Assembly: GCA_949287225.1 (NCBI GenBank)
Contig: CASEFP010000060.1
Span: 1 to 64,000, forward strand
DNA length: 64,000 nucleotides
Direction of reading: 5' to 3'
Source: an uncultured Lentisphaeria bacterium
GTDB lineage: Bacteria; Verrucomicrobiota; Lentisphaeria; Victivallales; UBA1829
The notes below the pieces were generated by a model, which ran no database searches, was not told the origin of the DNA, and worked only from the letters and a program-made list of their open reading frames with translations. Positions within the stretch are counted from its first letter, which is position 1, and each line of letters begins with the position of its first letter. Both the position numbers and the translations under genes were made by a program. Shown in pieces: positions 1 through 64,000 of the stretch.

Positions 1-140
1 ACCTCCTGTTTCTATGTGGAGTTCGGCTGGTGAACCTAACTCTAAAATAGGATAGGAGGTTCTTATTTGCAACTTGAATCTGAAGTTCTTTTCAACATAC
101 CGGCAGAGCCGGTAGTTTTATTGTCCTGAAGGGGACAAAA
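1..140. other. Unassigned structured region at window edge
   Basis: No gene can be named here. Visible elements are an inverted repeat (ACCTCCT at 1-7, AGGAGGT at 54-60), a hairpin TACCGGC-aga-GCCGGTA (98-114) and a hairpin TTGTCC-tgaagg-GGACAA (121-138). AGGAGGT is followed at 67 by a 20-codon frame starting with TTG and ending with TGA at 127-129. That frame could be a leader peptide, the tail of a gene or mobile element lying to the left, or chance. Two other frames are open from the edge for a few codons, with stops at 31-33 and 48-50. I cannot tell whether any is a real C-terminus. Confidence 0.25.
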
Positions 141-178
141 AAACGCTCTCCGCGGTTTTCCCCGGAGAGCGTTTTTCT
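141..178. terminator. Bidirectional intrinsic terminator
   Basis: A 12-bp stem is formed by AAACGCTCTCCG (141-152) and CGGAGAGCGTTT (163-174), with a 10-base loop. It has A-rich sequence on the left and TTTTTCTTT on the right, so it can act in both directions. It lies just past the stop codon of the minus-strand gene ending at 195 and could also end a rightward transcript entering from the left. Confidence 0.8.
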
Positions 179-194
179 TTCGGAATGCACGGCC

Positions 195-1562
195 TTACAG
201 ACGTACACCGATCTCCTTTGCGACCCGCCGCAGTGACGCACGGTCACGCGTTTCGGTCAGATTTTTATCCAGGAGCTGAAAAATCCTCTGCCGCTCATCG
301 ACCGGCATTTTTCTGAGAAGTTCGCAGCCGATCCGCCGAACACGCTTCACATAGGCGTCCGAAATATGTTTCGACGGCGGCGTATAGGTCGCCAGCGACA
401 GCGCCGCTACAATCGCAGTCTCACGGTCGCGGGAAGTCAGGAGCTGTTTTGTAAAATCCGCGATCCGTCTGCGTTCAGCCGCCTCCATCGCTCCTTCGGA
501 AACCAGCGTCGTATCCTCAAAGGTGACAAACTGCGGCGTATCGGGGGTATCTCCCTTGCGCATCACCTGGAACATGATGTGGTTGGCCGAATCATATTCC
601 GGAACACTCTTCCCCTGCCCGAACTCCCGCAATGCTGCGAGCACGAGTGAATACTGCTGGAGCGAACGGGGACGCTGCGAGAGTTTCCGCAGTTCTTCCA
701 GAATTTCCTTTCCCTTCTTTTTCCGCCGGAAGACATTCAGCGCCTCCTCTGTGAATGCGGGAAGGCGCATTACCGTGAGGTAAAACTTATCCGGCGCATC
801 ACAGGGCTCCGTCAGAAGACGGCCGATCGCGGCCTCGGCAACAGGACGTTTCTTCGAATAGGCGAATTTCATCAGCGCGGCGCGCGCCTTGTCTCCTCCC
901 GCCAGTTTCAACGCGAAAAGATGCGGCAGCGGCGCGGCGGCGGGCTCTTTTGCATGTTCCTCCTCCCATTCCTGCACCGCGCGCAGGAGATACGGCACGG
1001 CAGCATCCCCCTTTCCCCGGAAGTATTCGACGGCGACACGGGCGGAATAGAGCTGATAGTCCTCCTCGTTGAGCGCGTCCGCCATCTTCCGCATCATATC
1101 CTCTCCGCCGGAGAGTTTCAGCGTATCCTTCAGGAAATTCAGGCGCCCGATGTCGCTTTTTGCATACCAGAGATACCCGCGTCCGGTTCCGAGATACATT
1201 TCATACTGTTCCAGATCATTGGGCGCGCTCTCCCAGTTGAAGAACTTCAGCATGGCGGCGGCGTTTTTTTCCGACAGGATCTGAGCCTTCCGCGGCAGCA
1301 GATAGACGAGAATCATCCCTTTTGCGCGGCGGTTGGTTTTCGCATCCTTCCGCACGGCAATCTCCCTCGTGAAGACAATGCGCCATGCCCGGGAGAATTC
1401 CACCGGGGCTCCTTTCAGGCTGACGGAACGCGATTCGGCGCGCGTCCAGCCGGGAAGAGAAAGCTCCAGTTTTTTCAGCGTGTCGGCATCCGGGCGGAAT
1501 GCGCTCTGCGCAAAGGCCGGAAGAGACAGACACAGCATCAGAATATAGAAGAGCTTCTTCAT
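195..1562 (-). CDS. Exported protein of unknown function
   Basis: A 455-residue protein with a clear signal peptide: Lys-Lys, a hydrophobic core, then a likely cleavage site after the Ala-Phe-Ala stretch near residue 18. It is therefore probably periplasmic or outer-surface. I do not recognise the family. The middle and C-terminal parts are helical and Leu/Ala/Arg-rich, with short repeats resembling HEAT-like helices (around residues 180-300), but no catalytic motif is visible. The start codon overlaps the dnaE stop codon (ATGA), so it is translationally coupled to dnaE. That position does not by itself imply a role in replication. The transcript ends at the hairpin at 141-178. Confidence 0.75.
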   Translation of the reverse strand: MKKLFYILMLCLSLPAFAQSAFRPDADTLKKLELSLPGWTRAESRSVSLKGAPVEFSRAWRIVFTREIAVRKDAKTNRRAKGMILVYLLPRKAQILSEKNAAAMLKFFNWESAPNDLEQYEMYLGTGRGYLWYAKSDIGRLNFLKDTLKLSGGEDMMRKMADALNEEDYQLYSARVAVEYFRGKGDAAVPYLLRAVQEWEEEHAKEPAAAPLPHLFALKLAGGDKARAALMKFAYSKKRPVAEAAIGRLLTEPCDAPDKFYLTVMRLPAFTEEALNVFRRKKKGKEILEELRKLSQRPRSLQQYSLVLAALREFGQGKSVPEYDSANHIMFQVMRKGDTPDTPQFVTFEDTTLVSEGAMEAAERRRIADFTKQLLTSRDRETAIVAALSLATYTPPSKHISDAYVKRVRRIGCELLRKMPVDERQRIFQLLDKNLTETRDRASLRRVAKEIGVRL

Positions 1563-4500
1563 GTTTTCTGCATTTCCCCGAGTTCCTGTTCCTTCCAGGC
1601 GGGCTTCTGGAATTTCGGGCGCGGACGCGGAACCGTGTCATCAGCCTTGATCCGGAAACGGTCCTGCCCCAGAAGATGCGTGATGCCGTCAAGAAGCTCC
1701 CGGGAAACGCAGACATGACAGCGCGGCGACGCCTCAATGAAGACATTGTATCCGTTCAGCGCCCGGATGCAGATGATCAGCGCAGTCCTGCCCGGATGTT
1801 TCCGGATCAGCTTCAGAAGTTCCGGCATCTTCGCATCATCCTCCCCCTCAAACACATGCACATGAAGCTCCTGACTGTATTTCTGAATCGCCTCGTCGAG
1901 CGTGAGAATCTTTTCAGCGACAATGCTCACAGGCGACGACTCCTCCTGCTTTTTGGTAACGGCCTCGACGAAAACCGGCGTGACTTCGGGAATATGCCCG
2001 TCCTCGTTCTTTTCCGCCTTCGCATTCTCATCCTTGTGGATCAGGGACCTGCTCTCCTCGTAGACGCGCGGATAGGCCATGCACTCGATCGAGCCGGTCA
2101 GGTCCTCGAACTGGATGACGGCGAAGAGCTTGCCGTCGCGCTTGCTGATTTTTCTCGCGACGCTCTTGATCATGCCTCCGACGCGCACGCCGACGTCCCC
2201 CTCCCCTTCGGCAATCTTTCCGACGGTCTTTGTGGAAAAGATCTTGAAATAATTCTCATACTTCGATACCGGATGCCCGGAAACGTAAAAGCCGAGCAGC
2301 TCCTTTTCGCTGTTCAGGATTTCCGACTCGTCGAACTCGGGAATGTCGGGCGGAGGCACATCGCCGAATCCGGCGTCCTCAAACCCTTCGATCATGTCGA
2401 AGAGACTGCCCTGCCCCATCTCCTTGTCCCTGCGGCGCGAGGCCGCCGAGGAGATCGACGGTTCGATGATCGCGACAAGCTGGGAGCGCTTCAGGCCGAA
2501 GGAGTCCATCGCCCCCGCGCGGATCAGGTTCTCGCAGCTCTTGGTGTTGAGCGTGCCGCCGGTGCGCTCCAGGAGGTCGGAGAGCGATTTGAATTCGCCG
2601 CCCTCCTCGCGCGCCTTGATGATTTCAAGCGAAACCCCTTCGCCGAATCCTTTGATCGCACCGAGCCCGAAGCGAATCGAACCGTTGTCCACGGTGAAGT
2701 TGACATCGCTCCGGTTCACGTCCGGCGGAAGCACCGGAATGCCCGAACTCCGGCACTCGTTGATCAGGAAGCGGAGCTTTTCGCTGTTGGAAAGCTCGCT
2801 GGTCAGCACCGCCGCCATGAATTCGGGCCGGTAGTTCGCCTTGAGGTAGGCGGTGCGGTAGGAGAGCAGCCCGTAGGCGGCGGAGTGGGATTTGTTGAAG
2901 CCGTAATCGGCAAACTTCTTGATGTTCTCCCAGATGGTTTCAGCCAGTTCGTTGGGGATGTTGTTGGTCTTGAGACACCCTTCGATGAACTTGTCGTGCT
3001 GCGCCTCCATGTCCTTGATTTTTTTCTTTCCGATCGCGCGCCGGAGGATGTCCGCCTGCCCGAGCGAGAACCCGGCGAGCACCTGCACGACCTGCATGAT
3101 CTGCTCCTGATAAAGCATGATCCCGTAGGTCTCCTTGAGATACTGCTCCATCAGCGGGTGGTCGTATTCGACGGGCATGGTCCCGAGCTTGCGCCCGACG
3201 AAGAGCGGAATGAACTGCATCGGGCCGGGCCGGTAGATCGCCAGAAGCGCGATGATGTGCTTGATGCTCTCCACACGGAACTGGCGGCAGAGATTCTGCA
3301 TTCCGCCCGACTCGAGCTGGAACACCGCGACCGTATCGCCCCGGTTCAGCAGATCGAAAGTCGCCTGATCCTCAAGCAAGATTTTGTCGAGGTCGATCTC
3401 AATGCCGCGCGACTTGCGGATGTTGTCCAGCGCGTCCTGAATAAGCGTGAGCGTCCGGAGCCCGAGGAAGTCCATCTTCAGCAGCCCGACCGACTCGCAG
3501 AGCGGCGCGGTATACTGCGTGATCACCTCGTCGTGCGCACCGCGTCCCAGCGGGAGCAGATCCGCCAGCGGCTGGTTGGAGATGATGACGCCGCAGGCAT
3601 GAATTCCCATCTGACGGTTGAGCATCTCCAGCGGGCGGGCATAGCGGAAGACTTCGCGCACCCACTCCTCCTGCTCCAGCAGCTGTTTGAGTTCGGGAGA
3701 TTCCTTGACCGCTTTGGAAAGGGTCATCTTCGGATCGTCGGGAACGGTCTTGGTAATCATGTTTCCGTCCGCGGGGGAACGGCTCAAAGCACGCGCAACG
3801 TCCTTGAGAACCGCTTTCGCCTTGAGCTGGCCGTAGGTGCCGATCTGGGAGACGGAATCCTCGCCGTATTTTCCGATCACATAGTCGATCACCTCCTGGC
3901 GGCGGCGTTCGCAGAAGTCCGTGTCGAAGTCGGGGGGCGAAACGCGGTCAGGGTTCAGGAAACGCTCAAAAAGCAGGTCGTACTTGATCGGGTCGATGTC
4001 GGTGATTCCGGAAAGATAAGCAACCAGCGAACCTGCGCCGGAACCGCGCCCCGCGCCGACGGGAATGCCGTGCTCCTTCGCCCAGTTGATGAAGTCCCAG
4101 ACGCAGAGGAAGTAGCTCGGATATTTCGTGCGCATGATGACGCTCAGCTCATAGTCGAGGCGCTTGAGCTTGAGTTCCGCGTCGGCCTTTTTGTCCGCGG
4201 GGGGATTGAAGGGATCATAGCCGTATTTCTTCAGGTAGCCGCAGACGGAGTTTTCACCGGTGCCGTAGAGGCAGATTCTGCGCAGATACGCTCCGGTCTT
4301 GCGCAGAATAACCTCCCGCTCGGTCCGGTAGTCGATTTCCTCCTTCGTCGGTTCGGCAGTATCACCTTTTTTCTCTTTTTCCTTTTTGATATCAGCCGCG
4401 GCAGCCTCGGCGGCCTCTTTGCGGATCGCGTCCATGTCGAGCGTCGCGACGAACTCGGCGGGGGGTTCGTATTCCGGGTAGTGGTTCTCGTAGCCGATCG

Positions 4501-5365
4501 TGACGTCGCAGCGCTCGGCCACCTCGACGGTATTGGTGAGCGCCTCGGGGATCTCGTTCCCGAAAACGGCGAACATCTCGTCGCCGTCCTTGAAATAGAA
4601 CTCGTCGGACTCCATGCGCATTCTGCGCTCATCGGCCATTGTCGTGCGGGTCTGGATGCAGAGCATGACCTCGTGCGCCTTCGCGTCCTCGCGCCGGAGG
4701 TAATGCACGTCGTTCGTGGCGATGACGGGCACCCCCGTCTCCTTCGCGAGCGCGATCAGTCCCCGGTTGACCTCCTTCTGCTCGGGCAGATTGTGATACA
4801 TCAGCTCGATATAGAAGTTCTCCTTTCCGAAGATGTCGAGATATTCGTAGAGCACCTTCTTCGCGCTCTCCATGCCGAAATCGCGGATGGCGCAGTCGAT
4901 TTCCCCGGCCAGACAGGCGCTTGAGGCGATGAGCCCTTCGGCATGCGCGGCAAGGAAGGCCTTGTCGGTCCGCGGCTTGTAATAGAATCCGCGCGTGTGG
5001 GCGTCGGAAATGATATGGCAGAGATTGTGGTATCCGACATTGTTTTTCGCAAGCAGGATCAGGTGATACCCTTTGATGTGTGCGACGGTGCTGTCGCGCT
5101 GTTCGCTGCTGCCGGGGGCGACATAGGTTTCGCATCCGATGATGGGCTTGAGCTCGGCTTTCTTCATCGCGTTGTGGAATTCCAGGCATCCGCCCATAAC
5201 GCCGTGATCGGTAATCGCGCAGGCCTTCATTCCGGCATTTTTGACTGCGGAGACAAGATCGAGTTTCCCTTCGGCGTCCTTGAGTTTCGCCCAGGAGATC
5301 GGGCAGGCTCCGTCCAGCAGACTGTAATCGGTATGCAGATGCAGATGAACAAAATCTTTCGGCAT
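1559..5365 (-). CDS. dnaE: DNA polymerase III alpha subunit
   Basis: Catalytic subunit of the replicative polymerase, 1268 residues from the chosen start. An N-terminal PHP domain begins with the HLHLHTDYS motif. The polymerase active site has PDFDTDF (Asp479 and Asp481) and the KMDFLG motif (Asp632). It is followed by helix-hairpin-helix and beta-binding regions and a C-terminal OB-fold (around residues 1010-1090). Length fits the DnaE1 class, not PolC, because no exonuclease domain is inserted in the PHP region. The frame is open upstream to 5389, but the ATG at 5365 is preceded by AGGAG (5370-5374) and begins directly at the conserved PHP motif. A small perfect hairpin GACGC-aaaa-GCGTC (5383-5396) lies in the leader. 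Confidence 0.97.
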   Translation of the reverse strand: MPKDFVHLHLHTDYSLLDGACPISWAKLKDAEGKLDLVSAVKNAGMKACAITDHGVMGGCLEFHNAMKKAELKPIIGCETYVAPGSSEQRDSTVAHIKGYHLILLAKNNVGYHNLCHIISDAHTRGFYYKPRTDKAFLAAHAEGLIASSACLAGEIDCAIRDFGMESAKKVLYEYLDIFGKENFYIELMYHNLPEQKEVNRGLIALAKETGVPVIATNDVHYLRREDAKAHEVMLCIQTRTTMADERRMRMESDEFYFKDGDEMFAVFGNEIPEALTNTVEVAERCDVTIGYENHYPEYEPPAEFVATLDMDAIRKEAAEAAAADIKKEKEKKGDTAEPTKEEIDYRTEREVILRKTGAYLRRICLYGTGENSVCGYLKKYGYDPFNPPADKKADAELKLKRLDYELSVIMRTKYPSYFLCVWDFINWAKEHGIPVGAGRGSGAGSLVAYLSGITDIDPIKYDLLFERFLNPDRVSPPDFDTDFCERRRQEVIDYVIGKYGEDSVSQIGTYGQLKAKAVLKDVARALSRSPADGNMITKTVPDDPKMTLSKAVKESPELKQLLEQEEWVREVFRYARPLEMLNRQMGIHACGVIISNQPLADLLPLGRGAHDEVITQYTAPLCESVGLLKMDFLGLRTLTLIQDALDNIRKSRGIEIDLDKILLEDQATFDLLNRGDTVAVFQLESGGMQNLCRQFRVESIKHIIALLAIYRPGPMQFIPLFVGRKLGTMPVEYDHPLMEQYLKETYGIMLYQEQIMQVVQVLAGFSLGQADILRRAIGKKKIKDMEAQHDKFIEGCLKTNNIPNELAETIWENIKKFADYGFNKSHSAAYGLLSYRTAYLKANYRPEFMAAVLTSELSNSEKLRFLINECRSSGIPVLPPDVNRSDVNFTVDNGSIRFGLGAIKGFGEGVSLEIIKAREEGGEFKSLSDLLERTGGTLNTKSCENLIRAGAMDSFGLKRSQLVAIIEPSISSAASRRRDKEMGQGSLFDMIEGFEDAGFGDVPPPDIPEFDESEILNSEKELLGFYVSGHPVSKYENYFKIFSTKTVGKIAEGEGDVGVRVGGMIKSVARKISKRDGKLFAVIQFEDLTGSIECMAYPRVYEESRSLIHKDENAKAEKNEDGHIPEVTPVFVEAVTKKQEESSPVSIVAEKILTLDEAIQKYSQELHVHVFEGEDDAKMPELLKLIRKHPGRTALIICIRALNGYNVFIEASPRCHVCVSRELLDGITHLLGQDRFRIKADDTVPRPRPKFQKPAWKEQELGEMQKT

Positions 5366-5556
5366 GACACTCCTCATATATCGACGCAAAAGCGTCCTGA
5401 AAACATTGACAAAGGTTCCTTCTTTTCTGACGAGGTATCATATATCGGAATCGGTGTTTTTTCCAGAGGCAAGAGAAGCAAAAGACGAAAAAAGTCCAGA
5501 TTTAAGACAGATTGAAAATCCGCGCCCCACGGGCAGAGAAGCCTTGACTGGAGAAA

Positions 5557-5600
5557 AAAAGCCTCAAAACAGAGGGAGAGGCCAATGTTTTGAAGCTTTT
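5557..5600 (-). terminator. Intrinsic terminator after the GH42-like gene
   Basis: A near-perfect 15-bp stem, AAAAGCCTCAAAACA (5557-5571) against TGTTTTGAAGCTTTT (5586-5600), has one mismatch. On the minus strand it is followed by a run of seven T (complement of 5554-5560). It lies 28 bases past the stop of the gene ending at 5628. The remaining gap to dnaE (5366-5550) shows no other feature. Confidence 0.8.
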
Positions 5601-5627
5601 CTGATGACTGTCACGGATCTGCAGAGG

Positions 5628-8600
5628 CTAATTGATCCGGAGCTCCAGTTCCGCAGTGCGTCCTGTGACGATTTCACAGGCCCGGATCTTCCAGATTCCG
5701 GCCGGATCGTTCTGTGCGAATTTGATCCGATGCACGGCTTTTCCGAGCGGCGCATTCAGATTTGCAGCATACCACGGCAGTTCCCTGCCATCCGGACGTA
5801 TCACGGTCAGGCGGATCACCGTATCCCTCTGTGCCGCGGCATCCAGACGCAGCAGGAAGTCACGCTTCGCGCCTCCTGCGGTGATCCGGACAGGCGTCTT
5901 CTCCTTTTCCGGAAGAAGCGCAACGAAGATGGGACTGGAGTTCCCCAGTTTCGCTCCGGATCTCCGAATGTCGCAGACTGTCCTGGGGGAACGGAATTCG
6001 AGGCGGACATCAGAAACAGCATCCTCTCTGCTTATGATAAGCACATAATCGTTCCCCTGACGGTCGCGCATAATGTCGATCTCAGCGTCAAGATACGGTT
6101 TTCCCCCTGAGGTCATTACCCGGCAGAGCGGAGTAACAGCCGCCTGTTTCAGGACAGCGGCAAACATTTTTCTGTCCTGATCCAGAATATTCCGTTCATT
6201 CCTGCTTCTCTGAAGGGCGGGCTTTTCCCAGGCGGAAAAATAGTCCGTGCGGAATTCATCCGGACGCAGAACAGTACGGCCTTTCCATTTTTCGCGTTTC
6301 GGCTGCATCCGGCAGGAGGCATCCATTGAAGCGAACTGTCCATCCACAAGAATTTTCCCTCCGCGGACGGCATACCGGGAAATTTCATCCAGCATTGGAT
6401 CGCTCAAAGCTGCAATGTCCGGAAAGATCACCAGTTTGGCAGAGAGCTTGTTTAAGATTCCCTCCGCAATCTGACCGTCCGAGACAAAACGGAACGGAAT
6501 ACCGAAATTGCGGCAGAGCGTAATATATTTCCAGCGCAGTTTCTCATGGTCCGCAGCACGCCCCTTGATGAAAGCGGCCCGGATGGAAGCCTGGGAATAG
6601 ACGATCAGGATTTCAGGACGGGGATACTCTTTCAGTGCGTTCAGAACCAGTTTTGCCGTTCCCTCGACAATTTCCGGCATGTACTTCGCCGTGGCTTTTC
6701 CCGTCGGTGAAAGCGTATAATCCGGATTGATCATGCTTGCCGCATGGAAAATCATCATGCCGCGGGCGCGGAACATCAGGGAACGCCACAACTGATAGCA
6801 GATCATTCCGTCAGAACTGTTGTATCCTATCCAGGGCAGGTTGACGCCATCCGGAGCAAAAGAACGCATCAGATCGACAAATCCGCCATAGTTATAACTC
6901 ATTACACCGGAATAGATCGGTGTCTGTCTGCACCAGTCATTCCCCCCGTAGGCGCTGGCGGCCTGCGGGCCGGAAATGAAGGTCTTTGCGTCCGGATCCC
7001 CCTGGCGCAGCCCTTTTGTCACGCGGGAAATATGTTCCACAAGAAGCCCGTCCATGTATTCGAGATGATCCGCCCATGCGCTGTAATTCCCATCCTGATG
7101 CTTTCGTGCCTCCGCAGCGGTTTCCGGCAGAACCTCCTGAAGATTTTTATATTTTGTCCCCCACTGGCGGTTGATGTTCTGAAGAGAACCGTATTTCCGG
7201 ATCAGGAAGTCGCGAAAATGTTCCAGACAAGTCGGAGAAAAACAGAAATCAATCGGAGTGCTCCAGTATCCGGCAAGGGAAAGCTCATCGCCGAACCAGT
7301 AAAAACGTGGTCCCCATGCGGCGGTATCGCCACCGAGTTTCCGGAACTGCTGAACGGTTTTCCTGCAGAATTCCAGGTCGGTGAGGCATGGCTTTCTGAC
7401 CAGAAGCATTTTATTCCCGGTTTTCTGATATTCCGCAGGCAGACGGGCAGCATTGATTCCGGCATGCTGGAGTTTCGTCGGATTGAAGTTGTACTGAATG
7501 GCAAGAGTCTGCTCCGTTTCCCGACGGTTGCCGAGAATGGTCTGCATACGCAGTTCACGCAGTTTTTCAGCAAACAGCGGATGAAGGAAAGGGCGAATCG
7601 CATCGCCGCTGCGGGGCGTTACCCAGATTCCCGGTTCGTAATCATCCCAGACAAGCTTCTCCGGAGAAGGAATTGCTGTGATGGATGTTTCCGCACGGTC
7701 GATCACATGCCCGGAGGACAGCAGTTCGACCCGGAATATATAGGATCTCATTTTCAGATTGTTTGCAATCAACGTCTCGATCCGGCTCTCTTTTCCCGCG
7801 GGGAGAGAGCCGGAGGAGACAATCCTGCCGTAAACATCAATCAGCGACCAGGCAAGTGTGCCGAGCGGCCTGCTCACTTTTACAGTAAATACGGCGGTCT
7901 GATTTTCCCGGCAGGCATCATTTTCCGGTTTCACGGAGAGAATTTCCGCTTCCGGAGGATTCTTTACGGCGGCTGCGCCAAAATCAATCACATTCCCGTC
8001 ACTGTCGGCAAGAATCAGTCCGAGCAGCTGCTGTCCGCCCCACGGAGATACCGGGATTGTTCCGCAAAACTCTTTTCCTTGCGTAAGGGAAAATGTTTTT
8101 CTGGCGAGTTCCTGATTGTCACGGTTTCGGACAAACGCCGTGAGGCACAGCTTCGGATCTGGAGCCAATGAGCCTGTCAGTGCAATCCGGAAGGAGATTC
8201 CCCGCTGATCCGCTGAAGATTCAATCTTGTCAAAAAAGATTTCCGGAACACGATGCGCAGCTGCAACAATTGCCTTTGCCGTCATCAGGAAATAAAGCTC
8301 AAAATAATCTTTGAAAGGAGCATTTTTCAGCGGATAGGGCAATTCCGGCGTCATTCCGTTGACGTGTCTCCCGGCACCGCCGCTGCTGTACCAGCCAAGC
8401 CCGACACTGCATCCCTTTCCGACCTGCCGCGCAACAACCCAGGGACTATTTTTACCACTGACAGCAAAAACTGTTCCGTTCGCGCTGTTTTCACGGTAAA
8501 TCGTAGCAGGGAACAGTTCAAACGGTATGGCGGAACTCAGAAACCCCTCCCGGACACGTTTTACAGGCGCCGTTCCAACGGTAATGGGCTTCCCGAATGC

Positions 8601-10136
8601 AGAGATTTCCCCGAGCTCTCCGGTTTTGCAGGAATTGTTGATTTCCACAAATCCACAGCCGCCCTTCACCTTGCGGACAATTTCAGAACGCTGCGCTTTC
8701 GTCAAATGATCCCAGTTGATTCCAGCCAGCAAAATAACATCGTAATCCCTGGCAAGAAGTCCGTCCAGATTGTCCAGCACATCCTGATTGGTCAGCACAC
8801 CGTAATAAGGCCCATAACTGAAAAGCGGTTTGTGCGGCAGTGTCCAGACCATGGAGGTCAGTTCAATATCGAGGCGCTGTGCCAGTTCCGCGAGCTCGCG
8901 CCAGGAGGGAAAGGGTGTCAGGGCCAGCACCCGGATCTTCCCGTTCTTCAATGGTTTCGCCCACTTGATATGCGGGGTTTCCAGCGAAGCATCCAGATGA
9001 GTCAAATCAATCGTGCGCCCGCCGTTTTTCCGCAGCTCCTGTTCCGGCTGCATATTGTAGCTCAGAGAGGAGGAAATCTCCGCAGGAACATTGAAAATGG
9101 CAAGAAGTCTGCCGTCTGATGCAAATGCCCGGGCCTCCACATCATATGCGGGAGCAGGGACGGGAAAGCGGTAGCTGATCTGAATATTTTTGATGTCTCC
9201 TGGTTTTTCAAAGCGCATTTCCCTGCTTCCCACCTCATGAACGGCGCCGTTCGGCACAAGACGTGCGGTCAGTTTCACGGTAATATTCTGCTTTTTTGCA
9301 CTGTATACGCACAGGCGGAGGTCGCGCTTCAGCCACTGATTTGTCTGGAAAGCCGCCTTTTCCGGGATGACGGTCAGTTCGCCAACCAGTCCGCCACCTG
9401 CACCGGAGATTTTTTTCAATCCTGTAAAAGGAATGAACTCCACCTGAGTATCCAGACTTTTCCCGTGTGGGATTCTGACTTTTTCAAAACGCCATTCCTG
9501 TGTTGTTTCCCCTTTTGCATACCAGCCGTAAAAGGTCTTGAGACGGGTAAAATCCATGGTCATGGCCATCCCGTTTCCTGCGGAATCGGAAAAACCGACC
9601 CAGCCGCGGGAGGGCTGGTTGAACCAGAGTTCACCCTGCTGACTTCCGCCGCTCACGGAGATGATACCTTTCAAGGTCGGGAAGAAATAGGTGCATTCAC
9701 GCCCTGGAATGCCGGCAAAATTCTGCATCCAGTATCCATATTCCAGTTCGCTCATGGCGGCCTGCAGATTGGTCAGCTTGTAATCGACCAGGATGCGTGC
9801 TTCATCTTCCGGAAGACGCACGGTTTTTTTAACCTGCATATAGTCGATGCCGCCCCCGGTATGATGTCCTGTCAGAGTAACAGATCCCTTTCCGGTTACC
9901 GGCGTATAATACAGTTTCGTCAGGAAAAAATGCGACGCGGGGATATCCCAGAAATTATCGCCGAGCAGACCGTCGTTCATCGTCAGATCAACTCCACCCG
10001 GCAGAAAACGGAGGGTCTCAATCCGGCCCCCGGTGTCATTGATTTTCAGTTTGATATAGGGATTCTTCAATTCATGATATCCGGCCGATGCAGAAAGAAG
10101 CAGCAGCAGCCCCAGCAGAATAAGTGCCTTTTTCAT
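5628..10136 (-). CDS. Very large secreted GH42-like glycoside hydrolase
   Basis: A 1502-residue exported protein with a signal peptide (KKALILLG, Leu-rich core, Ser-Ala-Ser-Ala-Gly). The first ~350 residues look like beta-sandwich domains of the galactose-mutarotase type. The region around residues 900-1200 resembles the GH42 beta-galactosidase barrel: FGDELS with candidate acid/base Glu951, then an FCFSPTCLEHF stretch and a KYGSLQNINRQWGT stretch, both typical of that family. Residues ~1220-1330 look like the GH42 trimerisation domain (IVYSQAS, VIFPDIAALS). The second catalytic glutamate was not located with certainty, so activity and substrate are open. The ATG at 10136 is preceded by GAGGA. 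An upstream in-frame ATG at 10148 overlaps the pseudopilin stop. It is the last gene of a regulator-pseudopilin-enzyme operon. Confidence 0.75.
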   Translation of the reverse strand: MKKALILLGLLLLLSASAGYHELKNPYIKLKINDTGGRIETLRFLPGGVDLTMNDGLLGDNFWDIPASHFFLTKLYYTPVTGKGSVTLTGHHTGGGIDYMQVKKTVRLPEDEARILVDYKLTNLQAAMSELEYGYWMQNFAGIPGRECTYFFPTLKGIISVSGGSQQGELWFNQPSRGWVGFSDSAGNGMAMTMDFTRLKTFYGWYAKGETTQEWRFEKVRIPHGKSLDTQVEFIPFTGLKKISGAGGGLVGELTVIPEKAAFQTNQWLKRDLRLCVYSAKKQNITVKLTARLVPNGAVHEVGSREMRFEKPGDIKNIQISYRFPVPAPAYDVEARAFASDGRLLAIFNVPAEISSSLSYNMQPEQELRKNGGRTIDLTHLDASLETPHIKWAKPLKNGKIRVLALTPFPSWRELAELAQRLDIELTSMVWTLPHKPLFSYGPYYGVLTNQDVLDNLDGLLARDYDVILLAGINWDHLTKAQRSEIVRKVKGGCGFVEINNSCKTGELGEISAFGKPITVGTAPVKRVREGFLSSAIPFELFPATIYRENSANGTVFAVSGKNSPWVVARQVGKGCSVGLGWYSSGGAGRHVNGMTPELPYPLKNAPFKDYFELYFLMTAKAIVAAAHRVPEIFFDKIESSADQRGISFRIALTGSLAPDPKLCLTAFVRNRDNQELARKTFSLTQGKEFCGTIPVSPWGGQQLLGLILADSDGNVIDFGAAAVKNPPEAEILSVKPENDACRENQTAVFTVKVSRPLGTLAWSLIDVYGRIVSSGSLPAGKESRIETLIANNLKMRSYIFRVELLSSGHVIDRAETSITAIPSPEKLVWDDYEPGIWVTPRSGDAIRPFLHPLFAEKLRELRMQTILGNRRETEQTLAIQYNFNPTKLQHAGINAARLPAEYQKTGNKMLLVRKPCLTDLEFCRKTVQQFRKLGGDTAAWGPRFYWFGDELSLAGYWSTPIDFCFSPTCLEHFRDFLIRKYGSLQNINRQWGTKYKNLQEVLPETAAEARKHQDGNYSAWADHLEYMDGLLVEHISRVTKGLRQGDPDAKTFISGPQAASAYGGNDWCRQTPIYSGVMSYNYGGFVDLMRSFAPDGVNLPWIGYNSSDGMICYQLWRSLMFRARGMMIFHAASMINPDYTLSPTGKATAKYMPEIVEGTAKLVLNALKEYPRPEILIVYSQASIRAAFIKGRAADHEKLRWKYITLCRNFGIPFRFVSDGQIAEGILNKLSAKLVIFPDIAALSDPMLDEISRYAVRGGKILVDGQFASMDASCRMQPKREKWKGRTVLRPDEFRTDYFSAWEKPALQRSRNERNILDQDRKMFAAVLKQAAVTPLCRVMTSGGKPYLDAEIDIMRDRQGNDYVLIISREDAVSDVRLEFRSPRTVCDIRRSGAKLGNSSPIFVALLPEKEKTPVRITAGGAKRDFLLRLDAAAQRDTVIRLTVIRPDGRELPWYAANLNAPLGKAVHRIKFAQNDPAGIWKIRACEIVTGRTAELELRIN

Positions 10137-10144
10137 TTGCATCC

Positions 10145-10858
10145 TCATCTGTATTTCAAATTGGCAATTTCCATCTGCGTATGGCTTTTCACATGACCAT
10201 CCAGAAACAAAACATTCGAAAAAGCAAGATTGTGCCTGGCATATGCCCGGTTGTACATTTCAGAGGCCGCGGGATAATTGGTCGGATAGGCGGCAACGGC
10301 AATCCGGACACTCCAGGAATAATTGAACAGGAGATAAGCGGAATCCCCCATCGCGACCTGTTCGGAGGGATATTTCCATAAAGCGAGACGCGGTCCCGGA
10401 TAATAAATATTTGCGGCTAAAAACGCTTCATTGCAGCCATAACTGACCCGTATCATATCACTGCCGTCCAATCCATAAGGCACAGCCATCCCCAGCCCCC
10501 ACTGGTCCGTATCCGAACCGGCTTTATATTTATGAATGTCAAGCCGGTCTATTGGACAATCAAGAAGCTTCAGCGGCTGAAGTCCGCTGAAAGTCATCAG
10601 TGTCCGGACTGTGGAAAACTGCTTCCATGTGCCTGAAAGGGTATTCTGTTCTGGTGGGATGTAATCACTCTCTGCAGTATACATGTTGAGAAGAGTGCCG
10701 AATTGTTTCAGGTTGGAAGCACACTGGACAGACTGCGCCTTCTGGCGGGCGGAGGCCAGCGCAGGCAGAAGCAGTGCCGCCAGAATGGCGATGATCGCAA
10801 TTACGACCAGAAGCTCGATCAATGTGAATACATTCCGCGACAGATTTCTCCAATTCAT
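10145..10858 (-). CDS. Pseudopilin-like protein (FTLIEL, H-X10-DG variant)
   Basis: A 237-residue protein with a type IV prepilin-like N-terminus: a short basic leader, [13 protein letters not shown], then a helix ending in [13 protein letters not shown]. Only the hydrophobic helix spans the membrane; the globular rest would lie outside. The C-terminus carries [15 protein letters not shown], an H-X10-DG form of the H-X9-DG motif known in Planctomycetes-Verrucomicrobia-Chlamydiae prepilin-like families. The residue before Phe+1 is Val, not the usual Gly. The start is the ATG at 10858, with AAGGAG at 10865-10870; an in-frame ATG at 10903 lacks such a site. It lies 41 bases after the GntR-type regulator and overlaps the long GH42-like frame by a few bases, so all three are probably one transcript. 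Confidence 0.85.
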
Positions 10859-10899
10859 ACTCGTCTCCTTGTGTTTCTTATTTTCAACTATGAACCGTA

Positions 10900-12009
10900 T
10901 CATTTCTTCTTCCCCGGCGGCGGAGCAATTGTTCCATTGTCGAGGAAACGATATTCCGTATAATGAATGCCGCCAAGCGGCTCGCCGTTAAGAAGCTGAC
11001 GCTTCAGCTCCTTGACACAATTGGCACCTTCATCCCAGGCGGAGGAAAAAACCGTGCTGATTTTGAAGTGAGGTACAAACCATTCCGGTTTTCCGCTGTC
11101 ATAAACAAGACTCAAATCTTCTGGAATCCGGATGCCAGCCTTGATCAGCGCCATGTAAATGTCAAATCCGATCACATTGCCGAAGGGTACAAGCATGGCA
11201 GTGTAATTTCCTGCAATCCGGGCAATCTCCGCAGATTTTTCCTGAAGCGGTTTGAGAGCGCTCTGAATAGACCAGGGTACATTGACAAAGGCAAAATCTT
11301 CAAAGGGAAGTTGATATTCGTCATACAACCGCTGGACCAGATTTCTGTATTCATCGAAATTCAAGGCGAGGATCCGACGATGCCCCAGATCCAGGAATTT
11401 TCTGAGAACCATCTCGTATTTATCTTCCTGGGGGAGGTAGCACTCGAAAAAATGGTGCTCCGGCAAACGCAACTTGGAAATCTGATTGCCGAGAAAAACA
11501 CAGGGCAGACTGCTGTTATGCAGCGCATGCAGAAACTCCATATTTACTTTGCCTGCCACAATATAGCCGTCCGGACGTCCGGATGCGGGAAAAACAGGCG
11601 GTGCTGCGGGAGCATCAGGCTCATCCGGCCGCGGCAGAGTCCACGTGGTCAGAATAATATTTTCCCGATACGCCTGATCAAAACAGCCTGCCACAAAATC
11701 CATATAATTCGGATCCTTCAAGTTCTCACGTCCAAGCAGCAGCAACGCGGAACTGCAATCCGATGGTTCAGGCTCTGTCACAAGTGCAGGATGGACTAGA
11801 GAGCGTTTATGATGCTTCGGCTGGCGGGTCAGGAGTTTTTTCTCCTGCAGAAGATCAAGTGCGGTCCGGATCGTCGTCCGTGTACAGCGGTAATGCAGTG
11901 CCAGATTACGTTCGCTGGGTAGTTTGGCTTCCTTCCGGAAATCTTCGCAAATCCGCTGCGCAATATCGTGATACAGAAATTTGCCTTGCTGAATCAACTG
12001 CTCTTGCAT
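10900..12009 (-). CDS. GntR-type regulator with LacI-like ligand domain
   Basis: A 369-residue transcription factor. Residues ~10-75 form a GntR winged helix ([22 protein letters not shown], with the end truncated here). Residues ~85-360 resemble the periplasmic-binding-protein fold of LacI/GalR sensors ([34 protein letters not shown]). This is the architecture of AraR-like sugar regulators. It is the first gene of the operon with a pseudopilin and a GH42-like enzyme, so it most likely senses the sugar they release. Repeated ATACCA motifs in its own promoter region are candidate operators. Confidence 0.85.
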
Positions 12010-12013
12010 AATG

Positions 12014-12197
12014 ATACCATAATTTTCTTCTTTTGTCTGCTATTAATTATAAAACAAAAGAACGGAAACGCAATACCATTTTATAAAAAAAAGTATGTAT
12101 TTTTCATTAAATAATCATACCAAGAATAAATAATAACCATACCAAATATAAATAATCATAAAATAACTGCACTTTTCCTTGAAACGGTATATACCAA
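12014..12197. promoter_or_regulatory. Five ATACCA motifs, candidate operator array
   Basis: ATACCA occurs at 12014, 12073, 12117, 12139 and 12191, always in the same orientation. The last is part of the perfect palindrome GGTATATACC (12186-12195). One copy overlaps the -35 box and one lies between the -10 box and the start codon of the GntR-type gene. Spacings of 22, 44 and 52 bases are near whole helical turns. Binding by the adjacent GntR-type protein is an inference from position. Confidence 0.5.
12046..12073 (-). promoter_or_regulatory. Sigma70-type promoter of the GntR operon
   Basis: On the minus strand, TTGCGT (complement of 12068-12073) and TATAAT (complement of 12046-12051) are separated by 16 bases. 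The promoter lies about 35 bases upstream of the regulator start at 12009, in a very AT-rich intergenic region. Confidence 0.65.
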
Positions 12198-12215
12198 AGA
12201 TGCGGATATAAAAAT

Positions 12216-12243
12216 GGAGCGGAACTGCTTGACAGTCCGCTCC
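12216..12243 (-). terminator. Intrinsic terminator after the GH71/GH99-like gene
   Basis: GGAGCGGA (12216-12223) pairs perfectly with TCCGCTCC (12236-12243). On the minus strand the stem is followed by ATTTTTAT. It lies 19 bases beyond the end of the gene at 12262. Confidence 0.7.
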
Positions 12244-12261
12244 GTCAAAGATCAAAAAGGA

Positions 12262-15165
12262 TTACATGCCGTCAGTCAGAGAGGCATTCTGGCGTATCCT
12301 CAGGGAACGAAGTCTGCCTTTGAAGAACTTCAGTTGATATTTTTTTGTGTTGACCTCATTCGGTGAAATGCCGCCGAACATCGCCGTGGCGGAGGCGGCC
12401 GCGCGATTCCTGAATGGAATGCGCTGCGTCCGATCATTCACGCTGAAAGTCATCTGTTTCAGGTCATAAGAAATCCTGACGCGGTTCCAGACCCCGGACG
12501 GGAACGGCAGATCCACGGCCAGATCGGAACAGCGATGATTGAAATTCACTCCCATCGAGGCAAATGAGGCGCGGAGGCGGCCGTTCACGATGTAAGTGTC
12601 GAGTGAATTCTGCACATGCGCCGTATGCCGGAACAGCGCCTGATTTTCCGGGGAATCGGTTTTCGCCTCAAATTCCAGCGTGAAGGCTCCGGCGGGAAGG
12701 AGATCCACGGGGAATACAAGATAATTGGAAATGCCGTCGAATTCAAGAATCCAGTCGTTTCCTTCGCGTATCCACTTCGGCGCTGTCGATTGCACGTTCG
12801 CAGGCAGGGAGGCAAAACACATCGGGTAGAGATACTGGAAACCGCCGCCGAGCCCCGCGTCATGTTCACGGGAAACGGAATCGGTCAGCCAGGTCCCGAA
12901 ATCGGGCGTGAAGCGGTAGCGGACGTCCGGAATCAGGCTGGAAGGAACATTCAGAGTCACCGTTTCCCCTTTCGAGGCGGAGAATACCCGCAGCACTTCC
13001 GTTTTCTTTCCCGTCTGAACAGGGAAATACAACGGGGAGCGCCATGTCTTTCCGGAGACGGACACAATCCGGATCTGAAACGCGGGATTGGGCTCCAGTT
13101 CCCGGACGATCGTGTCGAACGCGGCTTCCGGACTGTTCCAGAAAACCGGATGATCGCCCGGCGTGTCCTGAACGGAAAAGTTGACGAAGGTCCGTTCCGC
13201 GAGTTCCACGCCGAACCGCCGTTTCACAAGCAGATCCTTCAACGGAATTTCCGCAGTTCCAAGCCCTGAAATTTCGACTTTGACAAGAGCTTTGTCCGCC
13301 CCTTTCGGAATGCCGAGCAGCATCGCGCTTCCCCGTTTCCAGAAAAGCAGATTTCCGCTGATGCCTTTTCCCTGTTTTTTCCAGCGCCCGAATCCGGCAT
13401 AGGGCCGTCCCCACGGCTGGAAGAGGAAATCCGGAGCACCCGGAACCGTCAGCTGGACATCACGGAGCAGATCCTTCTTCGACGAAAACTGAACCCGGAT
13501 CAGATCGTATTTTTCCGGATCGAACCGCTTCTCGCGATCCAGCGCCCATACTTCCCGCCCGCGATCCAGAATTTCCACGGAGGCAAAGGGTTCCGCGCCT
13601 TTCAGATCCGCACGGACACGGTAATGCGTGTCATCTTTTTTCTCAATCAGGATGGCGCTTTTCTCAAGACGGAGAAGATCGCGCAACCCTTGGCGCGTCT
13701 CCTTGAAGTTCCAGCCTTCGACCGGACTCAGGCGTGTGGAGGGAAGCATGTCGAAACGCATGGATTTCCCCCTGTAAGCAATTTCCAGAGCAGGGATCAC
13801 AGCACGGTGCTCTGAAAGTTCTTCGCTTGGAAGCTGATACGTTACAGCGGTCAGCTGATCGGCGCGGAAGCGGTCCGGTGCAAAGAGCTGAATCACTTTG
13901 CCGGACTGGTTTTTCAGGATCAGGCGCACCGTAAAGGAATCTTTGTCCGCGGTATCAGGGATGTTCAGGAGTTCAATCCGGTATTTTTCCCCGAGTTTCA
14001 CGGTCTCCCGCACAGAGACGGCGAGATTCGGAACCGTGGTATCGTCTCCGGGATTCGGCGCCGACGGAAGTCCTTTCAGGAAACGGGCGTAAAAACGGAT
14101 CAGGCGCTGGAGCGTCCGCGAATTCGCCACGGTCGGCTGGAAACTGGTATTCTCGTTGACCTCGTTCCATTCGACCAGCGAAATGAGATCGGGATTCATC
14201 AGAAGAGCGCTGTCCATCGCCTCTCGGAACTGCGAGGTTCCCAGTTCCGCCTCATTGATTCCGCTCATATGCCCGATATAACCGTGGCGGACATTTACGC
14301 CGAAAAGTTTTTTCCGGTTTCCCGCTTCCGCATAAATTTTTTCCATCAGCGGAGCGATGTATTTTGCATCCAGATCCGGATAGAAGCGCCGTTTCAGCGT
14401 ATAGTCTCCTTTCGGATTCCGGTCCATGTGGTAGTTGACCCAGATCAGCCCGTCTGCATAGGAGAGTTTCCTCCGGACCGCCTCTTCGGTTTTCCGCAGG
14501 GTTTCCGGGGAGAGTTTTCCCGTCCGGTTGTATTCGGCAAAAACATCCAGCCAGAGATCGTCGAACAGCTGCACATCGGCAAAACCGTCTTTCGCGAGGC
14601 GGGCGCGGATTTCCCGGAAATTCTTTTCCGGGATGGAAACATAGCTGAAGAGCGGAATTTTCCCGTCGATCCGGAGAGTATAAGGACTTGCCGCAGCAAG
14701 TCTGACCGTGTCCAGATAACGCGAATAAGGAATCGCCGTGCTCCAGGCGAGTCCGGACATGAAACTGAAATTTTGAATCTTTGTCTGTTTCAGCCAGTTC
14801 AGAACAGTCCGGTAGCGCGTGGCGTAGGCGTTCGCAAGCATTGTGAAGCCTTCGATTTCATACTCCTGCGCGGCTTCGACATCCCGTTTGAATCCGGCAA
14901 GCTGCCCGGATGCGCTGTCCCGGAACGTCCGGTTGTGATAGAGCGGCCGGTCGATCCACTCCTCCAGATAATTTCCGGAAAGGTCATACGGCTGGATTCT
15001 CGCATAAATCATGGGATACGGCGTCACTCTGGAGCGTGCGCCGATCTTCATGGGGGAAGTGACGCTCGTCCGTTCAAAAGGAATGTTTTTTTCCTCCATT
15101 GCAGTTCCCGGTCCGCAGTTCAGGAAGAAGCTAGCGGTCAAAATGCAGAACAACGTTTTATTCAT
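12262..15165 (-). CDS. Secreted GH71/GH99-like protein with C-terminal LamG domain
   Basis: A 967-residue exported protein. A signal peptide covers the first ~22 residues, with Cys17 possibly a lipobox-like site. Residues ~50-370 look like a TIM barrel: VTPYPMIYARIQPY at the start and SLVEWNEVNENT near the end (Trp333, Asn334, Glu335), which recalls the WNEW/WNDWNE motifs of GH99 and GH71. Family assignment is tentative. The middle consists of beta-sandwich segments. Residues ~800-960 have the look of a LamG/concanavalin-A domain (LEFDGISNYLVFP, FTLEFEAKTDS, WNRVRISYDLKQM). The start overlaps the pseudopilin stop (TGATG), so it is translationally coupled. Its operon also encodes a GH20 and a LacI regulator. 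Confidence 0.7.
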   Translation of the reverse strand: MNKTLFCILTASFFLNCGPGTAMEEKNIPFERTSVTSPMKIGARSRVTPYPMIYARIQPYDLSGNYLEEWIDRPLYHNRTFRDSASGQLAGFKRDVEAAQEYEIEGFTMLANAYATRYRTVLNWLKQTKIQNFSFMSGLAWSTAIPYSRYLDTVRLAAASPYTLRIDGKIPLFSYVSIPEKNFREIRARLAKDGFADVQLFDDLWLDVFAEYNRTGKLSPETLRKTEEAVRRKLSYADGLIWVNYHMDRNPKGDYTLKRRFYPDLDAKYIAPLMEKIYAEAGNRKKLFGVNVRHGYIGHMSGINEAELGTSQFREAMDSALLMNPDLISLVEWNEVNENTSFQPTVANSRTLQRLIRFYARFLKGLPSAPNPGDDTTVPNLAVSVRETVKLGEKYRIELLNIPDTADKDSFTVRLILKNQSGKVIQLFAPDRFRADQLTAVTYQLPSEELSEHRAVIPALEIAYRGKSMRFDMLPSTRLSPVEGWNFKETRQGLRDLLRLEKSAILIEKKDDTHYRVRADLKGAEPFASVEILDRGREVWALDREKRFDPEKYDLIRVQFSSKKDLLRDVQLTVPGAPDFLFQPWGRPYAGFGRWKKQGKGISGNLLFWKRGSAMLLGIPKGADKALVKVEISGLGTAEIPLKDLLVKRRFGVELAERTFVNFSVQDTPGDHPVFWNSPEAAFDTIVRELEPNPAFQIRIVSVSGKTWRSPLYFPVQTGKKTEVLRVFSASKGETVTLNVPSSLIPDVRYRFTPDFGTWLTDSVSREHDAGLGGGFQYLYPMCFASLPANVQSTAPKWIREGNDWILEFDGISNYLVFPVDLLPAGAFTLEFEAKTDSPENQALFRHTAHVQNSLDTYIVNGRLRASFASMGVNFNHRCSDLAVDLPFPSGVWNRVRISYDLKQMTFSVNDRTQRIPFRNRAAASATAMFGGISPNEVNTKKYQLKFFKGRLRSLRIRQNASLTDGM

Positions 15166-15851
15166 CAGTCTCTCTCATAATATTTGCGGTTGTAGAGGAG
15201 CGCATAGTTCTTCCGGACGCTGCCGACATGCCCGTCCACCCAGAGGACATTGGCTCCCAGATTGTGAACCAGAAGCATATTGCTCGGATTGGCTCCGGAA
15301 GGAATTGTGAGGCGGTAATAGGCGTTGGTTTCCCCGAGAAGAATCTTTTCCGAAGGATACTTCACCTGCCGGTAGATCGCCGGAGTCCATGTTCCCATTC
15401 CCGTAACGCTGTAAGAGGAACCGATGTAATTGCCGTTGTAGCCGTAGTTGACATACTGATAGCGGGAATTGATTGCCGGATTGCGGACAAGTTCATCGCA
15501 GAACGGTTTATTTGATCCGGCCTGATTCAGAATACTGGTGCAGATATAAACCCGGGGATTGGTGATATATCCCAGATCGCGCATGCCGACCCCCCAGGTC
15601 CACTCATATTCCGGCACCTCCGTCCCTGTCCAGCCCATTCCCTTGTACTGCAGCGGAATGAAACTGTCGCGGAAATCGCCAAGATAAGCGGTAAACGCCA
15701 TACTGAGCTGATGCAGATTGCTCATGCAGGACGCCTGTCTCGCCTTTTCCCTGGCTTTGCTCAGTGCCGGCAGAAGCATTGAGGCAAGAATCGCGATGAT
15801 TGCAATTACGACCAAGAGCTCGATCAGAGTGAAACAAACTCTCCTTTTCAT
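15165..15851 (-). CDS. Pseudopilin-like protein (FTLIEL, H-X9-DG)
   Basis: A 228-residue prepilin-like protein: MKRRVC leader, [13 protein letters not shown], a helix to [14 protein letters not shown], and an exact H-X9-DG motif near the C-terminus ([12 protein letters not shown]). The residue before Phe+1 is Cys instead of Gly. The ATG at 15851 is chosen because a strong AAGGAGG precedes it and because it overlaps the GH20 stop (ATGA). The gene sits between GH20 and the GH71/GH99-like gene, coupled on both sides. Known roles of such proteins are in type IV pilus or type II secretion-like assemblies; what this one binds is unknown. Confidence 0.88.
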
Positions 15852-17236
15852 GAAATTTGACCTCCTTCTTTCTTGGATAAACAAACTTGAATGTCATTTT
15901 TTAAAATCCGGCTGTGTGTTTCACGGAACTCCTTCCAGTCACTCAGACCGTTGTCCAGCCAGAATGCTTCCGCCTCGTGTTCCCACTGCTCCAGTTCAGG
16001 CAGCAGCGCATCAAGCGGTGCCCTTCCGCTGTTTTCCAGCATGGCTTCATCCCTCCCGACAAATTTTCCGACCTGTTCAAGACAGTCAATGGTCGAGCTG
16101 TGGATCAGGAAGAGTTTCCGCATCCGCTGGTAACGGAGTGCCAGATTCCACCAGCGGCGCGCCTCATATTCGACAGCGTTTCCGGCGGGAAGTTCAAGAA
16201 TTCCCGCAGCGGCTTCTGCAAGTTCCACGGGATTCTCCCGTTCCATGATCCGTGTCAGCTTCCCGAAGAATCTGTTCCACGGATGGCATTTCCAGCGCTC
16301 CGGATTCCCTCCCGCGAGAAAGGCGGGAAATGCGCCGTGCCATGGCCCGTAAATGTTCCAGAGACTGCTTCCGCGCGTCCAGGTCGTATGAATTACGCCG
16401 CTATGGTGTTTCGCCGCCCAGCGGTACCATCCCGCCGCGTTCCGGATTCTCGGTCCCGGCGCGCTCTGCACCTGGTAGCAGTGTTCCCACCATCCGCACA
16501 TGACGCCGGAAGCCCCCATGACCGTGAGTCCGCTTCTGCGCAATGCCGCCGTGGAAGGATAAGGCGGAACTCCGTCGTAATGCCAGTCGACCGGAATCGT
16601 CTCCTTCGGAAGAGCCGAGGCAAGTTCCATGCGGTTTTCGCGCAGGAAAACATCCGCCCAGATCAGAGGGCGCAATCCCTTCGCCGAAGCATAAGCGCAC
16701 AGTTCGGACATGTGATCGGTGTAGAGACGCATTTTATCGTGCACAGCGCACTTCGGACATGTTCCGAGATGCATGGTCTCATCTCCGCCGAGATGGAGGA
16801 AACGGCTCTCCGGATGCAGGGAAACCACCTCGTCAATCCAGCGTTTCAGAAGCTTCCTCACGTCAGGATGCAGCGGGCAGAGTTCGCTTACCGAATCATT
16901 TTCGCGCAGATGGCGGTAGGCATCGTGCTTCAGCAGCCATTCCAGATGTCCAAGCGTCTGAATCAGCGGAATCACCTGGAGTCCGAGTTGTCCGCAGGCA
17001 TGCATCAGCTTCCGGTGTTCCATTGACGTATAACCACCGCGCCAGGTGCCGGGCCAGCTTTTCCACGGAATCCGGTCATCATACTCCCAGACAATACCGT
17101 CATAGCCGCACGTTTTCCAGAATTCCAGCTGCGGAAGCATCTTGTCCAGCGAGGGAATCGCACCTTTCAAATCCAGATGGAGCCAGTTTTTTTCAGGAAC
17201 TTTTTTATCTTGCATGTTCATCATTTCTTTGTCCAT
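15848..17236 (-). CDS. GH20-family beta-N-acetylhexosaminidase-like enzyme
   Basis: A 462-residue protein without a signal peptide, so probably cytoplasmic. The GH20 catalytic pattern HLGGDE is present, with Asp152-Glu153 as the expected polarising/acid pair. [10 protein letters not shown], typical of the barrel, lies upstream. The family removes terminal GlcNAc or GalNAc from glycans using the substrate acetamido group. The N-terminal beta domain of classical GH20 enzymes is missing, as in several short GH20 members. It follows the LacI regulator by 17 bases and overlaps the pseudopilin start, so it is the second gene of a four-gene operon. Several nearby Met codons (up to residue 8) leave the start slightly uncertain. 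Confidence 0.85.
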
Positions 17237-17253
17237 AAAATGATATCACTCAT

Positions 17254-18231
17254 TCATCGTTTCCGTGGCGGAGCGCAGGATTCGCGGATCAGCAGATTCA
17301 GTTTCCGGAATCTGACCGTCGGGGGGCTGTCCGGATGCGCCATGCGGTGGAAGAGGGTCTCGATGAGTTCTTCGACCAGCTGCGTAAGATCATCCCCGTT
17401 TGTTGTAATTGCAGGGAAACAGTACTGCACTTCTTCGATATTATTGAATCCGACGATGGAGAGATCGCGCGGAACGGACAATCCCAGGCGGGAGGCGGCG
17501 TTCAGCACCGCAAGCGCCGCCATGTCGTTCCTTGCAATAACCGCGCTCGGGCGGTCCGGCAGTTTCAAAAGCTCCATCGCCGCCGGAAAAGCATCCGCAA
17601 GAAATCCCTGGCAGGGAATCTGCCACTCGGGACGGAGCTCCATGCCGGCTTCCTCCAGAAACTTGTGGAATCCCGGATATCTCGGATCCTGCGGAGTGAT
17701 TCCCAGCAGACCGATTCTGCGATGTCCCAGATCCCGCAGATACCGGAGCGTCCGGCATGTCGCATCTTCGAAATCATAGAGAATGCAGTCATATCCCTCC
17801 CGCACGCCGCCGTAGATCACGGTCGGGATCTCTCCGGGACGCAGCGGCGGATCGTCATGCGTGGTGATGATGCCGTCCACGCCCCGGCTCAGCACCGTAT
17901 CATAGGCCTTTTCCACTTCCGACTCCTGATTCCAGAAGCCGTAAATCCCCGCATATCCGCGAACAAGAAGCCGCTGCTGAAGTTCGGACATCATCGCGGC
18001 GTAAAAGCGGTCGCGTGTCGAATAGGCAAGAACACCGATTGCAAAGGTTTTCCGCGTGATCAGTCCCCGCGCCGTCAGGTTCGGGCGGTATTTCATTTCG
18101 GAGACCAGATTGAGAATGCGTTCACGCTTCGCCTGCGACACGCGGATCGAGCGGCTCCCGTTCAGAACCGCCGACACCACGGAAGGGTCCACCTGAGCCG
18201 CCCGGGCGACATCACGCATCGTCACCGCCAT
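17254..18231 (-). CDS. LacI-family transcriptional regulator
   Basis: A 325-residue protein. An N-terminal helix-turn-helix (MRDVARAAQVDPSVVSAVLNG) includes the LacI hinge region. A periplasmic-binding-protein-like sensor domain follows (residues ~60-320, with RDLGHRRIGLLG and GFNNIEEVQ). GGAGG precedes the start. It leads the operon GH20 - pseudopilin - GH71/GH99-like gene and probably represses it until a sugar inducer binds. A perfect palindrome just downstream of the -10 box of its promoter is a likely autoregulatory operator. Confidence 0.93.
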   Translation of the reverse strand: MAVTMRDVARAAQVDPSVVSAVLNGSRSIRVSQAKRERILNLVSEMKYRPNLTARGLITRKTFAIGVLAYSTRDRFYAAMMSELQQRLLVRGYAGIYGFWNQESEVEKAYDTVLSRGVDGIITTHDDPPLRPGEIPTVIYGGVREGYDCILYDFEDATCRTLRYLRDLGHRRIGLLGITPQDPRYPGFHKFLEEAGMELRPEWQIPCQGFLADAFPAAMELLKLPDRPSAVIARNDMAALAVLNAASRLGLSVPRDLSIVGFNNIEEVQYCFPAITTNGDDLTQLVEELIETLFHRMAHPDSPPTVRFRKLNLLIRESCAPPRKR

Positions 18232-18250
18232 CTGATCCTCCTGTCATTTC

Positions 18251-18270
18251 ATGATCATTCGTTTGATCAT
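18251..18270. promoter_or_regulatory. Palindromic LacI-type operator
   Basis: ATGATCA (18251-18257) and TGATCAT (18264-18270) form a perfect inverted repeat around TTCGTT. It lies immediately downstream of the -10 box of the LacI operon promoter, the classical position for repression. The 20-base length and symmetry suit a LacI-family dimer; binding by the neighbouring LacI protein is inferred. Confidence 0.7.
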
Positions 18271-18274
18271 GTAT

Positions 18275-18303
18275 ATTATATGCGGAAAATCCTGATTTGT
18301 CAA
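18275..18303 (-). promoter_or_regulatory. Consensus sigma70 promoter of the LacI/GH20 operon
   Basis: On the minus strand, TTGACA (complement of 18298-18303), exactly 17 bases, then TATAAT (complement of 18275-18280): a full consensus promoter. The rest of the 298-base gap to the divergent esterase gene (18304-18529) shows no clear rightward promoter. Confidence 0.88.
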
Positions 18304-18529
18304 TGGGGGAATAAAGAAAAAAAACGTTTTTTCCGAAAGAAGCATGTGAAACAATGTAAATCTTGCGGCATTGTCAAGGAAAAACAACGCCGTCTCCATA
18401 ACGAACTTGCCGGGGATTGTTTGCAAAGTATCTCTTTTCCAGGAGGAAACAAAGACGGAAAGACTTGAAAAATATCCCGCAGGAACTAGATTATTCCAAA
18501 CTGCCAAAAAATATGGAGCCTCTCTTTCA

Positions 18530-20311
18530 ATGAAAGCTTATCTCTTTACTCTGCTGGCGGCCGGAGCGGCCTGTTCATCCGCCGGCGAACTGTCCGGGCT
18601 GCGCGCGGAATTCCGCGACAATCAGGTTTTTCTGCAATGGGAGGAAAACAACCTTCCTGCCAATGCGCGCCTTACCGTCTGGCGCGCACAGAACCCGATT
18701 ACGGCGGACAACCGCCATTCCGCGGAATGCATCGCCGACGGACTCAATCCCGGCAGTGCGCGCGACTGGTGGCGGGACGTGGACAGCTTCTATGTCCGGA
18801 AGGGGAACAACAAAAAAAGCGAAGAAATTTTTGCCGGAGACGTCGCCGCATCCGGAACGGGGAAACAGAAAGTGCCCGGGTTCATCATCAGGGAAAACGG
18901 CGCCCCCCTTGCACCGGATTCCGGCCTGCATGTCCACACACCGGAAAAGGCAGGCAGTTTCTATTATGCGGTCAGCTGGAAGGATGGCATGCACGGCACA
19001 GTGAAACAGCTGCTTGCACTGGAATCACGGATCACGGTCGCCGCACCGGGGAAGGCTGTTCCGATCCGGATCGGAGGCAGAGCGCTTCCCCGGGGGTGTG
19101 CAAAAGGGCTGCCGCTGGTGATCCAGCTGCATGGACGCGGCGGCGGCGCCGGGGTTGACTCGAAAGGACGCGCCCGCGGGACACATCTGCTCTTTCTCGA
19201 CCGCACACTCGGATGGAGGGAAGGACTGCCTGTCAAATTCAACGTATCCCTCCGCAAGGACCGTGTCCAGCTGGAACTGTTCGACCGGGTCTGGATCGGA
19301 CGCGTCATGAAAGGTCATGAGATCGCCGATGCCCGCGACAAGGTTCCGGCCATCTCCACCTTCTGGCTCGGATACAACATCAATATCGGGGAAAGCAACC
19401 TCGGCCCTGAGTTCCGCGTGGACAACTATTCGGAGCGGATCATTCTGCATCTGATCCGCTGGGCGCAGGAGTATCTTGGAAGCGATCCCATGCGCACGTA
19501 TGCGGTCGGAGGTTCCATGGGCGGCACCGGCGCGGTGCAGCTCGCAACGCATTTTCCGGAAGTCTTCGCCGCGGTCCGCGCAGATGTACCGGTCTACAGC
19601 TATACCTGGGAGCGCTGTGCGGGAATAGCCCCGAGCGCAACACGAATGGTCTGCAGCTGCGGCCCCTTCTCGAAAGCAAATCCTGCGCGCCTCCCATCCG
19701 GACGCGATCTCCTCGACTACGGCAACGGAGCGAAGAACATCGCGCGCCCCGATATTGACATGCCGCCCATTTTCGCGACAAACGGGCGCAATGACCGTTC
19801 CATCCCCTGGGTGAACAATCCCCCGTTCTACAGGGCTGCCAACGAGGCGCGCCAGGCATTGCGTGTGTTCTGGAACGACGGCGACCACGGCATGTCGAAA
19901 TTCTGTCCCAAGGACATGCGAATCTCCGATCAGGCACTCTTTTCCTATCGCCTCGACCGCTGTTTTGCCGCCTTCAGCAACTGCAGCGGCAACAAGGATT
20001 ACGGAAACGGCGATCCGAAACAGGGTGATCCGGTCGGATGGATCAACCGGGGACTCTCTTTCGGTGAAATCACGGAAACCCCCGTACGCTGTGAGGTGAC
20101 GCTCCGCGCCTCCCATCCGGGCATCCGCTATCCGCTCACGGCGGACGTGACGCTGCGCCGCCGCCAGAGTTTCCGCCCGGCGCCGGGCAGTTTGATCCGC
20201 GTAAGCGTCAACGGGAAAACCACCCGGATGACTGTCCCGTCCGGACCATTGACAATTCCGGGCATTGTTTTTCCCGATGCAAAACCCGTCAAACTGATTC
20301 TGGAAAAATAG
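18530..20311 (+). CDS. Secreted alpha/beta-hydrolase, probable carbohydrate esterase
   Basis: A 593-residue exported protein with signal peptide MKAYLFTLLAAGAACSSAG. An N-terminal fibronectin-like region (residues ~25-200) precedes an alpha/beta-hydrolase domain. The nucleophile elbow is GGSMGG (Ser329). Candidate triad partners are Asp422 (NGRNDRS) and His453 (DGDHGM). The arrangement resembles CE1-type esterases and PHB depolymerases, so release of acyl or feruloyl groups from polysaccharides is plausible. The frame is open upstream to 18371, but the ATG at 18530 starts directly at the signal peptide. It diverges from the LacI/GH20 operon and may share its regulation. Confidence 0.75.
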   Translation: MKAYLFTLLAAGAACSSAGELSGLRAEFRDNQVFLQWEENNLPANARLTVWRAQNPITADNRHSAECIADGLNPGSARDWWRDVDSFYVRKGNNKKSEEIFAGDVAASGTGKQKVPGFIIRENGAPLAPDSGLHVHTPEKAGSFYYAVSWKDGMHGTVKQLLALESRITVAAPGKAVPIRIGGRALPRGCAKGLPLVIQLHGRGGGAGVDSKGRARGTHLLFLDRTLGWREGLPVKFNVSLRKDRVQLELFDRVWIGRVMKGHEIADARDKVPAISTFWLGYNINIGESNLGPEFRVDNYSERIILHLIRWAQEYLGSDPMRTYAVGGSMGGTGAVQLATHFPEVFAAVRADVPVYSYTWERCAGIAPSATRMVCSCGPFSKANPARLPSGRDLLDYGNGAKNIARPDIDMPPIFATNGRNDRSIPWVNNPPFYRAANEARQALRVFWNDGDHGMSKFCPKDMRISDQALFSYRLDRCFAAFSNCSGNKDYGNGDPKQGDPVGWINRGLSFGEITETPVRCEVTLRASHPGIRYPLTADVTLRRRQSFRPAPGSLIRVSVNGKTTRMTVPSGPLTIPGIVFPDAKPVKLILEK

Positions 20312-20670
20312 ACGGCCGGATCGCCGTTCCCGCCGGATGCGGATCCGCATGACGGGAATTCCGCACTGGACGGCCAGAAGAAATCTTTTCCTCCAAACGG
20401 CATCACAGTTTTTGAGAACACGGGAAGCGGAGAAAGCCTCTCCGTTTTCCGTGGACATCCGCAGAATCGGGTTCATGCGTGCGGAGCTTCCTCTTCCGCG
20501 CATGGACATACTCCGGTTTCCGCGGTTCCGTCTTCCGGAGATTCAAGCCGCAATTCATGATACTGCGCTCAAAAAGGAGGGTTTTTCCGGTTTCAAAGTT
20601 TGCATAATGGCAAGAGAGAATGTATCTTATATCAGAATATCGTTTAAAAAATCATGAGGGACTGGGAATC
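20312..20670. other. Intergenic region without a convincing gene
   Basis: A 359-base gap. It has a perfect palindrome ATGCGGATCCGCAT (20337-20350) inside a longer imperfect stem without a T-run. A 106-codon open frame on the plus strand looks non-coding: Arg-rich, no good ribosome site. AAGGAGG at 20574-20580 is not followed by a usable start. Confidence 0.5.
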
Positions 20671-22608
20671 ATGCTGAATTTTATTGAAAATTATGCGGGT
20701 GTTTTCATCTATCCGATGCTGGCCGTTTTCCTTTCCCTGATCTTTACCTATCTGTGCATCAGGGTTCTTCCTCGTCTGGGATATGTCGATCGTCCGGGGG
20801 GAAGACATATTCACAAGAAGCCGGTTCCCCGCGGAGGAGGCATCGCTGTAATTCTCGCCTTTTTCATTACCCTGGCGCTCTATGGATTCGGAGGCAGAAG
20901 CACCCAGGCGGTATTGCCGCTGTTCTGGCGTCTCTTCTGGCCCGCTGTCGTTTTGTGCGGACTTGGGCTGATCGACGACCGCCGGGAATTGAAATCCTGG
21001 CAGAAGCTCCTTGTCCAGTTTCTCGTAGTCCTGATCATCTGGTATACCAATGAAAACCGGGATTATTCCGTCTTCGGATGGGAGATTTCCGGGTATCTGT
21101 CCCTGCTGTTTCAGTTCATCTGGGTGATTGTAATCATCAATGCATTCAACCTGATTGACGGACTGGACGGTCTCGCATCCGGTCTCGCCGTCGTCTCCGC
21201 CGGCTGTATGGCAATCTGGTTCATCTTTGTGGGAGGACCGACTCCGGAAGCGATCTGCATGCTGATTCTGGCAGGCGCCTGTCTTGGATTTCTCCGTTAC
21301 AATTTCTATCCGGCAAGCATCTTTCTCGGCGATACCGGCAGCACGTTTCTGGGGCTGATTTTCGCGATTATCGGGTTGTCCACAATTGACAGGGTCGTAA
21401 CGGCAACCTCTCTTCTGCTTCCGATTCTTGCAATTGGAGTACCCCTGTTCGACGTCGTTCTGGCAATCTGGCGCCGCAGTACCCGGAAACTGCTGAATCC
21501 GGAAGCAGGCGGCATCATGGAAGGCGATCAGGATCATCTGCACCACCGCCTGCTCCGCCAGACGAAAAAACAGACGACAACCGCTTTCATGATGTACCTG
21601 ATGGCCTGCATTTTCTCCGCCATCGCCCTTTTGTTTCTTACCGTCCGCGACTCCATGCCGGCCGTTGCATATGTAACACTGGTGATTGCAATCATCATCA
21701 TGATCCGCCAGCTGGCAATTGTTGAAATCTACGACTCGGCTCTGCTGATTCAGCGGGGACTGGCCAAACCCAGACAGGGAATTCTCGTCAATATGATCCA
21801 TCCCTTTATTGATTTCTTCCTGATCAGTTTTTCTTTTCTGATCACCTTCATCATTCTGGTCGGCAGTTTTCAGAATCTGCCCTTCTTCCTTTATGCCGTC
21901 GTTCCGGTTTTTCTTGTACTCTGCTGCTCCGGCATATACCGGATCTACTGGCTGCGCGCAGGCTTGAACAACTATTGGCATCTTGCGCTGACGATTCTGA
22001 TCGGCTCGCTGATCTCCTGCATTCTCCTTTATTATTACTGTTACGGGGATCTGCTTGCCTTGGAGCAGATCAGTCCGCGCCGCTTTCTCGGAGGATGCCT
22101 GCTTTTTATCCTGCAGAACCTGACTTTCATCTGTTTTGAGCGTTTTCTGGTTCATTACGGGGAAGGCTTTCTCTTCCGGAAACTCTATCTGCAATATCAG
22201 GAGCCCTCAAAAATTCAAAGAATCATGATTTACGGCGGCGGATTGAACTGCCGCGTTTACATCAGCTATCTTTTCTGTGCAAACCGCCGTGCGTTTGCCG
22301 AATCCGTGATCGGCATCATGGACGATGATCCGGGACTCTATGGTCTGCGGGTCTACGGATTCAAGGTGTTCGGCGGTGCGGATCAGGTGGAACAGATTTA
22401 TGCCGAACACCCTTTTGAAAAAATCGTGATCGCCACGGACTCGGCTTCTGACAAAAGCCTGGAGGAACTGCGGACATTCTGTGCGAAAACCAATATCCAG
22501 CTTGTCAAACTGACAATCGGAGAAACGCCTTTTGAAGAGTATATGGTCTCTCGCCCGCCGCAGACAGAACTGGATGATGACGAAATGAACGCTCCATTGC
22601 GTTTCTGA
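20671..22608 (+). CDS. WecA/TagO-type sugar-1-phosphate transferase fused to a CapD/WbaP-like N-terminal half
   Basis: A 645-residue integral membrane protein. Residues 1-~330 are a polyprenyl-phosphate N-acetylhexosamine-1-phosphate transferase of the MraY/WecA family: HIHKKPVPRGGG, NLIDGLDGLASG (from Asn160) and FLGDTGS (from Phe218). It would start synthesis of a lipid-linked surface polysaccharide. After ~residue 365 come about four more membrane segments. A small Rossmann-like domain follows from Tyr521 (YGGGLNCR, IMDDDPGLYGLRVYGFKVFGG). This layout matches the N-terminal half of CapD/PglF and of WbaP-type proteins, but neither catalytic domain follows. GAGGG precedes the ATG at 20671; a frame open from 20620 is less likely. 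Confidence 0.85.
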   Translation: MLNFIENYAGVFIYPMLAVFLSLIFTYLCIRVLPRLGYVDRPGGRHIHKKPVPRGGGIAVILAFFITLALYGFGGRSTQAVLPLFWRLFWPAVVLCGLGLIDDRRELKSWQKLLVQFLVVLIIWYTNENRDYSVFGWEISGYLSLLFQFIWVIVIINAFNLIDGLDGLASGLAVVSAGCMAIWFIFVGGPTPEAICMLILAGACLGFLRYNFYPASIFLGDTGSTFLGLIFAIIGLSTIDRVVTATSLLLPILAIGVPLFDVVLAIWRRSTRKLLNPEAGGIMEGDQDHLHHRLLRQTKKQTTTAFMMYLMACIFSAIALLFLTVRDSMPAVAYVTLVIAIIIMIRQLAIVEIYDSALLIQRGLAKPRQGILVNMIHPFIDFFLISFSFLITFIILVGSFQNLPFFLYAVVPVFLVLCCSGIYRIYWLRAGLNNYWHLALTILIGSLISCILLYYYCYGDLLALEQISPRRFLGGCLLFILQNLTFICFERFLVHYGEGFLFRKLYLQYQEPSKIQRIMIYGGGLNCRVYISYLFCANRRAFAESVIGIMDDDPGLYGLRVYGFKVFGGADQVEQIYAEHPFEKIVIATDSASDKSLEELRTFCAKTNIQLVKLTIGETPFEEYMVSRPPQTELDDDEMNAPLRF

Positions 22609-22648
22609 CGCTCCCGTTCCGGATCTCTCCTGACTATTTTCCGGCGTA

Positions 22649-23476
22649 TTACTGCAATTCCCGGAATCTCCTCCTGTAAGAACGGGGGGAGCAACCGTTC
22701 TTCTCCTTGAACCAGTTTGAAAAATAGAACTCATCATTGAACCCCAGCATTTCAGCGAGAATTTTTACGGGATAGTCGGAATTCTCCAGATACTGCCGGG
22801 CAAGAAAGGAACGCTGTTCCTGAAGGTAGGCATACGGGGTGCAGTTCCAGTCCCGCCGGAAAATGCGCAGCGTCTGCGCCTCGGATTTGTGAATTTCTCC
22901 GGCAAGCTCGCACAGAGAAACTTTTTTCCGCCAGTTCGTGTCGAGATATTCTTTCAGATGAACTCCTTCCGGAGATTTCCGGTTTTCCGGATGTTCTTTC
23001 CGCCAGAGATCAATCCCGGCAATAATGCGGTGAATCAGAAGAGCGAATTCTCCGGATGCAGCCTGAGGCCGTTTCCGGAGGAGCTCAGCAGCCTCGAAAA
23101 ATTCCTTTTCAAGACGGCAGTCATGAAAATAGACAATCCCACGCAGACGGTAGGCATCACAGAGAGCGCCTATCAGCGGCCCGCTCAGATTGAACCAGAT
23201 TTTTTCCCACGGATCAGCGGCATCGGAATGATATGCGTGAGAAAGAGGAGGCTGAAGCAAATAAACATCCCCTCCGGACGGCCTGTAGTATTTATCCCCC
23301 CAGTAAAGATGTCCCTTTCCGCGTATGACATATTCCAGAACGTAGAGGTCCGTCGGCGAATGACGGACAATCCGGTAAGCGGGATCGGGATGGGTGATAC
23401 CGGCAAGCTGAAGCTGAAGCGGGGCATCCTTCCTGGGCATCGGCATGGGGAAAAAAGTCTCTTTATAGGCAGACAT
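22649..23476 (-). CDS. AraC-family transcriptional regulator
   Basis: A 275-residue protein. The N-terminal half is a cupin-type sugar-sensing domain (PSGGDVYLLQPPLSHAYH is typical of AraC_binding). The C-terminal ~100 residues hold two helix-turn-helix motifs, including ILAEMLGFNDEFYFSNWFKE and the closing GCSPRSYRRRF. It diverges from the GH2 gene at 23588 and most likely activates it in response to a sugar. The start at 23476 follows AGGA at nine bases; an in-frame ATG at 23491 has no clear ribosome site. Confidence 0.9.
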   Translation of the reverse strand: MSAYKETFFPMPMPRKDAPLQLQLAGITHPDPAYRIVRHSPTDLYVLEYVIRGKGHLYWGDKYYRPSGGDVYLLQPPLSHAYHSDAADPWEKIWFNLSGPLIGALCDAYRLRGIVYFHDCRLEKEFFEAAELLRKRPQAASGEFALLIHRIIAGIDLWRKEHPENRKSPEGVHLKEYLDTNWRKKVSLCELAGEIHKSEAQTLRIFRRDWNCTPYAYLQEQRSFLARQYLENSDYPVKILAEMLGFNDEFYFSNWFKEKNGCSPRSYRRRFRELQ

Positions 23477-23510
23477 GATGATAATCCTCATGTTTCTATC
23501 ATTATTTCCA

Positions 23511-23539
23511 TTGATATTTTTTATTTTTCATATTATAAT
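23511..23539 (+). promoter_or_regulatory. Promoter of the GH2 gene
   Basis: TTGATA (23511-23516), 17 bases, TATAAT (23534-23539), in the AT-rich gap between the divergent AraC and GH2 genes. Confidence 0.8.
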
Positions 23540-23587
23540 TTATAAGAAAAGAGGAGAAATGCAATCATGAATGAGGAGGTTTTCAAC

Positions 23588-25357
23588 ATGACAATTCCCA
23601 GACAGGAATATCCCAGGCCGCAGTTTGAAAGAAAAGAGTGGATGAATCTCAACGGAAAATGGACCTGCGCGATTGATTTCTCCCGCAGCGGCACGGAAAA
23701 AGGATGGGCACAGACCGCCGGATTCGAACAAACCATCACCGTGCCGTTCTGTCCGGAAAGCCGGCTTTCGGGCATCGGGTTCACCGATTTCATCGAAGTC
23801 ATCTGGTATCACCGGAAAATAGACATTCCGACGGAGTGGTCAGGCCGCAGAATTCTGCTGCACTTCGGCGGCGTGGACTATCGGTGCATCATCTACCTCG
23901 ACGGGAAAGAGGCCGGGCGTCATACCGGCGGCGTATCCCCCTTTACCATCGACCTCACAGAGTGCGCAAAAGCGGGGAAAACACATGACCTGGTTGTCAA
24001 AGCGGAGGATTTCATGCGGGACGGACTTCAGCCGTTCGGCAAACAGTCGCCCACATTCCAATCCCGCGCGTGCAATTATACCCGGACAACCGGAATCTGG
24101 CAGACGGTCTGGATGGAAGCCGTTTCTCCCTATGCGCTGAAATCCTGCCGGATTATCCCGGATTTTGACAACAGCGCATTCTCCTTTTTCCCGGTTTTTC
24201 ATGCGGAGAAGCGCAATCTCCGCTTCACTGTGAATCTGCTTGAGGCGGGGCAGATCGTCGCTTCGGAAACGGTCCGCGCAGCTGCCGGAAACGGGATAAC
24301 GCTCAAATTGAAAAATCCGAAAGCATGGGAACCGGGCAATCCGTTCCTCTACGATGTCCGATATCTTCTGGAGGACGAATCCGGAAATGTGCTCGACCGG
24401 GTGCAATCCTACGCGGGATTGCGGAAAATTCATATCGAAGACGGGAGATGTTATCTGAACAACCGTCCGATCTTTCTGCGGTTTGTGCTCGACCAGGGAT
24501 TTTACGAGGACGGGATCTGGACCGCCCCTGATGACGCGGCGCTCCGGCGCGACATTGAACTCTCCATGAAAGCCGGATTCAACGGCGCGCGCCTCCATCA
24601 GAAGATTTTCGACGAGCGTTTTCACTACTGGGCCGACCGTCTCGGCTATCTCACCTGGGCGGAGTATCCGAGCTGGGGCATCTCCTTCTGGCAGCATTTT
24701 TCAAAGACAAACCCGAACTACAATCTCACTTTCCGGAACTATCTGACCGAATGGGCCGCGCTGCTGGAACGGGATGTCAATCATCCGTCGATCATCGCCT
24801 GGAGTCCGCTCAACGAGACATGCGGCTTCCATGATCTGGACGAACATCGCCGTTTTGTATCGGACGTATACGATCTCACACACATGCTGGATTCCACGCG
24901 TCCGGTGAACGACTCATCCGGATACGTCCATGCGAAAACCGATCTCTGGACTGTGCACACCTATCAGCAGGATCCCGCCGAACTCCGCGAAATTCTGGAC
25001 AGGCAACCGGTGTACATGCATTTCCCGGAGGAGGAAGCACAGGCATGGCATGGAGAACCCATTCTCGCGGATGAATACGGCGGGGTCAAATTCATCCCCG
25101 AGGGGCGCAAACCCTATGCCGAAAATTCCTGGGGATACGGAAAGGCGGCTCTTTCGCGCGAAGAGGCGGAAACGCGGATTGCCGCGCTGACCGAATGCCT
25201 GGTCCGTCATCCGCGGATCGCCGGATACTGCTATACGCAGCTGACCGACATCGAGCAGGAACAGAATGGAATCTACAACTACGACCGCACCCCGAAATTC
25301 AATGAAAAGAGTGTTTTCGACATCTTTTCCATGAAACCGGAATGGAGCGAATACTGA
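23588..25357 (+). CDS. GH2-family glycoside hydrolase
   Basis: A 589-residue protein without a signal peptide. The domain order is that of GH2: jelly-roll sugar-binding domain (residues ~15-170, with FERKEWMNLNGKWTCAID), immunoglobulin-like domain (~175-275) and TIM barrel (~280-589). The acid/base glutamate is in SPLNETCG (Glu410) and the likely nucleophile is Glu496 in ADEYGG. The enzyme may be a beta-galactosidase, beta-glucuronidase or beta-mannosidase; the sequence alone does not decide. AGGAGG (23574-23579) lies eight bases before the ATG at 23588. An earlier in-frame ATG at 23567 is preceded by GAGGAG and remains possible. Confidence 0.9.
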   Translation: MTIPRQEYPRPQFERKEWMNLNGKWTCAIDFSRSGTEKGWAQTAGFEQTITVPFCPESRLSGIGFTDFIEVIWYHRKIDIPTEWSGRRILLHFGGVDYRCIIYLDGKEAGRHTGGVSPFTIDLTECAKAGKTHDLVVKAEDFMRDGLQPFGKQSPTFQSRACNYTRTTGIWQTVWMEAVSPYALKSCRIIPDFDNSAFSFFPVFHAEKRNLRFTVNLLEAGQIVASETVRAAAGNGITLKLKNPKAWEPGNPFLYDVRYLLEDESGNVLDRVQSYAGLRKIHIEDGRCYLNNRPIFLRFVLDQGFYEDGIWTAPDDAALRRDIELSMKAGFNGARLHQKIFDERFHYWADRLGYLTWAEYPSWGISFWQHFSKTNPNYNLTFRNYLTEWAALLERDVNHPSIIAWSPLNETCGFHDLDEHRRFVSDVYDLTHMLDSTRPVNDSSGYVHAKTDLWTVHTYQQDPAELREILDRQPVYMHFPEEEAQAWHGEPILADEYGGVKFIPEGRKPYAENSWGYGKAALSREEAETRIAALTECLVRHPRIAGYCYTQLTDIEQEQNGIYNYDRTPKFNEKSVFDIFSMKPEWSEY

Positions 25358-25376
25358 AAGAGATATTTTTCCCCGT

Positions 25377-25397
25377 CCCCCCCCGTGCACGGGGGGG
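25377..25397. other. C8/G7 palindrome between convergent genes
   Basis: Eight C, then GTGCAC, then seven G form a GC-only hairpin 20 bases after the GH2 stop and just before the end of the frameshifted minus-strand gene. No T-run follows on either strand, so intrinsic termination is uncertain. Confidence 0.5.
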
Positions 25398-25402
25398 AGT
25401 TC

Positions 25403-26111
25403 TCATGCCTGCGGCTTCACAGGCGCTTTCGGACGGAAGGTGAGAATGAACCCGAGCGCCAGACTCAGAACCGCGCTCATCAGAACCCGGTAGTCCGGCG
25501 GCAGACAGAAGGTCACCGTGTGCGCCGGGATCCAGAAATAAACGATTGTTTTCGGGATGAACGATCCCCAGATGTGCTTGTCAACCGATGCGAGAAACTC
25601 CTCGCCGCCGACAAAAACGCTTTTTGTTGATGACATCGTTGCACCATTCGTGTCCGAGCATCATGGGATAGGCGAAAATCATATTCTGCCAGAAGGAAGT
25701 GGAAATCGCGAAAATCAAAGTCGCACTCCAGGTGCTCCGATCGACGCTTCCGACCGGCCAGACCGGAGATCCCATCAGCGCCCCGACGCCGGCGGCAAAC
25801 ATCGCAAACACGTAGGAGAAAACCACTCCGGTAATTCCCCAGACAACGAAGCGTGCAAACAGGCGCGGCACTTTCCAGGATCCCGTCCGGCGCCGGACCT
25901 TGAGCATTTCTCCGAAAGTGGCCAGCAGTCCGACCTTGAAAAAGCCCATGAGATACGGATGGGCCGCTGTCACGCGTCCGAAATTGGAAAAGCCGTCGGA
26001 GAGAGAACCCATGACAAAATGTCCATCTGCGGAGACGTTCAGCGGAAAGAAGAAAACGGCACAGGCATACAGAACCAGGAATCCGATGGCGGCGAAATCT
26101 GAAATCTTCAT
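25403..26111 (-). pseudogene. Mpv17/PMP22-like membrane protein, frameshifted
   Basis: Two overlapping frames together encode about 235 residues of one membrane protein. The first part (26111 down to ~25620) has about four hydrophobic segments and contains SVDRSTWSATLIFAIS. The second (~25636 down to 25403) continues with DKHIWGSFIPKTIVYFWIPA and a last membrane helix. The WxxFIPxTxxYFWIPAH pattern recalls Mpv17/PMP22-like proteins. The reading shift falls between two homopolymers (25612-25616 and 25621-25625); removing one base from either restores the frame. It needs a +1 shift, not the usual programmed -1 slip, so a true mutation or a sequencing error is more likely. The start at 26111 follows GAGAG. 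Confidence 0.65.
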
Positions 26112-26227
26112 TTTCAAGACTCTCTTTTTTGGGTTACAATCTGAAATGCAGATTATTAACATAACGCAAAAAAGCGCGAAGACAACAACGTTTTTCATTT
26201 TTTTTCAAAACTTCAACAGATACGATG

Positions 26228-26256
26228 TTGCAATCGGAGGCCGCATCTGTTATATT
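26228..26256 (+). promoter_or_regulatory. Promoter of the small exported protein gene
   Basis: TTGCAA (26228-26233), 17 bases, TATATT (26251-26256), about 55 bases before the ATG at 26311. Confidence 0.7.
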
Positions 26257-26310
26257 TACCGGAGAAGCTATAAAAAAGTAAAATCAAGAATCCATCATTC
26301 CGGAGGAATC

Positions 26311-26892
26311 ATGAAAACAATCGGAAAAATTGCGCTTCTGACCGTCACCCTTTTTGCTTTCGGCGCCGTTCAGGCACAGGATGATGTCGGGCAGAAAAAC
26401 AGCACCTGCAGAATCATTGCGGATAAAGCCATCATGTACATTCCGAACCGGATTGTCGAACTGTTTGACATCTTCTCTCTGGAACTCGGTTCCGGTGCAA
26501 CCGCGAAACTCGGTCTCCGGATAACCCATGCAGCCGGAATCGGTGCGGGAATCGGACCGACAGGAAAAATCGTGAAAGGATTCAACCGCACCTACGGTTT
26601 TGCTCTGGACGACGGCTGGCAGGCCTATTTCCTGGCAATCGGAAAGGGTGATCTCACTCGCGAATACACGATCGGCAATGTCCCGGACTTCTGGTATGTC
26701 TATGATGGAATGCAGCTTCCCGGAGAGCCCATTTTCGCGGATAAAATCAAAGATTACTGGGCGATGGAAGTGGAAGCCGCCCTTCTGGCAGATGTCAAGT
26801 TCGCTCTTCATCCGCTGAACATTGCGGATTTCATCACCGGCATTTTCTGTTACGACCTGCTCGGAAACGATTACAAACTGCTTGTGGACTGA
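26311..26892 (+). CDS. Small exported protein of unknown function
   Basis: A 193-residue protein with a clear signal peptide (MKTIGKIALLTVTLFAFGAVQAQ, with the cut after Ala-Gln-Ala). It is monocistronic, with its own promoter, a strong GGAGG ribosome site and its own terminator. The middle alternates glycine-rich and aromatic stretches (LGLRITHAAGIGAGIGPTG, RTYGFALDDGWQAYF) that could be beta-strands of a small barrel or lipid-binding fold. I do not recognise a family. An open frame runs upstream to 25900 on the opposite side of the preceding gene, but the promoter lies inside that extension, which argues against it. Confidence 0.85.
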   Translation: MKTIGKIALLTVTLFAFGAVQAQDDVGQKNSTCRIIADKAIMYIPNRIVELFDIFSLELGSGATAKLGLRITHAAGIGAGIGPTGKIVKGFNRTYGFALDDGWQAYFLAIGKGDLTREYTIGNVPDFWYVYDGMQLPGEPIFADKIKDYWAMEVEAALLADVKFALHPLNIADFITGIFCYDLLGNDYKLLVD

Positions 26893-26955
26893 TTCGGAAC
26901 GCAGATGCCGGACACATTTCCGGCATACCTCTGCGGCAGGATCTCCTGGCAACGG

Positions 26956-26987
26956 AACTCCCCGGACTCCCGGGGAGTTTTCTTTTT
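26956..26987 (+). terminator. Intrinsic terminator after the small exported protein
   Basis: AACTCCCC (26956-26963) pairs with GGGGAGTT (26972-26979), followed by TTCTTTTT. Confidence 0.85.
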
Positions 26988-27076
26988 CCGGTATGACGCA
27001 GTCATTTTCACTCAGACGGATGGCCGGCAATATATGGAACACCATCCATACCGGAGGATCGGAGTCATGCGGGATT

Positions 27077-28252
27077 TTATTTTTCCGCGTTCATAAAGTC
27101 GCGCCGGACGCTTTCCCGGAAGGAAGCGTCCTTGAAATAGCACAGACAGACGCGCGCCATGACCGAACCGGTCCGCAGCGCCGCATCAAACGCCGCATCC
27201 GTCTTTGCAGACTCCCGGAACTCCACCGTGTGCAGGGGGGTTGAAACGCCTTGCGTGATTCCAAAATAATAGTGTGCGCAGGGAATGACGTAGGAGACAT
27301 CTCCGGTATCGGTCGATCCCCTCCCCTCGGTTCCGTTTGTTTCGGAGAGTTCCACGCCGAGATCGCGCCAGGCGCGGATGTATTCGTCGTTCAGGGATTT
27401 GTTGAACACCATCCCCTTGTAGGCGGAAACCCAGTTCACCGTATTGCGGCAGCGTGTTTTTTCCGCGGCTTCGGCGGCGATGGATTCGAGTTTCCGCTTC
27501 ATTCCCGCGATCTCCGTCTCATTCCCGGCACGGACGTAGAAGAACGCCTGTGTATGATCCGGGATGATGTTTGCCGCGTCGCCGCCTTTCGTAAAGATTC
27601 CGTGCACGCGCTGACGTTCGGTAATCGACTTTTTCCATTCGAGAATCCCGTCGTAAAATGCGGTCAGGGCGTCAAGCGCGTTGATCCCCTCCTCCGGCGC
27701 AAACGCCGCATGGGAGGCGCGCCCGTAAAAATCAATGTAGGCGCGCGCCACGCTCAGGCAGCCGAAATCGGGCGAGGTGTGGTCGAGGGGATGCGCAATC
27801 ACGCCAGCGGAGATGTCACGGAACGCGCCGCCTTCGACCAGTTTCACCTTTCCGCCGAGCCCCTCCTCCGCGGGCGTTCCGATGCAGCAGATCCGCGCGG
27901 GAAGATTCTCCTGTTCGATGATCCGTTTGGCGACATAAGCCCCGAAAAGCGCGGCGGAGGCGATCAGATTATGTCCGCAGCCATGGCCGAGTCCGGCGAG
28001 CGCGTCATATTCCGCCATGAAGCAGAAAACCGGAACGGAGGCATCCGCGACCGTTCCCGCATACGCCTTGAACGCGGTTTCCAGTCCGCAGGTGTTTTCC
28101 TCAACGCGGAAGCCCCAGCTTTTGAGCAGATTTCTGAGTTTCTCCGCCGCAAGGAACTCCTTGTAGCCGGTCTCCGGGTGGTCGTGAATGAAATCGGATA
28201 CTTTCCGGATTTCCGGCACGGCTTCGGCGGCAATGGCGAGAAACTTTTCCAT
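27077..28252 (-). CDS. M20-family amidohydrolase
   Basis: A 391-residue cytoplasmic metal-dependent hydrolase of the AbgA/AbgB-like M20D group. Visible metal-site motifs are DHPETGYKE, the GHGCGHN motif and IGTPAEEGLGGK. A dimerisation lid lies at ~residues 170-290 (GRASHAAFAPEEG). Members cleave amide bonds in N-acyl amino acids, indole-amino acid conjugates or p-aminobenzoyl-glutamate; the substrate here is unknown. GGAGGAGATC precedes the ATG. It lies 15 bases after gph and is the third gene of a tsaD-gph-amidohydrolase operon. Confidence 0.9.
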   Translation of the reverse strand: MEKFLAIAAEAVPEIRKVSDFIHDHPETGYKEFLAAEKLRNLLKSWGFRVEENTCGLETAFKAYAGTVADASVPVFCFMAEYDALAGLGHGCGHNLIASAALFGAYVAKRIIEQENLPARICCIGTPAEEGLGGKVKLVEGGAFRDISAGVIAHPLDHTSPDFGCLSVARAYIDFYGRASHAAFAPEEGINALDALTAFYDGILEWKKSITERQRVHGIFTKGGDAANIIPDHTQAFFYVRAGNETEIAGMKRKLESIAAEAAEKTRCRNTVNWVSAYKGMVFNKSLNDEYIRAWRDLGVELSETNGTEGRGSTDTGDVSYVIPCAHYYFGITQGVSTPLHTVEFRESAKTDAAFDAALRTGSVMARVCLCYFKDASFRESVRRDFMNAEK

Positions 28253-28267
28253 GATCTCCTCCTGATT

Positions 28268-28924
28268 TCAGACATGCTTCCCCGCTTCCGGAAGCAGAAG
28301 TTCCGTCAGTCCGGAAAAGGAGTGAATGATTCTGTCATAAGCGGCGTCGCCCAATGTGCCGAAACCGTAGGAAGCGAAAACGCTTTTCATTCCGGCGTTT
28401 TTCGCGGCATCCAGATCGGTGTGATTGTCGCCGCAGACCCATGACTGTGCGGGATCCGAATCCGTTGTGCGCAGAATATAATTCAGCGCGTCCGGCGCAG
28501 GCTTCAGCGGAAAGCCCGAACTTCCGCCGACGATTTCGGCAAAAAGCGGTTCGAGTCTGAAATGGCGGAAGATGATCCGGCAGAGTTCCGTCGGTTTGTT
28601 GCTCACAAGCGCAAGTTTCCATCCGTGCTCGTACAGTTCCTCAAGGCCCTGGGCGACACCGGGATAGAGCGTCGTTTTCACGACCGCGTTTTCAGCATAA
28701 TGCCTGTTCATCGTGCGGATTGCCTCCTCCATGTCCACCCCGGTGCCGGCAAACGCGCGGGAAATCAGCTTCCGGACTCCGTCGCCGACATAGGATACCA
28801 CGGTTTCCAGAGAGTGTTCCGGCAGATGAAAGTCGCGCCGCGTCATGTTCACGGCATTCGCGATGTCCGCACGGGAGTCGATCAGCGTCCCGTCGAGATC
28901 GAAGATCACACAGCGGTTCATCAT
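28268..28924 (-). CDS. gph: Phosphoglycolate-phosphatase-like HAD hydrolase
   Basis: A 218-residue HAD-superfamily phosphatase: motif I FDLDGTLID (catalytic Asp near residue 9), motif II LVSNKP, motif III region and motif IV GDNHTDLDAAKNAG. The four-helix cap after motif I (type C1) and the length fit phosphoglycolate phosphatase, which clears 2-phosphoglycolate. Broader sugar-phosphate activity cannot be excluded. The start overlaps the tsaD stop (ATGA). Confidence 0.85.
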   Translation of the reverse strand: MMNRCVIFDLDGTLIDSRADIANAVNMTRRDFHLPEHSLETVVSYVGDGVRKLISRAFAGTGVDMEEAIRTMNRHYAENAVVKTTLYPGVAQGLEELYEHGWKLALVSNKPTELCRIIFRHFRLEPLFAEIVGGSSGFPLKPAPDALNYILRTTDSDPAQSWVCGDNHTDLDAAKNAGMKSVFASYGFGTLGDAAYDRIIHSFSGLTELLLPEAGKHV

Positions 28925-30012
28925 GCGTTTCTCCTTCGGAAGGGCACCTCGGTAATATGCGGCAGACGCGCAAAGGTGTCGAGCGCTAGATCACTGAATT
29001 TTCCCGCCGTGTAATAATGATAGGCAAGTCCCGCGACCATTGCGGCGTTGTCCGTGCAGAACTTCTTCGGCGCGACCAGCGGAATCACGCCGCGCGGCAT
29101 CTTCGACTCAAAGCGCGTGCGCAATGCACTATTGCAGGCGACTCCGCCGCTCAGAATCGCCGCGCGGCAGCGGAAGTGCCGCACCGCGTCGAACACCTTG
29201 GTGCAGAGGACATCCACGACGGCCTCCTGATAAGAGGCGAGCGTATCAGCGAGCACCTGTCCCTCCAGATGTTCGGCATTCCCGTCCGGAGCGAGACTGC
29301 GCGCGTGATAGAGCAGCGCGGTCTTGAGTCCGCTGAAGCTGAAATTGAAGCGGTTTTCCGGTGCAAGCACCTTGCCTGCGGCTCCGGTCAGCGAGCGGGG
29401 AAAATGATATTTGTGCGGATCTCCATTGGCGGAGAGTTTTTCGATCACCGGCCCGCCGGGATAGCCGAGGTTCAGCATTTTCGCCCCTTTGTCGAGACAC
29501 TCTCCGGCGGCGTCGTCGATCGTGCTGCCGACGACGCGCGCGCGACCGTCTTCGGAGATGATGACGATTGCGGTGTGTCCGCCGGAAACCACCAGCGCAG
29601 CCATGGGATAAAGCGCCGGATCGTCGAACTCATACTGCTCCGAATCAATGAACACGCCATACAAATGAGCGAGGAAGTGGTTGATTCCGATCAGCGGCTT
29701 GTTCCGCGCGACGGCAAGCCCCTTGGCGAAATTGAGCCCGACGAGCAGTGCGGGCACCAGTCCCGGCGCATGCGTCACGGCGATCGCGTCGATCTCGTCG
29801 AAGGAGACTTCCGCCGCCGCCATCGCCTCCGCACAGACTTTTTCAATCGCGGTCAGATGTTCGCGCGCGGCAAGTTCCGGCACGACGCCGCCGTACACGG
29901 CGTGCTTCGCCATCTGCGACGAGATCGCATTGGACATTACTTTTTTTCCGTTTTCGACGACGGCAAGCGCGGTTTCATCGCAGCTGCTTTCGATTCCCAG
30001 TATCAGAGCCAT
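28921..30012 (-). CDS. tsaD: tRNA N6-threonylcarbamoyladenosine transferase subunit
   Basis: A 363-residue Kae1/TsaD protein that transfers the threonylcarbamoyl group to A37 of ANN-decoding tRNAs. N-terminal ILGIESSCDETALAV is the ATPase-fold motif. The iron-binding HFLAH motif gives His112 and His116. SGGHT lies in the middle and SGGVACNSALR near the C-terminus. Length and motifs are normal. The partners TsaB, TsaC and TsaE are not in this window. It is the first gene of the tsaD-gph-amidohydrolase operon. Confidence 0.97.
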   Translation of the reverse strand: MALILGIESSCDETALAVVENGKKVMSNAISSQMAKHAVYGGVVPELAAREHLTAIEKVCAEAMAAAEVSFDEIDAIAVTHAPGLVPALLVGLNFAKGLAVARNKPLIGINHFLAHLYGVFIDSEQYEFDDPALYPMAALVVSGGHTAIVIISEDGRARVVGSTIDDAAGECLDKGAKMLNLGYPGGPVIEKLSANGDPHKYHFPRSLTGAAGKVLAPENRFNFSFSGLKTALLYHARSLAPDGNAEHLEGQVLADTLASYQEAVVDVLCTKVFDAVRHFRCRAAILSGGVACNSALRTRFESKMPRGVIPLVAPKKFCTDNAAMVAGLAYHYYTAGKFSDLALDTFARLPHITEVPFRRRNA

Positions 30013-30119
30013 TGCAAAATCCTGAATTTCCTGTTCCGACGTTGTTCCGAAGCGTTTAATTTAACACATCATGCCTTTTTTTCAATCGCCGGAACAAAAA
30101 ACGCCGGTCACGAGACGGA

Positions 30120-30632
30120 TCAGTCGACTCTTGCGGCGCGGATGATCGTCACCGTATCGACGGGAACATCGTCATGGCCCGCTTTGGAGGAGGTCGAAAG
30201 CTTCTCAATTTTGTCCACCACGTCCATGCCGTCGACAACCTGTCCGAAGACACAGTAGCCGAAGCCGCGCGAAGAGTTGTCCTGATGGTCCAGAAAATCA
30301 TTGTCAACCGTGTTGATGAAGAACTGGCAGGTTGCGCTGTCGATCACGCCGGTGCGCGCCATGGCGATTGTGCCGCGCTTGTTGGAACCGCCGTTCGCTG
30401 CCTCGTTCCGGATCGGCGGAAGCGTCGGCTTCGGGGACATGTCGGCCGTCAGTCCGCCGCCCTGGATCATGAAGCCGGGGATGACCCGGTGAAAAATCGT
30501 GTTGACATAATGCCCTGACTTCACGTAGGCGAGGAAGTTTTCCACCGTCACGGGCGTATCCTTCGCAAAGAGTTCCAGCATGATGGTTCCGAGGGTGGTT
30601 TCAATCTCGACTCTGGGGGCGTTCTCACTCAT
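30120..30632 (-). CDS. ppiB: Cyclophilin-type peptidyl-prolyl isomerase
   Basis: A 170-residue cytoplasmic cyclophilin (no signal peptide). It has the family motifs FHRVIPGFMIQGGG (catalytic Arg), GTIAMART, QFFINT and FGQVVDGMDVVD. It catalyses cis-trans isomerisation of X-Pro bonds. It follows ispE by 18 bases and is probably cotranscribed with it. A GC stem near 30075-30105 is too irregular to call a terminator. Confidence 0.94.
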   Translation of the reverse strand: MSENAPRVEIETTLGTIMLELFAKDTPVTVENFLAYVKSGHYVNTIFHRVIPGFMIQGGGLTADMSPKPTLPPIRNEAANGGSNKRGTIAMARTGVIDSATCQFFINTVDNDFLDHQDNSSRGFGYCVFGQVVDGMDVVDKIEKLSTSSKAGHDDVPVDTVTIIRAARVD

Positions 30633-30650
30633 GTTTCCATTCCTTGTGTT

Positions 30651-31511
30651 TCAGGGGTTCATCAGGGCGAATGCGTATTGTTCCGCAAGGGCCCGTACAG
30701 ATTTCAGGGCACGTTCGCGCGCCTCGAAACTCTCGTAAAAGACAAAAAGCGTCGGGCCGCTTCCGCTGACCATGACGCGATTGTTTACCGTTTCCAGCTT
30801 CCGCTTGAGAATCGCCAGAAGCGGGAATTTTTCCAGCACGGCATATTCCAGATCGTTCCGCAGCAGCGGCACAGCGCGCGCGAAATCGGATTCCCGCAGT
30901 GCGGCAAGAAGTTCCGCAAGAGAGCGGGTGTCCGCATGCGCCGCCGCATGATTCCGATGACGGTAGCTCCACGCCGCGCTCACGGGAAAGAGGGGTGCCG
31001 CGATCAGGAGCGGCAGATGCGCCGGAATCTCCGAAACAGCTTCCAGACGCTCTCCGACGCCGCGTCCGACCGCGGGAACACAGCGCAGGAAAAAGGGCAC
31101 GTCCGCCCCGATTTTCACGGCGAGCGCATCCAGCTCCTCCGGTGCCAGCGCGTTGAAACGGCGCTGCATCAGCTTCAGAACCGCCGCCGCATCGGAACTG
31201 CCTCCGCCCAGACCGGCCGCAACCGGAATGCGTTTGACGAGAGTGATCTCCACGCCGGAAGCAATCCCGGCACGTTCCCGGTAGAGACCGGCGGCCTTCC
31301 AGCAGAGATTCGACTCATCGGACGGAAGTGCGGCAGTGGAACACGTCATGCGGATTTCCCCGTGCTCCGGAAAGCGCAGCGATACCGTGTCCGTAATGCC
31401 AGCAAGCGGATGGAACAGCGTTTCAATCTCGTGATAGCCGTCCGGGAGCCGGGAGCAGACACGCAGAAAGAGATTGACCTTTCCGGGCGTCTCCAAAGTG
31501 AATGATTCCAT
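30651..31511 (-). CDS. ispE: 4-diphosphocytidyl-2-C-methyl-D-erythritol kinase
   Basis: A 286-residue GHMP kinase of the MEP isoprenoid pathway. The substrate site begins with PGKVNLFLRV. The ATP-binding glycine loop is PVAAGLGGGSSDAAA. GADVPFFLRC is the third family motif and a GSGPTLFVF element lies near the C-terminus. Length is normal. The ribosome site is weak (AAAGG at a long distance). It probably forms an operon with ppiB. The tandem palindromic repeat region lies immediately upstream. Confidence 0.95.
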   Translation of the reverse strand: MESFTLETPGKVNLFLRVCSRLPDGYHEIETLFHPLAGITDTVSLRFPEHGEIRMTCSTAALPSDESNLCWKAAGLYRERAGIASGVEITLVKRIPVAAGLGGGSSDAAAVLKLMQRRFNALAPEELDALAVKIGADVPFFLRCVPAVGRGVGERLEAVSEIPAHLPLLIAAPLFPVSAAWSYRHRNHAAAHADTRSLAELLAALRESDFARAVPLLRNDLEYAVLEKFPLLAILKRKLETVNNRVMVSGSGPTLFVFYESFEARERALKSVRALAEQYAFALMNP

Positions 31512-31546
31512 AATGCCGTGCCGATTGCCTTTAAAAAAATTTCACA

Positions 31547-31810
31547 ATGCGATGCTTTGCATCGCAGAAAGTGCTTCGTGCAGGACTCTCAGTCCTGCCG
31601 CGATCCAGCTGCGCAAGCTGGTCGCCGCAGGCGAAATCCCCGATCCCCGGTGCTCGGCACCGGGGAAGTTCATTAAAAATCTAAATCCATCATGCGATGC
31701 TCCGCATCGCAGAAAGTGCTTCGTGCGCTCCTTTCAGTCCCGGTGCGGTCCAGCTGCGCAGGCTGACCGCCGCAGGCGAAATCCCCGATCCCCGGTGCCC
31801 TGCACCGGGA
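31547..31810. repeat. Two tandem copies of a multi-hairpin palindromic repeat
   Basis: Two ~120-base copies (31547-31674 and 31692-31810) fill the gap between ispE and the oxidoreductase gene. Copy 1 folds into four hairpins: GCGATGC-ttt-GCATCGC (31549-31565), CAGGACT-ctc-AGTCCTG (31581-31597), CCAGCT-gcgca-AGCTGG (31605-31621) and CCCCGGTGC-tcg-GCACCGGGG (31645-31665). Copy 2 repeats the first (31694-31710), third (~31748-31770) and fourth (31791-31809), while the second has decayed. In the third hairpin the outer pair changes from A-T to G-C between copies, a compensatory change that supports a folded structure. GAAATCCCCGATCCCCGGTGC (first 20 bases) is shared. It could be a REP/BIME-like element or a structured RNA. 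Confidence 0.8.
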
Positions 31811-31816
31811 TGGTGA

Positions 31817-32818
31817 TTATTTCCGGAAGCGGTAGAGATCGTATTTGCGGTTGTAGGCGTCGATCTCCTCGGTGATCGCGACCGCAAGCTCCAGTGCGCG
31901 CAGTCCCTGCGCACCGGTCACGCGCGGCTGAACGATCATCGGACCTTCCTTGGTCTTCCGTACCGCCTGTACGAAGTCGTTGATCTCGGCGGCAAGCGCA
32001 TTCTTCTCGCAGAGATTGACATGCTTGCTGGCGACGCCGAGAAAACTTTTCCGGATGATTTTCCCGGTGCTCTTGGCGTAATCCATCGAGATGTAGGAGT
32101 CGGTCTGGAAGACGCGGAACTTCCGCATGGGCTCGGTGCTGACGCGGCTGGCCGTCACATTGGCGACGGTGCCGTTCTTGAACTTGATGCGGACGTTCGC
32201 AATGTCCTCGGTCTTGCTCATGACCGGCATTCCGACGGCATCGAAGCGCTCCACATCGCTGCCGACCATCGTCAGCACGAGATCCAGATCGTGGATCATC
32301 AGGTCCAGCACGACGCTGACCTCCGTCCCGCGCCGATGCAGTCCGGGGCGCGGCGGCGGATATTTCGCCAGGCGGTGCGCCTCGATGAACAGCGTGTTGG
32401 AACGGTTTTTCTCGAGAAAATCCATCGCGGCATTGAAGCGCTCGACATGTCCGACGCCGAACACGAGATTGCGCATTTCGGCTTCCCGGACCATCCTGCG
32501 CGCCTCCTCGACGGTCGCCGCAATCGGTTTTTCCATCAGGATGTGCCTGCCCATTTCAATCAGAGGCATTGCGGTCTCATAGTGGCTGGTCGCGGGAACA
32601 GCGACGGTCAGCGCGTCGCATTGCTCCGCCAGCGCGGTGACGGTGTCGAATGCGGGGACGCCGTACTCTTTCCCGACATCCGCAGCGGCTCCCGGTGAAA
32701 CGTCATAGACGCCGACCAGCTCAACGTCCGGATTGGCCTTGTAAAGTCTCGTGTGATGGTGTCCCAGAACGCCGACGCCGACCACGCCGACCCTGATCTT
32801 GTCTTTTTTTCCGAACAT
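31817..32818 (-). CDS. Gfo/Idh/MocA-family oxidoreductase
   Basis: A 333-residue NAD(P)-dependent sugar dehydrogenase. The N-terminal Rossmann motif is VGVVGVGVLGHHH. EKPIA carries the usual catalytic-region lysine, and GHVERFN is near residue 125. The GHVERFN and EAHR features recall members near lipid A genes, such as the UDP-GlcNAc 3-dehydrogenase GnnA; that specificity is only a guess. GGAGG precedes the start. It lies 23 bases after the KDPG aldolase gene, so the two are probably cotranscribed. Confidence 0.85.
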   Translation of the reverse strand: MFGKKDKIRVGVVGVGVLGHHHTRLYKANPDVELVGVYDVSPGAAADVGKEYGVPAFDTVTALAEQCDALTVAVPATSHYETAMPLIEMGRHILMEKPIAATVEEARRMVREAEMRNLVFGVGHVERFNAAMDFLEKNRSNTLFIEAHRLAKYPPPRPGLHRRGTEVSVVLDLMIHDLDLVLTMVGSDVERFDAVGMPVMSKTEDIANVRIKFKNGTVANVTASRVSTEPMRKFRVFQTDSYISMDYAKSTGKIIRKSFLGVASKHVNLCEKNALAAEINDFVQAVRKTKEGPMIVQPRVTGAQGLRALELAVAITEEIDAYNRKYDLYRFRK

Positions 32819-32841
32819 GGAAGCCTCCGGAGCAGTGTTTT

Positions 32842-33453
32842 TCAGAGGGATTTCGCCAGCGCGACGGCCTTGCGGATGCCTTCGGCGTCCGCCTTGTTGA
32901 GCCAGGTTCCGCCAGCCGCGGCGACCTCCGGAACGGCCAGCCAGTCGCCGGCGTTGTCGATCGTGACGCCGCCGGTCGGCATGAACTTGATCCCGAGGTG
33001 CTTGTAGGGCGCGGCGATGGACTTGAGCATCTTGATTCCGCCCGCTGCCTCCGCCGGGAAGAATTTGAAGAAGCGGCAGCCGAGCTCATACGCCTGCTCG
33101 ATTTCCGACGGCGTGCAGATGCCCGGGGCAAACGCGTAGGAGCATTTCAGAGCCTCTTTGACGACGGTCGGATTGAATCCCGGCGCGACGGCGAATTTCG
33201 CGCCCGCGTCGAACGCCCGGTGCAGATCCGCGGTATTGAGCACGGTTCCCGCGCCGAGGAACATCTCCGGGAAGCGTCTGGACGCCTCGCGGATCACCGA
33301 CTCCGCCGCAGCGGTGCGGAAGGTGATTTCCGCGACGGGAAGGCCGCATTCGCAGAGAAGTTCGCAGCGTTTCAGGCCGCTTTCAAGGTCTTCGAGAACC
33401 AGAACGGGGATGATTTTGTATTGCGCGAGGGTTTCGCCGATGGATGCCGTCAT
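32842..33453 (-). CDS. eda: KDPG/KHG aldolase
   Basis: A 203-residue class I aldolase that splits 2-keto-3-deoxy-6-phosphogluconate into pyruvate and glyceraldehyde 3-phosphate, or acts on 4-hydroxy-2-oxoglutarate. The Schiff-base lysine is Lys130 in FFKFFPAE. Other motifs are EITFRT, GAGTVLN and FMPTGGV. Size is normal. It would feed sugar acids from polysaccharide breakdown into glycolysis; the genes for the preceding steps are not in the window. GAGGAG precedes the start. Confidence 0.93.
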   Translation of the reverse strand: MTASIGETLAQYKIIPVLVLEDLESGLKRCELLCECGLPVAEITFRTAAAESVIREASRRFPEMFLGAGTVLNTADLHRAFDAGAKFAVAPGFNPTVVKEALKCSYAFAPGICTPSEIEQAYELGCRFFKFFPAEAAGGIKMLKSIAAPYKHLGIKFMPTGGVTIDNAGDWLAVPEVAAAGGTWLNKADAEGIRKAVALAKSL

Positions 33454-33579
33454 TTTTCACTCCTCAAGAATGTTGGTTGTATGTTGCAGTTTCCCTACCT
33501 GCGGAATATACCATTGCCTTTGCCGTTTTGCAATTTCAAAAACGACAGTGCGGGCGATTTTTTCCACATCGCCCCCGGC

Positions 33580-33610
33580 AGAAAAAATCCCCGCCGCAGG
33601 GACGGGGATT
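33580..33610 (-). terminator. Intrinsic terminator after the flotillin gene
   Basis: AATCCCCG (33586-33593) pairs with CGGGGATT (33603-33610). On the minus strand the stem is followed by a T-run (complement of 33582-33587). It lies 24 bases past the flotillin stop. Confidence 0.8.
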
Positions 33611-33634
33611 CCGGAAAACAGCTGGAAAGCAGGA

Positions 33635-35272
33635 TTATGCCTGCGGAGCAGTGTCTTTCTCCTGCGGGGCGCTCTCCTCCCCTTTGAGCTTCCCGAGATA
33701 GCCGGGCAGGTCGATTCCCGCCATGCCCGCCACATCGTGAAGCGGCGGAATGCTCTGCATCATGCCGCTGAGGAAATTGGCCGTGGAAGTCTTGCCGTTC
33801 ACCTGGCTTCCACCGTCCCAGACCGTGACCTTGTCGATCCTGATGTTCCGGATCGCCTCGGTCTGGAGCTTGACCAGTTCCTCGAGTTTTTCGATGAGGA
33901 GCATCTTCCCCGCCGCGTCGGCATTGCCGTTGCAGGAGGCGATGATCTGGTTGTAGCCTTCGCCCTTGGCCTTGAGGATTTCGTAATTTCCGCGCGCCTC
34001 GGCTTCGAGCTTGGCATAGATCGCGTCCGCTTCGCCCTTGGCTTCGCGTCTGCGCTTCTCGGCTTCGGCCTCCGCCTGAATGACCACCTGTTCCTTTTCA
34101 ATTTCAGCATGGACAAGCGTTTCGGCCTTCTGCTTTTCGGTCTCCATCTTTGCGCGGGCGATCTGGGCGAGCATTTCCGCCTCGTAATCGGCCTGTTTGA
34201 TCTTGGCTTCGGCAATGCGCTTGGCGGCTTCGGCCTGGCGGTAGGCGTCGGCCTCGTTTTCCGCTCTCGTCGCATTGGACTTTGCAATCTCGATCGCGGA
34301 GACGTTTTCACCTTCGATCGCGAGGGCTTCCGCCTGCTTGATGGAAATGCGGCGCTCCTTGTCGGCGTTGGCTTCGCCGATCTGCGCCTCGGCCTCCGCC
34401 TGCTTGATGGCGATGCGGCGCTGCTTGTCGGCATCGGCCTCTCCGGACTGCGCCTGGGCTTCCGCCTGGGTCACGGCGATGCGGCGTTCGCGGTCGGCGT
34501 TGGCCTCTCCGGCCTGCGCCTCGGCTTCCGCCTGGGAGACGGCGATGCGCTGGGCCTTGCGCGCCTCGGCTTCACCGATTCCGCCCTTGCGTTCCTCTTC
34601 AGCGACCTCGATACGGGCCTTGTTGATGGCTTCCGACGCGGCGCGTTTTCCGATTGCGTCGATGTATCCGCTCTCGTCGGTGATGTCGGTGATGTTGACG
34701 TTCAGGAGGAGCAGTCCGATCTTGTTGAGCTCCTCGGCGACGTTCTGCTCAATGCTGCGGAGGAAGGTTTCGCGGTCGGAGTTGATCTGTTCGATCGTCA
34801 TCGAGGCGATCACCAGACGCAGCTGACCGAAGATGATGTCCTTGGCGAGTTCGCCGATGGCGTCGGGCTGGAGTCCGAGCAGGCGGTTGGCCGCGTTGCC
34901 CATCAGCGTCTCGTCCGTGCTGACGCCGACCGTGAAGACCGAGGGCACGTTGATGCGGATGTTCTGTTTGCAGAGGGCGTTGCGCAGATTCACCTCCAGC
35001 TGGATCGGGCGCAGCGAAAGGAAGCCGTAATCCTGGATGACCGGCCAGATGAACGCCGTTCCGCCGTGGATGCAGCGCGCGGCGTGTTTTGTCGCCTTGT
35101 CCCGGTGGAAGACCTGCGAGCCGTAGATGACCATGATCCGGTCGGACGGGCACTTCTTGATCCGGGCGAGCACGCTGATTAGGACGGCAAACGCCACAAA
35201 GACGACGATGACGGTGAGGAGAATCACTCCGCCTCCGATCTGCTGGACTGCAAGCGATGGAATAAAATCCAT
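33635..35272 (-). CDS. Flotillin-family membrane scaffold protein
   Basis: A 545-residue FloT/YuaG-like protein. One N-terminal membrane segment (residues ~12-35) is followed by an SPFH/band-7 domain (~40-220, with GLLLLNVNITDI). A long alanine/glutamate-rich coiled coil (~225-450) and a C-terminal tail complete it. Residues 242-329 hold four consecutive 22-residue units of the pattern RIAxxQAEAxAQxGEAxADxxR, the last one degenerate. Flotillins organise membrane microdomains and bacterial signalling or secretion complexes. It is paired with an NfeD-like protein 38 bases upstream, the standard partnership. Confidence 0.93.
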   Translation of the reverse strand: MDFIPSLAVQQIGGGVILLTVIVVFVAFAVLISVLARIKKCPSDRIMVIYGSQVFHRDKATKHAARCIHGGTAFIWPVIQDYGFLSLRPIQLEVNLRNALCKQNIRINVPSVFTVGVSTDETLMGNAANRLLGLQPDAIGELAKDIIFGQLRLVIASMTIEQINSDRETFLRSIEQNVAEELNKIGLLLLNVNITDITDESGYIDAIGKRAASEAINKARIEVAEEERKGGIGEAEARKAQRIAVSQAEAEAQAGEANADRERRIAVTQAEAQAQSGEADADKQRRIAIKQAEAEAQIGEANADKERRISIKQAEALAIEGENVSAIEIAKSNATRAENEADAYRQAEAAKRIAEAKIKQADYEAEMLAQIARAKMETEKQKAETLVHAEIEKEQVVIQAEAEAEKRRREAKGEADAIYAKLEAEARGNYEILKAKGEGYNQIIASCNGNADAAGKMLLIEKLEELVKLQTEAIRNIRIDKVTVWDGGSQVNGKTSTANFLSGMMQSIPPLHDVAGMAGIDLPGYLGKLKGEESAPQEKDTAPQA

Positions 35273-35310
35273 GTGCGACTCCTTTTATGTTTTTATGTTG
35301 TTCAGGGTTT

Positions 35311-35904
35311 TCACTGCGCTTTCTTCACAAGAAAATGCTGCCCGTCGATGGATTTCACCACCACGATCGGGGTTCCGGTTGGAATCGGCTCCTCCGCGAC
35401 GGCGGAAAGTTCATGCGTGGCGCCTCCGCAGGAGACCACAACCTTTCCCGCTTCCGTCACGCCGCCGGGAATGCTCAGATATACCGTTCCGCTGCGCCCG
35501 GCGAAATCCTCCGGCCTGACGTTGCCGCTGCTCTGAAGGCGCATCGTGAAGTAAAGAATGGAAGCGGTGATCAGCATCGTAACAAATCCGCAGGCCAGCG
35601 CGAGCAGGAATCCGGAAATGCCGCGGCTCCCCCAGATGACACCGCCCCAGCCGAAGACGGTCAGAAACGCAAGGATCGAGCGGAGGGAAAAGAGTTTGAA
35701 GTCCAGATACCCGGTGTCCGCGTGATCCAGGACCGAACCGTCCGCATCGAAATCGGCGTGATCAATCCCACCGAGACCGAACAGACTTAAAAGACAGATG
35801 ATTCCGAAAAAGAGCGTCCCGGCAATCGCGAGAACCCAGTATGCCGTCATTGCCCGCGCGCCCGCAAGAAAATTCCCGACTTCGCTCAGAATGCTTTCGA
35901 TCAT
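35311..35904 (-). CDS. NfeD/YuaF-like membrane protein
   Basis: A 197-residue protein with about three membrane segments in the first 125 residues and a C-terminal OB-fold domain (~130-190, FAGRSGTVYLSIPGGV). This is the layout of YuaF/NfeD1b partners of flotillin. An acidic loop (GGIDHADFDADGSVLDHAD) lies between the first two segments. It has no N-terminal protease domain. GGGGAG precedes the ATG, and the flotillin gene follows in the same transcript. Confidence 0.88.
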   Translation of the reverse strand: MIESILSEVGNFLAGARAMTAYWVLAIAGTLFFGIICLLSLFGLGGIDHADFDADGSVLDHADTGYLDFKLFSLRSILAFLTVFGWGGVIWGSRGISGFLLALACGFVTMLITASILYFTMRLQSSGNVRPEDFAGRSGTVYLSIPGGVTEAGKVVVSCGGATHELSAVAEEPIPTGTPIVVVKSIDGQHFLVKKAQ

Positions 35905-35981
35905 TCCGTTTCTCCCCTTGGTTGAAAATCGCTCTGTTTTCCGCTCTCTTTACGAATAGCATAACGCGGGTTTTGCAATTT

Positions 35982-36323
35982 TCAAGTGCGGAACATGAAA
36001 TAAACCGCACCGACCAGGCAGAGGCCCGCCCAGATGAAGTCGAGCTTGAACCCCTCCTTCATGTAGAAGATGGAAAAGGGCACGAACACCGAAAGGGTGA
36101 TGACCTCCTGCAGGATCTTCAGCTGCGCAAGCGAGAGCTGCGTGTAGCCGATCCGGTTCGCCGGCACCTGGATCATGTACTCGAAAAACGCGATTCCCCA
36201 GCTTGCCAGCGCGGCGATGAACCAGGGCTTCGCGGACATGTTCTTGAGGTGCGCATACCACGCGAACGTCATGAACAGATTGGAACAGATCAGCAGAGAA
36301 ACCGTTTTTACAATGACCGGCAT
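35982..36323 (-). CDS. DUF486-family small membrane protein
   Basis: A 113-residue protein with four membrane helices of the DUF486 (DMT-like) family. FMTFAWYAHLKN, the FFEYMIQVPANRIGY stretch and the FSIFYMKEG element are conserved hallmarks. The function is unknown in the family. The ATG at 36323 is used; an in-frame TTG at 36335 lies directly on top of the GGGAG ribosome site and is unlikely. Confidence 0.88.
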   Translation of the reverse strand: MPVIVKTVSLLICSNLFMTFAWYAHLKNMSAKPWFIAALASWGIAFFEYMIQVPANRIGYTQLSLAQLKILQEVITLSVFVPFSIFYMKEGFKLDFIWAGLCLVGAVYFMFRT

Positions 36324-36411
36324 GATGACGTGCAATCTCCCTTGATGGATGAATCGTTATTTTCAAAGTGTGTAAATATCGTCATTTTTCCGTGAAAATC
36401 AAGGAAAGAAC

Positions 36412-36440
36412 TTGAGATAATCGGGAAATTGTGGTAAATT
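36412..36440 (+). promoter_or_regulatory. Promoter of pheA
   Basis: TTGAGA (36412-36417), 17 bases, TAAATT (36435-36440), about 75 bases before the chosen start codon. No leader-peptide attenuator with a Phe-codon run was seen. Confidence 0.55.
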
Positions 36441-36514
36441 ATAAGGTTATGCCGGTAAAAAACGGAATTGAGACGCAACGGATTGACAACATATTCAAGA
36501 TAAGGATGAAAAAT

Positions 36515-37585
36515 ATGCCACTGGATGACCTGCGGAAGAAGATTGATGAAATCGACGCGAAAATCGTAGCCCTGCTCAACGAACGCTATCAGACCGTGAT
36601 CGAAGTCGGGCGCAGGAAAAAGAACTCCCTCGGGGCGATCTACGTGCCGGAACGGGAAAAAATCGTGTTTGAAAAGGTCGCCGCGCTCAATCAGGGGCCG
36701 ATGACACAGACAACTCTCAAGGCGGTCTACCGCGAAATCATGTCCGGCGCGCTCGCACTTGAGCATCCGCTGAACATCGCCTATCTCGGACCGGAAGGGT
36801 CGTTCACCCATCTGGCGGCGGTCTCCAAGTTCGGACACAGCGTCGCATATGTGCCCAAGGGCAACATCGACGACATCTTCGCGGACGTCCACAACGGGCG
36901 CGCCGACTACGGATGCGTCCCGGTTGAGAACTCCACCGAGGGCGTTGTCTCGCACACGCTCGACATCTTCGTCAATTCCGACGCGAAGATCTGCGCGGAA
37001 ATCAATCTGCGCGTCCATCACTCCCTGCTCTCGAAATTCCCGATGAAGTCGATCCGGAAGCTTTACAGCCACGTGCAGTCCCTCAGCCAGTGCCGCGCAT
37101 GGATCAGCGAATATCTGCCGGACGTCGAAATCCATGAATGCTCCAGCAACTCCCGCGCCGCCGCGACAGCCGCGGAGGAACCCGATTCCGCCGCCATCGC
37201 CGGCTGTTTCGCCGGAGAGATCTACGGCCTCAATGTCCTGGCCCAGAACATCGAGGACAACCCGAACAACACGACCCGCTTCCTTGTGCTCGGCAACCAG
37301 ATGCCGCTGCCGACCGGCAACGACAAGACCTCGATCTGCTTTGCGATCAAGGACCGCGTCGGCGTTCTCTATGACGCGCTTCTCCCGTTCAAGAACGAGG
37401 GAATCACGCTCACGATGATCGAAAGCCGCCCCTCCAAGGTGCAGAACTGGGAATATTACTTCTTCATCGACCTGCTCGGTCATATCGAGGATGAAAAAGT
37501 CAAACGGGCGATCGAATATCTGCGCCCGCAGACGCAGGCGCTCCGCGTGCTGGGAAGCTATCCCTGCGGCGACGAGGCAATCTGA
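36515..37585 (+). CDS. pheA: Bifunctional chorismate mutase / prephenate dehydratase
   Basis: A 356-residue P-protein of phenylalanine synthesis. Residues ~1-85 are an AroQ-type chorismate mutase (LRKKIDEIDAKIVALLNERY). Residues ~92-270 are prephenate dehydratase (AYLGPEGSFTHLAA, VPVENSTEGVV, NTTRFLVL). Residues ~280-350 are the regulatory ACT domain (LPFKNEGITLTMIESRPSK), which normally mediates feedback inhibition by phenylalanine. The ATG at 36515 has AAGGA eight bases upstream and starts right at the mutase domain; in-frame ATGs at 36449 and 36506 lack ribosome sites. Confidence 0.95.
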   Translation: MPLDDLRKKIDEIDAKIVALLNERYQTVIEVGRRKKNSLGAIYVPEREKIVFEKVAALNQGPMTQTTLKAVYREIMSGALALEHPLNIAYLGPEGSFTHLAAVSKFGHSVAYVPKGNIDDIFADVHNGRADYGCVPVENSTEGVVSHTLDIFVNSDAKICAEINLRVHHSLLSKFPMKSIRKLYSHVQSLSQCRAWISEYLPDVEIHECSSNSRAAATAAEEPDSAAIAGCFAGEIYGLNVLAQNIEDNPNNTTRFLVLGNQMPLPTGNDKTSICFAIKDRVGVLYDALLPFKNEGITLTMIESRPSKVQNWEYYFFIDLLGHIEDEKVKRAIEYLRPQTQALRVLGSYPCGDEAI

Positions 37586-37628
37586 GACTTGCGGCGGAAG
37601 ATCAAGCAGGAAAGCGTGAAAGAAAATC

Positions 37629-38429
37629 ATGGATACGACAAAAGCTCTCGTCATTAAAAACGCAACCTTGAAACTCGAAGGCCACGAAATACTCCACGAC
37701 TTCAACTGGGAGGTCGAACGCGGGGAACACTGGTTCATCCTCGGCCCGAACGGAGCAGGGAAAACAACGCTGGTCAAAATGATCCTCGGCATGGCGTGGC
37801 CGCTCTTCGGCGCGGAGGTGAGCGTGCTCGGCAACCGCTACGGAGCCTGCGACATCACCGAGGTGAGAAAGAAAGTCGCCTGGGCAAGCCCCTTTCTCCA
37901 GGCGTGGACAGCGGACACGACCATCCGCTGGAAAACCATCGACGTGGCACTCTCGGGACTGGATTCGACCGTCGGATTCTACCGCAAGGCGTCCGATGAA
38001 GAAATGGAACTCGCCATGACCGCGCTCGACAGGATCGGCGCGAAACATCTGGCGGACCGCTATTTCGACCGACTCTCCTCCGGCGAACAGATCAAGGCGC
38101 TCATCGCGCGCGCCCTGATCGCAAAACCCGAGCTGGTGATCCTCGATGAAACATGCGTCTACCTCGACCTCAAGAGCCGGGAGTATCTTCTGGAGGCGAT
38201 CGACGGGCTCGCGGAAGCGGAAAACTCTCCGACGATGCTTTTCATCACGCAGCGGATCGAGGAGATCACCGCCAGTTTCGACCGCGGCATCATCCTCGGC
38301 GACGGCAGAATCACAAAGTGCGGCCTGCGCGCGGACGTTCTGAACGAAGCCAATCTGAGCGAAGCCTTCGGTATTCCGATCAAACTCTATCCGCGCCCCG
38401 ACGGCCGGCTCTGGCCGGTCCTCGGCTGA
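37629..38429 (+). CDS. Soluble ABC-type ATPase (ModF/YlmA-like)
   Basis: A 266-residue single nucleotide-binding domain. Walker A is GPNGAGKTT (Lys45), the signature is LSSGEQ (from Leu149), and Walker B is LVILDE (Glu174). No membrane domain or permease gene adjoins. Its overall pattern resembles ModF/YlmA-like orphan ATPases, so its partner and substrate cannot be told. It starts 43 bases after pheA and 18 bases before the methyltransferase gene, so it may be in one transcript with them. The ribosome site is weak. Confidence 0.88.
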   Translation: MDTTKALVIKNATLKLEGHEILHDFNWEVERGEHWFILGPNGAGKTTLVKMILGMAWPLFGAEVSVLGNRYGACDITEVRKKVAWASPFLQAWTADTTIRWKTIDVALSGLDSTVGFYRKASDEEMELAMTALDRIGAKHLADRYFDRLSSGEQIKALIARALIAKPELVILDETCVYLDLKSREYLLEAIDGLAEAENSPTMLFITQRIEEITASFDRGIILGDGRITKCGLRADVLNEANLSEAFGIPIKLYPRPDGRLWPVLG

Positions 38430-38447
38430 CACACTCCGGAAACGCCG

Positions 38448-39641
38448 ATGAAAGAGGAACTGCGCCAATTCCACGCGTTCGGAAGCGCGACGGAATGCTC
38501 TTTCACGGCAGTCCCGGAGCTGAAGCGGGAAGTTGCAACCTTCACAAACGAGTTCTGGACCTCCGCCCAGCGCGCCTGTCACTCGCTGCATGAAATCTCC
38601 TACCGCGCCTGTTTCAAGCCGCAGCTTCCGGCCTTCTTCATCGAGCGCCTGACCAGGCCGGGCGAAACGGTCTACGATCCCTTCATGGGACGCGGCACCA
38701 CGCCGCTGGAGGCCGCGCTTTCCGGACGCGTCCCGGCGGGATGCGACGTCAATCCGCTGAGCGCTCTTCTGCTTTCGCCGCGCCTCGCCCCCCCTCCCCT
38801 GCATGAGATTGAGGAGCGTCTGCGTTCGCTGGACCTCGGATGGGACGGCGCGATTCCCGAAGAGCTGCTCGTCTTTTATCACGAGGAGACGCTGCGCGGA
38901 CTCTGCGCGCTGCGCTCCTATTTCAACAGTCACAAGCCAGACAAAGTCGATGCGTGGCTCCGGATGGTCGCGCTCAACCGACTCACGGGACACTCGGCGG
39001 GATTCTTTTCGGTCTACACGCTTCCGCCGAATCAGGCGGTCTCCGTGGAGTCACAGCGGAAGATCAACGAAAAGCGCCGTCAGACACCGCCCCGGCGCGA
39101 CGTGAAAGGGATTCTTCTCAAAAAAAGCCGTGCGCTCCTCAGAGACTGCACGCGGGAGGATCGGCAGAGGCTGGAGGCACTCCCTCATGGCTGGATTCTG
39201 ACGGGGAGTTCCGATCAGACACCGCAGATTCCCGACGCAGCCGTCTCGCTGGTCGTGACCTCGCCGCCGTTTCTGGACATCGTGGACTACAGGCAGGACA
39301 ACTGGCTGCGCTCATGGTTCGCCGCAATTGATCCCGATACCGTTTCCGTCACAATGGAACGGACGCTTTCCGGCTGGAAAAAGGCGATGAGCGCGGTCTT
39401 CCGCGAGCTCGCGCGCGTTGTGAAACCCGGCGGCCATGTGGCATTCGAAGTGGGAGAGGTGCGCCATGGCTCCATCCGTCTTGAGGAGCATGTCGTCCCC
39501 TGCGGCGCGGAAGCCGGATTTGTTCCGGATCTGATCCTGATCAACCGTCAGCGCTTCACCAAGACGGCAAACTGCTGGGGAATTTCCAACAACACGCAAG
39601 GCACCAATACGAACCGGATCGTGCTCTTTCACCGCGACTGA
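38448..39641 (+). CDS. Orphan DNA methyltransferase with permuted motif order
   Basis: A 397-residue SAM-dependent DNA methylase. The SAM-binding motif I DPFMGRGTT begins at Asp77. The catalytic motif IV TSPPF begins at Thr271, about 195 residues later, followed by WxxA-type and VKPGGHVAFEVGE segments. TSPP(Y/F) suits N4-cytosine or N6-adenine methylation. In the common TSPPY-type methylases the order is reversed, with DPFxGxGTT near the C-terminus. No restriction endonuclease or specificity subunit is next to it, so it is probably a solitary, possibly regulatory, methylase. It is followed by a strong terminator. Confidence 0.85.
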   Translation: MKEELRQFHAFGSATECSFTAVPELKREVATFTNEFWTSAQRACHSLHEISYRACFKPQLPAFFIERLTRPGETVYDPFMGRGTTPLEAALSGRVPAGCDVNPLSALLLSPRLAPPPLHEIEERLRSLDLGWDGAIPEELLVFYHEETLRGLCALRSYFNSHKPDKVDAWLRMVALNRLTGHSAGFFSVYTLPPNQAVSVESQRKINEKRRQTPPRRDVKGILLKKSRALLRDCTREDRQRLEALPHGWILTGSSDQTPQIPDAAVSLVVTSPPFLDIVDYRQDNWLRSWFAAIDPDTVSVTMERTLSGWKKAMSAVFRELARVVKPGGHVAFEVGEVRHGSIRLEEHVVPCGAEAGFVPDLILINRQRFTKTANCWGISNNTQGTNTNRIVLFHRD

Positions 39642-39679
39642 ATCCGCACCGGAGAGACACGAAAAAGCCGGGCGGAAAA

Positions 39680-39718
39680 AAACGGGGCACAGCCGTTTCC
39701 GGCGTGTCCCGTTTTTTC
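39680..39718. terminator. Bidirectional terminator between convergent genes
   Basis: AACGGGGCAC (39681-39690) pairs with GTGTCCCGTT (39704-39713, one wobble). Six T (39712-39717) follow on the right, and a run of A on the left serves the minus-strand gene ending at 39743. Confidence 0.8.
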
Positions 39719-39742
39719 ATTTTCCGTTTCCGGAAAGGCGCT

Positions 39743-40741
39743 TCACTTTTTCAGCGAAACCTTCCGGCCGGTCAGGGCGGATTTTTCCTCGGCAAGCACA
39801 ATTCGGATGGAATCGCGCGTGCTTTCGATCGACGCGGTCACGGGCCGTCTTTTCTTCAGGATGCACTCGCAGAAATAGGCGATCTCATTGAAGTAGCCAT
39901 TGGTTCCGGTGCAGTCGATTTCGCGGTGCTTTCCGTCATCGGTATGGACGATCACTTTCGGCGCGGCGATCTCCATCGTGGCCTTCTCGAAGACGGCGAC
40001 CGTGGTGCATTTCCATTGGGAACGGCACCAGCTAGACTCGGAACTGACAAGAGGACCGTTCTCGAAATAATAGGTCGTAAGCAGATCGTCAACACCGCCG
40101 GAAACGCGGGTGATTCCGCTCGTCTGCACGGCATCCGGCACACCGATCATGTAATTGATGAAGTCGGTGTCGTGCAGATGCAGATCAAGAATGGCGCCGC
40201 CGCTGCATTTGACGTCACGGTACCAGCCTGCTCCAGGTGCGCTGCCGCAGCGGGTCATGGAGAGGCGCAGAAGTTTTCCGTATTTTCCGGAATCGTACGC
40301 CTTCTTCACGGTATTGAAGGTTTTTTCAAAACGGAGGCACTGGGCGATCATCAGGAACTTTTTCGTTTTCTTCGAAACGGCGATCATCTGATCGGCGAGT
40401 CTGACGTCGCGGGCCATCGGCTTTTCGCAGAGGACGTGATAACCGTCCTTCATCGCGCGGATCGCGTATTCCGCGTGGAGGTGACACGGCAGGCAGATGT
40501 CCAGATAATCGAACGTCTCCTTCGCCACCAGTTCCTCGTAGGAGAGATAGCGGCGGACGTTGGAAAGATCCGCTACGCCGCTGCTGCCCAAATTGATCTC
40601 TTCCGAGAGTTTGTCGAATTTTTTCGGGTCGATGTCGCAGATCGCGACCAGTTCGCAGTTTTTCTGATTCTTGTACTGAGTCGCGTGGAAATGCCCCATC
40701 CCGCCGAATCCGATCAGGGCCGCTTTCAGTTTTTTCGCCAT
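39743..40741 (-). CDS. Gfo/Idh/MocA-family oxidoreductase
   Basis: A 332-residue sugar dehydrogenase of the inositol-dehydrogenase type. The Rossmann motif is ALIGFGGMGHFHA. CEKPMA has the catalytic-region lysine. The HLHDTDF element near residue 190 supplies the expected active-site Asp/His. Residues ~125-310 form the C-terminal beta-sheet domain. GAGGAG precedes the start. It follows the isomerase/epimerase gene by 12 bases. The pair resembles inositol or unusual-sugar catabolic modules in which the oxidised sugar is isomerised; the substrate is not determinable. Confidence 0.88.
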   Translation of the reverse strand: MAKKLKAALIGFGGMGHFHATQYKNQKNCELVAICDIDPKKFDKLSEEINLGSSGVADLSNVRRYLSYEELVAKETFDYLDICLPCHLHAEYAIRAMKDGYHVLCEKPMARDVRLADQMIAVSKKTKKFLMIAQCLRFEKTFNTVKKAYDSGKYGKLLRLSMTRCGSAPGAGWYRDVKCSGGAILDLHLHDTDFINYMIGVPDAVQTSGITRVSGGVDDLLTTYYFENGPLVSSESSWCRSQWKCTTVAVFEKATMEIAAPKVIVHTDDGKHREIDCTGTNGYFNEIAYFCECILKKRRPVTASIESTRDSIRIVLAEEKSALTGRKVSLKK

Positions 40742-40753
40742 GACACAATCTCC

Positions 40754-41599
40754 TCAGGACAGTTTTTCAAGCAGGAATTTCTGCGCAAGGCGGATATCGC
40801 CCTCGGGATTGTCGCCGCATTCACGCTCAATGGTCAGGAAGCCGTCGTAACCGATCTTTTTCAGGGCGGCGAGATAGGCGTCCCACGGGACCTGCCCCTG
40901 TCCGAGCGGCACCTCTTTGTATTTCGCCGGTTCGACGCCGAGATCCCGTTTCGAGCCGTCCGGATTGACCATTCCGTAAGCGGCGGCCGCGGAACCGGGG
41001 AAGAGATTGACGCCGTCCTTGGCGTGGGTGTGCACAATGTATTTCCCGAGCACTTCGACGGCATGGGCGGGATCGACACACGAAACCATGCGCAGATTCG
41101 CAGGATCAAGATTGACGCCGAGTCCTTTGGAATTCACATCCTCGATGAAGGCTTTCAGGATTTCCGGTTTTTCGGGGCCGGTTTCAATCGCGAAGGTGAC
41201 GCCGCGCGCCCCACCGTAATCCGCGGCATGGCGGATGGATTCGATCATCAGCGGATAGACCGGATCGTTTTTGTCTTCCGGGACAACGCCGATGTGCGTC
41301 GTGATGACGTGCGTTCCGAGGCGGACGGCAAGATCGACCACACGGCAGAGGAATTCGGCGCGTTTCATGTTTTCCCCGCGCGTCTGGAACGCGTGTCCGC
41401 CGATGTCGCCGCAGATGGCGGAGATCGTCAGGCCGTCTTTTTCACAGCGCGCCTTGATCTCCTCGATTTTTTCATCCGGGAAAGCGAGAAACTCCTGATT
41501 CACGCCGATCTGGACACCTTGCAGACCCATTTCCCGATACGCGTCGAACGTTTCCAGCAGAGGCCGTCTCAAGGAAGCGGCGAGAGCTCCGATCTTCAT
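40754..41599 (-). CDS. Xylose-isomerase-like TIM-barrel sugar isomerase/epimerase
   Basis: A 281-residue protein of the IolE/IolI/L-ribulose-5-phosphate 3-epimerase-like superfamily. Metal-ligand regions are IETGPEKPE, GVNLDPANL and HTHAKDG, and TIERECGD ends the barrel. No signal peptide. AAGGAG precedes the start. It is the first gene of a two-gene operon with the Gfo/Idh/MocA oxidoreductase. The 144-base gap to the AsmA-like gene (41600-41743) is AT-rich and may contain its promoter. Confidence 0.88.
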   Translation of the reverse strand: MKIGALAASLRRPLLETFDAYREMGLQGVQIGVNQEFLAFPDEKIEEIKARCEKDGLTISAICGDIGGHAFQTRGENMKRAEFLCRVVDLAVRLGTHVITTHIGVVPEDKNDPVYPLMIESIRHAADYGGARGVTFAIETGPEKPEILKAFIEDVNSKGLGVNLDPANLRMVSCVDPAHAVEVLGKYIVHTHAKDGVNLFPGSAAAAYGMVNPDGSKRDLGVEPAKYKEVPLGQGQVPWDAYLAALKKIGYDGFLTIERECGDNPEGDIRLAQKFLLEKLS

Positions 41600-41743
41600 T
41601 CTGAATACTCCTTGTTGGTTTTCATTTTGATGAAGAAATCAAAATCCCTTTCCTTTATAATTTTACACGGAAAAAAGATTTTTGAATGGATAAAAACCGC
41701 ATTTCACATGACAAAAAAAGCGCTTCCGGAAACAGGCGGGAAA

Positions 41744-44605
41744 TCACTGCCAGCGGTAGGAACCGAGTCTGCCGTGAATGCGCCGCTCGAGAATCCAGGA
41801 GATCGGCGTAAGGACAGTGGACAGCGTCCCGAAGGGAAGCGTGCCTTTGAGCAGCTCGGCACGGACACGGAAATCAAATTCGTTGGTGTTCCAGCAGTAG
41901 GAGCCGTCGGCATTGAGCGCGACGATCCCGCCGTCGGATTTGAGGCTGTCGGTGGAAAGTTCATCCCCCTCCATCCGGAAACTGCCGTTGACCTCGGTTA
42001 TGCTTCCGAAACTGCTGGTGTTCCATGCCTTCCCGAGAATTTTGAGCAGATCGCCCAGAACCGGAACGGACCAGAGGTCGTCGCCTTTGATCTGGAGATC
42101 GGCGGTTCCGTTCATCTGAAGCTGACTTGCGGCATTGTAATGGAGTTCGGAACTCATTCCCGCGGATACCAGAGCATCCATGCGCGAAGCATCCAGGACA
42201 TTGATATGAAGCTCCTTGAGGATCTCCGGCAGATGGGCGCTCTTGAGTTTCGCATCAATCCTTCCTTTTCTGGTATTGAAGTCAAACTCGTAATCCATGG
42301 AAACCCTGCCTCTGGATACCGTAGCGGCGGCATTCCGGATGAAGAGTCTGTTGTCTTCATAGCGGACCGTGGAATCCACGTCGGAGATCCGGATTCCTTT
42401 CCAGAGACAGCTTCCATTGCTGATTTCCGCCCGGAAGCGCGTATGCTTTTCGTCGCCGTAATCAATCAGACCGGATGCCGACACCTTCATGCCATATGGA
42501 AAGTCGATAAACTCGCTCTTCCATGCCGGATAGAGACAGCGCATGATGTCGTTGCCTGCCATCGTGCTTTCGAAGGAGAAGTTCAGGAGTCCCCCCTGCG
42601 GAACGGGCCGTCCGCTCCCCTTCCTGCGCGATGCACCGCTCTTGAGGGAAACACTGACAAGAGCCTGCCCGTCGTCGGTCTGAAGGATTGCGCCGGGAAG
42701 GACCAGAATACGGTCGGAATCAATCAGGAAACGGGTTGCGCCGTAACGGAAATGTATGCCGCGGTAGCGGAAATCGGTCATGACAAGGGAACCCGTAATG
42801 AAATAGGATGGATTCTTTCCATAATGAATCTGAATGTCGGAAGCGGTCTCGACAAGATTGCCCTCCCGCGGCCACTGAATACCCGCTGTCAGGTTTTCGA
42901 TAAAGGCGCGCTGGCGCGGTTCAAGCATCCGGATCGTTTTTCCCGGAGACCCGCGGCAGACGAGAGAAGCACTGAGAAAACGGTCCTTCAGGAGGCACTT
43001 CATCGTACCGGAAACATCAAGCGTGTCGTCAATCCGCGCCTCGATTCCTCTGACGGCCAGCGTATCAGCACTGAACGCCAGTTCCGCAGAGGCGCTTGTG
43101 AGCGTCACACCGTGGCAGAAGGCACGCGGCAGGTTCAGGCGGATTTTACCCTCGAATGCGGAGTTTTTCCAGTCCGGAGAGACAATCTCGCCGGCAAAAT
43201 GAAGACGGTCGGATGGATTCCGGAACTCGACGTTGCCGTAAATGAAATCCGCCGCCGGCGGAGAAAGGAAATTGCGCAGTGCTTCCGGGGAGGTCTTTCC
43301 CTCAACCGCCGCTTTGAAGGTATTGCCCGAAATCGTGAAAAGCGATTCGATCTCGTTGCCTCCGGAGGTGCCGCTGACAATCCTGCCGGAAATCAGATCG
43401 TCGCCCAGCTCGGTCGAAGCGGTGACATTGCGCAGTCCGATTCCGTTGAAGACCATCGCGGGAATCCGGAGCTGAGCCGTTCCGGAATAACGGCCGTCGG
43501 GAATGGAAAAATGGTCCAGCGTTCCCTGAAAGGCGATCCGCCCTGCATCGGAAAGATCCAGCTTTCCCGCCATGGTTTCGCGAACGGACTCGCTGACGAA
43601 AAGCAGAAGCTTGTCCGGCGAACAGTTGCCGGAAAATGTCCCGCTGATACTGTTTGAGGCGCTGTCGAAACGGCCCTGCGCCAGAATGGATTCGCCGCCG
43701 CCGAGTTCCAGGCGCAGATCCCGGAAGAAAAGCATTCCGTCACTCAGAATGAGTTTCTCACGAATCGCCCCGATTTTCAGGCGGCCATACTGAAAGTCGG
43801 GAAGGAAAACCAGCGCCTCAGCATGTGTGCGGTTGAAGTCTTTCGCATCCACGTTCAGGAACGCATGGATCCGCGGAATGCCGTCAAAGGAACGCTCACT
43901 GAATTTGTCAAGCAGACGGATTGCGGATTTGCGCAGGGAAAGCGGAACATTTCCCAGCATCCGCCGGTACCAGCCGGAAGATGCGTGCCGTTCAGAGGAT
44001 ACCGGGGCAGGCGCTTTTTCCATCAGTTTGTCATGAAGCATCGCGCTGGTGCGCGCCGCCGCCAGATGCAGAAGGTTGTCCACGCTTCCGGAAACCGTAA
44101 AGGCAAAGTTGCGGATTTTTCCCTCCCCCTTGTGAATGACGATCCTGCCGGGATCGCCGCCGATGTCCGCATGAAGTTCCGTCACGGAAACACGATCCGT
44201 TTCCCCCTCCGCGCCGGCTTCCGGGAGCAGCGGCAGTTCCAGCGCACCGCCCTCAATCCGTATTCTCGCAGGCAGCAGCGTGCCGGTGAGAATACGCCAC
44301 GGCATGATGCAGAGGTGAAGTCTCTCCGCCCGGAGCGAAGGCGTTTCCAGAGAATTTTTCCCCGAAATCTCGACATTTTCAAAGCGGATTCCCCGCAGGA
44401 TTCCCGCTTTGCAGGAACCCGCGCGAAAAGTCAGCCCGTACGGCCGCAGGAGACAAGCAGCCTCTTCCATGAGAGTCCGGGGCACGCCGCGGAACTCAAA
44501 CCAGACATCCAGCGCAAAGACCCCTCCCGCAACCAAAAACAGCACCAGAAACAAAAACAGACAGAACGGATAATATCGTTTCAACTGTTTTCTGAAGATC
44601 GTCAT
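41744..44605 (-). CDS. AsmA/TamB-like envelope protein
   Basis: A 953-residue protein with one N-terminal membrane anchor (residues ~10-35). A long, strand-rich periplasmic region follows, with repeats of the kind NVxASTELGDDLISG and RIRLNLPRAFCHGVTLTSASAEL. The C-terminal region (EILKELHINVLDASRMD to VLTPISWILERRIHGRLGS) fits the AsmA-like C-terminal domain. Such proteins form bridge-like lipid-transfer or outer-membrane-assembly devices. GAGGA precedes the ATG at 44605; the ATG at 44614 overlaps that ribosome site. It follows the transglutaminase operon after 76 bases. Confidence 0.75.
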   Translation of the reverse strand: MTIFRKQLKRYYPFCLFLFLVLFLVAGGVFALDVWFEFRGVPRTLMEEAACLLRPYGLTFRAGSCKAGILRGIRFENVEISGKNSLETPSLRAERLHLCIMPWRILTGTLLPARIRIEGGALELPLLPEAGAEGETDRVSVTELHADIGGDPGRIVIHKGEGKIRNFAFTVSGSVDNLLHLAAARTSAMLHDKLMEKAPAPVSSERHASSGWYRRMLGNVPLSLRKSAIRLLDKFSERSFDGIPRIHAFLNVDAKDFNRTHAEALVFLPDFQYGRLKIGAIREKLILSDGMLFFRDLRLELGGGESILAQGRFDSASNSISGTFSGNCSPDKLLLFVSESVRETMAGKLDLSDAGRIAFQGTLDHFSIPDGRYSGTAQLRIPAMVFNGIGLRNVTASTELGDDLISGRIVSGTSGGNEIESLFTISGNTFKAAVEGKTSPEALRNFLSPPAADFIYGNVEFRNPSDRLHFAGEIVSPDWKNSAFEGKIRLNLPRAFCHGVTLTSASAELAFSADTLAVRGIEARIDDTLDVSGTMKCLLKDRFLSASLVCRGSPGKTIRMLEPRQRAFIENLTAGIQWPREGNLVETASDIQIHYGKNPSYFITGSLVMTDFRYRGIHFRYGATRFLIDSDRILVLPGAILQTDDGQALVSVSLKSGASRRKGSGRPVPQGGLLNFSFESTMAGNDIMRCLYPAWKSEFIDFPYGMKVSASGLIDYGDEKHTRFRAEISNGSCLWKGIRISDVDSTVRYEDNRLFIRNAAATVSRGRVSMDYEFDFNTRKGRIDAKLKSAHLPEILKELHINVLDASRMDALVSAGMSSELHYNAASQLQMNGTADLQIKGDDLWSVPVLGDLLKILGKAWNTSSFGSITEVNGSFRMEGDELSTDSLKSDGGIVALNADGSYCWNTNEFDFRVRAELLKGTLPFGTLSTVLTPISWILERRIHGRLGSYRWQ

Positions 44606-44681
44606 GAATTCCATTCCTCTGCACTGCGGTCACGGCGGCAAACCGTCCGGACGGGTAATGTAATCCCGTTTCTCCGGAAAA

Positions 44682-46877
44682 TCAACGCCCGGAACGTTTT
44701 TTCAGCAGGAGCCTTCCGCGGTGCGCCATCTCCCGGACAATCTCCGGCGCGGGGGATTGCTCCCGGTAACGCAGTGATTCGTATTGTGCGACATATTCCC
44801 GGATCTCCTGCGGAGCGGATGCGTAATAATGCGAAAGCGTCTCCCCCTGCGCCCGTTTTCTGTGCGCATTCGCGGCATATCCGCGCTCAAACGTGGCAAA
44901 CGCGGAAGAGAGACGCTTCTTTTCCCTGTCCCCAAGCACCCCGCCGGCACGCACCCGCCCTTTTCTCCGGAAATACCGGAACCAGACAACAAAACCGGCA
45001 GGAATCAGGACGAGCAGCGCGGCCGGGTGGAAGAATACACGCAGCAGCAGAGCAAATGCAATCTCCAGAACAGTCAGAACCGCGTTGGCGAAATAACCGC
45101 GCCGGATGTCTGCAAACGCATTGCGGAAGGTCTGCTGAAGGAGATCCATGACAGATGAGAAAACACTCTGCTTGCGGATGCTGCGCGCCGACGGCAGATC
45201 GCCGGAAGGCGGTGTCGCCTCGACAAGCATCCAGCATTTCTCGTCACGCAGATACACTTCCCCCCATGCGTGGACATTCGACGCGCGCGCGATGTAATAC
45301 TGCGAATAAGGGTGAAGTTCCTCGCAGACCAGACCGGTAACGTAGCGTGCGGGAAGTCCCATGCTCCGCAGCAGAAGCACGGCGGCGCTGGCGAAAAGTT
45401 CGCAGTGCCCCCGGCGTTCCTTCGTGAGAAAATGCAGCACCGGATCCCCTCGTTCACCGGGAGGACGGAAGCTGAGCGAATAAGAATAACGGGAAAGGAA
45501 TTCGATCACTGCCGCGACCCGGTCACGATCCCGCCGGATTTTCCGTCCGGAAAGCGCCTCTCCGGCAATTTTCCCGAACGGTCTCCGGAGCGGACGGGGC
45601 AGTTCCGTCAGGAAGTGCGCCTCCTCCGGCACAGGCATCGGATACGCGGCGGCAGGATCATAATTCGACGTGAAAACCGTGCATCCGCCGTCGCGTTTCC
45701 AGAGCTTCAGAGAAAAGACTCCGGAATCGGTAATCTGCGCATCATCGGCAACCGCGTCGATCCGGTAGGTATTGCCGGGAGCAGGAATCACACCGCGCGT
45801 AAGAAGGCCTTCGAAATACAGTTCAACACGGCGGATCGGCTCGGGCGGCGGTTCGCGCGGATCATCCGGAACCGTTGCCGGCGCGTCCGGATAATCCGGC
45901 ACGGTGAACGTGTTTTCGGAGAGAATGGTAGCGCGCCGCATCGCGGAAAGATTCGTGCGGACCGGATTGGAAAGCCATTCCCCCCGCCGGTACATCGTGT
46001 AGACGCCGCCGCGCAGATACCCCGGCGGCGCATCCGCCTTCGCCCGGAGAAGCACCTTGTCCGGATTCTTCAGAAGCTCGGACTGCATCGTCGCGTTCAG
46101 ATTGACCGAATTGGAAAGAATCATCATCTCATTGCCGCGTGCGGGGCGGCGCATCCCCAGACGCAGAAAGTAGAATTCCAGATTGCGGAAGAGCGCCGTA
46201 TGCGCGTAATAGAATTCCGAAAGGGAAAGCGCGAACACGGGAATCAGCACAATACAGAGAAAGCGGACCGCGGAACGGAGAATGGAAGTGCTCCGGCATT
46301 TCTTTTCCGGATAAACCGTTCTCGTCGTCGTATAAAAGAAAAAAGGCAGCGTCATTGCCTGCACGATCACGGCAATTGTATAGCTCGTCCGGTAGTTCCG
46401 GAGCGGAACATCCAGAAACGAGAGCACGGTATTGGTCTGATCCGCGGAATTGAAAATGTCGCCGCAGATCAGGGTCGCCGCCACGGCGAGCGCCGCACTC
46501 AACCCGGCTCTGTGCTGATTCGGCGGAAAGAGACAGCTCAGCGCCGCAAGATAGAGGAGAAGCGGAACCGCCAGACTCGAACGGAGCATCAGATCGAAGA
46601 GTCCGAAACGGGACTCGTCCACCGTGACCACCATGTCCGGAACAATGGTCAGAACCAGGGCGGCCGTGACGCAGTAGATGATCGGACGATCGCTGTAAGA
46701 CAGGTAGCTCCGCCGGAACAGCCCGGTTCCCAGCATCGCCGCCGCGATCAGCAGGATATGCGGCAGGTCCGTTTTCATCGAATACAGAAACGCCGGCGGC
46801 AGGATCAGAAGCGCATTCAGAAAACCTGTCCGCAGATCAAAGCCTTTGAAAAGCGCGCCGGAAGATGCTTCGTTCAC
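44682..46877 (-). CDS. Membrane-anchored transglutaminase-like protein (TgpA type)
   Basis: A 731-residue protein. It has about seven membrane helices in residues ~15-230 and a large periplasmic part with a transglutaminase-like domain (~430-560). One more membrane helix (~590-640) and a cytoplasmic tail follow. Catalytic Cys492 is in GHCELFASA and His536 in NVHAWGEV. The third position, usually Asp in a VDPTP motif, reads LVEATPP here, with Glu. The gene is coupled to the DUF58 gene (ATGA overlap), the classical MoxR-DUF58-transglutaminase set. The function is probably cell-envelope maintenance. Confidence 0.88.
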   Translation of the reverse strand: MNEASSGALFKGFDLRTGFLNALLILPPAFLYSMKTDLPHILLIAAAMLGTGLFRRSYLSYSDRPIIYCVTAALVLTIVPDMVVTVDESRFGLFDLMLRSSLAVPLLLYLAALSCLFPPNQHRAGLSAALAVAATLICGDIFNSADQTNTVLSFLDVPLRNYRTSYTIAVIVQAMTLPFFFYTTTRTVYPEKKCRSTSILRSAVRFLCIVLIPVFALSLSEFYYAHTALFRNLEFYFLRLGMRRPARGNEMMILSNSVNLNATMQSELLKNPDKVLLRAKADAPPGYLRGGVYTMYRRGEWLSNPVRTNLSAMRRATILSENTFTVPDYPDAPATVPDDPREPPPEPIRRVELYFEGLLTRGVIPAPGNTYRIDAVADDAQITDSGVFSLKLWKRDGGCTVFTSNYDPAAAYPMPVPEEAHFLTELPRPLRRPFGKIAGEALSGRKIRRDRDRVAAVIEFLSRYSYSLSFRPPGERGDPVLHFLTKERRGHCELFASAAVLLLRSMGLPARYVTGLVCEELHPYSQYYIARASNVHAWGEVYLRDEKCWMLVEATPPSGDLPSARSIRKQSVFSSVMDLLQQTFRNAFADIRRGYFANAVLTVLEIAFALLLRVFFHPAALLVLIPAGFVVWFRYFRRKGRVRAGGVLGDREKKRLSSAFATFERGYAANAHRKRAQGETLSHYYASAPQEIREYVAQYESLRYREQSPAPEIVREMAHRGRLLLKKRSGR

Positions 46878-48226
46878 AGTTCACCCGCCTTTCCGCTCAG
46901 AATATCCTCCGCGCGCAGTGTTTCCACCCACGCCGGACCGGGCTCGGAAGCGATCAGGAACACCTTCAGCGGCACCCCGGTTTGGATGATCGATCGATAG
47001 AGTTTTTCCGATTCCGGATCAATACTCAGCAGAATCAGATAAACCGCACCGGAGGACGCGATTGCGCGGATATCCTCCGGCGTGATTCTCCGGAAGCGGC
47101 CGGTTCCGTCCGTCGGCGCAAGCGAGGCAAGCAGATCCAGAAATGCTTCGCCTGTCATATGGCTGCGTCCCGTCCGGAAATGGTGGATTTCGGAACCGGC
47201 GGCAAAGATGTCCACGACGAAATCGCGTTCGGAAAGCGTCATCGCAATGGAGGCGGTCAGAGAAACTGCCGCCTCGAACGGCTCGTCGGAGCGTCTCTTC
47301 CCGAGCGGTTTCAGGAGGAAGAGTTTCCTGAGAACGCTCCGGAAGCTCTCCCGTTCCGCAAGAAGCGTATTGTCCATGATGAGCGCCGCACGGGAGAGTT
47401 TTTCCTCCTGGAATTCCTTGACCACAAACTCTCCGTGTCTCGCGCTCGCCGCCCAGTGGATCTTGCGCGGGTCGTCTCCGGTCCGGTATTCCCGGCATCC
47501 GAGGAAATCCATGCTGTCGCCTTCGCTTGACACCGTGTTCACGCTCTCGCTGTTTTTCGCGGAACCCTCAGGAAGGCGCAGAGAACGAAGCGGCGTCCAG
47601 GCGGGATGGCAGATGATCTGCTGAACACAATCCGCACTCCGGCTCATTTTGAAAAGCTGAAAGGGAAACGCGGTCTCCGCCAGCGGACAGGGAAGAGGAT
47701 AAACCCCGCGTTTGAGAATCCGGAAGGTCCGGAAAAAACTCCCCTCCATGCGCGGAAGCAGCGTCAGACGCGGGACATCGGCATCCGTGCATTGCACATT
47801 GCGCATCACGAGCTGCGGATCTGCGCTCAGATCGAACACCGGAAGAAAGGAGCGGTTTTCCAGCGAGTAGAAAATGCGGAACGGCGTGCCGCAGGAAACA
47901 CGCGAAGGAGCTTTCCGCACAATCGTGATGCGGGGGAAAAAGAGCAATCCCGCGATCAGATTGAAAAAGAAAACTCCCGACAGCACAAAAAACAGAATCA
48001 CCGCCGGACTGCGGGTCAGGATCATCGAATAAAAGGAGACCGCCAGGTAGACCGCGCCAAGCATCCGTCCCTGCGGCGTCAGGATCCGGTCCAGCAGCGC
48101 GTATCCCCAGATCAGAGGCATGGCAAGCGTCCTGCCTTTCTCTCCAGCGGAAGGCAGGGGAAACCAGCGGGGGCCGGAAAGAAATCCCCGCCTGAGGCGC
48201 CGGAAGATGTGAAAGATTCTCCGCAT
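46874..48226 (-). CDS. DUF58-family membrane protein
   Basis: A 450-residue protein with two hydrophobic segments (residues ~45-95). The DUF58 core motif YRTGDDPRKIHWAASARHG lies near residue 255. A C-terminal von Willebrand-A-like region follows (LIMDNTLLAERESF). The long basic N-terminus before the first membrane segment is unusual but carries no clear internal start. It follows moxR by six bases and overlaps the transglutaminase gene. DUF58 proteins work with MoxR AAA ATPases as chaperone-like partners. Confidence 0.88.
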   Translation of the reverse strand: MRRIFHIFRRLRRGFLSGPRWFPLPSAGEKGRTLAMPLIWGYALLDRILTPQGRMLGAVYLAVSFYSMILTRSPAVILFFVLSGVFFFNLIAGLLFFPRITIVRKAPSRVSCGTPFRIFYSLENRSFLPVFDLSADPQLVMRNVQCTDADVPRLTLLPRMEGSFFRTFRILKRGVYPLPCPLAETAFPFQLFKMSRSADCVQQIICHPAWTPLRSLRLPEGSAKNSESVNTVSSEGDSMDFLGCREYRTGDDPRKIHWAASARHGEFVVKEFQEEKLSRAALIMDNTLLAERESFRSVLRKLFLLKPLGKRRSDEPFEAAVSLTASIAMTLSERDFVVDIFAAGSEIHHFRTGRSHMTGEAFLDLLASLAPTDGTGRFRRITPEDIRAIASSGAVYLILLSIDPESEKLYRSIIQTGVPLKVFLIASEPGPAWVETLRAEDILSGKAGEL

Positions 48227-48232
48227 TCCGCA

Positions 48233-49174
48233 TCACACCGGAATTTTGATTTTCCGGACAAGATCGTCCAGCACGGCTTCCGCCTCAATTCCCGCGTGTT
48301 TGCTCTCCAGGGTCATAACGAGACGGTGTGCGAGCAGCGGCCGGATCAGGACAAGAATGTCGTCCGGTTTGACAAAGACGCGGTTGTCCAGCCAGGCCAT
48401 GGACTGCGCGCAGCGCGAAAGCGTCAGGAGTGCGCGCGGACTGGCGCCCAGACGGATCTCACTGCATTCACGCGTCGCTCGGACAAGCTCCATCATGTAA
48501 CGTGCAAGCGAATCCTCCACCTCGACGGCGCGCACTTCCTCCTGAATGCGCAGAATCTCCGCACAGTCGAGAACAGGACGCACCTCGCCAAGCGGATCGC
48601 TCCGGCGGCGGTCAAGGAGCAGCTGAAGTTCGGCCTCTCCGTCAGGATACCCGAGCGAAATGCGCACGGCGAAACGGTCAAGCTGCGCCTCCGGCAGCGG
48701 ATAGGTTCCGTAGTACTCGACAGGATTCTGCGTGGCAATCACAAGAAAGGGGGCATTGAGCACACACTCTTTGCCTTCGATCGAGACCTGACGCTCATTC
48801 ATCGCCTCCAGAAGCGCCGACTGGGTGCGCGGAGATGCCCGGTTGATCTCGTCCGCCAGAAGCAGATTCGTGAAAAGCGGCCCCTCGCGGAAGAAGAACG
48901 CGCCCTCCTTGGGCGAATAGATGGAGGCTCCGAGAATATCCGCCGGCAGAAGATCGGGCGTAAACTGAATCCGGGTGAATTTTGCGGACACCGAAAGAGC
49001 AAGCGCCTTCGCCAGCGTGGTTTTTCCCGTGCCGGGCACATCCTCCATGAGAATATGTCCGTCTGCGAAAAACGCGGCGAGCAGCAGGCGCATGACGTCT
49101 TCCTTGCCGCGGATCACGCGGTTGAGCTGCGTTTCAACCGCAAGCACCTTGTCGTAAAGTTCGCGATCCGGCAT
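48233..49174 (-). CDS. MoxR-family AAA+ ATPase
   Basis: A 313-residue AAA+ chaperone-like ATPase. Walker A is VPGTGKTT, Walker B LLLADEINRASP, sensor 1 ATQNPVEYYG and sensor 2 region LGASPRALL. The ATG at 49174 has a perfect AAGGAGG five bases upstream (49180-49186 complement). A further open stretch to 49327 has no such site. It is the first gene of the MoxR-DUF58-transglutaminase operon. Confidence 0.95.
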   Translation of the reverse strand: MPDRELYDKVLAVETQLNRVIRGKEDVMRLLLAAFFADGHILMEDVPGTGKTTLAKALALSVSAKFTRIQFTPDLLPADILGASIYSPKEGAFFFREGPLFTNLLLADEINRASPRTQSALLEAMNERQVSIEGKECVLNAPFLVIATQNPVEYYGTYPLPEAQLDRFAVRISLGYPDGEAELQLLLDRRRSDPLGEVRPVLDCAEILRIQEEVRAVEVEDSLARYMMELVRATRECSEIRLGASPRALLTLSRCAQSMAWLDNRVFVKPDDILVLIRPLLAHRLVMTLESKHAGIEAEAVLDDLVRKIKIPV

Positions 49175-49533
49175 TGCCACCTCCTTGTTCCGGGTCATTT
49201 TCCGCAATATACCCTCTCCGGACTCTGATTCAATCCCGCGGGTGTTTTTCTCCCGTTTTTTTTCGAGCTGTCCACCCCGGAAAAACGGCAAGGTCTTCGG
49301 GGGAAGAGGGAATTCCGTCAGCCGCACCTGTGTCTCCTTTATCGGGAGATCTCACTTCCCGCCGTTCACTCCGGGAAAGAAAGCGGGAAACCGCGAAACG
49401 GCGTAAAAAAGCATTTTCTTGGAATTTTCTCGTTCCTCCGCTGGAAAAAAAAGGATTCCGGCGTTATATTTTTTGATTTGATATTATAGACAACGCAATG
49501 GAAATGAAAATAAAACAAAGGTGAAAGACGATT
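49175..49533. other. Intergenic region between moxR and tig with promoter-like and hairpin sequences
   Basis: A 359-base gap between divergent genes. A likely tig promoter is CTGGAA (around 49449-49454), 18 bases, then TATATT (around 49473-49478). Two overlapping inverted repeats could form alternative stems in a tig leader: TTCCCGC (49356-49362) with GCGGGAA (49383-49389), and GCCGTT (49361-49366) with AACGGC (49397-49402). No gene is supported here. Confidence 0.4.
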
Positions 49534-50850
49534 ATGGCTCTTGACTCATTGTTCGAAGGCGTCCAGCTCGACTGGAAGGAAACGGAACCCTGCGCGCGCA
49601 AAGTCGCGGTCAAATTCCCGCAGGAGGCGGTCGCCGGCGCATTCGACCAGACCGCCCGCGAAACGGCGAAACAGGCACAGGTCCCCGGCTTCCGCAAAGG
49701 AAAGGCCCCGCTCTCCCTCATCAAGGCGAAATACAAGGACTACATCGCCGACGACGTCACAAGACTGCTCCATCAGACCGCCTTCTCGAAAGTGACCTCC
49801 GACAAATCCGCCGACATCGTCGCCTTCGGGCGCATGGACGCCAAAGAGGCGCCCGCTGCCGACAAAGAATATACCGTTGAGCTCGATGTCGAAGTCGCAC
49901 CGGAGTTCAAGCTGCCGGAATACAAGGGACTCGAAATCAAGGTCGAGGACGGAGAAACCCTCGAACAGCACATCGAAAACCGCATGAAATATCTCAAAGA
50001 TCTCTATGCGGACTATGTGACAGTGGAAGAACCCGCGCAGAAGGGCGACATGCTCAAGGTCTCCTACGAATCCGATTTTGTCCCGGCGGAAGATGCTCCC
50101 GCATCGCTCAAACGCGCCGTCAAGTCCGAAGAGAGCTGGATCTGGCTTTCCGAACCCGAGCAGATTCCCGGCGTCCTCGCCGCGCTGACCGGTGCAAAAA
50201 AGGACGGCGAATACACGTTCAAGGCGGAATTCCCCGCCGACTGGAGAGAAAAAGATCTTCAGGGCAAGAGCGTGGAATACAAGGTCAAAGTGTTTGAGGC
50301 GCAGCGCCGCGTTCCCGTCGCGGATGACGCGAAGCTTGCCGAAAAACTCGGACTCGGAACCGTCGAAAAGATGAACGAGGAGATCCGGAAAACCGCCGAA
50401 CGCGAACTTGAACAAATGCACAAGGAAGCCGTCAAGGCGAAAATCGCCGAGACGATCGTGGGCATGGTCGAGGACTTCCCGCTTCCCAAGGGCATTCTCG
50501 CCTCCGCATCTCAGCGCGAATTCTCCCGCATTGCGGAGCGTCTTGTCCGCAGCGAGGCCGACATCGAAGCCTTCAAGAAGGACAAGGACAAACACATTGA
50601 GGAAGCCAAAGCCGAAGCCGGCAAATATCTGAAGAAGTTCTTTATTCTCCGCAAGATCGCCGGAAACGAGAAGATCACGGTCGACGGGGAGGAAGTCGAT
50701 ACGCAGATCCGCAATATGAGCAGCTATCTCGGATACAAGGAAAAAGACGTCCGCAAAATGCTCGGCGAAAACGGCGGCTACGAGGAAATCCAGGCCGACA
50801 TCCTGATGGGCAAGGTGATCGACTTCATCGCCTCCCAGGTGAAGGCCTGA
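49534..50850 (+). CDS. tig: Trigger factor chaperone
   Basis: A 438-residue ribosome-bound folding chaperone. The N-terminal ribosome-binding domain carries GFRKGKAP (residues ~52-59). The peptidyl-prolyl isomerase domain (~150-240) is shortened and degenerate compared with the usual FKBP type. A long helical C-terminal domain follows. AAAGGTG precedes the ATG. It heads the tig-clpP-clpX cluster with a 25-base gap to clpP, an arrangement conserved across bacteria. Confidence 0.95.
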
Positions 50851-50875
50851 GCAGAAAATTGGAAAGGAACCAGTT

Positions 50876-51490
50876 ATGACGCGCAATTCAATGACCATTC
50901 CCATGGTGGTGGAACAGACCGGAAACGGGGAACGCGGATATGACATCTACTCCCGGCTTCTGAAAGACAGAATCGTCCTGCTCGGGACCCCGATCGACGA
51001 TTCCATCGCGAATCTTGTGATTGCCGAACTGCTGTTCCTTCAGAGCGAGGATCCCAAGAAGGACATCGACATGTACATCTGTTCGCCGGGAGGAAGCGTC
51101 ACCGCGGGTCTTGCGATCTACGATGTGATGCAGATGCTCTCCTGCGACGTCAAGACCTACTGTGTGGGACAGGCCGCGAGCATGGGTGCGGTTCTGCTCA
51201 GCGCGGGCGCGCCGGGAAAACGCTATGCGCTCCCGAACGCCCGGATCATGATCCACTCCGTCTCCAGCGGCACCGAGGGTAAGGTCGAGGACATGAAGCT
51301 TGCCGTCCGCGAGGCAAACCGCCTCAACGACATCCTTGCCGAAATCCTCGCCGCGACCACGGGCAATCCGCTCAAGAAAGTCAAGACGGATATGGAACGC
51401 GATTTCTTCATGTCCGCCGAGGAAGCGAAAAAATACGGCCTTGTGGATCAGATCCTCCCGCACCGCATCCGGGAATCGGGCGGAAAATAA
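50876..51490 (+). CDS. clpP: ATP-dependent Clp protease proteolytic subunit
   Basis: A 204-residue serine protease that forms the double-ring Clp chamber. The triad is Ser102 (QAASMGA), His127 (IMIHSV) and Asp172 (TDMERDFF). The first ~15 residues are a short propeptide-like extension. The loop after the catalytic His reads [10 protein letters not shown] instead of the common HQPLGG. A second ClpP paralogue is not in the window. AAGGAAC precedes the ATG. It lies 24 bases before clpX. Confidence 0.97.
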
Positions 51491-51514
51491 GTTTTTCAGG
51501 AAAGGTTGATCGGG

Positions 51515-52810
51515 ATGGCGAACAATCGCAACAATGACGATATGAAATGCGCATTCTGCGGACGCAAGGGATTCACACCCGAAGTGGGGCCGCTGGTCAT
51601 CGGCCCGAACGGTGCCAATATCTGCAAAGACTGTGTCGCGGAGTGCGAACGCCTGTTCGGGCAGGAGGAAAAACGCGCGAAAAAGGCTGCCGAGGACGCT
51701 ATGCGGGAACAGGCGGAGAAACCTCTGCCAAAACCCGCAGAAATCAAGGCGGAACTGGATAAATACATCGTCGGGCAGGAGGACGCAAAAAAGATTCTTT
51801 CCGTCGCCGTCCACAACCATTACAAACGGCTCTTTCAATCCAACACGGCGGAGCTTGCCAGAGAGTTTGCCGATGTCGAAATTGAAAAGAGCAATGTGCT
51901 TCTGATCGGCCCGACAGGATCGGGAAAGACGCTGATAGCCAGGACGCTCGCGCGCATGCTCGACGTTCCCTTCTGCATCACCGACGCAACCACTCTGACT
52001 GAAGCGGGATACGTCGGCGAAGACGTCGAAAACATCATCCTCCGTCTGCTTCAGGCGGCAAACTACAACATTGAACGCGCTCAGATCGGCATCATCTATG
52101 TCGATGAGATCGACAAGATCGCCAAGAAGGGCGAGAATGTCTCCATCACGCGCGACGTTTCAGGCGAAGGCGTGCAGCAGGCGCTTCTCAAGATTCTTGA
52201 AGGAACCGTTGCGAACATTCCCCCGAAGGGCGGGCGCAAACATCCTCAGCAGGAATACATTCCCGTTAATACGACGAATATCCTATTCATCTGCGGCGGC
52301 GCTTTTGTCGGACTCGACAAGATGGTGCAGCGCCGCATCGGCCGCCATGTGCTCGGCTTCACCGCGGACCGGAAGGAAATCGAGGAGAACCGCCGTCTGG
52401 ATTCCAGCGAGGTTCTGAAGGCGGTCGAACCCGAGGATCTGGTGAAATACGGGCTGATTCCCGAGTTCATCGGACGGCTTCCGGTCATCACAAGTCTGGA
52501 GCCGCTGACCGAGGCGGATCTGGTGAAAATTCTGGTCGAACCGAAAAATTCGATCACGCGCCAGTATGAAAAACTCCTTGCAATCGAAGGGGTCAGGCTG
52601 ACCTTTGAAAAGGCGGCGCTCGAAGCGCTGGCGCACAAGGCGTATGAGAAAGGCACCGGCGCGCGAGGACTGCGCTCCATCATTGAACAGATGATGGTGA
52701 ACATCATGTTCGACCTGCCATCCCGCGACGACATAGAAGAGTGCGTCATTACGGCGGATACGGTTGAAACCGGCATTCCAGTTTTGAAAAAGAAGAAAAA
52801 CGCCCGATAA
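51515..52810 (+). CDS. clpX: Clp protease ATP-binding subunit ClpX
   Basis: A 431-residue AAA+ unfoldase. The N-terminal C4 zinc finger (CAFCGRKG and CKDC) is followed by the AAA module: Walker A GPTGSGKT (Lys138), Walker [11 protein letters not shown], the pore loop in EAGYVGED, sensor 2 and the GARGLRSI element. It hands substrates to ClpP. The ATG at 51515 is chosen; the in-frame TTG nine bases earlier lies on the AAAGG ribosome site. No convincing terminator was seen before the convergent GntR-type gene. Confidence 0.97.
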
Positions 52811-52857
52811 TCCCGTCTGCGCAACAGGCGGAAAAAACGGCTTCTCCGCTTCCGGAA

Positions 52858-53904
52858 TCAGGATTTGCAGAGTGTCGGATAGAGGTGTTTCCGGACGTTC
52901 CGGAAGGTGCCGCGCGCAAGCAATGTGATCTGTTCGAGAATCTCCTCGGCAATTTTGTCGCTCGCGTGGTTGATATAGGGCAGGACCGGCGTCATGCGCA
53001 GACACTCCTGCGTGCCGTCGATGGTGACGACTTTCGTTTTTCCGGGGATTTGACCGGAGGCAATGGGCTGGCGCAGAAGATCGGAAATGTGCTCGTCGCT
53101 CATCAGGAAGAGTCCGTCGAATCCTTCGGAGAGCGCCCAGCTGATCGTTTCCCGCATGCCGGAAGCACTCCCATGCACCACCCACAGAATGGATTCGATC
53201 CCGCCGAAGTGATGCGCGGCAAGGCTGTCGGCGAACCCCTGCGCGCGGCGCGAAAAATCCTGATTATTGCAGAACTCCCAGATCCCGAGCATCTTCCGGC
53301 ATCCGGAAGCAATCAGGTATTCCGCCGCCATCCGTCCCGCCGCATAGTTGTCCAGCACGATCATATTGCGGAAATTCTGTGTCTGCGTTTCGATGAGGCT
53401 GATCACGCTCTTTTCATTCTGGCTCCGGAACAGGGCATCCATGACCGCGTCGCGTCCGGCGGAGAGACAGCCCGCGTAAAGAATGACATCTGCATTCCCG
53501 ATCTGCTCCATGATGCTTTTCGGATCGCTCTCCGGATTCGTGAGGAAGAGCCGCACATCCGCCCCGTGCCGAAGCAGCAGCGGATGCAGCATGTTCCAGA
53601 GCCGCTCCATCGCGGGAAGCTGAAACGTATACTGCCGCCCGACGGACAGAAAGAGAATTCTGCCCGCGCGCCCGAGATTCCGGAATTCCCGCACATAGCG
53701 CCGGACACGCCCGGCACGGACAAGAATGCCGCGCTCCTCCAGATTCAGGAGTGCCTTGTGGAGCGTCCGCCGGGAGACATGGAGCGTTTCGGCAAGGATC
53801 TCCTCCCCGGGCAGACGGTCCTGATTGGCGATCATCATCGTCCGGATGCAGTCGCGCAGCAGTTCTTCCGTGCGCGCGCAGGTTGTATAGGTTCGCTTCG
53901 TCAT
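52858..53904 (-). CDS. GntR-type regulator with LacI-like ligand domain
   Basis: A 348-residue transcription factor. The N-terminal winged helix (~residues 10-70, with LPGEEILAETLHVSRRTLHK) is followed by a LacI-type sensor domain (~80-340, VILYAGCLSAGRD, DNYAAGRMAAEYLIASG, VVTIDGTQECLRM). It is the last gene of the pseudopilin - beta-helix protein - regulator operon, 58 bases after the beta-helix gene. It likely controls this operon and perhaps the divergent GH78 gene. It shares architecture with the regulator at 10900-12009 but only low sequence identity. Confidence 0.85.
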   Translation of the reverse strand: MTKRTYTTCARTEELLRDCIRTMMIANQDRLPGEEILAETLHVSRRTLHKALLNLEERGILVRAGRVRRYVREFRNLGRAGRILFLSVGRQYTFQLPAMERLWNMLHPLLLRHGADVRLFLTNPESDPKSIMEQIGNADVILYAGCLSAGRDAVMDALFRSQNEKSVISLIETQTQNFRNMIVLDNYAAGRMAAEYLIASGCRKMLGIWEFCNNQDFSRRAQGFADSLAAHHFGGIESILWVVHGSASGMRETISWALSEGFDGLFLMSDEHISDLLRQPIASGQIPGKTKVVTIDGTQECLRMTPVLPYINHASDKIAEEILEQITLLARGTFRNVRKHLYPTLCKS

Positions 53905-53962
53905 AGGGGAACTATACCGTTTCTTCCGCGTTTTTCCAGCATCCGGAGACCCTTCGGATCAT

Positions 53963-56776
53963 CTATTTTACGAGAATGCCGCTTCCGCACTCCTTCAGAA
54001 GAAGATCACTCTGTTTCAGCGGACGGCCGAGACAGCGGTTGCCGCTGAACGTGAGATTCGCGGAACGGTCGATTGTGATCTGATTCCTCTTTTCGCCGAA
54101 TGCGTTCACGCCGTTTTCCCCATCCACGGAATTGCCCCGGAAAACGGAATCGGAAAGATTCTTCACGATCAGTCCGCCGGTATTGCTCCAGCGGTTGTTC
54201 TCAAATACGAGAGCGCGGATCGGCGCACACTGCGCCGGAGCCATGTTCTGGACGAAGGTGAAGGTGCGGAGCCCCGCCCACGCGTCGTTGACGACATTGC
54301 CGCGCACGATGATGCAGTAGGGCGCGGGTCCCTCATGCACACCGAGGAGGCAGGAGACCGCGATTCCGACTCCCATCGGAATGTTTTCAAACGTGTTGTT
54401 CTCCACCAGCGAACAGGCGGACTGGATGTTGATTCCTGCTCGGGCGTGGGCAAACGAATTGCCGCTTGCAACCGAGCCGATCCCCCACTGACGGGAGTCG
54501 TAGACGGCGTCGCGGCGGAAATCATAACGGATCAGCGCGCGCGAAACAAGATCCTCCTGAACCGCAGAGAGTTTCTTAAGACCGCCCTTTTTGCGGCTGA
54601 CGATGGTATCCGGAAGCGCCTCCTCCAGAACGGCGACGGTGTCACCGCCCTGCCGGGACTGGCTTTTGATGGTCGCAAGCGCAAGCGTCTGACCGGTCTC
54701 GCCGGAAAGGAAGGAAAGGGTATTCCCCGGAAGGGAATGACCCGGCATCGCGGGATAGCGCGCATGGGTGCCCTCCGCCTCGACGACGTTCTTCCCGCCG
54801 ACAAAGACGTTGAAGCAGTCGTCGCCCGGATTCTTCACGGAGCAGTTGGACAGATATGTGCCGTTGCCGGAGATCAGGAAGTCCGCGTTGGAAGCCAGAC
54901 ACAGTCCCGGCAGCGGATAAAGACGGCATTTCGTCCAGGAGTTCCAGTAGCCTCCCCAGGTCTGGAACGCCGCCGCGGGTGAGTTGCGGATGTGGATGTT
55001 TTCCGCCGTGCAGAGGGTGCTGTCGCCGGTCGGGAAGCACGGATACGCGCCGTCGCGGTTCGGAATCACGAACTTCAGGCCGGACCGGACATAGCGGACC
55101 GAATAGCGTTTGTCCATGTAAATCCGGTATTTGCCGTTCCCGAGAGAATCCGCCTTCTTTTCATTGTAGACCAGGAACTGCGTGCGGACCAGATTCCCGT
55201 CCGGCGTATACGCCGTGCAGCACTGGAAACGCGGATTCGCCTTGTAGACGGGATCATCCGGCGCAAGCGTGCTGGGATCGAGCCGGATCGTAACAGTGTT
55301 CGCCGGGACATTCACCTCCAGGACGGTTCCCTGACAGAACGGCGTCTTTTTGTACTGGAGCATCAGATTGCGCACCGTGACGTTGCGACAAGCGTCCATG
55401 AAGATTCCCGCCGCCTGCGGGCGTCCGAACAGGAATTTCGTCGTTTCGGGATTCTCCCCTTCGATCAGCGCATTCTCCAGCTTCGGGATCCGCACATGGC
55501 AGCCGCCCTTTTCCGCGGGTTTGCCCTTTGCGGGAACAAAACTGTTGAAGAAGTAGGTGCCCGCGGGAATCCGGAGGACGGCAGGCGCGCCGGCACACTG
55601 TTTCACGGCGTCAAGGGCACGGACAAACGCAGCGGAGTCATCCGTGACACCGTCGCCCTTCGCCCCGAAATCCCGGACGTTGAAAATCTTCGGATTGTTG
55701 CCGGGGAGTCCGCCCTCCGGCAGCCACGGGAACTTCGCAATGCATTCCGCCTCCAGCTTGAAATAATCAACGAAACGCCTCATGTCCTGAATCCCGTTCG
55801 CTGCGGAACAGAGTCCCGTAAGCGTGCCGGACGCCAGATTCTCCCGGATGAAGGCAGCGAGATTTCCGACAATTTCCACACGCTTTCCGATCCGCTCCTT
55901 CTGAAAGCAGACGCGGGAAGCAAGATAATCATCAATCTCCGCACGGTATTTCCCGATTGCGGCAAGATACTGCTCCAGCAGAACGGGAATCTCCTTTCGC
56001 AGCAGCTCTTTTCTCTGCTCGGAAAGCGCGTTGTCCGCAAACGGCGGAAGCAGGACAAACGGACCGCCCGACTGCTTTTTTCCCGTCTGGACAGTTTTTT
56101 CCGGAAGGGTATAGCGCACGGCTTCCCTCTGGAACATCTTCCTGATGTCCCACGATTCAAAAATCGTGTCGTAAATACGGATTTCATCGGCGAATCCGTT
56201 GCACCAGAAGGGCCGCTGCGCGGCGGGATCCGCACAGCCGAGGAAGAGTTCCCCTTCAAGCGGCGCGGGGGCGTCCGCGATCACGCTCTGATGGTGGATT
56301 TCGCCGTTGACATAGATCCGGGCACGGCGTTTGTCGCCAAGGCAGACGAACACGACATGATACCACTGATCAGACGGAAGCGCTTTCGTTCTGATGACTT
56401 CCCTTTTTCCGTTCGCGAGCTGATACTCGACTTCAAACTGTTTCGACGGCGTATAGGAAAGGCGGAGCCGTCCATTCCGTTCGCCGAGAAGCGTGAATTT
56501 CCCGATCCGGTCCGGAATGCCGTCCGGATTGAACCACGCACTCAGCGTGTAGTCTGCGCCCGGAGATTTCGGGAGTCTGACGGCGGCGTAACGGTCCACC
56601 GCGCAGCTGAACGCAAAGACCCGTCCTTTTCCGGCGGGATTCTCCGTCCGCTCGATCCGGGGTTCCGCGCCCGCTTTATCCGCAGTGAGATTCAAAAGCG
56701 TCTCCGCCGCCGACAGCCCGAAGGCCGACAGCAGGCAGATGGCGCCGAACAGAAGTTTCCGCTGAATGGGAATCAT
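53963..56776 (-). CDS. Secreted LamG plus right-handed beta-helix protein, probable polysaccharide lyase or hydrolase
   Basis: A 937-residue exported protein with a signal peptide (residues 1-~23). Residues ~30-215 are a LamG-like domain (YTLSAWFNPDG, WYHVVFVCLGDKRRARIYVNG). A helical linker (~240-345) precedes a pectate-lyase-3-type beta-helix that opens with NVRDFGAKGDGVTDDSAAF (~365). The helix extends to the C-terminus, with Asn-rich coils (NNTFENIPMGVG, ENNRWSNTGG). NPGDDCFNVF near residue 660 recalls the DDAINVHG motif of GH110 alpha-galactosidases, so GH110-like activity is one option; GH28 or a lyase is another. The ribosome site AAGGA is 11 bases upstream. Confidence 0.75.
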   Translation of the reverse strand: MIPIQRKLLFGAICLLSAFGLSAAETLLNLTADKAGAEPRIERTENPAGKGRVFAFSCAVDRYAAVRLPKSPGADYTLSAWFNPDGIPDRIGKFTLLGERNGRLRLSYTPSKQFEVEYQLANGKREVIRTKALPSDQWYHVVFVCLGDKRRARIYVNGEIHHQSVIADAPAPLEGELFLGCADPAAQRPFWCNGFADEIRIYDTIFESWDIRKMFQREAVRYTLPEKTVQTGKKQSGGPFVLLPPFADNALSEQRKELLRKEIPVLLEQYLAAIGKYRAEIDDYLASRVCFQKERIGKRVEIVGNLAAFIRENLASGTLTGLCSAANGIQDMRRFVDYFKLEAECIAKFPWLPEGGLPGNNPKIFNVRDFGAKGDGVTDDSAAFVRALDAVKQCAGAPAVLRIPAGTYFFNSFVPAKGKPAEKGGCHVRIPKLENALIEGENPETTKFLFGRPQAAGIFMDACRNVTVRNLMLQYKKTPFCQGTVLEVNVPANTVTIRLDPSTLAPDDPVYKANPRFQCCTAYTPDGNLVRTQFLVYNEKKADSLGNGKYRIYMDKRYSVRYVRSGLKFVIPNRDGAYPCFPTGDSTLCTAENIHIRNSPAAAFQTWGGYWNSWTKCRLYPLPGLCLASNADFLISGNGTYLSNCSVKNPGDDCFNVFVGGKNVVEAEGTHARYPAMPGHSLPGNTLSFLSGETGQTLALATIKSQSRQGGDTVAVLEEALPDTIVSRKKGGLKKLSAVQEDLVSRALIRYDFRRDAVYDSRQWGIGSVASGNSFAHARAGINIQSACSLVENNTFENIPMGVGIAVSCLLGVHEGPAPYCIIVRGNVVNDAWAGLRTFTFVQNMAPAQCAPIRALVFENNRWSNTGGLIVKNLSDSVFRGNSVDGENGVNAFGEKRNQITIDRSANLTFSGNRCLGRPLKQSDLLLKECGSGILVK

Positions 56777-56889
56777 GTTGTGTGCAATCCTTTTTCTTTA
56801 GTGATGAACAGGGTATTTTCCGAAAGCCATCCGCGTGCCCGGCTGCGCAGACCGGAGACAATGCGGACGCTTCTTTTTTTCCATTTTCT

Positions 56890-57732
56890 TCAATGACTGG
56901 AAATATACTGCGAGGCTTCTCCGACTGCCACCATGCTGAAGCCGAGGCGCTCCCACACACCGAGACGGTCATAGGATGCCGCGCTCCCGTCGCCGATCAG
57001 CGCGTTGGCTCTCTTTCCATGAAACAGCCCGAGTGTCGAATCCGTTGCAGAAAGCGTCGGCTGCGGACTCCCCCACGTCCACTGGGACTGCTGCCCGACA
57101 GACCAGGCATCGAAAAGAAGAGCCAGCGAATCGCAGTTCGGATTCATCGTAGTGATGCGGTCCTTGATCGCCTTGAGGTTCTGCTTCGGATCGCGGAGAC
57201 GGAAGATCAGGTCGTAATCACCGGGCGCGAAATTGAATGATCCCCGCGCCACCATGCTGGTATAATTGTAACCGTAGGCGACCTTTGCCTTGTCGCTGGA
57301 GGCTGTATCATACTTCCCCGGCTTGGCGGAGGGGCAGATCACGCAGGAGGTCGTGAGATATTTCACCCCGCTCGCCGGACGGTTCGCCAGACGCTCGTCC
57401 GGAACATCCGCATAAAACGAAACCCAGCCGGTCCCGCCCTGCCGGAGCGCGACATAATCATTGTAGTCCGCTGCATACGAAAACAGCGCCACTCCGCACT
57501 GTTTCAGGTTGGAAAGGCAGGAGACGCCGCGCGCCTTCTCACGTGCGGTATTCAAAGCGGGAAGAAGCATCGCTGCCAGAATCGCGATGATCGCAATCAC
57601 GATCAGGAGCTCGATCAAGGTAAAAAACAAAAAAGGACTCTTTTTCCGTTTTTCAAACGCGCGACGGATCGACCGCATACCGGTGGCCGGATGAGATAAA
57701 TTCCCGTCAATCAGGATCTCTGCTGTTTTCAT
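56890..57732 (-). CDS. Pseudopilin-like protein (FTLIEL, H-X9-DG)
   Basis: A 280-residue prepilin-like protein with a long basic leader of about 37 residues. [13 protein letters not shown] is followed by a helix ending in [14 protein letters not shown]. The H-X9-DG motif [12 protein letters not shown] is near residue 250. The residue before Phe+1 is Phe, not Gly. GGGAG is nine bases before the ATG at 57732; the internal ATG at 57678 has no ribosome site. It is first in the operon with the LamG/beta-helix gene (113 bases on) and the GntR-type regulator. Confidence 0.85.
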
Positions 57733-57815
57733 GGTTTTCTTCTCCCAGCTGAATGTATGTTTTCTTCGTAACGATTCTGCAATCGGACGCGTTTCTCTCA
57801 GCCGTCCTCTCAGAT

Positions 57816-57844
57816 ATTATAATGAAAAACACCTTGATTGGCAA
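57816..57844 (-). promoter_or_regulatory. Promoter of the pseudopilin/beta-helix operon
   Basis: On the minus strand, TTGCCA (complement of 57839-57844), 17 bases, TATAAT (complement of 57816-57821). It lies about 85 bases upstream of the start at 57732. Confidence 0.8.
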
Positions 57845-57846
57845 GG
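57832..57846. promoter_or_regulatory. Candidate operator CCTTG-N5-CAAGG over the -35 box
   Basis: CCTTG (57832-57836) and CAAGG (57842-57846) form a perfect inverted repeat around ATTGG that covers the -35 element. It could be bound by the GntR-type product of this operon; this is inferred from position only. Confidence 0.45.
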
Positions 57847-58219
57847 ATGAAAAAATGCGGAAAAAAGAGTTTTGTCCAATTTTTTTAATCTTTCCGTGCA
57901 TTTTTATTCAGTAAAATAGTATTTGTGCTTTTCAAAGAGAAAAAAGACACAGGAACGAAAACTACCCGCCAAACAGAAAGCGATGCCGCAATTCCCTCCA
58001 ATCAGGCAAAATCAAATTCATTCGGAAAAACAGAAGCATCAAAAGTTTTACTTCAGATAAAAATGCACAATTTCTATATTTATCATATAAAATATACGCT
58101 ATTAAAAATTTTCCTCTCTCCTCCCTTCCCTCTTCACCTTTTCCCTCTTGCACTTTTCGGAAAAAAGAATATTGATATAAATTAAGATTGTTCAACGGAA
58201 AGGAAATGAGGAAGGATCC
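57847..58219. other. AT-rich intergenic region between divergent pseudopilin and GH78 genes
   Basis: The rest of a 487-base gap. It is much richer in A+T than the flanking genes. An 86-codon open frame (57925-58185) is Lys/Phe-rich without a ribosome site and is not supported as a gene. The GH78 promoter probably lies near the end: TTGCAC around 58147 and AT-rich sequence at 58165-58185 are possible but poorly spaced boxes. Beyond that I see nothing. Confidence 0.4.
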
Positions 58220-60259
58220 ATGCCGGAATCACAGCAGAAAAACAGGGATTGGGAAAACGTGCCCGGCGTCTGGGCAGGGGAAGAGCCGACACTGGCGTTT
58301 CTCGCGGAACTCCCGGCAGGGACAAGGGAAATCCGCCTTGCCGCCGCCTCGGTCTACCGTCTGCGCATCGACGGGAAAGTCATCGCATACGGTCCCGCAC
58401 GCGCACCGCTGGGATTCGCCCGCACGGAACGGATCGCCGTAAAACAGAACGCGCCCGCACTCGCCGCAATCGAAGTCACGGCCTGCCAGACGGAAAATTT
58501 CTATTATCCGAAGCAGTCTCCGTTTCTGAAAGCGGCCTTTCTCGATGAGGCGGGCCATCTTCTCGGCGCAACCGGCGACGGGAAAACATTCCGCCTCTTC
58601 ACCCTCCCCTTCCGGAACTGGCAGGCGCCGAAGCTGACGCATCAGCGAGATCTGATGGAACACTACGACTTCACACGGAATCCCGGCGCACTCGAGTGGT
58701 ATCTCCAGCGGAATCCGCAGCTTCCGGAACGGCCGGAAACACTGGTCCGGCTCCCGCGCCTCATCAGTCGCCATGCGCCCGGTCCGGAGCTCTCCGAAAT
58801 CCACGAAGCGTTTCTGCTCCGCACAGGAACGCTCGACACGCAAGCGGCGGATCTGAAGGAAACAATTCCCGTTAAAATTCTGGAGGCGTGCCATATCTCC
58901 GGAAGCGGCGACAGCTATCTTGTCTACGATTTCGGAAAGCTTTACAGCGGCTTCCTGATTCTGGAACTGGAGGCGGAAGAGGAGTCCGAACTTCTGATCG
59001 GATGGGATGAACTCCTCATGGAAGGCACATACGATTTCCGCAGGGCATTCTGGGCGAACAATTTCATCCGTCTCCGTCTGCCGCAGGGAAAACCAATGAC
59101 ATTTGAAAGTTTTGAACCGTATGCGATGCGCTGTGCCGCCGTAGCCGTTCTTTCCGGCAGGGTCCGGATCAGAAGCATGCGTCTGCGCGAATATGCCTTC
59201 GACACGTCGCATTTTCTCCCCCGGGACAGGCGGATGCTCTTCACGCCGGAGGAGGATGCCGTCTATCAGGCGGCGTGCGAAACCTTCCGCCAGAACACCG
59301 TGGACGTATTCATGGACTGCCCGGGCCGCGAACGCGCAGGCTGGCTCTGCGACAGCTTTTTCATGGCGCGCGCGGAGTTTTTCCTGACGGGGTGCAGCAA
59401 TGTGGAGGATGATTTTCTGGAAAATTATCTGCTTCCGGACTCTTATCCCCTCCCCGAGGAATGGATGCTCCCGATGTGTTTCCCCGCCGACAATCCGCGG
59501 AAAAGTTTTCTGCCGCAGTGGCCGTTCTGGCTTTTTCTCGAAATCTTTGAAAAAAAGCATCAGAAGCGGGGACGCGATTTCTCATGCGGACTGGAAAAGC
59601 GTTTCCGGAAATACATCGCCGGATGCGGGCACTACCAGAACCGCGAAGGTTTTCTGGAAAATCTGCCCGGCTGGAACTTCATCGAATGGTCCCGCGCGAA
59701 GGAGTTTTTCCGGGGCGTGCATTTCCCGACCAACATGCTCTACCGGAAATGCCTGAAGGAGGCCGGACTCTGCTACGGAGACCGTGCGCTGCTGGATCAG
59801 GCGGAGATTCTGAAGGAAAAAATCATCGAATCCTCCTTCGACGGCGAATGGTTCCGCGACAACGCGGAGCGCAACGAAGCGGGGAATCTGGAAAAAAGCG
59901 GGAATCTCAGCGAGATCTGCCAGTATTACGCGGATTTCTGTCTGGATCTCTCTGACGGAGATCCGCGTTTCGCCCGGTGGCGGAAACGCCTGCTCGACGG
60001 GGAACGGGCCGAAACGATGGTTCCGGCCGCCATGTTCATCGGCCTGATCCTCCGTTTTGAAAGTCTGCGCGCTGCGGGAAGGCATCGGCAGCTCCTCTCC
60101 GAAAGCGTTGCAAAGCTTCTCCCCATGGCGCGCAAAACAGGCACGCTGTGGGAAAAAGAAACGCCCGATGCAAGCTGCTGTCACGGCTTCGCCTCGGTCC
60201 TGGCGCCGTTACTGGCAGAGGCGGTCCGGAAGCGCGGAATGCAGCAGGGATCCAATTGA
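58220..60259 (+). CDS. GH78-like alpha-L-rhamnosidase
   Basis: A 679-residue protein without a signal peptide, so probably cytoplasmic. The N-terminal ~330 residues are beta-sandwich domains with carbohydrate-binding character (YDFGKLYSGFLILEL). An alpha/alpha-barrel follows, opened by the GH78 motif DCPGRERAGWLCDS, where Asp366 starts the motif and the following Glu is the candidate general acid. The enzyme would release L-rhamnose from glycans such as rhamnogalacturonan or from glycosides. It diverges from the pseudopilin/beta-helix operon, so both may act on one rhamnose-containing polymer. GAGGAAGG precedes the ATG. Confidence 0.87.
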   Translation: MPESQQKNRDWENVPGVWAGEEPTLAFLAELPAGTREIRLAAASVYRLRIDGKVIAYGPARAPLGFARTERIAVKQNAPALAAIEVTACQTENFYYPKQSPFLKAAFLDEAGHLLGATGDGKTFRLFTLPFRNWQAPKLTHQRDLMEHYDFTRNPGALEWYLQRNPQLPERPETLVRLPRLISRHAPGPELSEIHEAFLLRTGTLDTQAADLKETIPVKILEACHISGSGDSYLVYDFGKLYSGFLILELEAEEESELLIGWDELLMEGTYDFRRAFWANNFIRLRLPQGKPMTFESFEPYAMRCAAVAVLSGRVRIRSMRLREYAFDTSHFLPRDRRMLFTPEEDAVYQAACETFRQNTVDVFMDCPGRERAGWLCDSFFMARAEFFLTGCSNVEDDFLENYLLPDSYPLPEEWMLPMCFPADNPRKSFLPQWPFWLFLEIFEKKHQKRGRDFSCGLEKRFRKYIAGCGHYQNREGFLENLPGWNFIEWSRAKEFFRGVHFPTNMLYRKCLKEAGLCYGDRALLDQAEILKEKIIESSFDGEWFRDNAERNEAGNLEKSGNLSEICQYYADFCLDLSDGDPRFARWRKRLLDGERAETMVPAAMFIGLILRFESLRAAGRHRQLLSESVAKLLPMARKTGTLWEKETPDASCCHGFASVLAPLLAEAVRKRGMQQGSN

Positions 60260-60282
60260 GTTCTCCGCCGCCGGAGGAGAGC

Positions 60283-61497
60283 CTACACGCTCTTCCGCAC
60301 CGCATCAAAGGCTCTCATCGTCAGGAATCCGATTCCTGCGACCAGCGCGAACGAGGAAAGAATCCCCCACAGGATCATCGGTGAGGAAGCAAACCATTCG
60401 AAGACAATCGAACCGATCCACGGGCCGACGGCAAATCCGATACCCCGGACCAGTCCCAGCGCCGCCATGCTCCGTCCGACCGCGCCCGGCGGCGCAAGAC
60501 GGCTGATCTGCGTATACAGCGCGGGCTGGACAAAGAGCTCCCCGAGCGTCAGCACAAATACCGCGCATCCGAGGGAAACGCCGCCCGCGCAGAATGCAAG
60601 GGAGAAATATCCCGCCAGATAAAGAAGCGAACCCGCGACAAGGCGGAACGACTGGCTGCACCTGAAGCGGTCCGCAAGCTGCGTCGCCCCCATCTGGAAA
60701 AAAATGATCGTGAACCCGTTGACCGAATAGACCAGTCCGAGCGTGTCGCGCCCGACTCCAACGACACCGGTCGCGTAGACCGACAGCACGGAATACAGCT
60801 GCGAGGTCAGGAGAAACAGAAGGAAACTGCTTCCAAGAAGTCTGAGGAGAAACGGATTTTTCAGCAGCGTCAGCGCAGTGACCTTTTCTTCCGCCTCCGC
60901 TCTCTCTTTCGCGGGAAGCGGCGCACCCGCCGGACGGATCTCCGGGCAGCAGCGCGCGGTATAGCACATCCCCGCGATGCAGAGCAGCGCCGTCATTGCG
61001 AACATCAGCGAAAAGGGGGTCCTTGCCAGAAACGCCCCCAGCATCGGGCCGACCGCCCAGCCGATATTCGTTCCGATCCGGATTTTGCTGTAAACGCGCG
61101 GGCGCTCCTCCTGTGTCGTGAAATCCGCCAGATAGGAGTCGGCCGCCACCTGAAAAAAGGTCCCCACGGCGCTGTTGACCATCAGAAGCAATGCGAACGC
61201 CCAGAACGGCGCGTGCCGCAACGCGAATAGTGCCAGGACAAGGAAGATCGCCCCGCGCAGTCCCTGCCCCGACTGCATCATGAAATTCCGTCCGATCCGG
61301 TCGGTGAGCCAGCCAGAAAGCGGCGGAGCAAGGATGACGGCAAGCCCCATCAGGGGGAAAATCGTCCCGACGACATCCATCGGAATATTCCGTTCCTCGT
61401 GCAGATAAATCGGAATGAACGGGTAGACGATCGAGTAGGCAAGCGAATTGATCGCCCATGCCGCGGCCAGCGATGTGGAACAGTGTTCCTGCTTCAT
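60283..61497 (-). CDS. MFS transporter
   Basis: A 404-residue protein with about 12 membrane helices in two halves separated by a charged loop (~residues 185-205). GWLTDRIGRN after helix 2 is the MFS A-motif. The family is that of sugar or drug transporters; the substrate is unknown. The frame is open to 61611, but the ATG at 61497 begins right before helix 1; GGGAGG lies rather far (14 bases) upstream. It is the last gene of the minus-strand group that includes the M55 peptidase. Confidence 0.85.
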   Translation of the reverse strand: MKQEHCSTSLAAAWAINSLAYSIVYPFIPIYLHEERNIPMDVVGTIFPLMGLAVILAPPLSGWLTDRIGRNFMMQSGQGLRGAIFLVLALFALRHAPFWAFALLLMVNSAVGTFFQVAADSYLADFTTQEERPRVYSKIRIGTNIGWAVGPMLGAFLARTPFSLMFAMTALLCIAGMCYTARCCPEIRPAGAPLPAKERAEAEEKVTALTLLKNPFLLRLLGSSFLLFLLTSQLYSVLSVYATGVVGVGRDTLGLVYSVNGFTIIFFQMGATQLADRFRCSQSFRLVAGSLLYLAGYFSLAFCAGGVSLGCAVFVLTLGELFVQPALYTQISRLAPPGAVGRSMAALGLVRGIGFAVGPWIGSIVFEWFASSPMILWGILSSFALVAGIGFLTMRAFDAVRKSV

Positions 61498-61579
61498 GAC
61501 GGAAAGAAAATCCTCCCTGATTTCCCTCGTGCCCGAATGATCCGGAAAGGAAGGTATCACGCTTTTTCCGGAAATCAAG

Positions 61580-62368
61580 TCACCAGTTGAAAAAGAGCGC
61601 TCTTTCCACACTTTCCGCGGTCAGCTCCCAGGTTCTGCCGTCGAGGCGGCGATAGGCGGGGTTGTCCGGCATGCGGCAGCGCGAAACCAGCTCCACCTTC
61701 AGGCTGACCGGCGTTGAGATTGCCATGGGGCGCATTTCCGAAGCGTGTTCCACAGCAAAACAGCTTTTTTCCCGGATCAGGGCCCGGCTCTTCTCCAGAG
61801 AAGGCATTCTTGCTCCGTTGCGGGAAAACCCTTTCTTGACCTGGCAGGTCACGACGCCGGGAAGCCATTCCGATGCTTCGAGACAGGTCTTGTCGTCGCC
61901 CGACACCATGATGACGGGCACGCCGTGCTCCGCCGCGATCGACGCGTCGATCGCGATCTCCCCGGCTTCGCGGCCGTTCAGGTAGACGTGCTGCCAGCTC
62001 GTCGAACTCATCGTGTGCTCGCAGACGGCGCCTTCCGTTCCGCCGCGCGCATGGTAGCCGAGCAGGATCAAGCCTGCGCTTCCCTCAATGTCCGCGAAGC
62101 GTTCTCCCGGCGTGTCTCCGTCGATCAGATCCGCGCGGGGGTCCACCATCGCGCGCGTCACGTTGAACCCGCCACCGTGACAGTCCTTCACAATCACTTC
62201 CGTCGCGCCGCCCCGCACGCACCCCTCCACACAGGCGTTGATATCCCCCGCCATCAGGGTGCGCGCTTCCGCAATCAGATCCGGGCGGTTCTGAGAAGCG
62301 TTGCAGTAACTCGAGCCGCTGATTCCGCTGATTCCCTCAAGATCGACCATAATGTAAATCTTCTTCAT
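61580..62368 (-). CDS. M55-family D-aminopeptidase (DppA-like)
   Basis: A 262-residue zinc peptidase. VDLEGISGI at the N-terminus supplies the Asp and Glu metal ligands. DCHGGGFN and GYHARGG supply His ligands. EHTMSS and MVSGDD are also typical. Characterised members release N-terminal D-alanine from short peptides derived from peptidoglycan. The start overlaps the stop of the upstream exported-protein gene (ATGA), and the MFS gene follows after 82 bases. Confidence 0.92.
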   Translation of the reverse strand: MKKIYIMVDLEGISGISGSSYCNASQNRPDLIAEARTLMAGDINACVEGCVRGGATEVIVKDCHGGGFNVTRAMVDPRADLIDGDTPGERFADIEGSAGLILLGYHARGGTEGAVCEHTMSSTSWQHVYLNGREAGEIAIDASIAAEHGVPVIMVSGDDKTCLEASEWLPGVVTCQVKKGFSRNGARMPSLEKSRALIREKSCFAVEHASEMRPMAISTPVSLKVELVSRCRMPDNPAYRRLDGRTWELTAESVERALFFNW

Positions 62369-63267
62369 TTTTCCCCGTCCTTCTGATCCGTATTCATCTG
62401 AAAGAGTGATGCGTTGTTTTTCCGATATTCAAGGAATTCGCTGTTGTTCATCGTTTTTTTCGTCTCCCACAGCCCGAAGCGCCAGGCTTCCGCTTTCGGG
62501 TCAAGCGTGAAACGGAAATTCATGCAGTAGATTTTGCCGAACCAGACTTTTCCGGAAGAGATGCCCTTCCAGTCGATTGCAAGAAAACAGGGTCCCTGCG
62601 CTTTCGGCGTGTTCGACGGCTCGAACGCGTTGTCATACATCACAAGCGTGGTGTCGCTCTTCTGCAGACGCACCCATGCGGTGTTCGCCGGAGAGGGGAT
62701 TTTCCGCGCAGGCGTGAGAATCTCCCGCTGATAGCGGGGATCGCGCTTTCCGCCGTTGGGAACGCTGTAGGAGGGATAGACCAAAAACGCCAGTTCGGCG
62801 CTCCGGAGTTCCTCCTGCGAGCCGGGAAGTTTCCGCCACTCCATGAACAGCATCGGCGACGCCTCGTTCATAAAGAAGCGCAGGTTCATTTTCACGCCGT
62901 CGAAATTGTAGACGGTGTCGATGCCGGCGATCCCCTTCTCCGCGAACGGGGTGATGGATTTGGGTTCCAGCCCGGCACTGCTGATCCCGTTGACCGTCAA
63001 ACGGGTGAAGTCGCGCGAGATGAACCCCTGCCAGAATACAGGTTCGGGCATGCCGATCAGCACTTTTGCGGAAGCCTTCGCCGTCTCCAAGGTCCATTGA
63101 AAGTAGATCAGATAGCTGTTGCGGTCGTTCCGGATCTGAAAATATTCCGCCCTGCCGTAGAGTTTACTGGCCTTGTGATAGCTCCGTTCGACTTTTTCCA
63201 CACTCGGAGCGGCGCTGTATGCCGCGCAGGCGAGAAGCGCAGCGCTCAGGATCAGAGTTTTTTTCAT
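62365..63267 (-). CDS. Secreted protein of unknown function
   Basis: A 300-residue protein with signal peptide MKKTLILSAALLACAAYSAA. The rest is strand-rich with many aromatic residues (FFMNEASPMLFMEWRKLPG, YPSYSVPNG). It could be a beta-sandwich such as a carbohydrate-binding or mutarotase-like domain; no named family is recognised. AAGGAG lies eight bases before the ATG at 63267; an open stretch upstream to 63306 overlaps the previous gene and lacks a ribosome site. It lies between a CBM9-like protein and an M55 peptidase and is translationally coupled to the latter. Confidence 0.8.
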   Translation of the reverse strand: MKKTLILSAALLACAAYSAAPSVEKVERSYHKASKLYGRAEYFQIRNDRNSYLIYFQWTLETAKASAKVLIGMPEPVFWQGFISRDFTRLTVNGISSAGLEPKSITPFAEKGIAGIDTVYNFDGVKMNLRFFMNEASPMLFMEWRKLPGSQEELRSAELAFLVYPSYSVPNGGKRDPRYQREILTPARKIPSPANTAWVRLQKSDTTLVMYDNAFEPSNTPKAQGPCFLAIDWKGISSGKVWFGKIYCMNFRFTLDPKAEAWRFGLWETKKTMNNSEFLEYRKNNASLFQMNTDQKDGEK

Positions 63268-63269
63268 CT

Positions 63270-64000
63270 TCAGTCTCCTTTCCCCATGAATTTGAATTTC
63301 CCCCACAGCGAATGGTTGTGATTGTTCCCCATCGTCATGGAGAAGGCGGAATATTCCGCGGGCTTCTTATCCGGGGCGAGTTTGTTGTTGACGAGATTGC
63401 CGAACCAGGTCTGGTAGGCGCGCGGGGCCGCGCGGTTGTGGAGTCCCTGAAACGGGATGTAGACTTCGACGCTCCAGGCGTTTTCCGAGGCGGAGACCGC
63501 GTGTTTCACTCCGCCGCACTCCCATTTCGCATCCAGAGCCGCCTCCATGGGTTTCTCCACTTTATACGCGTCGACCCAGTCGCCGCCGGGCGAGACTGCG
63601 AACTGGTAATAGACCGCCTTGTCATTTCCCGGCGAAAGGAAGAATTCGATATTGTCGCTTCCGAACCAGACGTCTCCCCTGTTGATGGCCGGTTTGCCGG
63701 AACAGGTGAACGCCAGATAAATGCCGTTTTTGTCCCAGAGCATCCTTCCCTGCGGCTTCGAGACGAGTTCCGCTCCGGAGCCCCGCGCATCGCGCATCGG
63801 GATCACGCCCGCGCGCTTCCAGACGTTCTCCTTGATTTTTCCGTCGATTTCGATCCGCTCTCCCGCGCCGAGCTGTTTCACCTCGTAGACCGGAATCACC
63901 AGCGAAGCGTAGGCGCGCGCGGCCGTGAAATCCTTTTTCCAAGGCGCGGCGAAGAACTCCACTCTCCGGCGTTCGACGCTTCCCGGCCGTGTGGCTGCAA
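63270..64000 (-). CDS. C-terminal part of a CBM9-like exported protein (cut by window edge)
   Basis: The frame is open to the last base of the window, so the gene starts outside it. About 243 residues are visible; a GTG at 63962 is in frame but has no ribosome site and is probably internal. From ~63880 leftwards the sequence matches the pattern of CBM9-like (DOMON-type) domains: IEIDGKIKENVWKRAG, DKNGIYLAFTCSGKP, NIEFFLSPG, YYQFAVSPGGDW, WSVEVYIPFQGL. This module usually sits at the end of large exported carbohydrate-active or uncharacterised lentisphaeral and planctomycetal proteins. It is upstream in the same strand group as the secreted unknown, the M55 peptidase and the MFS gene. Confidence 0.82.
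   Translation of the reverse strand, partial: AATRPGSVERRRVEFFAAPWKKDFTAARAYASLVIPVYEVKQLGAGERIEIDGKIKENVWKRAGVIPMRDARGSGAELVSKPQGRMLWDKNGIYLAFTCSGKPAINRGDVWFGSDNIEFFLSPGNDKAVYYQFAVSPGGDWVDAYKVEKPMEAALDAKWECGGVKHAVSASENAWSVEVYIPFQGLHNRAAPRAYQTWFGNLVNNKLAPDKKPAEYSAFSMTMGNNHNHSLWGKFKFMGKGD

Follow-up and report, generated by a model that had tools for sequence, protein, structure and literature searches.

A tandem pair of repeats, very probably non-autonomous PATE-like elements of the IS200/IS605 family, in an uncultured Victivallales bacterium

Insertion sequences of the IS200/IS605 family, such as IS608 and ISDra2, share with the repeats described here subterminal hairpins, a guide 5' of the hairpin foot, insertion 3' of a short motif and, in the autonomous relatives of the repeats, a Y1 HUH transposase (PMC7290912, PMC6006769). 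Three further groups of known repeats are similar in part: 1) The PATEs of Haloquadratum walsbyi, which have no transposase, carry near-terminal palindromes related to IS605-type transposons, lack both terminal inverted repeats and target duplications, and are mobile and present in many copies although intact transposases are scarce (PMC3119063). 2) The REP/BIME/REPIN sequences with their RAYT transposases (TnpAREP), which are likewise short, palindromic and dispersed, with a Y1-type logic (PMC3116915, PMC8266576). 3) The IS605B stem loops 3' of lipoprotein genes in Borrelia, in which IS605 hairpin ends lie at the 3' end of a gene and overlap the end of its coding sequence (PMC2775950). The repeats studied here lie in a 64,000-nt stretch of DNA (the window) from the genome of an uncultured Lentisphaeria bacterium (G000), and are very probably two tandem copies of a non-autonomous, PATE-like element of the IS200/IS605 family.

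The two copies in the window

A sequence-only reading of the window had pointed to two adjacent repeat copies, each with several hairpins, and both points were borne out. The two direct copies (31538–31664 and 31683–31809) are 127 nt each, 84% identical and 145 bp apart, and each unit has five hairpins, i.e. a left hairpin, three core hairpins and a right hairpin, with the first core hairpin, GCAGGACT-CTC-AGTCCTGC (31580–31598), lost in copy 2 (31725–31743), as that reading had noticed. The fold of the region had a z-score of -6.3 relative to shuffled sequences, with 0 of 100 shuffles as good. No third copy turned up in a profile search of the window, in agreement with the claim that the element is the only one of its kind there. 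The full insertion, at about 31527–31818, is slightly wider than had been proposed. The features assigned, with their basis in parentheses, are as follows:

30651–31511, minus strand: ispE-like gene flanking the array, start facing it (name from reading of the translation)
31522–31526, plus strand: probable left target (CL) of copy 1, CGATT (position fits TTNATT of other copies; G pairs with guide C31543)
31542–31544, plus strand: left guide of copy 1, TCA (placed like the guides counted elsewhere, on the 5' side of the left hairpin)
31548–31566, plus strand: left subterminal hairpin of copy 1, GCGATGC-TTT-GCATCGC (fold; conserved in all class A copies)
31580–31598, plus strand: core hairpin 1 of copy 1 (fold; stem varies between repeat classes, still paired)
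31602–31623, plus strand: core hairpin 2 of copy 1, including A31603-T31622 (sequence, fold, covariation)
31623–31633, plus strand: core hairpin 3 of copy 1, CGCC-GCA-GGCG (covariation, CG to TA and CG to GC)
31642–31644, plus strand: right guide of copy 1, GAT (guide/CR pairing counts, G with TTCATT)
31645–31665, plus strand: right subterminal hairpin of copy 1, CCCCGGTGC-TCG-GCACCGGGG (repeat alignment, fold; placed as in the autonomous IS)
31669–31674, plus strand: right cleavage site (CR) of copy 1, TTCATT, also the left target of copy 2
31693–31711, plus strand: left subterminal hairpin of copy 2 (sequence, fold)
31725–31743, plus strand: decayed core hairpin 1 of copy 2 (sequence)
31747–31778, plus strand: core hairpins 2 and 3 of copy 2, including G31748-C31767 (sequence, fold)
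31787–31809, plus strand: right guide GAT and right hairpin of copy 2, CCCGGTGC-CCT-GCACCGGG (sequence, repeat alignment)
31814–31819, plus strand: right end of copy 2, TGATT (overlaps the stop codon TTA, 31817–31819, of the next gene)
31817–32818, minus strand: Gfo/Idh-like gene flanking the array, stop codon facing it (name from reading of the translation)

Both copies in the window are old: in copy 2 the right tip has departed from TTYATT, and divergence has blurred the junctions at the locus. The reported change of an A-T to a G-C pair was found to be exactly compensatory (A31603-T31622 in copy 1, G31748-C31767 in copy 2). This lone change between two copies proves little by itself; the selection for structure that had been proposed from it is, on sequence grounds, strongly indicated by the covariation seen in other copies and in other genera.

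Copies, ends and target sites

A genome search for the shared unit, which had been suggested as a check, gave at least 46 matches in G000. Two congeners, G001 and G003, have about 30 copies each and a third, G002, has six, while in other genera mostly the core part alone was detected. Thus other copies and covariation, whose absence was named in advance as evidence against the structural reading, are both present. The copies indicate an element size of about 145–150 bp, and they are near-identical inside each genome but different between genomes, suggesting recent bursts. Using a strict core pattern to scan GTDB genomes, the matches listed came from Victivallales MAGs (Lentisphaerota) only, and a search of the literature for repeats in Victivallales gave no specific report. 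Many near-identical G000 copies are no more than about 20 bp from the end of a contig (e.g. C7:17-123, C50:6-112 and C101:4-110), and the element probably breaks the G000 assembly there. One IMG/VR viral contig (L259) contains a copy of the core.

The left end of the element consists, in order, of the target TTNATT, a linker of 15–17 nt, the guide TNAT, three to four bases and a hairpin, and the right end of the guide NAT, a hairpin, three to five bases and TTYATT. A hairpin is thus present near each end, with compensatory changes between subfamilies, and guide and hairpin have the same orientation at both ends (direct, not inverted). This guide/target layout is as described for IS608 and ISDra2 (PMC6006769, PMC7290912).

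At the left end, the variable target base and the guide base form a Watson-Crick pair in 48 of 60 distinct insertions (T-A 23, G-C 18 and C-G 7), compared with a permutation mean of 21 (p < 5e-5, a value which overstates independence on the guide side since copies of a subfamily share their guide). At the right end, pairing between guide and tip is seen in 72 of 96 cases (A with TTTATT in 40, G with TTCATT in 32; p < 5e-5), a count that includes a few stray non-element matches among the 96 and largely represents two inherited states, since guide and tip both belong to the element; ten G.T combinations were also seen. In G003, TTCATT occurs with TTGATACC and TTTATT with TTAATACC, and in G000 TTGATT occurs with TTCATACA. 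The two G003 subfamilies (e.g. L063 and L064) differ jointly in the target (TTCATTT vs TTTATT), in a one-base spacing and in the guide (TTGATACC vs TTAATACC). With three target bases, three matching guide bases, related genomes and sequenced empty sites, these elements provide a natural test of guide-based target choice in the IS200/IS605 family.

These ends suggest a mechanism in which i) a Y1 HUH transposase supplied in trans would recognise the end hairpins as single-stranded DNA, ii) the guide 5' of each hairpin would pair with the target (TTNATT) on the left or with the element's own right tip (TTYATT), and iii) insertion would take place 3' of the target with no conventional target duplication. 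The right tip being a target itself, later insertions may build head-to-tail arrays. The arrays are always head to tail, and copy 2 in the window starts directly after the TTCATT of copy 1, presumably because a new element inserts into the right tip of the old one.

Empty sites were found among the congeners, in which the joined flanks of G003 copies are continuous DNA. Locus L063 of G003 reads GCGCGGTTCATTTC-element-TTGAG and its empty counterpart in G001 (L143) reads GCGCGGTTCATTTCTTGAG, with TTCATT as host sequence; L064 of G003 is empty in both G001 and G000 (L137/L138), which have GTTTATTTCACG with host TTTATT; and L100 of G000 is empty in G001 and G003 (L267/L268), with host CTTTCTTATGATTTGGC (TATGATT). 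Clean empty sites are available only at these three loci; they show TTNATT to be host sequence and insertion to take place on the 3' side of this short motif, with no target duplication. Between left target and right tip, C changes to T at L063 and G to C at L100, so that simple target duplication is excluded at those two loci; in T/T cases a 6-bp duplication would give the same appearance. The window locus is empty in G001, G003 and G002, the two flanking genes being separated in G001 and G003 by a short spacer ending in GATTATT, which shows that the array was inserted there, although the exact junction is no longer readable.

The presence of mosaic copies, and of tandem arrays shared at some orthologous loci (L057/L088, L071/L080), might suggest that recombination or gene conversion among dispersed repeats, and not transposition, produces the copies. 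However, the pairing of guide with target and the clean empty sites at loci that are unrelated require site-specific insertion, and we give this origin, largely refuted by the empty sites, almost no credence. Transposition of an IS200/IS605-type element is the preferred reading.

Within the taxonomic family of the bacterium, autonomous relatives were found that combine the same ends with a Y1 TnpA, but none was found in its own genome. G020 contains two near-identical autonomous elements of about 560 bp encoding a TnpA of 149 aa, with TTTATTCTTTTGGGTTTAATACC-hairpin at the left end (target TTTATT, then CTTTTGGGTTTAATACC) and CCGATACC-hairpin-TAGTTCATT at the right end (hairpin, TAG, TTCATT). 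In G024, a TnpA reading frame is directly followed by GATACTGGGCATGCTTGCATCGCGGTAGTTCATT, the right end of the window-type element, and G049 has a right end as in the TnpA elements of G020 and G024. The G020 protein matches Pfam Y1_Tnp (2.7e-33), retains by sequence the HVH motif and the YxxxQ tyrosine motif, and clearly resembles the crystallised transposase of ISHp608 (2a6m, 53 bits), with a stronger resemblance to two other crystallised Y1 transposases (2xm3 and 2fyx). More distant IS200 TnpA proteins (about 29% identical), encoded in G002, G012 and related genomes, have ends not linked to the window-type element. No match to the G020-type TnpA was found in G000, G001 or G003, suggesting that the mobilising gene is missing from these assemblies, lost, or too diverged. 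The same paradox, mobility with intact transposases scarce, is reported for the Haloquadratum PATEs (PMC3119063).

It had been proposed that the repeats are a REP/BIME-like mobile element, to be sought near a RAYT-type transposase. A mobile palindromic element was confirmed, and its high copy number, palindromes, intergenic position and tandem arrangement would fit a REP/BIME or REPIN array spread by RAYT. However, the GTRG tag is lacking, the hairpin foot reading TNATACC or NATACC, the hairpins are in direct order instead of the inverted pair of a REPIN, and the ends fit IS200-type elements. Furthermore, a PF01797 search of G000 (94% complete MAG, 254 contigs) detected neither RAYT nor any other Y1 gene, and the partners found elsewhere are IS200-type TnpA proteins. 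With the genome search and the end anatomy both against it, a RAYT/REP origin was rejected as highly improbable.

The three-hairpin core

Of 120 Victivallales genomes, 40 gave matches to a model of the core (64 nt; HP1-NCGNGRTCCAGC..GCTGGTCG-HP3-CGAAAT), often in dozens of copies and in some genomes more than 70. Most of these copies lack IS200 ends, and genomes with no Y1 gene at all have the core too. The stem sequences differ yet stay paired, hairpins 2 and 3 co-varying across genera. The three inner hairpins are a module separate from the IS ends, apparently captured by an IS200-derived element and likewise by a similar element in G039 (L043/L256). This exposes a three-hairpin module dispersed across Victivallales and unnamed in the libraries searched.

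Two other settings of the core were observed. A class B repeat of the same genus (L213:3158, L199, L200 and L232), about 200 bp long with five or six hairpins (ACGGAAGAATGC..GCATTCTTCTCGGGGTCAAGGG...), has the core alone in common with the window element. In G118 (L346-L350), which belongs to a different family of the order, the core is embedded in long palindrome mosaics, often behind A-rich stretches.

The co-variation of hairpins 2 and 3, the occurrence of the core without IS ends in many genomes and the position of many elements directly after stop codons would also suit an element that is primarily a structured RNA or 3' end element (a terminator or stabiliser) kept by selection, with spread being secondary. 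Against this, near-identical copies have arisen in recent bursts, presence is polymorphic at orthologous loci, and copies decay. In addition, Rfam covariance models gave no match for the window region, the sole hit being P15 at chance level (21 bits of 70), and a known RNA family was rejected on this basis. We consider such an origin of the whole element very unlikely, and a role of the core at the 3' end or as RNA is only a lead. The repeats may nevertheless act in processing or termination, or as an RNA, as the sequence-only reading had also proposed. The wobble pairs in the core (G.T vs A.C) show a strand bias that gives no clear indication of one functional strand.

Stop-codon replacement and known systems

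On the opposite strand the right tip TTYATT is AATRAA, supplying TGA or TAA on the minus strand, so that insertion at a stop codon would swap one stop for another and leave the protein intact. Among 48 arrays whose tip is intact, 18 have the TRA of the tip as the stop of the minus-strand gene next to them, compared with 13 of 170 other non-coding TTYATT sites (OR 7.2, p 2e-6), whereas 1 of 49 arrays, against 181 of 351 background TTYATT sites, is inside coding sequence; these counts are approximate, the gene calls coming from a simple script. For example, at L063 the TAA of the element takes the place of the host stop TGA, the gene at L100 is one codon shorter and ends at the element's TGA, and in G045 an element end supplies the TGA stop of the preceding gene. 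The scarcity of insertions in coding sequence is explained by selection against broken genes; the enrichment at stops goes beyond that at other intergenic sites and points to in-frame replacement of the stop as a niche in which insertions are tolerated. A dense, inactive-looking repeat can thereby spread in gene-dense DNA by swapping stops, with genes unbroken. As a speculation that we think rather doubtful, stops may be a safe harbour for which guide and tip are tuned, the stop being replaced in frame, while the captured order-wide core would work as an RNA or bind a protein, so that the insertion is of use, or at least harmless, as a 3' UTR.

Compared with the known systems, the window element differs from i) the Haloquadratum PATEs (PMC3119063) in being bacterial (Victivallales), in carrying a separate three-hairpin core and in providing a stop codon from its right tip, ii) IS608 and ISDra2 in that the window copies encode no protein and that the third base of the target TTNATT varies naturally with a matching guide, iii) REP/BIME/REPIN sequences (PMC3116915, PMC8266576) in its direct hairpin pair and in the lack of a GTRG tag and of RAYT, and iv) the few single IS605B stem loops of Borrelia (PMC2775950) in that the Victivallales elements are complete, two-ended and swap the stop codon. 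Its novelty is that of a PATE-like derivative which combines natural guide/target covariation, stop-codon replacement and a captured core found across the order.
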